Positions 1-45,053 of a stretch of DNA of 45,053 nucleotides are shown here, in pieces. Every line of letters starts with the position of its first letter. Within the stretch, counting starts at the first letter, position 1. The notes beneath the pieces are model-generated. The model did no database searches and was not told the DNA's origin. It worked only from the letters and a program-made list of their open reading frames with translations. The stretch is from Microcaldota archaeon (lineage in GTDB: Archaea; Micrarchaeota; Micrarchaeia; Anstonellales; Anstonellaceae). A program made the translations under genes and the position numbers. The stretch lies in the NCBI GenBank assembly GCA_026396415.1, contig JAPLWX010000015.1:1-45053 (forward strand). Direction: 5' to 3'.

Positions 1-680
1 ACGGCTCCCCCGCACTGCGCAGCCTGGCATGTCCCTCCATCGCACTCCAGCCCGCTGCAGCATGAAACGCCATCGCAGGATTCCCCATCGCCTGCGCACA
101 TTGGCGCCGCGCAGGTGCCAGCATCGCACTCCAGCCCGCTGGCGCACGAATACGTGGCGCAGGATTCGCCGAGAATTGCAAGCGGCGGCAGGCTGTTGGT
201 GATGATTATCGGGATTGAGCCATACTGTATGCGGGACAATCCATATGCCGATGTGTAGCTTATGGAAATATTCGCGTTCATCGACCTGCTTGCAGAGGAT
301 GAGATGGCGGCAGGCACGTCAATTGTCGCCTTTTCGCCAGAGTCCAGCCTTATCTCGCCGGCCGCAGCCTGCCCAGACCTGCAAAACGTCGAGCTTTGGC
401 CTGCGATGGACACGCCTGTCAGCTTAATGGGGGTGGCCTCGTGGTTCTCCAAAGTCATGGTGTAGCCGCGGCTGCCTCCGCAGGCGGATTCCGTCGTCTT
501 GGCGTCATACACGCCTGTCGGGCGCGCAGACAGCCAATAGGTCTGGCTTTGCTCGGCGTTTGTGCTGCCCGCTGTGCTTGGGAAAAAGCCGAGAAGGGAA
601 ACTGAAACAAGTGCGATTACGAGAACAACTGCCGCAATGACCAGGTATTCAGTTGCGCCTTGGGCGCGCAAAGACGTCAT
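1..680 (-). CDS. Archaeal class III signal-peptide (type IV pilin-like) protein with C-terminal Cys-rich repeats; truncated by window edge
   Basis: Manual translation of the minus strand from ATG at 680: MTSLRAQGATEYLVIAAVVLVIALVSVSLLGFF... (QxxxEYL class III motif plus hydrophobic helix), continuing open to base 1 with ...GESCATYSCASGLECDAGTCAAPMCAGDGESCDGVSCCSGLECDGGTCQAAQCGGA. Absent from the supplied ORF track because it runs off the window. Confidence 0.85.
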   Translation of the reverse strand, partial: MTSLRAQGATEYLVIAAVVLVIALVSVSLLGFFPSTAGSTNAEQSQTYWLSARPTGVYDAKTTESACGGSRGYTMTLENHEATPIKLTGVSIAGQSSTFCRSGQAAAGEIRLDSGEKATIDVPAAISSSASRSMNANISISYTSAYGLSRIQYGSIPIIITNSLPPLAILGESCATYSCASGLECDAGTCAAPMCAGDGESCDGVSCCSGLECDGGTCQAAQCGGA

Positions 681-787
681 GTTCGCTGCTATTGGAGGCG
701 AATCCTTTTATTCTTTGCCTCTCTCCAGAAAAATCCCGATGCGCCAGCTTGCGCTAAGAGGCAATAAAATAATAAAAATAAGCGCGC

Positions 788-1696
788 TCACTCCTCTTTC
801 TTCTTGTGGGCATGGGCGTGCTTCTCTTCAGTAGGCGCAACAGGTTCCTCTTTTGGCGCTTCCGCCTTTTCAGATGGCGCAGGGGTTGCAGCTTCAGCAG
901 GCTTTCCACTCGCCTTCGGCGACTGTCCCTCCAGATGCTCCCGATTCGAGCCTTCAGCTCGAATGGGCGCAGTTTTGCTGTGCAAAACTGCCGTCGCATC
1001 TGAAGGTTCTTCCACTTTCTCCTCCTGCACCGCCGCTTTCACGCTCTCCTCCGCAGCTGCAGGCGCGGCTGCGCCTTCAGGCACCGCAACTTCCTCTCCA
1101 GGCTCTGCCTCGAATGCGGCAAGCGGCTTTTGGAACTCGTCATAAGATGCAATCTTGCCCTTCCCCATCAGGTATTCTCGCGCGAGCAAATAGAAGATAA
1201 GCGCCAAAGAGCGCCTTCCCTTGTTGTTGCAGGGAATCACCCAGTCCACGAATGTGGTGATGTTGTCGCTGTCGCAAAGGCCCACGATGGGGATTCCCAT
1301 TGTGCCCGCCTCGGTGACCGCCTGCCTCTCGCTTCTCGGGTCGCAGATGAGCAGGATCTTCGGCTCCATGAAATCCGCGCGCGCCACGTTGGTAAGAATG
1401 CCCGGGATGAACCTTCCCTGGAAAACCTTTATGCCTGTGACCGCGGAAAACACCGATGCCGCATTGCCCGAATACGTCCTCGAGGCAACCACCATCACCT
1501 CGCCAGGCTCGTACTTGGCAAGGAGCTTCCCGGCCATGCGTATCCTTTCATCAATCTTTCTCAGGTCAAGCACGTAGAGCCCGTCGTTCCTGATGCGGTA
1601 GATGAACGGGTTCATGTCCACGACTTTGAGCTTGGTGCCGATGTGTATGCCGGCCTCAAGATACGTCTCTTGCTTTATCAGGAAATTTTCAGCCAT
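788..1696 (-). CDS. rps2: 30S ribosomal protein uS2 with long Ala/Glu/Lys-rich C-terminal extension
   Basis: MAENFLIKQETYLEAGIHIGTKLKVVDMNPFIYRIRNDGLYVLDLRKIDERIRMAGKLLA... is archaeal uS2; start re-set to 1696 (ORF track start 1753). Confidence 0.95.
   Translation of the reverse strand: MAENFLIKQETYLEAGIHIGTKLKVVDMNPFIYRIRNDGLYVLDLRKIDERIRMAGKLLAKYEPGEVMVVASRTYSGNAASVFSAVTGIKVFQGRFIPGILTNVARADFMEPKILLICDPRSERQAVTEAGTMGIPIVGLCDSDNITTFVDWVIPCNNKGRRSLALIFYLLAREYLMGKGKIASYDEFQKPLAAFEAEPGEEVAVPEGAAAPAAAEESVKAAVQEEKVEEPSDATAVLHSKTAPIRAEGSNREHLEGQSPKASGKPAEAATPAPSEKAEAPKEEPVAPTEEKHAHAHKKKEE
938..970. repeat. Palindromic motif CTCCCGATTCG-stem/loop-CGAATGGGCGC in rps2
   Basis: CTCCCGATTCGAGCCTTCAGCTCGAATGGGCGC; flanked by further perfect hairpins at 908-924 and 969-991. 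Confidence 0.75.
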
Positions 1697-1807
1697 TTTT
1701 TTCACCTTTTTACGGCTTCCCGCAGGCACTTCCCCGCGCGCTTGCGCGGGCACGCCACTCTCGGAACCGCCGAATTACAATAAAATATGGGGCCATCGAG
1801 ATTTGAA

Positions 1808-2003
1808 TTTTCGGAACCCCGAACCTTTCATTCTTAGATTGGAACTTCATTGCCAACTGAGCGATACTCCGCTGCTTGCAGCGGAGCGAAGTTGGCAATA
1901 TTTCGACCGAATGGCGATGATACCCCGCTGCTTGCAGCGGGGCGCCTTCGGTCGAATTCATTCCAATTCTGGCAAATTTCTCTCGAAATTTGCCAAGGGC
2001 ACT
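1808..2003 (-). repeat. Multi-hairpin insert (intron-like or palindromic insertion) inside the tRNA-Pro T-arm
   Basis: Nested perfect stems on the minus strand: GGCAAATTTC/GAAATTTGCC; outer ATTGGAA/TTCCAAT enclosing two related arms, TTCGACCGAA...CCCCGCTGCAAGCAGCGGGG...TTCGGTCGAA and ATTGCCAACT...CTCCGCTGCAAGCAGCGGAG...AGTTGGCAAT. Confidence 0.75.
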
Positions 2004-2040
2004 CTCGAATCTCTAGCACCCCAAGCTAGAAGGCTAGCCA

Positions 2041-2057
2041 GGTTACCCCATGGCCCC
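2041..2057. repeat. att site, left copy (within the full tRNA-Pro)
   Basis: Perfect match to 38215-38231; base before the repeat differs (a versus g), and sequence after it differs. Confidence 0.85.
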
Positions 2058-2075
2058 CTGTAGTTTGGCTGGGGT

Positions 2076-2083
2076 TATTTAAA
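2076..2083 (-). promoter_or_regulatory. TATA box (TTTAAATA) of tRNA-Pro supplied by element DNA
   Basis: Minus strand AAAGTTTAAATAACCCCAGCCAAACTACAG|GGGGCCATGG; box centred about 22 nt upstream of tRNA G1, on the element side of the att core. Confidence 0.55.
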
Positions 2084-2106
2084 CTTTGCTGCCCCATATA
2101 CTACTC

Positions 2107-3408
2107 ATGGTCACAGAAGAGGAAAGCCGTCTCATGGGATTCCAGAGGCAGCTTGCATCATCTCGTATGGTAGAAGCCAATCGAGGATATATTGGGAAAT
2201 ATTTAAAAGATGCCCTACTGCGCGGGCTGTCGCCAGGACGCCAGAAAATACTGCTCATGGAAGCACTCTATTGGGAAAAACTGCTCAAAAAGGACTTCAA
2301 GAAGGCGACCGAGGACGACCTGAAGGACGCGGTTTCAAGGATGCAGGCATCGAAATACAGGGATGCGACGAAAAAGAAGAAGGTTGCAATCCTCAAGAAC
2401 TTCTACCGCTGGCTTTATGACGGCGACGAGCTGCCACCGCAAGTCAAATTCGCGAAACGCATCCACTTCAAGGACGTGGAGCTCGATGCAAAGTCAATAA
2501 TCAGGCGCGACGACCTCGAAAAACTGCTCAAGGCCTGCGACAACGTGCGCGACTCAGCCCTGCTTTATCTCATGTGGGAAAGCGGCGTCAGGATTGGCGA
2601 GCTCACGAACGCCAAGCTTGACGACTACAAGGACGAAGGGGCATACTACTCGCTTGAGGTCAATGGAAAGACGGGCAGGCGGAAGATTGTCCTAGTCGAG
2701 TGCGTGCCCTACATGAAAAAATGGCTCAATAAACACCCATTCAGGGCCGCCGCGAACGCCCCCCTCTTCTGCTCCCTGGTCCATAAGACCATGGCGCCGC
2801 TCTCAATCCGCCACACCAATACAACGCTCAAGGCACTGGCTGGAAAGGCGAACATCAAGAAGCCGATTAACCCCCATGCCTTCAGAAGGGCGGCGGCGTC
2901 CGACAAGGCCCCGAGGTACTCCCATGCGACAATCTGCGCCTATTTCGGGTGGCGCCAGGGCAGCCGGACCCCCGCCCGCTACATTGGCGTGGACGCCGAG
3001 CAGACGAATGCCGAAGTGCTCAAGAGCTACGGCATCGGGAAGGACACGAAGCCTGCCCCCATTGCCATGGTGAAGTGCCCGAACTGCGGGACTGAGAACA
3101 TATCCGGGAACCTTGTCTGTGAGCTGTGCTCGCGCGCGCTGAACATGGGGGCGGCGCTAGAGGTGAAGAAGCAGCTCGAAAACGTGCCTTCCCTCCAGCA
3201 GCAGCTTGAGGAGATGCGCAAGGAGCAGGAAGAAACGAATAGGAAGATGCGCGAGGAACAGGAACGGATGAAGAAAGAGATGGAGCAGATGGCGACGCCT
3301 GCCGCGCTCACCACGGTGAGCCGCGGGAAACGGATCAGGGAAGCGCAGCCGTTGATGAAAAAGACCGTGGGGAAGGCGCGCGCCGCCAAGCCAGGCGACC
3401 TGGCTTAG
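2107..3408 (+). CDS. Tyrosine recombinase/integrase with C-terminal zinc ribbon and coiled coil
   Basis: Catalytic-type motifs ESGVRIGELTNAKLDD, NPHAFRRAAASDKAPR and TPARYIGVD; CPNCGTENISGNLVCELC zinc ribbon; adjacent to att. Confidence 0.9.
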   Translation: MVTEEESRLMGFQRQLASSRMVEANRGYIGKYLKDALLRGLSPGRQKILLMEALYWEKLLKKDFKKATEDDLKDAVSRMQASKYRDATKKKKVAILKNFYRWLYDGDELPPQVKFAKRIHFKDVELDAKSIIRRDDLEKLLKACDNVRDSALLYLMWESGVRIGELTNAKLDDYKDEGAYYSLEVNGKTGRRKIVLVECVPYMKKWLNKHPFRAAANAPLFCSLVHKTMAPLSIRHTNTTLKALAGKANIKKPINPHAFRRAAASDKAPRYSHATICAYFGWRQGSRTPARYIGVDAEQTNAEVLKSYGIGKDTKPAPIAMVKCPNCGTENISGNLVCELCSRALNMGAALEVKKQLENVPSLQQQLEEMRKEQEETNRKMREEQERMKKEMEQMATPAALTTVSRGKRIREAQPLMKKTVGKARAAKPGDLA

Positions 3409-3412
3409 GCGG

Positions 3413-3559
3413 CTACTCTTTCCGCGCCTCGCTTGTTTTGCCCCTGTCCCTGACACGGATAACCAGCGCGCCATCTGCCTCACCGGCTTCAAGTTCTGCC
3501 CAATCTTCCAATATTGCGAGCCTCAGGGCGTTCAGGCGAAAGTCAAGTGCCATGCTCAT
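3413..3559 (-). CDS. Small hypothetical protein
   Basis: MSMALDFRLNALRLAILEDWAELEAGEADGALVIRVRDRGKTSEARKE; preceded by the 40-bp shared upstream motif (3571-3610). Confidence 0.5.
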   Translation of the reverse strand: MSMALDFRLNALRLAILEDWAELEAGEADGALVIRVRDRGKTSEARKE

Positions 3560-3570
3560 TTTATGCACGA

Positions 3571-3610
3571 GGGATAACTTATCGTTTCCTGGACAATGAG
3601 TTACGTTAAG
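3571..3610 (-). promoter_or_regulatory. 40-bp shared element motif, copy 1
   Basis: Minus strand CTTAACGTAACTCATTGTCCAGGAAACGATAAGTTATCCC. Confidence 0.75.
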
Positions 3611-3643
3611 GCGCAAAATGGCCGCTAGCGCCTACAGACCCCA

Positions 3644-3659
3644 AATTTCCTAGGAAATT
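3644..3659. promoter_or_regulatory. Perfect 16-bp palindrome AATTTCCTAGGAAATT, candidate operator
   Basis: Read directly; a second TTCCTAGGAA core at 3687-3696 and an 8+8 inverted repeat of related sequence at 4256-4275. Confidence 0.65.
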
Positions 3660-3747
3660 CCCAGGGGATATCTCGGAGAATTTTCCTTCCTAGGAAATGC
3701 ACTGTCTGCGGTCTTGCACAAATCCTTCACTATGCACAAGACAACCC

Positions 3748-4014
3748 ATGGCAGGAAGGGCAGATGGGGTTCTCATGGCGAAGCTGCTTGGCTCCATTAC
3801 GGAAAAGGGGATGAGCATCCGCCAGCTGTCCTGCAAGACAGGCATCAACTGCAAAACGGTCAGGAAGTTCATCGACCTGATAGTGCAGGTGCAGGGTTCG
3901 CCCAGGCTTAAGCTGGAGATGGTGGGCCTGCGGGTGCTTGTGACGCGGGAAAAGCCAGCTACGCCGAAAGCGCGCATCTGCGATAACCTGCCAAACCAAG
4001 AGCAAATGAGGTGA
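3748..4014 (+). CDS. HTH-type DNA-binding protein (putative)
   Basis: LLGSITEKGMSIRQLSCKTGINCKTVRKFIDLIVQVQGSPRLKLEMVGLRVLVTRE has HTH character; start uncertain (ORF opens at 3697). Confidence 0.55.
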   Translation: MAGRADGVLMAKLLGSITEKGMSIRQLSCKTGINCKTVRKFIDLIVQVQGSPRLKLEMVGLRVLVTREKPATPKARICDNLPNQEQMR

Positions 4015-4020
4015 TTTGGT

Positions 4021-4215
4021 ATGGCACAGAACGAAAAAACCGCCGTGGTTGACGGCAAGGAAAAGGGCGCGCCCGATTTTGTCGTGAAAATGCCCATGGA
4101 AGACGGCAAATGGATGAAGGTGGGGGTCGGCTTCTTCAATCCCCGAAGCGAATCGTACACCATCTACTTCGACATCATCCCGGACAGGCTGAAGGTCGTG
4201 ATGTTCAGGAGATAA
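4021..4215 (+). CDS. Small hypothetical protein
   Basis: 64 aa, 6 nt after the HTH ORF: MAQNEKTAVVDGKEKGAPDFVVKMPMEDGKWMKVGVGFFNPRSESYTIYFDIIPDRLKVVMFRR. Confidence 0.5.
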   Translation: MAQNEKTAVVDGKEKGAPDFVVKMPMEDGKWMKVGVGFFNPRSESYTIYFDIIPDRLKVVMFRR

Positions 4216-4255
4216 TGGCGGGCCATCCGCTGGGACTCAGATTCAGCGTCAGACA

Positions 4256-4275
4256 CTAGGAAGTGCGCTTCCTAG
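4256..4275. promoter_or_regulatory. Inverted repeat CTAGGAAG-TGCG-CTTCCTAG upstream of the 4319 gene
   Basis: Perfect 8-bp arms; TATA-like CTATATAA follows at about 4287. Confidence 0.6.
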
Positions 4276-4318
4276 ATCTGGCGATATCTATATAACCCCC
4301 CAAAAGCATGTTTTTATC

Positions 4319-5920
4319 ATGCAGTATTCTTACCCAAATATCGCACAACAGATGCTTACGTATTCAAAAAAATATAGCTCAATAGATTTGTCTGGCAAAA
4401 CCTTGCAAGGCGAGGCATTGAGGTTGGTTCTTAAGGATCTAATGGATTACGACCTCCTTTGTTTTGCAAATTCTATAAGCATATATGATAAGGAAAATCT
4501 TTTTGACATGGCTGGAAGAATGGTCCGAGGGGTTGAAGAGTTCATCAATCTTATGACGGAAATAGACCCAAATGACTACTGGACTGTAATGAATTTTCAA
4601 TTAGGAAATTATGACGCCATACCTGAATTAGACAGTATAATATATCGTAATTTTCAAGATCGAAAAGTCGTTGGCAGATTAATCAACATATATATTCAAT
4701 TAAGTGTTTTTAGTGAAACAACCCAGCGATTAGGCATCGATCTTGAGATAAGGACTATTGGGGATGGTATTGGCTATCTTCAATCAAGAAGAATATATCT
4801 CCAAACACTCCAATCGTTGATTGCACTATATTGTAATGGAACTCAAAAAATAGATAGCCGAGAAATGATGATTGTTCTGTTTCCTCCAATTGAATTTTAC
4901 TTGATGAGAATTGGCTATTTGAGCGATTATATTCCTCCCAGCTATTGTTTGGAAGACTATACTGTAAAAATCACTGGTACTTTTCCAGGTTATTCTTTTG
5001 AATCAAACTATGATTATAGAACTTTAGAAAACTTTTTTTTAGTGCCCCTTAGGTTTCCAGCAATGGAAATGCTCGAATATCTGGAATTTGATAAAACTAA
5101 AGCCAAACCCCCAAATAAAGCTAAAAATAAGATTTTCTCATTCGAAGAATTCGAGGTTATGCCCGAAAACTGGAAAGTCCTTTTTTCAGAATATGGACTG
5201 GATAAGTGCACTTTATTTGGAAAATATGCTGATCTATTCAAAGATTTGCGTCCCAACGTTCTACACGACTATTTTATTGCTATTAATAAAACGGCCCTAT
5301 TAGACAAAATAAAAACGTTTTTTGGTGAAAAGGAAACGAATGCCATCTATGACTCATTGTTGGTACCTGAGAACGACTTTATAGGCATGGTCAATTCGAG
5401 GAATCCTTTTGTCATATACAACGGGGTTCTTTATTCAAACGTAAATCTCCTCTCAAAATTTCTCATATTTCTTACCGAAGATTACTTAAACACGATAAAA
5501 AAATATCAAATAGATGCAGGGTTTGCATTCGAAAAGGTCATCAGCACTCTTCTTCAGAAGCACAAGTATGATATACGTGAAATAAAGCGAATAAAGAATA
5601 CGGGGGGCACCTATAGTGAATTTGATGTGATTGCATTGAAAGATGGCGAAGGATATAATTTTCAATGCAAGAACAACATTATTGACATATCCAACATAAA
5701 GACTGATCTTCATAAATTTAAACAGCGGAATGATTACTTGCTTGCAGCGTATGAAAAGGCCTACAATAAAGAATTGAACCGAGAGAAACATCTTTTAGAT
5801 AAACTAAGTGTAAAGGTAGTTCATCACGTCGTGGTAACTAGATTTCCGGTTATTACTCGTTCTCCACACATTATAACTTACCAGCGTTTTGAAGATTGGA
5901 TAAGAGAGAATCGATGTTAA
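4319..5920 (+). CDS. Putative PD-(D/E)XK nuclease-domain protein
   Basis: C-terminal GFAFEKVISTLLQKHKYDIREIKRIKNTGGTYSEFDVIALKDGEGYNFQCKNN fits the E...D...QxK core of restriction-endonuclease-like folds; AT-rich gene. Confidence 0.6.
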   Translation: MQYSYPNIAQQMLTYSKKYSSIDLSGKTLQGEALRLVLKDLMDYDLLCFANSISIYDKENLFDMAGRMVRGVEEFINLMTEIDPNDYWTVMNFQLGNYDAIPELDSIIYRNFQDRKVVGRLINIYIQLSVFSETTQRLGIDLEIRTIGDGIGYLQSRRIYLQTLQSLIALYCNGTQKIDSREMMIVLFPPIEFYLMRIGYLSDYIPPSYCLEDYTVKITGTFPGYSFESNYDYRTLENFFLVPLRFPAMEMLEYLEFDKTKAKPPNKAKNKIFSFEEFEVMPENWKVLFSEYGLDKCTLFGKYADLFKDLRPNVLHDYFIAINKTALLDKIKTFFGEKETNAIYDSLLVPENDFIGMVNSRNPFVIYNGVLYSNVNLLSKFLIFLTEDYLNTIKKYQIDAGFAFEKVISTLLQKHKYDIREIKRIKNTGGTYSEFDVIALKDGEGYNFQCKNNIIDISNIKTDLHKFKQRNDYLLAAYEKAYNKELNREKHLLDKLSVKVVHHVVVTRFPVITRSPHIITYQRFEDWIRENRC

Positions 5921-5978
5921 CATCGGAGATTTGTTACTTAAGCGATAGTTTTATATCGTCAATATAGATAACTATTTT

Positions 5979-7931
5979 ATGGAGGTTAAAAAAGACCGCC
6001 TAACGAAAAGGGATCAGCGATTCCTTAGTCAGATATCTGCTAAATTAAGGTTGAGCACACCTGTAGGCATGGGTTTCTTAGCTGCACTGGATAAACTTGT
6101 CAATGATTATCCGTATCGTTCTCAGGCCGACCTAGACCCAACAAAACAGCAGTTAAATCAAACAGAGATTAAGAAGGTGTTCAAAAAGAAGTCGTCGAAT
6201 ACCCACCTGTACAAGTTTGGGTATCTTACAGCAGGTTCAAAACGAAAGCTAGTGGGGCTTGTTTTGAAAACCGAGTTGAGAACTTTGTACCGAAGTGGCA
6301 ACAAAGGCGAAACTATAAATGATAACGACTTCTCCATATTTTCAATTGACGGCAATCGAATCACATTCACTGGAAAAGAAAAGCAATTCAAAAAATACTT
6401 TTTAGATTATTACCACCACGACATTTTCTCTGTTGATCGTCCAGTTGTGCAACAAGATCCAAAGAAACTCAGTGAAACTTTTCTACTCGCTGGAAACAAG
6501 GACAATGCTCTAGAGATTTATCAATTACACCTTAATCAAACTAAAGATGGAAAGAAACTGCGAATTAGGATATTTTCCGACTCCGGCGCGTTAATGGAGA
6601 ACTTCAATAAGAGCCTTTTATCAGAAAAGCTATTAGACGGGGTTGAACTGAAAAACATCAATTCAATCGGCTTCAAAAAAGGCAATGATACGGTGACTTT
6701 GAAAATCAGCCGTGTTAATGCCAACCAGTTTCTTCTTAGGTGGAAGAGCAAAAATAAGCTGAGCAAAGAACTTTCCAACAAGTTCAATATAGGTGATTCG
6801 GATTCGGTCATATTTGACCAAATGAATGAAGCCGCTCTTATTAGCGACCTCTTTAGGGAAGTCAAATTACTCCCATATCAAAAAAACAAAATCTACCAGT
6901 CTATTCTAAAGGATAGATTTTATTCTGACTTGATAAAGATAGATAAAAACTCGGTTCCTTGGCTTAATTATGATTCATTAAGCAAGAAGCTGCAGGCAAC
7001 TCTTCGGGGCAATGGAGCGAAAATCAATGTTACACGAGTAAAGAAAAAGTGCGGAGTATTCTTTCCAAGCAGAAAAGCCAAAGGCTCAAGTCCGCATAAG
7101 AGGTTGTTGGTTATAAGTAAAAAGAGCAAAATAGTGCAGCACCTTCTGATAGACCATCAGCAAATCTATAACATGGGCGAACAAGCAGCATTAAAGCAGT
7201 ATTTTGTTTTTGTCCCATTTCTAGTTCTTGACTTCCGGAAAAACCAAAGAGAAGATTATACTGACGAGAAAAACCAGGAATTGTTGTTAAGCAGCGGTGC
7301 TTTTCTCAGCGATTTGAAGAATAAACCGAATGATGTTTCTAATCTTGTATTAAATAAAAGCAAAAAAATAATCGAGGATAAATTACTTGACCAGTATTTC
7401 CAGGTTGCGTGTGAGCTTCTTGATAACCTTGCGAGTATCAATCCATTGCTTGACTCCCAGCAGAAAGGGGCACTGTTCGAATCCCTCTGCTTTTGCATCC
7501 TTTCCCGCATTCTTCTTACTAAGAAAGTTGGAAATGCCTACGAGCCGGATGGAAAGTTTATTCTTGATGATGAGAAAATAATTTATGACGCAAAGAACTT
7601 AGGCAAACGGGCGGATAATCCCCTTTTGGCTAGTGTATCCCATAAGGGCAAAATCAAGGATATCTCTTATATCAAGAATGAAGGGGTAAAAAATTACATC
7701 TATATTGTTAATGAAACTCCCGAGGCGCATTTCAAACCTGTAAAAGAAGCAATAGAACGAGAATGTAATGGCTGCAAAGTTTCTGCAATAACCCTGAGTG
7801 CCGTTCGCGATATCGTAAATGTGTATAAAAAAGATCCAAGAAAAATCTCACAAACTAAGCTGAAAAGTGCCATTCTTTCCGGTACTCTCAAATCATCTAT
7901 TGCTGAGTCTGAGATAACAGTCGATGTCTAA
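5979..7931 (+). CDS. Putative restriction-endonuclease-like protein
   Basis: GALFESLCFCILSRIL...YEPDGKFILDDEKIIYDAKNLGKRADNPLL resembles a PD...(D/E)xK core; AT-rich; follows another nuclease-like ORF. Confidence 0.55.
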   Translation: MEVKKDRLTKRDQRFLSQISAKLRLSTPVGMGFLAALDKLVNDYPYRSQADLDPTKQQLNQTEIKKVFKKKSSNTHLYKFGYLTAGSKRKLVGLVLKTELRTLYRSGNKGETINDNDFSIFSIDGNRITFTGKEKQFKKYFLDYYHHDIFSVDRPVVQQDPKKLSETFLLAGNKDNALEIYQLHLNQTKDGKKLRIRIFSDSGALMENFNKSLLSEKLLDGVELKNINSIGFKKGNDTVTLKISRVNANQFLLRWKSKNKLSKELSNKFNIGDSDSVIFDQMNEAALISDLFREVKLLPYQKNKIYQSILKDRFYSDLIKIDKNSVPWLNYDSLSKKLQATLRGNGAKINVTRVKKKCGVFFPSRKAKGSSPHKRLLVISKKSKIVQHLLIDHQQIYNMGEQAALKQYFVFVPFLVLDFRKNQREDYTDEKNQELLLSSGAFLSDLKNKPNDVSNLVLNKSKKIIEDKLLDQYFQVACELLDNLASINPLLDSQQKGALFESLCFCILSRILLTKKVGNAYEPDGKFILDDEKIIYDAKNLGKRADNPLLASVSHKGKIKDISYIKNEGVKNYIYIVNETPEAHFKPVKEAIERECNGCKVSAITLSAVRDIVNVYKKDPRKISQTKLKSAILSGTLKSSIAESEITVDV

Positions 7932-8010
7932 TTTTTTATCTCAACCAGCCTCGTTTTCACGAATGTATCTGGACGGAATCATAGACACTGTGCCCCGGAT
8001 TACCATGTGT

Positions 8011-8050
8011 CTTAACGTACCTCATTATCCACGAATCATAATCTTACCCC
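8011..8050 (+). promoter_or_regulatory. 40-bp shared element motif, copy 2
   Basis: CTTAACGTACCTCATTATCCACGAATCATAATCTTACCCC, upstream of the methyltransferase/T4SS operon. Confidence 0.8.
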
Positions 8051-8062
8051 TGCCCTATAATT

Positions 8063-8845
8063 ATGGGCATGGAAAAGAAACACCTCGTTGTAATCGGCTA
8101 CCCGCGCAGGATGGCCGAAGTGCCGAACAGTTCCGTGCAGTTCGTTGTAACCACTCCGCCCTATTTTGACATGGGCTGCTGCGACGAATGCGCGGAATGC
8201 CAGGAAGATTTCAATGACTACCTCCAAGAAATGCAGCTTGTCTTTTCAGAGTGCCACCGGGTGCTGGAAGACGGCTGCAACATCTGCGTAAACATCTGCG
8301 ACGTTGTAAACTACAAGTGCAAATATCCAGTTCCAGCGCACTACACGCTTCTCCTTCAGCGCGCTGGCTTCGAGTACCGGGAAGATATGGTCTGGCGCAA
8401 GCCCTCTGGAAACCTTGCTGGTACCCGCCGGGGCCTGTTCAGTCATCGCCCCTCTCCAATAGACTACTCGCCAAGCAACATTCTCGGGCATGTTCTCGTT
8501 TTCCGCAAGGGCGATTTCAACCGCAAGAAAGTCGGCAATGAGGAAAAGCGCCAGGCGGTGTTTGACATAAGGGAAGTGATGCGCCACCGCAGCCAGGACA
8601 TGGATGCCAATTCAGCATATCCAGCCGAGCTTGCCGAGACGCTCATCAGACTTTACACTTACGAGGGGGAAACGGTGCTTGACCCGTTCCTTGGTGGCGG
8701 CATGACCGTTAAGGCAGCGGCGTGCCTTGGGCGCAGGTCCATAGGCTACGAACCCGACCGCTCCCGCCTGCCGTCCATCCTGCAAGGGTCGCGCATCGCC
8801 CCAAACGACCTGAGAATAATAGGGCAAAGGAGGCTGTTTGAATGA
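8063..8845 (+). CDS. DNA methyltransferase (N4-cytosine/N6-adenine class)
   Basis: VVTTPPYFDMG catalytic motif, later VLDPFLGGGMTVKAA SAM motif (motif IV before motif I order). Confidence 0.88.
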   Translation: MGMEKKHLVVIGYPRRMAEVPNSSVQFVVTTPPYFDMGCCDECAECQEDFNDYLQEMQLVFSECHRVLEDGCNICVNICDVVNYKCKYPVPAHYTLLLQRAGFEYREDMVWRKPSGNLAGTRRGLFSHRPSPIDYSPSNILGHVLVFRKGDFNRKKVGNEEKRQAVFDIREVMRHRSQDMDANSAYPAELAETLIRLYTYEGETVLDPFLGGGMTVKAAACLGRRSIGYEPDRSRLPSILQGSRIAPNDLRIIGQRRLFE

Positions 8846-9147
8846 AAAAAACAATACTGGCAGTTGCTGCGCTGCTGTGCCTGGCCGGCATGGTTTCAGC
8901 CGATTTGGTGATTCCGCCAGACCAGCCCATCTGCAGGCTGTACGGGATGATCCAGGTGTTCGCCACCATGGGCGGCGTCCTGGCTTTGGCGTACGCAGGG
9001 TTCATCCTTGCCACGACCCACGACCTTGCGGAGCGCAACAATGCCAAGCTGCTGGTTGGCGGCGTGGTGATAGGGCTGATAGTCATCTGGCTCGCCCCGC
9101 TGGTTGTGAAAAGCCTCGTGGACGCGGCTGATGTTTGCGGGTGGTGA
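8842..9147 (+). CDS. VirB2/TrbC-like small membrane protein (candidate conjugative pilin)
   Basis: Signal peptide plus two hydrophobic helices separated by a polar loop; start overlaps the methyltransferase stop (ATGA). Confidence 0.6.
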   Translation: MKKTILAVAALLCLAGMVSADLVIPPDQPICRLYGMIQVFATMGGVLALAYAGFILATTHDLAERNNAKLLVGGVVIGLIVIWLAPLVVKSLVDAADVCGW

Positions 9148-9149
9148 GC

Positions 9150-9374
9150 ATGGCATTTGATTTCGTCTCGCTTGCAGGCTACATGAAGGCGGTTGCCGTG
9201 CTCTTCGCCACCCTCGCCATCACGTTCGCGGGCTTTTCCCTTGCCACCAACATGAGCCCTTCTGAGCGCGAGGAATGGAAGGAAGTGATAGCTGGCGCGC
9301 TCATCGGGCTCGTCCTCCTCTACCTCGCGCCCATCATAGCTGCACAGCTCAGCGGCGGCTCGTATTGCGGGTGA
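9150..9374 (+). CDS. Second VirB2-like small membrane protein
   Basis: MAFDFVSLAGYMKAVAVLFATLAITFAGFSLATNMSPSEREEWKEVIAGALIGLVLLYLAPIIAAQLSGGSYCG; same two-helix layout as the preceding ORF. Confidence 0.55.
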   Translation: MAFDFVSLAGYMKAVAVLFATLAITFAGFSLATNMSPSEREEWKEVIAGALIGLVLLYLAPIIAAQLSGGSYCG

Positions 9375-9378
9375 TATT

Positions 9379-10332
9379 ATGGCTTGTTTGAAATCCTATT
9401 GCCTTGCGCTTCTCGCATTGTTCATCTTCATAGGCACCTCCCACGCAGATTCGACCAACTCCACGAACTACGGCGACCTCATAGGCTCACTTACATCCGC
9501 GCTCACAAACCTTCCCGGCAGGATTGTGGATAGCTTCTTCACTTATGCTGTCTCGGGCCTCATGTCTTCCTCCCAGCAGCTCGTGGACGCCTCGTTCAAG
9601 TTCATGTTCTCAAACCCAGACCCCGCGTGGTTCTGCACAGCCTACAACGGCGTTATGGAGATAGTGGAGAGCCTCTACTCACTCTCGCTCATGGCGCTTG
9701 CGCTCTACCTCATATTGCGCTCCAATGACGCGGAAGGGCGCGCAAGCGCGAAAAAGTGGATGGAGAACATGCTGGTGATGATAGTTCTCCTGGCATTTTC
9801 CTTCCAAATCTTCAAGGTGATGCTGGACTTCAGCGCCTATCTTGCCGCAAGTGCAGCCAGCGAGTCCATGAAAAGCATGTTTTCAACCCCTCTCAGCTTT
9901 TCCACCTCCGTCTTCGCGCTAGTAATCCTCCTTCCGGCAATCGCAGGCATGCTCCTGACCTTCCTGACGCTCCTGCTCCGCTATCTTCTCATTCCATTCC
10001 TGCTTTTCCTCTTCCCAATCGCAATCTTTCTCTATTTCACGCCTCTAACGCAGCGGTGGGGCAGGGCATTTCTGGGCGTAATAGCATCCGTGGTTTTCAT
10101 GACCGTATTCGACGCCCTCATATTGCTTGGGCTAAGCTCACTCTTCAATTCACACGACCCCAATCTGGCGGATTCGCTTGCGCGCGCGTTCGCCGTGCTT
10201 TTCGGCTTCGCGGCAATCGGGCTGGTCAACCTGCTCATGTTCGTGCTGGCTATCCTCTCAATCATACTGCAGAACAACACGGTGAGGAGCATCGTTGGGT
10301 TTGCGGTGGCAGGGAAGGTGCTGACAAGGTGA
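9379..10332 (+). CDS. VirB6/TrbL-like polytopic membrane protein
   Basis: N-terminal signal, multiple TM helices, position after VirB2-like genes. Confidence 0.6.
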   Translation: MACLKSYCLALLALFIFIGTSHADSTNSTNYGDLIGSLTSALTNLPGRIVDSFFTYAVSGLMSSSQQLVDASFKFMFSNPDPAWFCTAYNGVMEIVESLYSLSLMALALYLILRSNDAEGRASAKKWMENMLVMIVLLAFSFQIFKVMLDFSAYLAASAASESMKSMFSTPLSFSTSVFALVILLPAIAGMLLTFLTLLLRYLLIPFLLFLFPIAIFLYFTPLTQRWGRAFLGVIASVVFMTVFDALILLGLSSLFNSHDPNLADSLARAFAVLFGFAAIGLVNLLMFVLAILSIILQNNTVRSIVGFAVAGKVLTR

Positions 10333-10360
10333 ACTGCTAGCCAAATGCTCGGAAGAGGAG

Positions 10361-11164
10361 TTATTTTGCGGCAATCTTCTTGTACACAAGCATTGCAGCG
10401 AACGCAGCCACCAGCACCATCACTATCGCGCCGCCTGCCGCCAGGTCAAAGTAATACGCAAGCAAAAGCCCGGCAACCACAGACGCGACCGCAAAAAGCA
10501 CGGACATCAAAACCGCCTGCCGGAAGCTTCTGCATAGGGGAAGCGCGATGGAGGCAGGTATGACAATGAACGATGACACTAGGAGGATGCCCACCACCTG
10601 CATGGAAAGCACGACTGCAACCGAGGTGAGCACAAGTAGCACGGTGTTCAGCCTTTCCACAGGCACGCCTGCCGCCCTGGCGGATTCCTCGTCAAAGGTG
10701 ATGTAGAACAGCTCCTTGTAGAAAAGCACCAGCATGGCAAGGGTCGCAAGCCCTACGGCAAGAATGAGCAGTATGTCCGCCTCGCTTACTGAAAGTATGC
10801 TCCCGAAAAGGTAGGACATCAGGTCGGCATTGAAGCCGTGCGACAGGCTCACCAACACCACGCCAAGCGCAAGCCCGAAGGAGAAGAATATCGCAATCGC
10901 TGAGTCGCTGTAGATTTTCATCTGCTTCAGTTTCTGTATCCCGATTGCAGCCAAAACCGAGAACACCAGCGCGGAAACAATTGGGTAGACTTTGAAAAAC
11001 ATCCCTGCCGCGATGCCCCCGAACGAGATATGCGCAAGCCCGTCGCCCAGAAGCGCCATCCTGCGCAGGACAAGGAAAACTCCTATTGCCGAGCATAGGA
11101 TGGCGATAAGGATGCCTCCCACGAATGCGCGCTGCATGAACGAGTATTGGAGTATCTCAAGCAT
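10361..11164 (-). CDS. znuB: Zinc/manganese ABC transporter permease
   Basis: MLEILQYSFMQRAFVGGILIAILCSAIGVFLVLRRMALLGDGLAHISFGGIAAG is typical of ABC-3 family permeases. Confidence 0.88.
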   Translation of the reverse strand: MLEILQYSFMQRAFVGGILIAILCSAIGVFLVLRRMALLGDGLAHISFGGIAAGMFFKVYPIVSALVFSVLAAIGIQKLKQMKIYSDSAIAIFFSFGLALGVVLVSLSHGFNADLMSYLFGSILSVSEADILLILAVGLATLAMLVLFYKELFYITFDEESARAAGVPVERLNTVLLVLTSVAVVLSMQVVGILLVSSFIVIPASIALPLCRSFRQAVLMSVLFAVASVVAGLLLAYYFDLAAGGAIVMVLVAAFAAMLVYKKIAAK

Positions 11165-11172
11165 AGGAGCAC

Positions 11173-11919
11173 CTAGTCATGGTGATGGGGCACCCGTCCC
11201 ATGTCATTGCCGTATGCGCACAGGAGCGCGGCGTCAATGCCTTTTGAAGCGTCGTGCATGGTGACGCCAACATTCACGCAGGCTATCTTCCCGGCATTTT
11301 TTGCCACCACGCCGACATCATGCGAAATCAGCACCAATGTCATGCCCATCTCTCTATTCAGCCTGCCAAGGAGCAGATAGAATTCATGCTGCGCCTTCTG
11401 GTCCACTCCAACGGTGGGCTCGTCAAGGATGAGCAATTCCGGCTCGGCTGCAAGTGCGCGCGCGATGAAAACCCTCTGCTGCTGCCCGCCCGACAGGTCG
11501 CCTATCCGTTTGCCCCGCAGCCCAGATATGCCAGAAACTTCAAGCGCTCTTTCAACAGCTTTGCGGTCATTTTCAGAAAACTGCTTCATCAGCCCGGCTT
11601 TCGGAATGCGCCCCATGCTTGCCACTTCGAATACGGATGCCGGGAAATTCTGGTCAAAGCCCGTGGCCTTCTGGGGCACATAGCCGACTTTATGCCATTC
11701 ATGAAAATCTGCAATGTCCTTCCCAAAAAGGCGGATTTTGCCCTTGTCGGGCTTGAGCAGCCCGAGCGCAAGCTTCACCAGCGTGGTCTTGCCCGCCCCG
11801 TTCGGGCCTATCATGCCCACAAAGTCCCCTTTTTCGATTGAAAAGGACGCCTTTTCCACTGCGAGTTGCTTGCCGTAGCTGAATGAAACGTTTCTGAATT
11901 CAAGGATCTTCTCAGCCAT
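11173..11919 (-). CDS. znuC: Zinc/manganese ABC transporter ATPase
   Basis: Walker A GPNGAGKTT, LSGGQQQR signature, LLILDEP Walker B; operon context. Confidence 0.9.
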   Translation of the reverse strand: MAEKILEFRNVSFSYGKQLAVEKASFSIEKGDFVGMIGPNGAGKTTLVKLALGLLKPDKGKIRLFGKDIADFHEWHKVGYVPQKATGFDQNFPASVFEVASMGRIPKAGLMKQFSENDRKAVERALEVSGISGLRGKRIGDLSGGQQQRVFIARALAAEPELLILDEPTVGVDQKAQHEFYLLLGRLNREMGMTLVLISHDVGVVAKNAGKIACVNVGVTMHDASKGIDAALLCAYGNDMGRVPHHHD

Positions 11920-11929
11920 GTTCCCACTT

Positions 11930-12841
11930 CTAGCCGCAATCAAGGTTTGCCTTTATCGTTGCCACGTTCTCTTCCTGCTGTGAGAGGTAATCCTCGCCGC
12001 GCTGCTGTTCCTCGGGCGTAAGCCCGTGCAGTGTGTTGAAAACCGCGACCTTGCCGCCTATTTCGCTGGCAATGGTCTGCGCAACCTTCGGGCTATATAG
12101 CTTCTCGACGAACACAACGGTGATGTTCTTCGCCTTTGCCTGGTCCACGATTGCTGCCACCACTACCGGTGTGGGCTCGCCCTCTGCGTTCACTCCCTCA
12201 ACCGGCACCTGGTTGCAGCCATACTCCTTGCAGAAGTACGCCAATGTCGCGTGCGTGATTATCATGTTTTTGTTCTTGCATATTGCCATCGTGGCGCGGA
12301 ATTCCGCATCGAGCTTGTCAAGCTTCGCCATATAGGCATTTGCATCGGCTTCATAATAGTCCTTTCCCGCCGGGTCTGCCTTCTCCAGCGCATCGCGGAT
12401 GTTAGCCACCTGGATTTTTGCATCCACCGGGTCAAGCCAGATATGGGGGTCGTTTCCCGGCATATCAGCGTCCTCCGACGCCACAAGCTGCACCCCCTTG
12501 CTAGCATCAACGACCGTCAGGTTGGGGTTGTCAATTCCTTCCAGCAGCTTTGGAGCCCATGTGTCTTCAATCACCCCATTAAGAACAAGCACCCGCGCCG
12601 AACTGAGCGTCTTTATGTCAGAGGGCGTTGGCTCGAAGTCGTGCGGTTCAACGCCAGCAGGTATCAGCGAGGTGACTTCAACACGGTCCCCGCCCACATT
12701 CTTTGCGAAATCGTACATGGGGTAAAAGCTTGCGACGACCTTGAGCTTCCCGCTGTTTTGCGGCTGGGGCTGCGCAGTGCAGCCGAAAAGCAGCAGCCCG
12801 ACAACAAAAATAATGGCAATCCCGCTTTTCATCCAAATCAC
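11930..12841 (-). CDS. znuA: Zinc/manganese ABC transporter substrate-binding lipoprotein
   Basis: Lipobox LLLFGC; VVASFYPMYDFAKNVGGDRVEVTSLIPAGVEPHDFEPTPSD; NDPHIWLDP. Confidence 0.9.
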   Translation of the reverse strand: MIWMKSGIAIIFVVGLLLFGCTAQPQPQNSGKLKVVASFYPMYDFAKNVGGDRVEVTSLIPAGVEPHDFEPTPSDIKTLSSARVLVLNGVIEDTWAPKLLEGIDNPNLTVVDASKGVQLVASEDADMPGNDPHIWLDPVDAKIQVANIRDALEKADPAGKDYYEADANAYMAKLDKLDAEFRATMAICKNKNMIITHATLAYFCKEYGCNQVPVEGVNAEGEPTPVVVAAIVDQAKAKNITVVFVEKLYSPKVAQTIASEIGGKVAVFNTLHGLTPEEQQRGEDYLSQQEENVATIKANLDCG

Positions 12842-12859
12842 CTTCCGCTCAATTTACAT

Positions 12860-12923
12860 GTTATTAATATTTAAACATATTCTTATTAAGATTGGTTAGT
12901 CGGTTTATATTCAAGTTAATAAC
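12860..12923. promoter_or_regulatory. Inverted repeat GTTATTAA ... TTAATAAC in the divergent znuA/nikR-like promoter
   Basis: GTTATTAA at 12860-12867 and TTAATAAC at 12916-12923. Confidence 0.45.
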
Positions 12924-12936
12924 CGAGGTGGTTCCT

Positions 12937-13320
12937 GTGCCGATAATCAGCATGTCGCTGGACGAAAACACGCTTTTGGAGCTGGATTCCCTGCCTGCAA
13001 AATTGGGCTTTGCAGGCCGTTCCGAGGCTATACGCGCAGGGGTGAAGACACTTATTGCGGAGAACAAAGGCGTGGATTCTCTTTCTGGAAGGATTAAGTC
13101 CGTCCTCCTCATGGTGCACGATGAGTCTGACGAGGAAAAGGCGACCGCAGTGAAGCACAAATTCGATGACATCATAGCCACGCAGGTGCACAGCAACCTT
13201 AAAAGCGGGAAGTGCCTTGAGATATTCGTGCTGGATGGCAAGGCTTCGCGCGTAAGGGAGATGTTCCGTTCGGCGCAGGCAAACCGGAAAGTGGAGTACC
13301 TCAAGCTCGTCGTGCCGTGA
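12937..13320 (+). CDS. NikR-like ribbon-helix-helix metalloregulator
   Basis: RHH N-terminus IISMSLDENTLLELDSLPAKLGFAGRSEAIRAGVKTLI and ACT-like C-terminus with VHDESDEEKA...VHSNLKSGKCLEIFVLDG (His/Cys metal positions). Confidence 0.8.
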   Translation: MPIISMSLDENTLLELDSLPAKLGFAGRSEAIRAGVKTLIAENKGVDSLSGRIKSVLLMVHDESDEEKATAVKHKFDDIIATQVHSNLKSGKCLEIFVLDGKASRVREMFRSAQANRKVEYLKLVVP

Positions 13321-13324
13321 TTCC

Positions 13325-13480
13325 ATGAAGATTTCCAAGGAAAAGCTCATGAAAAAGGGTAACGAGAGCCTTGCGGTAGGCGCGCTTTTCTCTCTTTCAA
13401 GCGTCGCGTGCCCATGCCCGGTCTGCATAGGCTCGTCCCTGCTATTTCTCATTAACGGAATACGCGAAAAGATTGCCTGA
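13325..13480 (+). CDS. 51-aa small hydrophobic protein with CPCPVC motif
   Basis: Manual translation MKISKEKLMKKGNESLAVGALFSLSSVACPCPVCIGSSLLFLINGIREKIA*; begins 4 nt after the NikR-like stop; below the ORF-track size cutoff. Confidence 0.65.
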   Translation: MKISKEKLMKKGNESLAVGALFSLSSVACPCPVCIGSSLLFLINGIREKIA

Positions 13481-13539
13481 CTTTTTGATGCGGGAGCCAC
13501 GGCGCATATATTTCCACGTGGCATGAAAGTACCATGTAT

Positions 13540-14253
13540 TCATTCTCGATAATGCTTGACGAAAGCCGTCATCAGCCCAAGCGAATTCACCGAATCAAGG
13601 GCAATACCCTGCTTTTCTGCGTAGCCTGCAATATCGCTGGATTCGAGAAGAGGCGAGGCGCCATTCTTCCGCACGCGCAGGGCGGAGTCCTTGAACTTTT
13701 CAAAAAGCGCGGCTGCCTGCTGGCTGGTCAATTTCCCAACCACCTGTGTCAGTGCCTCTTTCCCGCTATCTTCTGCGAGCACCTTTCCAAACATTTTATG
13801 CGCTGAGCCCTGTGCCTCGGATTTATCTGGGGTCCACCAATCCGCCTTCAACAGTGGAGAGCCTTTTATGATAGAAAGTTTTCGCAGAACTACTGAAACA
13901 AAGGGATGGTTGAAAAAATCGTAGCGCAAGATGTCATCTGCAAGCGCATCAACCGTTTTTCTGCTAAGATTGTATGAAATCGTGCCTCCAACCGCATCGT
14001 CTTGCCAATCAATGATTTCCCAGATTGGGCGCTTCGGAAGGCAAGCGCCTATTTTTCGCCCGTCTCGCACTGCCGTGACAGCTTCATAAACCGCAAGCTT
14101 GGCGAGTGTCTTTGCCTCGCCGGGCGCGCCTTGCTCCTTCGCAATGGCGCATTTGGCAAGATACTGCTGGATGAGCGGAAGGTTCTCGATGTTCTTGCCC
14201 TTCCTTTCGAGCCTCCGCAGCGTTGGACTGACATTCTTTGTTGCTTCCACCAT
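13540..14253 (-). CDS. Hypothetical protein
   Basis: Long ORF in a three-gene minus-strand cluster; GAGGTG ribosome-binding site precedes the chosen start. Confidence 0.7.
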   Translation of the reverse strand: MVEATKNVSPTLRRLERKGKNIENLPLIQQYLAKCAIAKEQGAPGEAKTLAKLAVYEAVTAVRDGRKIGACLPKRPIWEIIDWQDDAVGGTISYNLSRKTVDALADDILRYDFFNHPFVSVVLRKLSIIKGSPLLKADWWTPDKSEAQGSAHKMFGKVLAEDSGKEALTQVVGKLTSQQAAALFEKFKDSALRVRKNGASPLLESSDIAGYAEKQGIALDSVNSLGLMTAFVKHYRE

Positions 14254-14257
14254 CACG

Positions 14258-14953
14258 TTAAACACCTCGTTTTTCCTTGGTTTCATCTGTCTTCACATCC
14301 TCCTTCATCTTCTCGTAGCGCTCAACCGCCTTGATTTTTGATTTTGTGCTGGCAATCAGATGATCTAGTGTTACGCCGACAATCCCCAAACCGATTCCAA
14401 TTGCGAATTCTGTGATGGAAAAAGCTTTGCCGAGTACCGCGTGTGCAACGGCTTCACCAGTCATTATAATGCCGAATCCTAACCCGATAATTCGAGCACA
14501 GTATACCGCGATTGCCCCGAGGGAAGCAAACATGTCCTGCGGCTTCACAACCGAAGCAAAACCGGCATATTTTGCCTGTTTCACTTCGCTGTCCTGGAAT
14601 TTTTGGCATATCTCTGTCGCCTTGTCATTCACTATCTTCTCTGCATCATTCATCTTTTCTCTTGGCAGTATGTGATAGTAGTTATGAACAAGTTCCTCGT
14701 ATTTCTCAGCCAGCCCATCATATTCTTCCATTTCTCTGAAAATCGCGTCCAACGTCTTTTTTGGCTTGCGCCTTCTCTCTTTCAGCATTGCCTTGCCCTC
14801 TTTCAGGTAGCCTGCCAGCCTAGCGGCATCCGTGATTATCTCTTCCCGTAACGGAGACTTTTTCTTGGAGTGCCATATCCTTATTTTTCCGCAAAATCCT
14901 GTTTTCTCTATGTTCTGCGATGAAGTACCAGTTGCTTTTGTTACGTTTTCCAT
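14258..14953 (-). CDS. Hypothetical membrane protein
   Basis: N-terminal charged/coiled region, C-terminal hydrophobic segments; GAGGTG upstream of start. Confidence 0.7.
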   Translation of the reverse strand: MENVTKATGTSSQNIEKTGFCGKIRIWHSKKKSPLREEIITDAARLAGYLKEGKAMLKERRRKPKKTLDAIFREMEEYDGLAEKYEELVHNYYHILPREKMNDAEKIVNDKATEICQKFQDSEVKQAKYAGFASVVKPQDMFASLGAIAVYCARIIGLGFGIIMTGEAVAHAVLGKAFSITEFAIGIGLGIVGVTLDHLIASTKSKIKAVERYEKMKEDVKTDETKEKRGV

Positions 14954-14970
14954 AATTCTCACCTCATTTA

Positions 14971-15696
14971 TTACATCCGTGACTCGTTATTCACCTGCTC
15001 GGTTGTGCTATTTTCAATGCTAGTCACAGCCGCAAAACATAGGTCTGGGGGAAGGTCCAAGCGGACGCCAAACCGACCGTTGAAATTGAAGAGGAAGAAC
15101 CCCCTGACTCCAAGCCCGACATAATTATCAGCGCGATGGAGATAGCGTGCGCCTTTGTCACCAGGTGAAACCTCTCGATTGCCGGCAGGTATGCCAAACT
15201 TTTCGTCTGCGACATAAAATGCGTTTTTCTTAGGGAAATTCGGTATAAACCCAATCTCGTGCATATCAGTAATCTCGTAGAATATGCCGTTCTTGCCATT
15301 TTTCTTGGGTATTATCAGCGGAGTGCCACCTGCAAGGATTTTGTGGTTGATAGCAAGTATGCCATTCCTTTCCTTCCTGAATTCGACAGGTACTTCAAAA
15401 GTGTAGGTCATATTATTGGACGGGCTAGTGTAATTTATCACCGAACCAAGTTTTTCATCCGGTCTTGCGTACGCAAAGAGCGTTCCTGCCAAGCCAGGGC
15501 AGATTTTGTGGCAGATATCATCCTTACTTTTCCACGGATCAGAAAGCACGAGTATTCCGTCAAATTCCTTGTTGTTGATGATGCGCACCTTAGCACTGTT
15601 CGCTTCGCGTATCACATCTATTTGCGAGAACTTCGTTATATCGCGGCGGTCATAGACAGTCCGATTGAGTATGACGGCCCTTTCTAATTTTTGCAT
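14971..15696 (-). CDS. Hypothetical protein
   Basis: Long ORF; GAGGTGAAAAATATG start context; divergent from a TrmB-like regulator. Confidence 0.7.
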   Translation of the reverse strand: MQKLERAVILNRTVYDRRDITKFSQIDVIREANSAKVRIINNKEFDGILVLSDPWKSKDDICHKICPGLAGTLFAYARPDEKLGSVINYTSPSNNMTYTFEVPVEFRKERNGILAINHKILAGGTPLIIPKKNGKNGIFYEITDMHEIGFIPNFPKKNAFYVADEKFGIPAGNREVSPGDKGARYLHRADNYVGLGVRGFFLFNFNGRFGVRLDLPPDLCFAAVTSIENSTTEQVNNESRM

Positions 15697-15794
15697 ATTT
15701 TTCACCTCACGGTTAATTTCCATGTTCTTCTATCTAAACCAACATACATATTATAAAGTGTAGTAGCTAATAGATACTACAAGATGGTGATTAC

Positions 15795-16526
15795 ATGGAA
15801 AAGGAGATTTTGAAGGGGCTTGGCTTTACCGACATCGAGGTGAAGGTCTATTGGGAGCTTCTTGGCTTGGGCGCAAGCCCTGCGGGAAGGCTTGCAAAGA
15901 CGGCGGGCGTTTACCGGAAGAACCTCTACGATGCGCTTGAGAGGTTAATAGAGAAAGGATTGGTCACCTTCGTGGTTGAAAATAAGCGGAGAACCTTCCA
16001 GGCAAAATCCCCGAAAAACCTGCTGAAGTATGTGGAAGAGAAGGAGCGCGCCCTAAGCGAGAGGAAAAAGGAGCTTGAGGATGCGATTCCCTCCATGGAG
16101 GCGCGGCGGCTGTCCGCACAAGTTGAGATTGAGGCTGAGATATACCGTGGCAACGAGGGGATAAAGACAATCCTGCGGGAATGCCTAGAGCACCGCGAAG
16201 TTCTCCTTATTGGTGCAACCGGCGAGGTGGAGGACCGGCTGCCTAATTTTTGGCCGGGGTACAACAAGAAGCGCGAGGGGCTTGGGTGCGCCTGGAAGCT
16301 GCTGCTCACCTACGAGGCGCGGAACCGGGAAATCACAAAGTCCAGGCACTATCATTACAAAGTCCTTCCAAAAACACTGAGCGGACCCAACGTGATATAC
16401 ATTTACGGGGAGTCGGTGGCAAATGTGCTTTGGCTGGAAAAGCCGGTTGCATTCGTGGTAAGGCACCGCGAGCTTGCGGAGAGCTATAAGCGATATTTCC
16501 ACTATCTGTGGGATAGCCTACGGTAG
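15795..16526 (+). CDS. TrmB-family transcriptional regulator
   Basis: ILKGLGFTDIEVKVYWELLGLGASPAGRLAKTAGVYRKNLYDALERLIEKGLV wHTH plus C-terminal TrmB-like effector domain. Confidence 0.85.
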   Translation: MEKEILKGLGFTDIEVKVYWELLGLGASPAGRLAKTAGVYRKNLYDALERLIEKGLVTFVVENKRRTFQAKSPKNLLKYVEEKERALSERKKELEDAIPSMEARRLSAQVEIEAEIYRGNEGIKTILRECLEHREVLLIGATGEVEDRLPNFWPGYNKKREGLGCAWKLLLTYEARNREITKSRHYHYKVLPKTLSGPNVIYIYGESVANVLWLEKPVAFVVRHRELAESYKRYFHYLWDSLR

Positions 16527-16584
16527 TCGGGAATGAAAAATTATTTCATTCATCTGTGCAATAATGCCAAATCTTCATTGATGC

Positions 16585-16624
16585 CTTAACGTACCTCATT
16601 GTCCACGAATGAATATCTTATCCC
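16585..16624 (+). promoter_or_regulatory. 40-bp shared element motif, copy 3
   Basis: CTTAACGTACCTCATTGTCCACGAATGAATATCTTATCCC upstream of the virB4-like gene. Confidence 0.8.
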
Positions 16625-16651
16625 GTGTGCCTAAGCATACGGGTGCTTCCC

Positions 16652-19600
16652 ATGAGCTACGATATCCCGGACGAAGTGAAATACCGCGAGAAGATAGTCT
16701 TTGGATTGGACCTCAAGCAGCTGTGCTACTTCTGCGTTTTTACCGTGCTTGCGTTCCTTTCGTTCAACCTTCCGCTCGAAGGCGAGGCAAAGCTCATTCT
16801 GCCCTCCTTTTTCAGCATCCTTGGCGCGGGCTTCATCTTCCTGAACCTGGAGGAGCGCGTGCTTGACGCCTGGCACTTTTACAGCGGGGTGAGAAAAGCA
16901 TCTTCATCGGACAAAAAGGCGCAGCAGCTCGTGGGCGTGCGCACGATTGAAAACGACCAAATCATCCTCATGGACGGTTCATTGCGCGCGGTTCTGCAGG
17001 TGGAGCCCATAAACTTCAGCCTGCTGGACGAGGGGCAAAAAACCGCGTTCGTTTCCAACTACCGGGAGTTCCTCAGCCACCTCACCGACCCCATACAGAT
17101 ACTCGTGAGGACTGAGAAATCCGATGCGGAAGCGGTGTTCGCAGAGATGCAGGGCGGCCTGGAGGGGGCAGAAGTCGAAATAGCCTCGCTTTTCCGCGAC
17201 TTCTTCAGCTTCGAGCGCGAGTTCATGGAGGCAAACAACGTGAAAAGCAGGCGCTACTACTTGATAGTGGCGCAGCCGCCGCGCGCCATGCTGGGGAATG
17301 GGAATGCGGAGGAGGAAAGGAAGCAGCTTGAACAGAAAACGAAGATAGTGCAGGAAAAGCTCGCAGCCTGCAACCTGCGCTCGGAGCGCCTAAACAGCGC
17401 AAGGCTAAAGCAACTCTTCACATCCTATTCAACTGAGGAAAACGATGAGCAGGAGAAGGAAGCAGAGCCGAAAAGTGCCGGAGCGTTCGTCAATTCATTA
17501 ATCTGGCTGGCAATCAAGACCAAGATAGACATTGGCGCATTCTTCTCCCCAATATCTGCGCATGCCGTCAAAAAGGAAAAACAAATCGAATCCACATCAG
17601 CGTCTTCTTTTATTGAGGAAATCACGCCCGACTTCGACATCGCGCGCGAGCACGCGGGCGTAAACGGGATACTCCACCGTGTAATAAAGGCGGTGGGGTA
17701 TCCCCGCAACGTGGAGGACGGCTGGCTGGAGCAGTTCATGGCGACAAGCGAGCCGTACGACGTTTCCATACACATACATCCCGCAAGCATCAGCCGCACC
17801 CTCGCAAACATACACAGGCAGATAATCAAGCAAACATCTGACCTGCTTTCGGGCAACGCGGAGCACGCGCCCAACCCCTCGCTCGAAATAAAACGCAAGG
17901 ACACTCTCAAGGTCTATGGGCTTCTTTACAAGGGCAAGGAAAAGATGTTCGATGTTTCGCTCTACGTGGACAGCCAGGCGCGCGGCAAGGACGAGCTTGC
18001 GCTCATGGAGGAGCGCTGCAAGGCGAACATGAATGCCATGCTAATAGTGCCGAAAAGGACGGACTTCCGCATGGCAGACGGCATAAAATCAATGCTTCCG
18101 ACAGGCACTGACGCTCTCGGAGCAAGAAGGGAATTCCTCACAAGCTCGCTGTGCGCTACCTTTCCCTTCCTTTACCCGGTGGACTCGCGCGGCAAGGGCA
18201 CGTTCTTTGCGCACGAAAGGAGAACGCTAAACCCGCTTTTCATAGATTTTGACGCGATGAGCAACAAGCACTTCTTCGTACTCGGGATTTCCGGCTCGGG
18301 CAAGAGCTACGCGGCAAAATTCCTTCTCATGCAGCACATCCTCTCAAGGGAGGCGAAAATCTACGTACTCGACCCGAACGCGGAGTATTCAAGCCTCGTG
18401 GAGCGTTTGGGTGGCACGGAAATAGTTCTTTCCAAGGACTCGGACAAAATCATAAACCTTTTCGACCTAGCGGGCGAGGACTTCGGAAGCAAGATGCTCA
18501 CGCTCATTTCGGTGTTCGACATAATAACGGGAGGATTGACAGAAAGCCAGAAGGGAGTGCTAAATGAGGCGCTGGTGCGCGTCTACAAAAAGAGAGGGAT
18601 AGTAGCGACCAACCCGGCAAGCTGGGATAGAAAAGCGCCCACGTTCAGCGACCTCCGGTGGATATTGGAGGACATGAAAAAGAGAGTGGGAAGGCGCGTT
18701 CAATCATCAGAGGAACGGAGCGTGGAGGTGCTGCTGAACAGGGTGAGGATGTACGCGCGCGGCGGCTTTTTCGGCTTCCTTGATAGGGGAACAAGGGTAG
18801 ATTTGAACAACAGGATGCTGAGCTTCAACCTGAGCAACCGTCCGCCGCAGGTAAAGCAGCTTGTGATGTTCTCCGTGCTGGAGTTGATATCGCGCGAGAT
18901 GCGGAAGGACAAGAATCCCAAGGTAGTGCTAATTGACGAGGGCTGGTCGCTCCTGCGCAGCAAGGAGGCTGAGGATTACATATTGGAATTCATCAAGACC
19001 TCGCGCAAGTTCAATGCCTCGATTGGATTCATCACACAGGAGATAGAGGATTTGATGCGCAGCGAGGGCGGCAAGAGCATACTGAACACGACCTCAACGA
19101 AAATACTGCTGCGTCAGAACTCAAGCAACCTTGACCTGATATCAAAGACGCTTGCGCTCAACGCAAAGGAGAGGGACTACCTTTTGCGCGCGGAAAAGGG
19201 CGAGGGATTGATGATAAACGAGCAGGGGAGATATGAATTCATCGTGAAAGCGCCGCCGATGATAAACGCGCTCATAACCACCGACCCGAACGAGAAGCGC
19301 GCGGAGGGAATGCCTGCAAAAAAAGAGGAAGCGGAAGAAGAAGAGCCCGAGGAATATGCTGGGCACGGCTACTACCACGAAGACGAAGTGAGCGAGGACG
19401 AGCAGGGCAGGCTTCTTTCAAGGGGCTACGTGCACCACAACAGCATGATTCTTGGCGCGTGCGGCAGCTACAGGCTCCTGGTCAAGAGGCAGCCGCAGGA
19501 ATCTGCCGAGCATTCGCTCCTTGTCTGGGCCATAGCGGACGAGATATTGAAGCACGGCGGCAAGCCTGAGGTGCAGGCGACCGTGGGGGCGGACGTTTCA

Positions 19601-19831
19601 GTGAAGGTTGGGAAGAAGAGGATTTGCTTCGAGGTTGAGACTGGCAGCAACCTTGACTCGTACGATGAGGAGCATGTCAAGGAAAAGTTCGAGGAACTGA
19701 GGAACGAGTACGACAGGCTCATTGTGGTGGTGACAAACAGGAAGCAGAAGGCGAAGTACGCGAAGATTGCGCGCGCGGAGGCCATAACGCGGACGGAAGT
19801 CCCGGGGACAGTCGCTAGGCTGTTCAGATAA
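16652..19831 (+). CDS. PrgI-VirB4 fusion ATPase with C-terminal nuclease/relaxase-like domain
   Basis: N-terminus MSYDIPDEVKYREKIVFGLDLKQLCYFCVFTVLAFLSF (PrgI-like); GISGSGKSYAAKFL Walker A and VVLIDEGW Walker B; C-terminus GADVSVKVGKKRICFEVETGSN. Confidence 0.88.
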   Translation: MSYDIPDEVKYREKIVFGLDLKQLCYFCVFTVLAFLSFNLPLEGEAKLILPSFFSILGAGFIFLNLEERVLDAWHFYSGVRKASSSDKKAQQLVGVRTIENDQIILMDGSLRAVLQVEPINFSLLDEGQKTAFVSNYREFLSHLTDPIQILVRTEKSDAEAVFAEMQGGLEGAEVEIASLFRDFFSFEREFMEANNVKSRRYYLIVAQPPRAMLGNGNAEEERKQLEQKTKIVQEKLAACNLRSERLNSARLKQLFTSYSTEENDEQEKEAEPKSAGAFVNSLIWLAIKTKIDIGAFFSPISAHAVKKEKQIESTSASSFIEEITPDFDIAREHAGVNGILHRVIKAVGYPRNVEDGWLEQFMATSEPYDVSIHIHPASISRTLANIHRQIIKQTSDLLSGNAEHAPNPSLEIKRKDTLKVYGLLYKGKEKMFDVSLYVDSQARGKDELALMEERCKANMNAMLIVPKRTDFRMADGIKSMLPTGTDALGARREFLTSSLCATFPFLYPVDSRGKGTFFAHERRTLNPLFIDFDAMSNKHFFVLGISGSGKSYAAKFLLMQHILSREAKIYVLDPNAEYSSLVERLGGTEIVLSKDSDKIINLFDLAGEDFGSKMLTLISVFDIITGGLTESQKGVLNEALVRVYKKRGIVATNPASWDRKAPTFSDLRWILEDMKKRVGRRVQSSEERSVEVLLNRVRMYARGGFFGFLDRGTRVDLNNRMLSFNLSNRPPQVKQLVMFSVLELISREMRKDKNPKVVLIDEGWSLLRSKEAEDYILEFIKTSRKFNASIGFITQEIEDLMRSEGGKSILNTTSTKILLRQNSSNLDLISKTLALNAKERDYLLRAEKGEGLMINEQGRYEFIVKAPPMINALITTDPNEKRAEGMPAKKEEAEEEEPEEYAGHGYYHEDEVSEDEQGRLLSRGYVHHNSMILGACGSYRLLVKRQPQESAEHSLLVWAIADEILKHGGKPEVQATVGADVSVKVGKKRICFEVETGSNLDSYDEEHVKEKFEELRNEYDRLIVVVTNRKQKAKYAKIARAEAITRTEVPGTVARLFR

Positions 19832-19903
19832 CATGACATAATATATGGACGCATTTAGGGGGTATCGGCAACTGCATTTTCTCGCCTGAAGATGCCTGGA
19901 AAA

Positions 19904-19986
19904 AGTCGCGCCAAAGTCGCGGCTTTTTGTTTATATACTGGGCGCGACTTTGTGCAGATGGGGTGGTCGCGCCCAATGTCGCGGAC
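19904..19986. repeat. Cluster of GTCGCG repeats and inverted repeats flanking a TATA-like box
   Basis: AAAAAGTCGCGCCAAAGTCGCGGCTTTTTGTTTATATACTGGGCGCGACTTTG...GGTCGCGCCCAATGTCGCGG; TGGGCGCGAC/GTCGCGCCCA are perfect inverted arms. Confidence 0.7.
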
Positions 19987-19990
19987 GATT

Positions 19991-20167
19991 TCACAAATCC
20001 TGCGCCATTACGGTGATTCTTCCGTTGCCTTCCGCTCTTTTGATGGCTGCCTCAAGGATTTCCCTCACCCTGCCATCAAGCTGCGGAAAGGATTCCGGCG
20101 AAACCCGCCTGCCCTTGCCGCGAAGGTACAAACCGACACTGTTTTTTGAAACAAGGCTTTTCCCGCC
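19991..20167 (-). CDS. Small histone-fold-like (DUF1931-like) protein
   Basis: MGGKSLVSKNSVGLYLRGKGRRVSPESFPQLDGRVREILEAAIKRAEGNGRITVMAQDL; the RAEGNGRITVMAQDL tail resembles archaeal histone-fold helices. Confidence 0.55.
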   Translation of the reverse strand, partial: GGKSLVSKNSVGLYLRGKGRRVSPESFPQLDGRVREILEAAIKRAEGNGRITVMAQDL

Positions 20168-20175
20168 CATGCGAT

Positions 20176-21252
20176 TCACCTCCCAACTCCAAGCTGTATC
20201 ACCCTCATGTTGAGCAACGGGCTCGCGCCATCCACTGTTTGTATGCTCAGGAGCTTCTTTGCCTCAAGCTCGCCCAGGTAATTCCGTATCTGCCGCTTGC
20301 TCCTATAAAATTTCCTGAAAAATGCGAGATAAAGGTTTGTTGAGCTTATCGGGCCGGTCTTGACTATATCAAGAATCAGCTGCTGCTCATCGCTCAAGCC
20401 CATCGAAGAAGGATTGAAGCCATTTTCCAATAGGCCTGCTGAATTGCCAAGTCTGCGCTCGTCCGCAGCCTTCACGTCCTCAAGCGTTATTTTTGCCCTT
20501 CCTGCCTTCTCCGCCCTCTTTGCCGCAGCCCATAGCAATTCCAAGCCTGCCTTAACGTTGCTTTTCCCTGCCACTGCTTTTTGCGCGCAAGCTTCGATTG
20601 TTTTCCCGTCCCAGCTGCCCGGCGACAAGCCAAGTTTTGCCCGTTGTGCCAATATATCCGCCATCTGCGCCGCGCTATAATGCTTGAACTCCAACCGCGA
20701 GAACTGGATGCTGTTTCCCACCCCCTTGCTTGAGAGCAGGTTTCCGTTATCTGATATGCCTATCACGCCAAAGAACGGTTTTCCGTTCCCCGCTCTTGCG
20801 ACATCATGGAGCAATTTTCCCTCATTATGGAAAAACAAGCCCTCGATATCGTCCAGCACAAGAAGCACGCGCGTGCCGTCCTTCTCCATCATTTCAATTA
20901 TCCTGTCGTAAACCTCATCGCGCGCAAGCCCCCTGCGCGGCATCATCTCCTCCAATGTCTTTGTAATGAGGGAATAGATTGCCATTCTTGTGGAGTGCTG
21001 CCAGCAATTCACGTAAATTGACTTTACCCTTGAGTTTCCCTCAAGCTTCTTGAGAATGTGCTTTATGCACGCTGTCTTGCCCGTTCCAGGGTCTCCGTAA
21101 ATGAAAAGGTTGTCTGGATGCCTGCCCTCGAAAAGCGGCTTTATTGCCTCGCTAATCTCCTTTATCTCACTCCCCCTGTGCAGCAGGCTGTCGGGGTTGT
21201 AGCCCGGCATCAGCACATCTTCCCTGGTTATCACTGAGCCCATTCGTACCAT
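20176..21252 (-). CDS. Orc1/Cdc6-type replication initiator AAA+ ATPase
   Basis: LLHRGSEIKEISEAIKPLFEGRHPDNLFIYGDPGTGKTACIKHILKKL; VLLVLDDIEGL; C-terminal winged-helix region. Confidence 0.88.
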   Translation of the reverse strand: MVRMGSVITREDVLMPGYNPDSLLHRGSEIKEISEAIKPLFEGRHPDNLFIYGDPGTGKTACIKHILKKLEGNSRVKSIYVNCWQHSTRMAIYSLITKTLEEMMPRRGLARDEVYDRIIEMMEKDGTRVLLVLDDIEGLFFHNEGKLLHDVARAGNGKPFFGVIGISDNGNLLSSKGVGNSIQFSRLEFKHYSAAQMADILAQRAKLGLSPGSWDGKTIEACAQKAVAGKSNVKAGLELLWAAAKRAEKAGRAKITLEDVKAADERRLGNSAGLLENGFNPSSMGLSDEQQLILDIVKTGPISSTNLYLAFFRKFYRSKRQIRNYLGELEAKKLLSIQTVDGASPLLNMRVIQLGVGR

Positions 21253-21266
21253 CTCAATCCAAACTT

Positions 21267-21809
21267 TCAACCTGGAAGCGTGATATTCAGTCCGTAATCA
21301 TTGCTCTTGTTCTGTACAACAGGTGCACTGCCGTTCGTGCAACTCGCCTTGAGCGCAGCGTATTGCTCGCAGCACTTGGAGCACGAATTGAACAGGCTGG
21401 TGCCATTCGCAAAGGTTTCGTAAGCGAGGTATGCGAAGAACAACACAGCTAAACACACAAGGAAAAGCAAAAGCGAGGGAATGGCCGGTTTTCTGGCAAT
21501 CTCAAGGTATATCGCCATTCCGTTTGAAACCACGAAGGCATAGACGCCCGTTGCAATCAGGAGGATTATCACAGCATAGTCAGCGTTCTGGAACGAAATG
21601 AGGTAAACCAAGGCAAAGAAACAGATGATTTCAAGCGCCTTGAAGATATAGAGGTGCGCGCGCCTCTCCTTCAGCAACATGCGCATGAGCGGGTTTGCTT
21701 CAAGCTCGCGCCCCTTCTTTTCCGTGCTCTTGAGTGTGAAGAAAAGGTCAGCTATCCACAGGAGAAGGAAGAAGGCGGAAAGAATGATCACGAAAGGCAG
21801 GATGAACAC
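21267..21809 (-). CDS. Hypothetical multi-TM membrane protein
   Basis: Four or more hydrophobic helices, DLFFTLKSTEKKGRELEANPLMRMLL; start uncertain (ORF opens at 21872). Confidence 0.6.
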   Translation of the reverse strand: MFILPFVIILSAFFLLLWIADLFFTLKSTEKKGRELEANPLMRMLLKERRAHLYIFKALEIICFFALVYLISFQNADYAVIILLIATGVYAFVVSNGMAIYLEIARKPAIPSLLLFLVCLAVLFFAYLAYETFANGTSLFNSCSKCCEQYAALKASCTNGSAPVVQNKSNDYGLNITLPG

Positions 21810-21813
21810 ACCA

Positions 21814-23715
21814 TCACCTCTTCTTGCCGTGTTTCTTGTCGGCTTTTTTGTATGCCTCCGTGGCTTTCTCAAATTTGCCTCCTTTCGCGTAATAATCTGC
21901 CGCCTGCTTGTAATCGCCCTTGGAGTCGCAGATGCGCGCGGCTTCCTCGAATTTGCCTTCCTTGATGAGTTGCCCGAGCTTGCCTGCCGGTGCCCTGCTC
22001 TTTTCCCTCTTGGCCCTGCGCTTCCAGAACATGAATCCTACTCCGACCGCTACAATGACGGCGGCAATAGCTACTCCATACTTCATGTAGGCGTCGTTTC
22101 TCGCAGACTCCGCCATTTGCAGGCTTGCCCCCGCAGTGTCGTTCACGTTCTGCAGCTTCCCGAACGCATCGGCAGACTCGTCAAGGAAATCAGAAAGGCC
22201 GGTTGCCTGTTTCGCGGTTGCCACTGCCCCCTGTGCGCCAAGAAGCGCGGCTTGCGCATCGGTGAGCTGCTGCTGCGCGTAGATTGTCTTGGCAGAGTCC
22301 GCCAGGAAGGTGCCTCCCGCTGCCGCAGTCGCATTCTTCGCTTTTCCGACTGCGTTTTCAGCCTGCAAGGAAGCAGTTTCCAGCGCAGACACTATAGTGT
22401 CCTTCATCCTTTCCGCTACCCGGCTCAGTTGGTTGCTTGCATCAGCAGCGTCGTTTCTCGCGCTTATGCTGCTGTTCACCGACTGCTCGCAATAGCCCGC
22501 CGAAAGCTGTGTCTTTGCCTGCGAAATCTCGTTCTTCGCCCTGTCAAGCTTCTGCCTCTGTGTCTCCACGTCCTGCGCAGCAGCGCCAGCGTTCATCTCG
22601 CCAGGCAGACTCCGCACAACCGAAGCAAGCTTTGCATAGATGGCATCGGCATCGGATATTTCAGCCTGCGCGGAGGGAATCTGCCTGTAAGCCTCCTTGC
22701 ACGTCTCAATGTTGCTGTTCAGCGATTCATAGGCTGTTCTTGCCTTCTCCCCTGCCTGGTTGGCATACTCGTTTGCCTTGTCCGCGTCGGATTTCGCTCC
22801 CTCGTCGCTTGCGGAAATGTATGTCTGCGCGCTTTGCAGGTAATCCCTCGCGTTCTGCAGCAGGCCCTTGGAAGTTGCAACTGCTGCGATTTCGTTCCTC
22901 GTATCCATCCCGATGTCAGAGGCATTGCTGATAACGCCGCTTGCCATGTCAATCCAAGTCTGCGCGCTGGCTATGCTCTTGTTTGCCTGGTTGATTGCCA
23001 GGCGGACAGGGTCTGGTTTGTATTGCACTTCTATTGCCGTCTGCCTTTCGCCGCTCATGTAGCTCCCGACAGAGCAGGACACATAGACAAGGAACTGTAT
23101 TGTGCCGTTGCCACTTGGCGGTGCCTGCACGGTCGCTGGGAAGCTCTGCGTGCCTGAAGGGGGAATTATTCCAATCTCCTGCAACGGCGTTTGGGAGGTC
23201 TGATAGCCACAGTCCAGCTTCCGGTTGTCGCGGGATGCCAGCCGGATGAGGACAGTGGTTGAGGTTCCGTCTGCAAGTTGGAGTGAAGACTGGTCTGCTG
23301 TTATTTCATAATTCAGGGGAGCGGTGAGCGCGGAATGGAGTGCATTTGTTGCAGAGTCAGCGGTGGATTTTGCCTGTGCAGCATAGCTTTGCGCGCTTGT
23401 TGCATCGTTTACGCAGGCATCGTATTCCGCGCCTGCGAATTCTGCGCTTGCTGAGTGCTCTGCCGCTTTCGCCTTGGTGAGCAGGCTTTGCGCGCTGCTG
23501 GCGGAGGAGGAATAAGTCATGGAAGTGATTCCGTACTTGTCAGCGTCCGCAAGCTTGCTGTTCAAGGTGTCAAGCGAGGATTGCGCGCTCTTGATTGATG
23601 GGGACATGGTGTTTATGGCGTTCAGGCAGTCATCGAATGAGGCGGCGGGATAAACGGCTGGAAGAAGAAGCATAAGCCCAAAGACGAGTGCCACCGTGTT
23701 CGCGCGCCAAATCAT
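21814..23715 (-). CDS. Secreted/surface coiled-coil protein with C-terminal TM anchor and cytoplasmic TPR-like tail
   Basis: N-terminal signal MIWRANTVALVFGLMLLLPAVYPA, Ala/Ser-rich coiled coil, TM YGVAIAAVIVAVGVGFMFW, tail KLGQLIKEGKFEEAARICDSKGDYKQAADYYAKGGKFEKATEAYKKA. Confidence 0.75.
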   Translation of the reverse strand: MIWRANTVALVFGLMLLLPAVYPAASFDDCLNAINTMSPSIKSAQSSLDTLNSKLADADKYGITSMTYSSSASSAQSLLTKAKAAEHSASAEFAGAEYDACVNDATSAQSYAAQAKSTADSATNALHSALTAPLNYEITADQSSLQLADGTSTTVLIRLASRDNRKLDCGYQTSQTPLQEIGIIPPSGTQSFPATVQAPPSGNGTIQFLVYVSCSVGSYMSGERQTAIEVQYKPDPVRLAINQANKSIASAQTWIDMASGVISNASDIGMDTRNEIAAVATSKGLLQNARDYLQSAQTYISASDEGAKSDADKANEYANQAGEKARTAYESLNSNIETCKEAYRQIPSAQAEISDADAIYAKLASVVRSLPGEMNAGAAAQDVETQRQKLDRAKNEISQAKTQLSAGYCEQSVNSSISARNDAADASNQLSRVAERMKDTIVSALETASLQAENAVGKAKNATAAAGGTFLADSAKTIYAQQQLTDAQAALLGAQGAVATAKQATGLSDFLDESADAFGKLQNVNDTAGASLQMAESARNDAYMKYGVAIAAVIVAVGVGFMFWKRRAKREKSRAPAGKLGQLIKEGKFEEAARICDSKGDYKQAADYYAKGGKFEKATEAYKKADKKHGKKR

Positions 23716-23716
23716 C

Positions 23717-24226
23717 TTACACACCTCCAATTAGCATCTTTACCAGGTCTCCGTAATCTTCTTTCAGTATCCGTTTTGGCTGGATGAAGAACGTTTCAAG
23801 GCCCGAAATGGACGCCCCGTATTTGCGCCTGAATTCTGCAATAAACTCGTTGTAGTCCTCGAAGTCAACGAATGCCATCTTGGCGATGTACTTGCTGTTA
23901 GGGTTGGAACCCTCTGCAAAATAGATGGTCTGGGCTGTGGAAGTGAAGTCCTTCTCCATCTTTTCAGTAAGTTTCCTGTCTGCGAAGGCATTCCACTGGA
24001 AAACAAGTACGTAGTAGAAGCAGACGCCCATTTTCTCAAGGTCAAGCTTGGGTGTGGCACCGGCAAGAAGGCCTTCTTCAGTAAGCTTCTTCCTGATGCG
24101 CGAGACGGTGCCTTTGCTTACCTTCATTTCCTTGGCTATCTCAGAGTCGTTCTTGTCGCCGCCCTTCGTGAGGCTGATTAAGAAGCGTCTTTCTGTTTTC
24201 GTCAGCTTGATGGAACTTTGTTGCAT
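23717..24226 (-). CDS. Lrp/AsnC-like transcriptional regulator
   Basis: KLTKTERRFLISLTKGGDKNDSEIAKEMKVSKGTVSRIRKKLTEEGLL HTH. Confidence 0.75.
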   Translation of the reverse strand: MQQSSIKLTKTERRFLISLTKGGDKNDSEIAKEMKVSKGTVSRIRKKLTEEGLLAGATPKLDLEKMGVCFYYVLVFQWNAFADRKLTEKMEKDFTSTAQTIYFAEGSNPNSKYIAKMAFVDFEDYNEFIAEFRRKYGASISGLETFFIQPKRILKEDYGDLVKMLIGGV

Positions 24227-24321
24227 ATTATCAGTTTATAACGCAACATATTTTAAACATATCGAATTCGACGAGGGTTTGCTGTAGATGTAGCTTCCTT
24301 CCACGCAGTAATATTTTCCTT

Positions 24322-24642
24322 TCAGTCTCCTTCCCTGGATTTTCCATAGGGCTTTACTCGCTTTACATCAAAGATTTCGTAGACGGTGTCCTCAAATTTG
24401 TAGCGATATATCAAGATAAACGCGGCTGTGCCCGCAAACACCGTTAGGCTGTAGTCAAGGATTGCCTTCTGTATTTCGCTTGGAAGATTGCCGCCCAAAA
24501 TATCCAAGTATCTGGCAATCACGTTGATGCCGCTTATAACCATGAAAATAACAAAAACTAGGTGCACAACACCAAGTAGCAGACCCACCGCTATTGCTTT
24601 CACCGTTCGTGGAGTTTTTTTGGGTTGGCGGGCCTTTACCAT
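24322..24642 (-). CDS. Hypothetical two-TM membrane protein
   Basis: Two hydrophobic helices; start overlaps the upstream zinc-ribbon gene by 7 nt. Confidence 0.6.
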   Translation of the reverse strand: MVKARQPKKTPRTVKAIAVGLLLGVVHLVFVIFMVISGINVIARYLDILGGNLPSEIQKAILDYSLTVFAGTAAFILIYRYKFEDTVYEIFDVKRVKPYGKSREGD

Positions 24643-24812
24643 ATCTTTCCCCTCCAATCCAGCGGCTGCCCGCAGTTTGGGCAGAATACGTTGCTCTCAT
24701 CGATAGGATAGTTGCAGCGCGGGCATCGGTATTTCTTAAGGGCATCAACCAGCAGTTTGCCAAAAACGAGAACTCCGAGAAACGCTAGGAGGTCCTTCGA
24801 GTCTTTATCCAT
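24636..24812 (-). CDS. 58-aa membrane-proximal double zinc-ribbon protein
   Basis: Manual translation MDKDSKDLLAFLGVLVFGKLLVDALKKYRCPRCNYPIDESNVFCPNCGQPLDWRGKIW*; missed by the ORF track (listed there as a different frame). Confidence 0.75.
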   Translation of the reverse strand: MDKDSKDLLAFLGVLVFGKLLVDALKKYRCPRCNYPIDESNVFCPNCGQPLDWRGKIW

Positions 24813-24862
24813 TCAATCACAGCCCACACCGGTCTTCGTATTTTGTCATTTTATTCATCCGC

Positions 24863-27800
24863 TCATTCAGCCAGCCAAGCACCAGCAAGCAGCTTTGTCT
24901 GTTCAAGCACAGTATCAGTTGCCTTCTTTTGCTTGTCTGGGGGATAACCGTATCTTCGCAGTATACGTTTTACAATGACGCGCATTTCAGACTGCACACT
25001 CTGCTTGAGCGTCCAGTCAATGGAAACACTGTTCCTGACTGCTTTGACCAATTCCCTTGCGATTGTTTTCAGAGTGTCGTCCCCGAGCACTTTTACCGCG
25101 CTGTCATTGGTTTCGAGCGCGTCATAGAACGCCAGCTCGTCATCATTCAAGCCCAAATCCACTCCACGGTCTGTTTCCTCATTGATTTTCTTGGCCAAAT
25201 TGATAAGTTCTTCCACAACCTGAGCCGAGTCAAGGTTCCTGTTCAAGTAGGCGCGGACGGCCTCTTCCAGCATTTCCGAGAATTGCCTTGCCCTTATCGC
25301 GTTTTTCTTCGCCATCTTCTTTGTCGCGTCGTTTATCAGCTTCCTCAGGACTTCAAGCGCGAGGTTCTTCTGGGGCATGTTCCTTACTTCATCAAGGAAT
25401 TCATCTGAAAGAATGGAAATGTCCGGCCTTTTCAGGCCCGCAACTTCGAAAATGTCAATTACCTGGTCTGAGCTTATTGCCTTGGAAACTATCTGCTTGA
25501 TGGCAGCGTCGGTCTTTTGGCTGTCGCCTGAAGAGGTTATTGTGTATTTGACAAATTGCGCCTTTATTGCCTGGAAGAATGCCAGCTCGTCGCGTATTTT
25601 CGTGGCTTCCGGGTGGGGATAGGCGAGCGCAAACGCGCGCGAAAGCATGTCCACATTTTTCATGAACCTGTCCTTTTGCCCTTTCTGCGAAAGCAGGCGC
25701 TCGATGGTCTGTATTACGATGTACTTTTCCTTAAGGGGAGACTTGAGGAACTGCAGATAACTGACACCATGGAGCATATCCTTCACTATCTCATACTTTT
25801 CAAGCATCGTCTTGACGACCTTTTCCTTGTCAATCGCAGTTTCGCTTCTGTCCTCCTTGGTGTAGTTTGCAAGCGCGACCTTGAGGTTTTCGGCAAGCCC
25901 GATATAGTCAACCACCAGGCCGCCTGGCTTGTCCCTGAACACCCGATTTACCCTGGCAATTGCCTGCATCAATCCATGCCCGCGCATGGGCTTGTCAACA
26001 TAAATGGTGTGCAGACAGGGGATGTCGGTGCCTGTAAGCCACATGTCGCGGACAATCACCATCTTTATCGGGCTTGCGGGCTTTTTGAAAAGAAGCTCGA
26101 TTTCCTTTCTCCTTGGCTTGTTCCTTATGTGGGGCTGCCAATCCAGCTTATCTGTCGCAGAACCAGTCATAATCACTTTTACAACGCCTTTCTTGTCGTC
26201 TTCACTGTGCCACGCCGGGCGAAGCCGGATTATTTCATTGTAAATATCAACGCAAATCCTTCTGCTCATGGCAACGACAAGCACCTTGCCTTCCATTGCC
26301 TCCTGCCGCTTGTCATAGTGGGCGAGCAAATCCTCCACAACCTGCTTTATGCGCTTCTGGCTGCCTACCAGTGCTTCTAGCCTGCTCCATTTGCTCTTGA
26401 GCTTTTCCTTGTGCTCGACTTCCTCCCCTTCGGTAACTTCCTCGAATTCCTCGTCAAGCTTTGGCTTTTCCTCTTCCTTAAGCTCTATTTTGGCAAGCCT
26501 GCCCTCATAGTAGATTGGAACGGTTGCCCTGTCCTTTACGGCTCTCTCAATACTGTAAACATCAACATATTCGCCGAAAACCGCCCTCGTGTCCCTGTCC
26601 ACAAGCTCAATTGGCGTGCCGGTAAAGCCTATGAACGCGGCATTTGGCAGCGCGTCGTGCATGTGCCTTGCAAACCCGCTTATGAAGCCGTATTGGCTTC
26701 TGTGCGCTTCATCCGCGATAACCACGATATTCTTCCTGTCTGAGAGCAGCGGATAAGCGGTTCCTTTCTCATCAGGGAAGAACTTTTGGATGGTGGTGAA
26801 AATAATTCCTCCAGCGGGCCTTGAAAGGAGCTTCTTCAGGCTGTCCCTTGAATCTGCCTGGACCGGCGCCTGCCTAAGGATTGGGGAATTGGCGCAGAAA
26901 GTGTCGAAAAGCTGCCCGTCCAAGTCGTTTCTGTCGGTTAAGACAACAACGGTAGGATTGTTCATCCTGTCATCAAGGAAAAGTAAGCCCGTGTAAAGAA
27001 CCATGGTAAGGCTTTTGCCAGAGCCTTGCGTGTGCCAGACCACGCCGCCTTGCCTGTTTCCTTTCGCGGAGGTTGCCTTTATGGTTGAGGCAAGAGCGGC
27101 TTTCACTGCCCTGTATTGGTGATACTGAGCTATTTTCTTCTTCAGCCCCTCGCCAATGTCCTCGAAAAGAACAAAATGCCTTGCAAAATCAAGCAAAACC
27201 TCCTTTTTCAGCATTCCTCTCAGCATGACTTCCATGGGCATTATTGTCGGGTCATCAACGGTTTCGCCATCAAGCAGCTTCCATTTCATGAACCAGTTCT
27301 GCTCGCTTGTTATCGAGCCAACGCGCGCGTCTCCCGCGTCGCTGAGCATGATAAGCTCGTTGTAATGGAAAAGGGAGGGGATTTGCAACTTGTAGGTCTG
27401 TATTTGGTTGTAGGCTGAGCTGATATCCGCTTTTTCATCGGCAATGTTCTTCAGCTCAATAACTACCAAGGGAAGCCCGTTCACGAAAACGATTATGTCC
27501 GGGCGCCTATTGTTGTTCTGCTCTATTATGGTGAATTGGTTTATGGCTGCAAACTCGTTGTTCTTTGGGTTTTCAAAGTCGAAAAGCCAGAGTTTCTTGC
27601 TCGTCTGCTTGCCCTTTTCCTTTACCTGAACATCTATTCCATTGACGAGGAGATTGTGGAATGCCTGGTTGTTCTTCACCAAGTTCTGGCTTTCCGCGCG
27701 CTGGAGCTTCTTTACAGCGTCGTCGATTATCTCTTCCGGCAAGGTAGGATTGATGCGTTTAAGCGCGCGTTTGAGCCTTCCAGTAAGCACAACCTGCGAA

Positions 27801-27934
27801 TAGCTTTCGCGCTCAGGCCGCACACCGTCAGGTGCAGGCGCAATGTCGGGCCCATAAACTATCTCGTAGCCCATGCTGGCGAAGAGCTTGAGCGCGTGCT
27901 CCTCAATTTCGGATTCAGTTATGTAGGCGGGCAT
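24863..27934 (-). CDS. hsdR: Type I restriction enzyme R subunit
   Basis: [82 protein letters not shown]-terminal HsdR nuclease region. Confidence 0.96.
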
Positions 27935-27938
27935 CTTC

Positions 27939-29780
27939 TTACCTACTTGTTGTGTTCTTTAATATTTTAATCAGTTTTAATAGGCAATATGCTAGGTATT
28001 TTACATTTCCTTCAATTATCTGTGCGGATTCGAGTTTTCCGTGTAATAAATCATTACGGAGATTTGCTTGGTCATTGTCAGTTAAAGCAACTTTGAGTGT
28101 CTTTTGCAAATCAACACCTATAAGCTCTCCAATTTCATCTTTTGAGAGGAGTGAACCAAGTTCTATTGAACGGAAATATTTCTCTTTTTCATTCCGTAAA
28201 ACTAAATCAACTTTTCCGGCTTTTCGGACAGTTCGCCGCAGAATTTCCTCAAAATAGGGCATGAGGATATGCACTCCTGCGATGAAATCCGGTTTGTCTG
28301 AGAAAATGTAATTGAACCCCTGTTTTAATGTTGGTTTAATATCATCTAGATCAGGATTATCAAGCAGTTCATCAATATACGTGTAAGATTCTTTTCCAAA
28401 TTCGCGCTCCATTTCTTCTAGAGTGTACTTAAGCATAAGTTCACCAATCTTCATTCCGAGTAAAGTGTTCTTTCGCACCCAATAATCGAAAATATCTTCT
28501 TCTTGTGATATTTGTAAAACTGGCTCCTCACTTCGACTCACAACAACTGGAAAGATGTAAAGCAGTGGCGACTCTTTCTTTTGTTCCAAAGTAGATTTTA
28601 AAGTGTGTTCATAGGACGGAATAAGCTCAGAGTTATCTATCAAAGCCTTAAAGGGATTGGAATCTGTATCAGTTAGCTGTTTGAGGAATTGGTCGATTTG
28701 GGCTTTTTTGATTTCAAAGGTAGAACTAACTTGTTTATAACGTATTTTCGGCCCCATCTCAGTAATCTCAGATGTAAGTTCGTTGATTCTTCTCTTAATC
28801 TCATCCTTATGTTCTGGAAACGAACCTAGCATTGACTGATATTTTTTTGCCGCATCAGTGCAAAATGAAGAACGCAAAAGTTCTCCTCTTCCATTTCCTT
28901 CATTAATGTGGGATTCTGCAATTTTATTATGGAGATCATACAGTTTTTCTTTAGGTGAATATCGAATCTTTAACTCAAGATAGCTCCTTAGAAAATGATA
29001 GTTGCGGCTGGTTTCAACTGTTTTTTCGATATCAGCTATACACTTATCAAGTTGTTCTGCACTTTCTTTTTTTAGTTCATCAAGACCTTGAATTTTAGCT
29101 AGATATCTTGCTTCGACTTGGAAGAGTTCTAACTGCCATCGTTTCTCACCGCCAGTAATAAGTTTGATTATGGAGTGATGGAGTGACGAGAAAACTCGTT
29201 TGGATAGCTCTTGGTCGTTAATTGAAAGACTCAATTTGAGGGCAATATCATACGCCAGAGGAGGAATTTCATAATATTCCGGATATTTGCCATCATTGAT
29301 ATATTTCTCCGCAGTCTCGAGCCAGCCTTCGATGGATTTTTTCATCCAATCTAGATGCTCCTTGCCAGTACTAAATGTCATTATAGCAAACGCATATCTT
29401 GCTTTTGATAATGGACTGGTTGTTTGTTCATAGCGTATTTTGTAATAGTCTACGGCATCTGAGGACCATTCACAAAATGGAGGATTAGATAACGGTCCGA
29501 AGTCTCCAGATTCTTTGCCTAAGTAGTACTTCCACTTGTTGCTAATCTCTGTTACTTCTTGCCCCTTGTATTGGCCAACATGACCAAATGTTCTATTGAG
29601 AAGATCGACCTCCCAAAGTATCTTCTTTTGAGTATCAACATCTTTATTATCGACAACCTCGCCCATCACTTTCCCGAGTTCTCGTTCGATTTCAAAAGGA
29701 AACATTCGTTCATAATTTGAACTAAGGGCCACTTCAAGAAGTTTGATTACGCTTGTTTGGTTGTACTTAGATATATCCAT
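27939..29780 (-). CDS. Hypothetical protein with HEPN/DUF4209-like C-terminus
   Basis: [31 protein letters not shown]...[14 protein letters not shown] has an RNxxxHG / R-x4-H motif; located inside the hsd operon. Confidence 0.6.
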
Positions 29781-30681
29781 TATACTCACACCATGTTAGA
29801 AATTGCCCAAAATAAACTGTCAATAATAATACATCATCCGGAAGATGTGGACTTTTCAGCCCATAATGAGCGAAAGTGGTTCTGATACCATTTATCCTCT
29901 CGACACTGTCGATAACAATCTTACCTTCCTGCTCATTATCTGGCTTTGTATTGAAGACGTTCTTGCTATTTAGATTAGAATCAAGGAGTTTAACTTTGAA
30001 CAATCCATCTTTATCTGCACTTTTTGTTGCAGGATTTTCCGAAAGTAAATAAGGTTTTCCTTTAAGAGTTTTAAGATTTGCACCTATTGAAAATCCTTCA
30101 TTTAATGAAATGCTTTCCTTTTGAGCGATTCTAAATAGCAATTCCTCCGTGATTACGCATAATGAATATGCTGAATAATAGGCATGCCGAACATCATATG
30201 TTTCATTATAATCTTGGAAAGCATCAAGTGCAAACTTAATCCGTTCCGAAATATCAGTTGTTTTGCCTTCCAAATAGTCTCTGAGGACAAAAAATGGGAG
30301 TCCAATAACTGATTTTAAATCTGTGTTTTCTTTTATATCCGATATATGAATTTCATCTGATTTTATCTCGGCGTTTAGAGTAGAATTTAGTTCTTCTAGC
30401 TTTTGTTTAGATAGGGTGTATACATCTTTCAAATCATCCTCGATATGTGCAATAAAGAAGCCCCCAGCCCACCCATATTCTTTCTCGTTTATTCTTAGGT
30501 GTTTTTTAGTATCTGCGTTGTTTGTTTGAAGACACAACCCAGTTCTTTTTTTTATATCATCAAGATTAATGTTATTGCCTAAACGTATTTGTACGCAATA
30601 TATTTTCCCACAATATGGGTTCATAAGGAAACTGGTGTAAAGTTTTATTGTTTCTTTTGCAACGGGTAGGTTATCCACCAT
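29767..30681 (-). CDS. Hypothetical protein with possible HEPN-like motif
   Basis: ...SVERINGIRTTFAHYGLKSPHLP: R-x4-H near the C-terminus; overlaps the following gene. Confidence 0.5.
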   Translation of the reverse strand: MVDNLPVAKETIKLYTSFLMNPYCGKIYCVQIRLGNNINLDDIKKRTGLCLQTNNADTKKHLRINEKEYGWAGGFFIAHIEDDLKDVYTLSKQKLEELNSTLNAEIKSDEIHISDIKENTDLKSVIGLPFFVLRDYLEGKTTDISERIKFALDAFQDYNETYDVRHAYYSAYSLCVITEELLFRIAQKESISLNEGFSIGANLKTLKGKPYLLSENPATKSADKDGLFKVKLLDSNLNSKNVFNTKPDNEQEGKIVIDSVERINGIRTTFAHYGLKSPHLPDDVLLLTVYFGQFLTWCEYNGYI

Positions 30682-31994
30682 TAATTCACCCGTATTTTTC
30701 CAGACATTAGTTTTGGAAGAAGAGACCCACGGAGCTGGGTAATATTGTCGTTTTCATTAAGATTATATTCATACTTGCTGAATAGTTTTTCTACCATTTG
30801 AGAAAATTTCTTTTGCATATCTATAGGTGGAGCAACAAATCTAAATGATAAAAGTAGTTTTGTATTAAGCGATGGTCTAGTTGAGCCTACTGCATACCCA
30901 TTTACCATATCTATGAACAGAGATTGTTTGAAAACTTGTGCCAAATATTGTGGATTTATCTTAGTCTTATCTGCTCTTACTCGGAGCATTTGCCCGGAAA
31001 TCATCCACGCAGTGTTTCTATCTCGTATAATTGCGGACTCTCCTACAACAGCTACCCTAGTAAATACTATATCACCATAATTTAAGAGATAACGATTCAT
31101 TTCTGGAAACTTATGGACTCCGACCAAAGGCATGTCAGAACCCACTATCTGACCATTCTTTACATGCTTAACTAATATCAATGGCACACCTGTATTGCGA
31201 TAATCTGCTGAATGCAGATTACTACCAAATGGGCCAGTAATCACGCAGTCACTTTTCGAATCGTGAAGTTCTGCTAGTGAAGTTACTTCCCACCCTTCAG
31301 GTATTTCTCCTAGTTCCGACTCCACCATCTTCCCGCCACTCGACTTATAGGATCTGCCTTTTTCGTCCAGAAACTCGAAATCCACGAACCAGTGCTTGAA
31401 GATTGTCTGTGCCATCTCCTCAAGTGTCTTGTTCATCTGGCGGTTCAGGTCGATTCTTGCATCAAAATCGGAAAGAATTTTGGCGATGGAGTGCTGCTCA
31501 GGGAGTGGTGGAATTGTGATTTTTTCGTTGGCGAACACTTTTTCTTGGACGCGCTGTCGCCCGGATGTACCAGACATAGACCTTATGGCCACATTTCTCA
31601 GTGCAGATGATTTTGCGAGATAATAGACAAATTCATTGATACTTTTTCCATCCTTGCCCGACAATACAATAAATTCTGTCGATCCCCAAGCAATTTCCCC
31701 ATTTTTCAGGAAATCGACATAAGCAGTTTTACCATTCTCAAGACAGGGGCTGATGCGTGCCAAAAGCGTATCTCCGTTTTGGAATTTTGACCCTCCATAA
31801 AATTTTCGTTCCACATAATATGTGACTGACTTTTGATTGGCAGTTATATCCGCCATGGATACGTACTTTGCAACATCGTTTTTCTTTAGTTCCCTCTTTG
31901 GATTAATCGAAACGCATTCACTGATTGTGTCTTCTTTCCAGTTTGTCAATTTAAGCACCCATTTTCTGTCAGAGCCGCAGGTTTGAAATATCAT
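30681..31994 (-). CDS. hsdS: Type I restriction enzyme specificity subunit
   Basis: Two target-recognition regions with the conserved helix IPPLPEQHSIAKILSDFDARIDLNRQMNKTLEEMAQTIFKHWFVDF. Confidence 0.95.
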   Translation of the reverse strand: MIFQTCGSDRKWVLKLTNWKEDTISECVSINPKRELKKNDVAKYVSMADITANQKSVTYYVERKFYGGSKFQNGDTLLARISPCLENGKTAYVDFLKNGEIAWGSTEFIVLSGKDGKSINEFVYYLAKSSALRNVAIRSMSGTSGRQRVQEKVFANEKITIPPLPEQHSIAKILSDFDARIDLNRQMNKTLEEMAQTIFKHWFVDFEFLDEKGRSYKSSGGKMVESELGEIPEGWEVTSLAELHDSKSDCVITGPFGSNLHSADYRNTGVPLILVKHVKNGQIVGSDMPLVGVHKFPEMNRYLLNYGDIVFTRVAVVGESAIIRDRNTAWMISGQMLRVRADKTKINPQYLAQVFKQSLFIDMVNGYAVGSTRPSLNTKLLLSFRFVAPPIDMQKKFSQMVEKLFSKYEYNLNENDNITQLRGSLLPKLMSGKIRVN

Positions 31995-31997
31995 GCA

Positions 31998-32849
31998 TCA
32001 CTTGCAGAATTTTTGCTCTATCTCCAAGATTTTCATGCCATCAATGGTTCCATAATTGCCGTCATCGTCTGCCTTGTCATCAATTTCTAATCCCTCTTCG
32101 CGCTGTTTTTCATCTGCTGGCCGGTATGAAAGAGAGCCGCCGTAATATATCAGGTCTTTTCCGTTCACATGGATGGAGAGTTGCACAGATACGGGATTCG
32201 AAAACCAGTGTTCCTCTATCTTTTTCTCGTTGAAAATCACTATTGGCACGCCATCGTTGAAGTAGATAGGTAGATTTGCTATTGGCATATTGCGCTCAAG
32301 CCCGCCAAGATAAACTTCTTTCAAATCAAAGACGCACTCCAAGTCAATCGCCTCGTGCGGTTGTAGATTTATCGGCAATGATGGCTTCCTTGATGCCGGG
32401 CGCAGGGTAAAGCAGGTCGGTTTGCCGTATTTGTCAAGCCCAGCCTCTTTGTGCTTTTTCCTGTCGTATTTGAACGTTCCAAGGATATCGGTTATGCAGA
32501 TGCTCTCTTCTTTATTATTGATTATTCCAACGTGTAGCTTACCTCTCAGGTTTGCAAGGCGATTTTTCATTCCTGCTTGTTTCTGCATGCGGTCGCGAAC
32601 CCTCTTTGGTATCTTCGCGTTGCCCTGATAGCCTTTGTTTTCTCCTACTAACGCCACGCCGCCCTCTTGTATAGGGATGCCTGAGAGGACTAAGGTTCGT
32701 TCACCTGTGAAATATAAATGACCTGTAGCATAAGAAACCTCAATCTTCTTCGTCAATTTCTTCCATAACGAGTAGGCGACCTGAACGGCAGCGTACGCGC
32801 CACCTATTATCCCCATTACAGTGTATGCCAATGCAAAATCAAACGTCAT
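31998..32849 (-). CDS. Hypothetical membrane-anchored protein embedded in hsd operon
   Basis: N-terminal TM MTFDFALAYTVMGIIGGAYAAVQVAYSLW followed by a soluble beta-rich-looking region; start set at an ATG overlapping the hsdM-tail relic. Confidence 0.7.
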   Translation of the reverse strand: MTFDFALAYTVMGIIGGAYAAVQVAYSLWKKLTKKIEVSYATGHLYFTGERTLVLSGIPIQEGGVALVGENKGYQGNAKIPKRVRDRMQKQAGMKNRLANLRGKLHVGIINNKEESICITDILGTFKYDRKKHKEAGLDKYGKPTCFTLRPASRKPSLPINLQPHEAIDLECVFDLKEVYLGGLERNMPIANLPIYFNDGVPIVIFNEKKIEEHWFSNPVSVQLSIHVNGKDLIYYGGSLSYRPADEKQREEGLEIDDKADDDGNYGTIDGMKILEIEQKFCK

Positions 32850-32901
32850 ACCCAATTCCCTTCATGTTCTTCTTTATCTCCTTCTTAAGCTCCACCGATT
32901 T
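32839..32901 (-). pseudogene. Relic duplicate of the hsdM 3' end
   Basis: Minus strand encodes [21 protein letters not shown], matching the HsdM tail [47 protein letters not shown] nearly identical between copies. Confidence 0.75.
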
Positions 32902-33569
32902 GTTGTGCGGCTATCTTTCCTTTTCTCATGTTCACTAGCATGTTCTTTAACTCAGACAAAAAGGCGCCGTGCTTATCTACGGGCGTATTAATTAATCTCT
33001 CAATATCTGTTTCACTCGCAATTGATGTGTTGAGTTCGACTTTGAGCAGGTGGAGAAGCTCTATTGCTTCTTCAACATCATCGAGATCTTTATCTACTGG
33101 TTTTATTGTTTTATTATATAGATACTCATACCAGATTAATCCAAATATGACACATGCAATAAACACGCCCATGGCAATTACAAGCAATCCGAACGTACCA
33201 GCTATTGATTTGTTAGCTTGCGCGTAACTATCTGCAAGGTTGATCCAGTTAAGGGTTGAATTAAGCACGGTTTCTTTCAGAGAAGTTGAATTGGTTTGAT
33301 TGAAATTGCAAAATGGACCGTTTACAAGACTGTTTACTTGCTCTTGCGTTTTTGATACTGCCTCTAAGGTCAACCCACTAGTCTGTACTACGGATGAAAA
33401 GAATGTACCTAATAGCAATGCTATCGTTAATGCTATTGTACTTATTGCAAGAAATGTATCTATTCTGTTTTTCTTTTCTGTCATCTGTTCGTTCTTGATG
33501 CGCATAAGTATTTCCTGCTGGAACTTGAAGTAGGCGATTGACTTTTCAATAAATGCTTCTTCCTGTGCA

Positions 33570-33583
<14 letters not shown>
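32885..33583 (-). CDS. Hypothetical two-TM coiled-coil protein embedded in hsd operon
   Basis: [33 protein letters not shown]...; two strong hydrophobic helices; start overlaps the hsdM 3' end. Confidence 0.7.
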
Positions 33584-35093
<1,510 letters not shown>

Positions 35094-35171
35094 ATAAACA
35101 CCATCATTCCGGCTAATATTAGCCATTTAGGCCTCAAATTCACATACTACGGCCAGGACGTTCCCCTCACA

Positions 35172-36515
35172 TTAACGTCCTTTAACTTCCCATTTTCCGC
35201 CTCTAGCGGGACCGACATGCTTGAGCACGCCGTCCTTCTTGAGCTTGCGCAATCTGGAGAGTATCGTGCTTGCAGGCTCATTCAGCGTCTGGGCGAGCTT
35301 TTTACGTGATATGGTCGGATTCGTTCGAATAACCTCTAGAAGTTTCAGATACTTTTCGGATACTTTTCTGGTACTTTTCAGCTTATCCTCGTCGGTCGTT
35401 TCTGATACTTTTTCCTGTGTGGCTTCTTTTCTCTTGAACACCGTTATGAACTGCCTTCCCACTTCCTTGAACGTTGCCGTGGGCTCCTTGCTGAGAATCT
35501 TCGGTATCCCGCGCCCCCATTTCTCAATGAAGTGTATGCGGTGGAGCATCTGGGCGATCAGCGGGTTCCTCCTGGACGACACGCCTCCCTTCCTGATGCT
35601 TGCAATGGTCAGATTGCCATAAAGGAGCCCCGGGCTCCGTATCTCCAGCCTGTCCGGGAATATTGCCACCTGCACCTCCTGGGAGTTGTAGTAGTCCCGG
35701 TGGCAGAAGGCGTTGATGACCGCCTCGCGGAACGCCTCCGGGTCGATTTCAGGGACATCTGCCCTGTAAAGTCCTTCCAGCCGCTCTCCGGTATGTATGT
35801 TCTTGAGTATGTAGGACTGCGCCTCTTCGATGAGCGAGAACAGGTCCCCTTCGTAATCCTTCATGTCGATTATCGTGTAGGCGTTCGTGAACACGGCGCA
35901 GCGGAGCTGGGCATTCTGCATGAATTTCTGCGGCGCACGCCCGAACAGGAGGACTGCAGTGTTCGTGAGCGCCCCGCTTGGGGAAAGCATAAGACCTAGG
36001 TTGTGCAGCGCGACATCCGTTGATACGAATTCAAGATTGGCCTTTTTGAGGAAAACGCCCAATTTCCCAGGGTCGATGTCGCTGAGCTTGGCATCGTGGC
36101 AGGGCTTGTCGTCCCAGTGGAGCGCCTCCTTGTTCTTGTGCAAGTATAACTCCTGCAGCTCCTTGCTGCTCAAGACCCGATTCGCGTCCCCAACCCGTGT
36201 GTAGGCGCGCCCGTAGGCGAAATAAGGCATATCGTTGCCGCTGGTTTTGACCCGTATGCAGCTTTGCCCTTCGATGGCTTCTTCCTTTATGCTGGGGAAT
36301 ATCTCGGGTTCCATGTGGTCCTGGATGGACTTCGAAATCTCGGTCATCGTCATCTTTCCGATGGTCTGGCCCACAACCTTCCCGCTGTCCTCTATGCCAA
36401 AGATGACTTCGCCCTGCCCATGCTTGTTGAGCATGGCTGAGATGGAGATAATCGCCTCCTTGAGTTCGGAGGTTGATTTCTTCAGCTCCAGGGTTTCTGT
36501 TTCCTTGAACAACAT
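35172..36515 (-). CDS. AlbA_2/Schlafen-type putative DNA-binding ATPase-like regulator with C-terminal HTH
   Basis: ETLELKKSTSELKEAIISISAMLNKHGQGEVIFGIEDSGKVVGQTIG; DPEAFREAVINAFCHRDY; HTH near the C-terminus. Confidence 0.85.
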   Translation of the reverse strand: MLFKETETLELKKSTSELKEAIISISAMLNKHGQGEVIFGIEDSGKVVGQTIGKMTMTEISKSIQDHMEPEIFPSIKEEAIEGQSCIRVKTSGNDMPYFAYGRAYTRVGDANRVLSSKELQELYLHKNKEALHWDDKPCHDAKLSDIDPGKLGVFLKKANLEFVSTDVALHNLGLMLSPSGALTNTAVLLFGRAPQKFMQNAQLRCAVFTNAYTIIDMKDYEGDLFSLIEEAQSYILKNIHTGERLEGLYRADVPEIDPEAFREAVINAFCHRDYYNSQEVQVAIFPDRLEIRSPGLLYGNLTIASIRKGGVSSRRNPLIAQMLHRIHFIEKWGRGIPKILSKEPTATFKEVGRQFITVFKRKEATQEKVSETTDEDKLKSTRKVSEKYLKLLEVIRTNPTISRKKLAQTLNEPASTILSRLRKLKKDGVLKHVGPARGGKWEVKGR

Positions 36516-36580
36516 CGGCGAACGCCTCACATGCCCCAATTAAGGCACGGAGTATAAAAAAGCTTGGCATAAGAAAGCCT

Positions 36581-36656
36581 TGCTCATAAAGTAGTCGATT
36601 TAGGCGACATTATGAGCAGACCACCGACTTTATGAGCAAAACGCGGTTTATGAGCA
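36581..36656. repeat. Iteron-like TTATGAGCA repeats (3 direct, 1 inverted)
   Basis: TATGAGCA at 36611, 36631 and 36649 (spacing 20 and 18 bp); inverted TGCTCATAAAG at 36581. Confidence 0.75.
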
Positions 36657-36717
36657 AGACTATACACACACATACATTTTTAAACACTTGTAAGCATATC
36701 TGAGCAGGAGAGATAAC

Positions 36718-37977
36718 ATGCAGGGAACTAAGGCACCTAGAATAATGACTCCTGGACAATCATTTTGGCACCCGCGGGAAGCTGCGCGCGCTTGCAGCCA
36801 GTTGAACAAGGAAAACGCCACGCTCAAAAAGCAGTTGAACTGGAAGGCTGAGGCACCCGTGGAAATGGCTCCTGGAAGGGCATTCTGGCATCCCTGGAAA
36901 ACTGCGCGGGCATTCAACCGCATACTGACAGAAAACGAAGAACTTGGAAAGCGAGTGGAAAAATTAAACCAGGTTGAGCCCGAAAAGGTCGCTGAAAAAA
37001 ATCCCGAGCCATTGCCAGTTATCTCTGTCTCTGGGAACGAGAAGGATATTGTAGCTCCCGCGCGCGAGATAAATTTCGAGAGCATGAAATTGCTTGCGTC
37101 AGGTGACACGCGGCTAACCACTTTCGAGATAATCGCCCTTTACACGGGCTGGCCCATACACAATGCCATAGCGGATGAGAAAAAGGCGCAGCGATTCGTG
37201 GAAAATGCCAATTCCTGGCTGCCAAAACTAAATCTTCCAAAAATTAGCGAAACAAGCACGATAAAGCACCTGATGGCAGCCATGCTCCCCCTCCAGGATG
37301 CGAACGCAGTCAAATCGAAATTCTACAAATTCTCCCCTGCCTCTGACCAGCTCTTTGTTACTGTGAACGAAGCAACGACATTTTACGAGGCAAACAAAGG
37401 CATGGTCAATGGCAAGTATTTCATTTCCAAGGATAGAACCGGCCAGCTATGGGCTTTTGAGCTTCCAAAGGTGTATATTGGGCATGACGGAAACGAGATT
37501 GACATTGCCAAAAGAGTCAGCGGAAAGGATAACATCGTTGCCGTCATGACAACACCACTTGGCAATGTAAAGGAAATTGAAATCCAGGGATTAAAGCAGA
37601 AACCAGGCTCATCCATACATGTCCTTGATATTGATCCATCTGCTTGGAAGACGTTCGTGATAGGGGAACGGAACAGCAATTACACTTCGTTCGGATTGAA
37701 ATATGATAACGATGGCAGAATTCAATACCTTGAAGGTGAGTATCTGGGGGGTCATATCCGCCTAACCAATCTGCTGGTGCTGGATTATCAGTCTCGAGGT
37801 ACTGACCCTCGCCCGAACTGGCTCGGGCTTCTTGTCGCTGGGCTGCATCATGATAATGAGTATCTGCTCCAGCCGCTTTATCGCGATAGGAACCACATAT
37901 CTGCAGGGCATCCACAATCCTTGCCCATGGACGTAATCATTGATACCGCAAAAATCAGCTCGAGCAGCGCAGATTGA
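36718..37977 (+). CDS. Hypothetical protein with N-terminal internal duplication
   Basis: APRIMTPGQSFWHPREAARACSQLNKENATLKKQ / APVEMAPGRAFWHPWKTARAFNRILTENEELGKR tandem motif; long ORF. Confidence 0.7.
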   Translation: MQGTKAPRIMTPGQSFWHPREAARACSQLNKENATLKKQLNWKAEAPVEMAPGRAFWHPWKTARAFNRILTENEELGKRVEKLNQVEPEKVAEKNPEPLPVISVSGNEKDIVAPAREINFESMKLLASGDTRLTTFEIIALYTGWPIHNAIADEKKAQRFVENANSWLPKLNLPKISETSTIKHLMAAMLPLQDANAVKSKFYKFSPASDQLFVTVNEATTFYEANKGMVNGKYFISKDRTGQLWAFELPKVYIGHDGNEIDIAKRVSGKDNIVAVMTTPLGNVKEIEIQGLKQKPGSSIHVLDIDPSAWKTFVIGERNSNYTSFGLKYDNDGRIQYLEGEYLGGHIRLTNLLVLDYQSRGTDPRPNWLGLLVAGLHHDNEYLLQPLYRDRNHISAGHPQSLPMDVIIDTAKISSSSAD

Positions 37978-38214
37978 TGGAATGCCTTGCGCGCGTTCCA
38001 TGGCCCGTGTTTCCCTCCGCGCTCCAAGCAGTCTGGAGCCCACCACGCACGCCACCGCGATTATGAGGTTGTCGCCCTTGCGTTCTTGCGCCCAGAAGCC
38101 CGCATTTAATTGAGACTTTTGCTCCCCAACCCTATTCTTCGGGGTAAAATGGGTCTGAAAGGCTATTTTTCTGGCAAAAACTGCTCATGTAGTAACCCCA
38201 GAAGAAGTCAAGAG

Positions 38215-38231
38215 GGTTACCCCATGGCCCC
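38215..38231. repeat. att site, right copy (first 17 nt of tRNA-Pro stranded beside rpoN)
   Basis: GGTTACCCCATGGCCCC, perfect match to 2041-2057; lies 25 nt downstream of the rpoN stop. Confidence 0.85.
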
Positions 38232-38256
38232 ATCAGCATGACTCTGTTTGATTCTC

Positions 38257-38454
38257 TCAGGATTTCCTGTACTTCACAATCTTGTCCATCACTTCGACGT
38301 GCGACAGGAACATCCTGCGGCAGCAATACCGCTCTACTTCCATCTCCTCAAGCACCTTGGCGGGGTTCTTCCCCTCCTTGACGCGCTTGGCGTACTCCTC
38401 GTACTTGTCGGCAATCACTGCGCCGCAGGTAAAACACCGTATTGGAAAGTACAT
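38257..38454 (-). CDS. rpoN: DNA-directed RNA polymerase subunit N (Rpb10)
   Basis: [21 protein letters not shown]...[21 protein letters not shown]. Confidence 0.96.
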
Positions 38455-38463
38455 ATTGCCACC

Positions 38464-38904
38464 TCACCTGTATGATTTCTGGAACCTTGCGCGCGCCTTT
38501 GGTCCCTTGTACTTCTTCGGCTCCACGCGCCTGGAGTCCTCGGCAATCATGAACTTGTCGTGGCCGATTATCCTGCGCTTGAGCGCCTCGTCGCCGGAAA
38601 AGCCGACCAGCGCCCGCGCTATCGCGGTCCTGCACGCCTGCGCCTGGCCCATCTGCCCGCCGCCGAACACGTTCACCGCGATGTCGACCTGCGTTGCAAC
38701 CTCCGGGGCAAGCGTTAGCGGCTCTGCAATCATCTGGCGCACATATTTGTTGTCGATGGCATCCAGCCTCACGCTGTTGATGCGGATGACCCCCTTGCCT
38801 TTCCTGATGCTTGCGCGCGCGATGCTCTCCTTGCGCTTGCCTCGGAAAACGGAAATCACGTCCTTCTTCTTCGCCTTTGCGGGCTTTTTCTTCGCTGCAA
38901 CCAT
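38464..38904 (-). CDS. rps9: 30S ribosomal protein uS9
   Basis: GKRKESIARASIRKGKGVIRINSV...VFGGGQMGQAQACRTAIARALV...KKYKGPKARARFQKSYR. Confidence 0.96.
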   Translation of the reverse strand: MVAAKKKPAKAKKKDVISVFRGKRKESIARASIRKGKGVIRINSVRLDAIDNKYVRQMIAEPLTLAPEVATQVDIAVNVFGGGQMGQAQACRTAIARALVGFSGDEALKRRIIGHDKFMIAEDSRRVEPKKYKGPKARARFQKSYR

Positions 38905-38913
38905 GATACCACC

Positions 38914-39336
38914 TTAGTCTTTCCTTATGTGCTTGCCAAGTTCATCGCAAAGCTCCTCGAGCGTGAATGTCACGCGCTTCTTGTCTGCAGCCGCCTCCGG
39001 GATTTTCTGCGCCTTTGCCCCCTCTGGCGCGCCGACCACCACCTTCAGCCTGTGGTATGCGTCCCTTCCCCTCCTGCTCTTGCGGGGGAGCATGCCGCGC
39101 ACAATCCTCCGCAGAAGCAGGTGCGGGACGCGGGGCCAAACCGGCGAATCCTCCGGCGTCCTCTTGTTCTTCTGGCCCCTGCGCGAAAGGTAATTCTCCT
39201 TTGCAGCGGAAAGCGAGCCTGCCATCACCGCCTTGTCGGCGTTGATTATCTCCACCTGCTGGTTCGCAAGCAAGAGCTTCGCCACGCGCGCGCAAAGCCT
39301 TCCCACGATCGCGCCTGATGCATCAATTGTCACCAT
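38914..39336 (-). CDS. rpl13: 50S ribosomal protein uL13
   Basis: VTIDASGAIVGRLCARVAKLLLANQQVEIINADKAVMAGS...PRVPHLLLRRIVRGMLPRKSRRGRDAYHRLKV. Confidence 0.95.
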   Translation of the reverse strand: MVTIDASGAIVGRLCARVAKLLLANQQVEIINADKAVMAGSLSAAKENYLSRRGQKNKRTPEDSPVWPRVPHLLLRRIVRGMLPRKSRRGRDAYHRLKVVVGAPEGAKAQKIPEAAADKKRVTFTLEELCDELGKHIRKD

Positions 39337-39351
39337 GTTTTCACCTGTCAA

Positions 39352-39705
39352 TCACTTGATTATTGCAACGTCCTTGCCTGTGGGGTGCTTTTTTGCAATG
39401 TCCACCAGGGACATCGCCTTGCCCCCCGCCGCCTCGATGGCCTTCTTCGCGGTTGCGGAAAATGCCATTGCCCCGATTGTAAGCTTGGGCGAGCAAACGC
39501 CGGCTCCCAGCACCTTGTCGACCACAACTACTGTGGCGCCATCCTTCACGTTTGCCGAAATCCTGCTTATGTTCACCCCGCACTTGCTGCGCGACGGGGC
39601 GCTGAGAAGCTCAAGCACGCGCTTCCAAAACAGGCTTTTCCTTGCCTCCGGCGGAATGCCTGCGGATATCAGCAGATTCTTCGGCGAAAATTTTTCCTTT
39701 CTCAT
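39352..39705 (-). CDS. rpl18e: 50S ribosomal protein eL18 (L18e)
   Basis: SKCGVNISRISANVKDGATVVVVDKVLGAGVCSPKLTIGAMAFSATAKKAIEAAGG. Confidence 0.93.
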   Translation of the reverse strand: MRKEKFSPKNLLISAGIPPEARKSLFWKRVLELLSAPSRSKCGVNISRISANVKDGATVVVVDKVLGAGVCSPKLTIGAMAFSATAKKAIEAAGGKAMSLVDIAKKHPTGKDVAIIK

Positions 39706-39742
39706 AAAAACACCACTCGATTTTCACTGTTCATTAGCAGTA

Positions 39743-39827
39743 TGTGGGGGAAGGGATTTGAACCCTCGAAGCCCTAAGGCACTAGCCCCTCAAGCTAGCG
39801 CATTTGACCTAGCTCTGCCACCCCCAC
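39743..39827 (-). tRNA. tRNA-Leu(GAG)
   Basis: GTGGGGGTGGCAGAGCTAGGTCAAATGCGCTAGCTTGAGGGGCTAGTGCCTTAGGGCTTCGAGGGTTCAAATCCCTTCCCCCACA; acceptor pairs, long variable arm, anticodon loop TTGAGGG; uninterrupted. Confidence 0.95.
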
Positions 39828-39835
39828 GCTGAACA

Positions 39836-40423
39836 TCAATCCTCCTTTTTCTTCACGCCTGACAGCTTCCCGTCCAGCTCCTCGCACCTTGCAATTATCT
39901 GGTCTGCCGCCGAGGCGAGAAACTCCCGTGGCTCAAGCTGCATGAACGTCTCCGCCTTGAACTTGAAGTCCTTGCCATCAAGTGCCTCGTATGCAATCAG
40001 GCCGGCCTGCCACTTGGCGTGCATCCTTCCGGTTCCTCGGCGCGCCTTTGCCTCAAGGCGGAGGTTCTGCCCCTCGAGAAGTTTCAACAGCGGGATGTTG
40101 TCCAGCGCGGACCTAATCTTTGAGTCCGAGCTCCGAAGCTCCTTGGTGTAGACCGTGGAGGGGCCTGTTGCATCCAGCGTGAGCAATATCTCGTCCTTTG
40201 CCTTGCCCGCGGAGTCGGACAGCAGGGGCACCTGCCCTATCCTGTGCGCGACATACTCGTCAAACATCGCCGAGCCGTTCTCGTAGAATGTCACCGAGTC
40301 TATCGCAAAGACAGGCACCTGCCCCATTCCGAACCTGCGCAGGAGATTGGCAAACGACGTGGAGCTGCCCTTGAGCAAAAACTCCATCCGGTTGCCTTTT
40401 TCCATAGCCATTTCAATGTTCAT
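39836..40423 (-). CDS. rpoD: DNA-directed RNA polymerase subunit D
   Basis: STSFANLLRRFGMGQVPVFAIDSVTFYENGSAMFDEYVAHRIGQVPL. Confidence 0.95.
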   Translation of the reverse strand: MNIEMAMEKGNRMEFLLKGSSTSFANLLRRFGMGQVPVFAIDSVTFYENGSAMFDEYVAHRIGQVPLLSDSAGKAKDEILLTLDATGPSTVYTKELRSSDSKIRSALDNIPLLKLLEGQNLRLEAKARRGTGRMHAKWQAGLIAYEALDGKDFKFKAETFMQLEPREFLASAADQIIARCEELDGKLSGVKKKED

Positions 40424-40440
40424 GTGCACACCTCAGCGCG

Positions 40441-41136
40441 TCATACGCGGCGACCTCTCCTTCCGCCCGGCCTTTTCGTGGTGTCGGTCGGAGTGGGGGT
40501 GACGTCCTCAATCTTCCCAATCCTCAAGCCCATCCTTGCAAGCGAGCGGACCACCGACTGCGCGCCTGCGCCTGGCGTCTTTGCGCCATGGCCGCCAGGT
40601 GCGCGTATCCTGATGTGAAGCCCGGTTATCCCGCGGTTCTTCACCTCGTTTGCAACCTTGGCTGCAGCCTGCATTGCCGCATAGGGCTTGCCCTCCTCCC
40701 TGTCCGCCTTCACAATCATCCCGCCCGATGCCTTGGCAATCGTTTCCGCGCCGGACAGGTCGGTGACCGTGAGTATCGTGTCGTTTTTCGAGGAGAAAAC
40801 ATGGCACACCGCCCACTTGTAATCCCTCCTCGCCATCGGGCGCGGGGGAAGTGCCCCTGTCGCCGGTGCGACGGCGGCTGGTGCCGCTGCGGCAGGCGCT
40901 GCTGCCGGAGCCACAACTGGAGTGGATGCGCCGCCTGATGGCACATCCGGGGGCTTGCTGTCATCTCCCTTGTTTTCAGGAGCCTCCTTTGCTGCTGCCT
41001 CGGCGTGCTTGTGCTCCTCCCGATTCGCCGTCTTCGGCGAATGGGCGCCGCCTTCGGCGCGCGTTGCGTGAACGTGCTTGGTCGCTTCTTCGGCAACCTT
41101 CACTTCCTCTTTTTTCTCAACTTCGTCTGAAACCAT
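40441..41136 (-). CDS. rps11: 30S ribosomal protein uS11 with about 110-aa low-complexity N-terminal extension
   Basis: C-terminal [106 protein letters not shown]. Confidence 0.95.
41017..41048. repeat. Palindromic motif CTCCCGATTCG-stem/loop-CGAATGGGCGC in rps11 (paralogue at 938-970 in rps2)
   Basis: Direct comparison of 41017-41048 with 938-970. Confidence 0.75.
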
Positions 41137-41152
41137 AAGAATCACCAATCAC

Positions 41153-41743
41153 TTAGGCTGCCTCGGCAGGCGCTTCGGGCTTGTCTGCCCCCTCGGCAGA
41201 AGCAGGCGCCTCCGCTTTCTTGGATGCTCTGGCCGCCTTTGCCTCCTTGTCCTCCTCGTGAACCGTTATGTCAATGGGCTTGTAGTAGGAGACAAGCGAG
41301 TCCTCCCTCACCCCCACCACGTAGGAGGGGATGGTCACGCACTTGCCGCCGACCGCGATGAAGCCGTGCGTCACAAGCTGGCGCGCCTGGCCCGGCGTCC
41401 TTGCAAGCCCCTTTTTCATCACGCGCGTCTGGAGCCTCCTGTCCAGGAAGTTCTCGACCGAAAGCGCCAGCACGTCGTCAAGCTTTGCCTCGGGCGGCAC
41501 AATGCCAAGCTTTATGAGCCTCTCCATCAGCGGCTTGCCCTTTTCCGCGCTGGCTTCGCCCAATGAAAGGTATTTCATTGCCCCGCTCCTCGCCTTCTTA
41601 AGCTCGCGGAGCGCCACCCAGATTTCCCTGGTGTTCTTCAGCCCGTAGACCGCGGTAAGGCCCTTGTCCCTCTTTATCCTTTCCGCGTCCCAGACTTTCC
41701 TGGGCGATTCGTATTTGTTCCTAAGTTTCCTTGGATCTCCCAT
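41153..41743 (-). CDS. rps4: 30S ribosomal protein uS4
   Basis: [42 protein letters not shown]...[31 protein letters not shown]; start re-set from 41875. Confidence 0.95.
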
Positions 41744-41927
41744 CAAAATCACCAACAATCCAAGCCCGAAGCCCGCCCTCTTCGCGCTCTGCGCGAAGGG
41801 GCCCCTTTTTGCCACGAGGCAAAAAGAGGGTGCCTTTCGGGCACGGGTAACGGCTTGTTCCTGCTTCGATTGCAATTTTCCATATCCATCTGCAAACCCG
41901 AGCCGTTAGGCTTGGGTTGTTGACCGC
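41744..41927. repeat. Multi-hairpin cruciform-capable insert between rps13 and rps4
   Basis: Minus strand: outer CAACAACCCAAGCC ... GGGCTTGGATTGTTG; inner stems TAACGGCT/AGCCGTTA, GTGCC/GGCAC, CTTTTTGCC/GGCAAAAAG, CTTCGCGC/GCGCGAAG. Confidence 0.7.
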
Positions 41928-42707
41928 TTACTTCTTTTCCTCCTTCTTGGCCGGTGCCGCCGCCTTTGGCGCGCCAATCGGTGCCTTGGGTGCTATTCCT
42001 GCAGGCGCCTTTGCGCCTGGCGCCGCAGCCGGTGCCTTTGCTCCTGCTGCCTGCGCCGCCGCCCCTGTTGCCGCCGCTGCCGACTCGCCAGCCTTGGCAA
42101 GCACTGCTTTCCTCAGCACTCCAACCGTCATGCCGGTCCTGCCCGTTGTGCGTGTCCGCTGCCCGCGCACCTTCTGCCCGTAGGTGTGCCTGTAGCCTTT
42201 CCACGTGTACGCGTCCTTCTCGTGGTCAATGTCCTGCCTCACAATATATACCAAATCAGAACTGATGTAGTGCAAATTGTTGCCTGTGAAAAGGTCCTTC
42301 TGCCTGTTCAGCATGCGCACGGGGACGCCGAACTCGGCCGGGTTCCTCATGATATTCTCGAGCTTTTCCACTTCCTGCTCGGACAGTTCGCCGATCATCG
42401 TCTTGTCGTTGATGCCCAGCTGCTGGCTCGCTATCTCGGAAACCACCTTCCCGAGATTGATGCCTATGCCCTTTACCGATGTTATCGCGCGGCGCAGCGG
42501 CAGCGAGCCCCTCAGGTCGTACCCTGCCAGGCGCACGATTCCGCGCACTTCCTTGCCCGAGGCGGATATCACCGCCTTCATGGGCGCCTGCATAGGCCTT
42601 CCCTTGTTCATAGGCTTTTCTTCCGGGGCGCTGGCACTGCGGTTAAAGCTGTGCGCGCCTTTCTTTTCCTGGGGCTTTTCGCCGCCCTTTTCATTTTTTT
42701 CAGCCAT
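41928..42707 (-). CDS. rps13: 30S ribosomal protein uS13 with low-complexity tails
   Basis: VRGIVRLAGYDLRGSLPLRRAITSVKGIGINLGKVVSE...GYRHTYGQKVRGQRTRTTGRTGMTVGV. Confidence 0.96.
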   Translation of the reverse strand: MAEKNEKGGEKPQEKKGAHSFNRSASAPEEKPMNKGRPMQAPMKAVISASGKEVRGIVRLAGYDLRGSLPLRRAITSVKGIGINLGKVVSEIASQQLGINDKTMIGELSEQEVEKLENIMRNPAEFGVPVRMLNRQKDLFTGNNLHYISSDLVYIVRQDIDHEKDAYTWKGYRHTYGQKVRGQRTRTTGRTGMTVGVLRKAVLAKAGESAAAATGAAAQAAGAKAPAAAPGAKAPAGIAPKAPIGAPKAAAPAKKEEKK

Positions 42708-42762
42708 AAATATTCACCTTCTCTTTGCAAACGCAACTTCCTCTCTTCCTTGTAAAGGGGCA

Positions 42763-42885
42763 CGCCGGGAATGGGATTTTTGGGCGGCACTGCTTTCGAA
42801 GAATCCCAGCACATGCCAGAACCCATACGGCCTTGCGACCACACGCTTTCCAGGCGTGCGCACTACCAGGTTATGCGACCCCGGC
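42763..42885 (-). tRNA. tRNA-Ser(GGA) with about 39-nt insertion in the T-loop
   Basis: GCCGGGG TC GCATAACCTGGTAGTGC G CACGC-CTGGAAA-GCGTG, variable arm GGTCGCAAGGCC, T-stem ATGGG/CCCAT with TTC-[39 nt, 42818-42780]-AAAT loop, acceptor TCCCGGC, G73. Confidence 0.7.
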
Positions 42886-42998
42886 TTTCCTTCGGAAAGC
42901 CGAGTTCCCAAAATCCGTCTCGCACTTTTTCGCTTGCGCGAAAAAGGCGTCCCCTTTCTGCTTCGCAGCAAAAAGTGGGTGGATTTTGCGACCCCGGC
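42874..42998. repeat. 12-bp direct repeat (TGCGACCCCGGC, tRNA-Ser positions 1-12) flanking a hairpin-rich segment
   Basis: Copies at 42874-42885 and 42987-42998; intervening stems AAAATCC/GGATTTT, CACTTTTT/AAAAAGTG, CTTTTTCGC/GCGAAAAAG, GGCTTTCC/GGAAAGCC. Confidence 0.7.
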
Positions 42999-43045
42999 GC
43001 TTCCAAATATGTGCCCCTATTACCGCTATCATATCCTTTCCGGGC

Positions 43046-43936
43046 TTACCAGTTCTTCTGGTACTTTCCCCGTTCCATCACTATCGTTTCAGGCGTGCAT
43101 GCCACGCCAGACTTGTGTGCGCCCATTTCCTCCGAGGTGAGCCGCGCGACGCCAACGCCTATGAATTCGCCCTTCCCCGTCAGGAGCGAGACGAAATCTT
43201 CCCGGCGTATTTTCGCGTCACAGGACGCGAGGCCGGGTGCGTAAAGCGGTGCGCCTGCACAAACCGCCTCGACTGCGGAATCGTGCAGCACGACTTTCCG
43301 GAGGCTTAATGCCTCCTGCGGGGGAATGAGATACCGCATCAGGGCGGATTCTTCCCCTCGCCGTGCAGCCCAAATGGCGTCGGATACCTGCTGAAGGTTA
43401 TGCGCCGAGGATTCGTAGATGTTGCCGACGGCAACCCTCCGAAGCTCGAGCATTTCAGCTCCGCCGCAAAGCCTGCCGAAGTCTGAAACCAGCACACGTA
43501 TGTACGTTCCAGCCTCGCAGTGCACCTCAAATAGGGCTTGAGTGGGCTTCATTTGGATGGGCTTAATATAATAAACCTTGCGCTTGCGCGCCTTTTTCGC
43601 GACCGCGCTTTCCTTCGGCGGAGTTTGGGTGATTGTGCCAGTGAAGCGCGCGAACATCGCGCGGTACTGCTCGTCTGTCTGCGGCTTTTTCGTGCTCATC
43701 AGGCACACGTATTTCTTGTCCTTCGTCGTGAGGAAAGGCAAAAGTTTCGTCGCCTTGCCAATTCCCACGGGAAGCACGCCCGACACTTTCGGGTCCAGCG
43801 TGCCCGAGTGCCCGCTCTTTTGCGCGCCCGTGAGCTTGCGCACCCACGCCGCAACCTCATGCGAGGATGGCCCGCGCGGCTTGTCCACTATCACAAATGA
43901 GCAGCGGAGAAGCTCGTTAAGTTCATCGGACACCAT
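43046..43936 (-). CDS. cbf5: tRNA/rRNA pseudouridine synthase Cbf5 (TruB family)
   Basis: FVIVDKPRGPSSHEVAAWVRKLTGAQKSGHSGTLDPKVSGVLPVGIGKATKLL; start re-set from 44029. Confidence 0.95.
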   Translation of the reverse strand: MVSDELNELLRCSFVIVDKPRGPSSHEVAAWVRKLTGAQKSGHSGTLDPKVSGVLPVGIGKATKLLPFLTTKDKKYVCLMSTKKPQTDEQYRAMFARFTGTITQTPPKESAVAKKARKRKVYYIKPIQMKPTQALFEVHCEAGTYIRVLVSDFGRLCGGAEMLELRRVAVGNIYESSAHNLQQVSDAIWAARRGEESALMRYLIPPQEALSLRKVVLHDSAVEAVCAGAPLYAPGLASCDAKIRREDFVSLLTGKGEFIGVGVARLTSEEMGAHKSGVACTPETIVMERGKYQKNW

Positions 43937-44097
43937 GAAAAGCACCTGTGGATAGGCAGCGGCACAGTTCTTCTTCTCCGCGCTTAAATAGGTTTCGATG
44001 AAACGCAGCAAATAAGATATTATAGGCATTAGAACGATTGTTTTTCAGAAAAGTAGGTTTTTACAGTTTTTGAACGTAATGGTCCTTGGCGAGATAT

Positions 44098-44886
44098 ATG
44101 GACGATTTCGATGTGGAAATGAAAAATGTCAATCTATCACTGGTTCTTGAGGATTGTCCGATTCTTAAGTCATATCTAGGCCCCCTCTATATCAACCACT
44201 TCAAAGTAAATTCAAAGGATGATAAATATACGGTCAATATCGATGGAAAATCAAAGAGCGGTATTTATCTATTAATAACGCAGAATGGCATCTATTTTGT
44301 CCAAGATGTCACCAAAACTCGCCATAATTTTCCTATCAGATTTGGTAATATTATGGTCAGTCTTTTTGGTAGCAAAAGTGAGACAACAAAGAACATCATT
44401 TTTCATATAGAACGTGGAGCGTATTGTCTTTCAAGACTTTATATTTCCCACAATAAAAAAGACGAAATAAATAATAAATCAGTCAATTCGATTTTTTATG
44501 AACTGCCCGATTTTGGGGGAGATAATTATCAAAATAAAAATAACAACCTTGCAGATTCGATATTAAGTGATTCAGTACTTACAACAAGTGGGTTGAGTAG
44601 TGTATCTACAAATATTGCTCAGTATATAGTTTTGCTTTTAGAGCAAGAACGAAAACTTGCTCTTAATATGAATTTACCTGATGGTGCACGCATGCGCCAT
44701 AGCGACCAATTTAATGATCAAATCTCTATAATTTCGAAAAATTTTGATCAACCCGGGATAACTAACATCTTTCCATTTGTGACATTCGTGGATATTAAAA
44801 AACCAAATACTTGGGTTTCATTTATGTTGGAACCAAATAATGAGGAAAAATTAAAAGAAATTAATGAATGTTTGCAATCAATCTGA
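44098..44886 (+). CDS. Hypothetical AT-rich protein
   Basis: Single long ORF MDDFDVEMKNVNLSLVLEDCPILKSYLGPLYINHFKVNSKDD...; composition differs from flanking genes. Confidence 0.7.
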   Translation: MDDFDVEMKNVNLSLVLEDCPILKSYLGPLYINHFKVNSKDDKYTVNIDGKSKSGIYLLITQNGIYFVQDVTKTRHNFPIRFGNIMVSLFGSKSETTKNIIFHIERGAYCLSRLYISHNKKDEINNKSVNSIFYELPDFGGDNYQNKNNNLADSILSDSVLTTSGLSSVSTNIAQYIVLLLEQERKLALNMNLPDGARMRHSDQFNDQISIISKNFDQPGITNIFPFVTFVDIKKPNTWVSFMLEPNNEEKLKEINECLQSI

Positions 44887-44936
44887 CTATTTTCTGATCT
44901 GCTATTTGAATAAGGTAATTGTAAAGCTTTAGCCAC

Positions 44937-45053
44937 CTAATTTTTCATCTTTGCAAGGTACTTTACGACCAACTGGAATATATCCTTATCGCGGTTGTTG
45001 TAGCGGAATTCCTGCTCTTTCAGGTACATAGGGAACTTGCGGGGGTCAACCCC
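44937..45053 (-). CDS. C-terminus of an IS1595/ISXO2-like transposase (partial, window edge)
   Basis: Manual translation ...GVDPRKFPMYLKEQEFRYNNRDKDIFQLVVKYLAKMKN*; the YLxExxFRYNNR pattern is typical of ISXO2-like transposase ends. Confidence 0.55.
   Translation of the reverse strand, partial: GVDPRKFPMYLKEQEFRYNNRDKDIFQLVVKYLAKMKN

Follow-up and report, generated by a model that had tools for sequence, protein, structure and literature searches.

The DNA analysed here, hereafter the window, is a stretch of 45,053 nucleotides from an archaeon of the Micrarchaeota (contig JAPLWX010000015.1). Among its genes are those of the ribosomal proteins uS2 (rps2, 788–1702) and uS11 (rps11, 40441–41139), both on the minus strand, the former ending in a low-complexity C-terminal tail and the latter beginning with an N-terminal extension. 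A first-pass annotation had pointed to a palindrome in each of these regions (938–970 and 41017–41048), and both fit the pattern CTCCCGATTCGN{4,20}CGAATGGGCGC exactly, against none in 100 shuffles. The 33-nt palindrome of rps2 had been taken for the element itself, beside two unrelated hairpins. This reading was rejected, since the palindrome and one of its neighbours are parts of a single junction: a two-hairpin module of about 57 nt together with a stem provided by the host. In uS2 the inserted module occupies positions 939–995 of the plus strand (57 nt), in place of the 3-nt loop AGC found in G008, a relative of the same genus (Micrarchaeota bin-1051). Arm P2 (940–967, plus strand), which contains the palindrome already noticed, is composed of CCC, a bulged G, ATTCGAGC..GCTCGAAT and GGG. 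Arm P3 (969–991, plus strand) reads GCAGTTTTGC TGT GCAAAACTGC and forms a perfect 10-bp stem that covaries across copies; the flanking hairpin described there is thus real but is not a separate one. The other hairpin (908–924) has a stem of 5 bp and is not counted as part of the element. The enclosing stem, P1, is formed on the plus strand by 932–938 (CAGATGC) and 996–1002 (GCATCTG), the 5′ and 3′ halves of a pre-existing host hairpin which is also seen in the empty site of G008. From the reading of the flanks and from folding, P1 is specific to each copy and encloses P2 and P3, giving a three-way junction. On the strand of the covariance model the order is P1, T, P2 (CCC, a bulged base, ATT..AAT, GGG), C, P3 (GCAG..CTGC), CGTC and the second half of P1, so that the mobile unit, of about 54–58 nt, reads in the coding-strand sense GACG-(GCAGTTTTGC..GCAAAACTGC)-G-(CCCATT..AATCGGG)-A. 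The model matches the uS2 copy at 930–1005 with an E-value of 7.6e-18.

The three-helix structure was examined in an alignment of eight copies. Paired cells amount to 94.3%, compared with 81.3% in shuffles and 29–45% with slid partners, and double-sided changes are found in 25 cells, compared with 7.2 in shuffles. The sequences of P1 and P3 vary among these copies while Watson-Crick pairing is kept, with no G-U pair in either stem. In a larger collection of about 42 elements, 875 Watson-Crick, 13 G-T and 7 A-C pairs were counted (about 2% wobble), but these elements were picked for near-perfect stems, and the eight-copy alignment is the less biased source for pairing. RNA helices under selection are usually rich in G-U pairs. 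Their absence from P1 and P3 therefore points to DNA rather than RNA, and the stems may be read as DNA palindromes that are either young or held perfect through arm-to-arm correction. A structured RNA such as a riboswitch, a ribozyme or a small RNA, in which the junction would be under selection and the copies inside genes incidental, would account for the conserved junction, the covarying stems, the very stable predicted folds and the related junctions in class-level relatives. Such an RNA is nonetheless very unlikely, given not only the lack of G-U pairs but also the copies that lie inside open reading frames, the origin of P1 from the target and the differences in presence and absence at orthologous sites of near relatives. 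In addition, the curated Rfam covariance models gave no match for the element.

The module is dispersed over the genome in many copies, as is characteristic of protein-coding palindromic elements. A genome-wide search (1.74 Mb, 52 contigs) returned 8 matches to CCCGATTCGN{4,30}CGAATGGG and 13 to ATTCGN{4,20}CGAATGGG, with none in the reversed control, and the possibility that the motif is confined to the two sites first noticed can be set aside. The covariance model, built from the eight copies and with rough E-values, gives 41 matches at E≤1, in which some places are counted again through reverse-strand or partial matches, and about 22 distinct places at E≤1e-3. Two of the copies lie at the far end of the window. 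The homologous copy announced for rps11 is present with P2 intact, although it is only partial: the module (41009–41065, plus strand; P2 at 41019–41045; E 2e-4) has a shorter P3 and no clear P1, and codes for 13 residues. The other copy (41766–41841, plus strand; E 5.2e-5) lies in the leader of uS4 (41153–41743, minus strand) and is a variant with CCTCTTCGCGC..GCGCGAAGGGG as P2 and CTTTTTGCC..GGCAAAAAG as P3, a layout that also occurs ahead of a Mur-ligase-like gene (L132) and at one further locus (L142).

Copies in frame were found in eight open reading frames, namely those of uS2, uS11, uL24, eL8 (two), topoisomerase I, V-ATPase subunit I, Pus10 and a protein of 919 amino acids without a Pfam match; except for the last, these are unrelated conserved genes. 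Most of the genic copies lie in low-complexity tails or loops, and the remaining copies are in leaders or between genes. The frames of rps2 and rps11 are both open across the element, as had been claimed, and all the genic copies seen keep the frame, with a usual gain of 18 codons. The encoded peptides recur, a hydrophilic KTAPIxAxGSNRE in one frame and GAxSPKxxxRE in another, and those predicted across the insert include ..LHSKTAPIRAEGSNR.. in uS2 and ..GKTAPIGAQGSNR.. in uL24. In G001, also of the same genus, RVLQGKTAPIGAAGSNREE was recognized by eye in another low-complexity reading frame (L085). All genic copies of the own genome (G000) are antisense to the model strand, and so is L085. 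By our reading, one copy of G008 (L081) is in the sense orientation, for which reason a strict orientation acting as a mechanism at the RNA level was rejected; a filter at the level of the peptide is the simpler reason for the bias. The likeness to the Rickettsia palindromic elements (RPEs) proposed in the first-pass annotation is borne out insofar as this is a dispersed palindromic element lying in frame in coding genes. It might be argued that the inserts are archaeal introns with a bulge-helix-bulge motif, removed from the mRNA; indeed, this genome has tRNA introns, and that in the tRNA-Pro of the window is unusual. This is hardly credible, however, because the frame is open in all eight reading frames, with single and with nested inserts alike, and because the modules form three-way junctions and contain no bulge-helix-bulge motif. 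In addition, the modules between genes range from 49 to 57 nt, while the copies in uS2 and topoisomerase I both measure 57 nt.

All the genomes compared, that of the window included, appear to be metagenome assemblies. Model matches were found in 17 of 99 relatives, some of them related at the level of order or class only, and, at E≤1e-5, in 16 of 295 genomes of a phylum-wide sample; both counts include the own genome and are lower bounds, only some of the first-look candidates having been scored. A pattern scan of named genomes gave, among DPANN archaea, seven loci in four organisms: two Micrarchaeota, DeMMO2_7 (G012) and one member of the Diapherotrites, whose record reaches 28.5 bits with the covariance model. 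DeMMO2_7 was equated with G012, and Micrarchaeota bin-1051 with G008, through identical match positions and scores. Exact-pattern matches in bacteria were put down to chance, because the top-scoring loci are those of DPANN archaea and most bacterial scores do not exceed 20.5 bits. One in Pseudoxanthomonas (L068:6872–6934) stands above the other bacterial matches with 28.9 bits, covers model positions 11–61 only, and may be either chance or a homologue. Rickettsia is absent among the exact-pattern matches. Carriage by viruses was considered and dismissed, the pattern being present in two viral contigs with scores of just 18–22 bits, and the plasmids and phages searched gave no match.

Evidence on how the module spreads comes from orthologous sites in relatives. 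The uS2 proteins of G008 and the window are 97% identical over residues 2–228, and in an alignment with 14 relatives the 18 inserted residues are found in the own genome alone. None of the same-genus relatives examined has the insert, which disposes of the alternative that the extension is conserved across the whole lineage. At the DNA level, G008 has the hairpin CAGATGC-AGC-GCATCTG where the window has CAGATGC, the 57-nt module and GCATCTG, a net gain of 54 nt. Similarly, CTCGCC-AAA-GGCGA in uL24 of G008 carries the module in the own genome, again with a net gain of 54 nt, although the 3′ half of P1 here reads ATTGA and pairing is lost on one side; and TCGTGC-TGCG-GCACGA in Pus10 of G008 gains 54 nt. 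The receiving stems are of 7 bp in uS2, 5 bp in uL24 and 6 bp in Pus10. In 24 kb of comparable G008 DNA, the centres of loops closed by stems of at least 5, 6 and 7 bp account for only 0.3%, 0.075% and 0.025% of positions, respectively, and three of three insertions at hairpin loops are therefore unlikely to be chance. These three are the clean empty sites, all of them defined against one near relative; topoisomerase I and uS11 (42 nt longer in the own genome than in G008) were left aside because their tails aligned too poorly. As a caution, a paired P1 raises the score in the model through which the uL24 and Pus10 copies came to light, but the copies selected by pattern, that of uS2 among them, were chosen on P2 alone, and in about 10 of these 13 P1 nonetheless reaches 6 bp or more. 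At the three sites, then, the element has inserted into the loop of an existing hairpin, replacing or extending a loop of 3–4 nt and turning the old hairpin into the third stem of a three-way junction.

Modules also insert into one another's loops and nest. In Pus10, G003 and G005 have no module, G008 has one and the own genome two, and the hairpin that received the second is P3 of the older module, shared by G008 and the own genome. V-ATPase subunit I is longer by 108 nt (2 × 54) than in G003 and G005, with one module within another. At L019/L126 a module sits inside P3 of another kind of module, and in the 919-residue reading frame a hairpin lies within P2. The reciprocal case exists as well, a composite insert of G008 which is missing from the own genome. 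A further junction module with a comparable layout, TCAG-(CATCG..CGATG)-TCTGA-(TGCATTTTGC..GCAAAATGCA)-CATC, was noticed at L006, L046, L081 and L096, and its second hairpin often holds a module of the first type. Growth of hairpins in place, through fold-back synthesis and template switching during replication and with no mobile element at all, would fit such common nesting and the near-perfect arms that differ in each copy, and PMC6649704 discusses template switching, a known origin of short perfect inverted repeats. This too we judge very improbable: the linker GACG and the proximal arm CCCATT..AATCGGG are common to unrelated loci and to other genera, so that copying from a donor is needed.

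Taken as a whole, the segment 932–1002 is likely to represent one copy of a mobile palindromic element of the Micrarchaeota that is small, non-autonomous and RPE-like and inserts into hairpin loops. The module would be copied and inserted as folded single-stranded DNA, a putative recombinase or transposase that reads structure might act in trans on an extruded or single-stranded hairpin, and template switching between the arms could restore their identity. Most copies are probably neutral or selfish. The chances seem about even that these elements represent an archaeal class that targets any DNA hairpin loop regardless of sequence, in which each insertion creates new targets, trees of nested three-way junctions arise and a standard peptide of 18 codons is added to core proteins. 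Against the mobile-element reading stand the uL24 copy, with P1 unpaired on one side, and the partial copy in uS11; no donor, enzyme or transposition intermediate has been identified. A more specific version, in which a miniature element of the PATE or REP kind with two subterminal hairpins is moved by an IS200/IS605 (Y1) transposase through single-stranded DNA, draws on the two hairpins with short conserved linkers, the two Y1 transposases of this genome, at C25:92104 and C25:118044, and a second repeat in the same genome, whose two TTCAT ends are what such an element should have. We consider it rather unlikely, in view of the lack of a fixed target sequence (the left flanks are the variable arms of P1, and only an inner GC recurs), the flanking hairpins of both Y1 genes, which differ from the module, and the distribution of Y1, which does not track the element (G008 and G012 bear the element without a Y1 match). 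Zinc-ribbon tyrosine recombinases adjoining tRNA genes (window 2107–3408; L136) are a second candidate for the enzyme, after Y1.

The module shares features with several known systems. RPEs are dispersed palindromic repeats that lie between genes and in frame in unrelated conserved genes, to which they add a tolerated peptide (PMC10969869; PMC2229807). The module resembles them in this in-frame and intergenic occurrence and in the added peptide, but RPEs are long-stem elements of Rickettsia of about 105–150 bp (105–146 bp in PMC2229807), a length that the 49–57-nt module does not reach, and it has two hairpins, occupies a host hairpin loop, nests and is not known to belong to an RPE sequence family. 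It is therefore RPE-like in behaviour and not an RPE by length or lineage. The first-pass annotation named no archaeal equivalent in ribosomal proteins, and the view that archaea lack a precedent is incorrect: Methanocaldococcus jannaschii has palindromic repetitive elements with coding potential, described by Suyama et al. (2005), whom PMC2229807 and PMC2996958 cite. As the citing papers describe them, these are likewise archaeal, palindromic and dispersed, and some lie within protein genes without breaking them, although in another phylum. Palindromes inside palindromes are also found in the organelle DNA of Volvox, where short repeats build compound ones (PMC2670323); those are mostly in non-coding DNA and show neither frame-keeping insertions in proteins nor stepwise empty sites, both of which the module has. 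The mitochondrial repetitive or double hairpin elements are mobile, have two hairpins, occur also in genes and are kept in transcripts (PMC2800124), but their stems are conserved and their loops vary, whereas in the module the distal stems vary and pairing is kept. Finally, miniature and REP elements derived from IS200/IS605 are, like the module, hairpin-ended and non-autonomous, with a plausible single-stranded DNA mechanism; the shared transposase ends and the fixed short target of that group were looked for in the module and not found. What is new is the lineage, the Micrarchaeota, together with insertion into hairpin loops and the stepwise nesting demonstrated here. A literature search that covered few subscription papers gave no earlier report for Micrarchaeota or DPANN archaea, and no description of a hairpin-loop target backed by a direct series of states before and after insertion.

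The filled, half-filled and empty sites of near relatives point to one rule, insertion into hairpin loops, so that defined DNA substrates can be used to test the mechanism. To our knowledge, the way in which palindromic coding elements spread has been an open question since their description in Rickettsia, and we are aware of no report that RPEs target hairpin loops. Judging from the reading frames, essential archaeal proteins, such as ribosomal proteins and topoisomerase I, would have here a route to gain peptide segments in steps of 18 codons. The inserts also mark the history of insertion precisely, in a group for which most knowledge comes from metagenomes.

Several other features were observed nearby. 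A tRNA-Pro (GGG) on the minus strand of the window (1788–2057), missed by ARAGORN and Rfam, has a T-arm intron recognized by eye, of about 190 nt here and about 32 nt in G008, enlarged through the TTCAT repeat (1846–1961, plus strand) and another hairpin. This repeat belongs to another family, with TTCAT on both sides and two imperfect hairpins containing GATAC-YCCGCTG-CTTG-CAGCGGRG, and measures 116 nt in all five copies read (the window, L202, L204, L206 and L208). Both hairpins occur at 6 places of the own genome and one at a 7th; no copy was found in 29 relatives, and it is missing from G008 at the tRNA-Pro site. Its layout suggests a miniature element of the IS200/IS605 type, and a reading frame seems to be broken at its 3′ end by the L208 copy. 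The gene at 2107–3408, which adjoins the tRNA-Pro, encodes by its sequence a tyrosine recombinase with a zinc ribbon, and L136 (contig C25) has a similar integrase/zinc-ribbon gene not far from a further copy of the element. On contig C7 of the own genome, a Rfam match to a group II intron (L010:60–135; 43.5 bits, gathering threshold 40) is close to two variant copies of the element, one of which has a near-identical duplicate on C18. Within the window, positions 24863–35126 hold, judging by the sequences of the reading frames, a putative type I restriction-modification set with HsdR-, HsdS- and HsdM-like reading frames and unknown genes between them.
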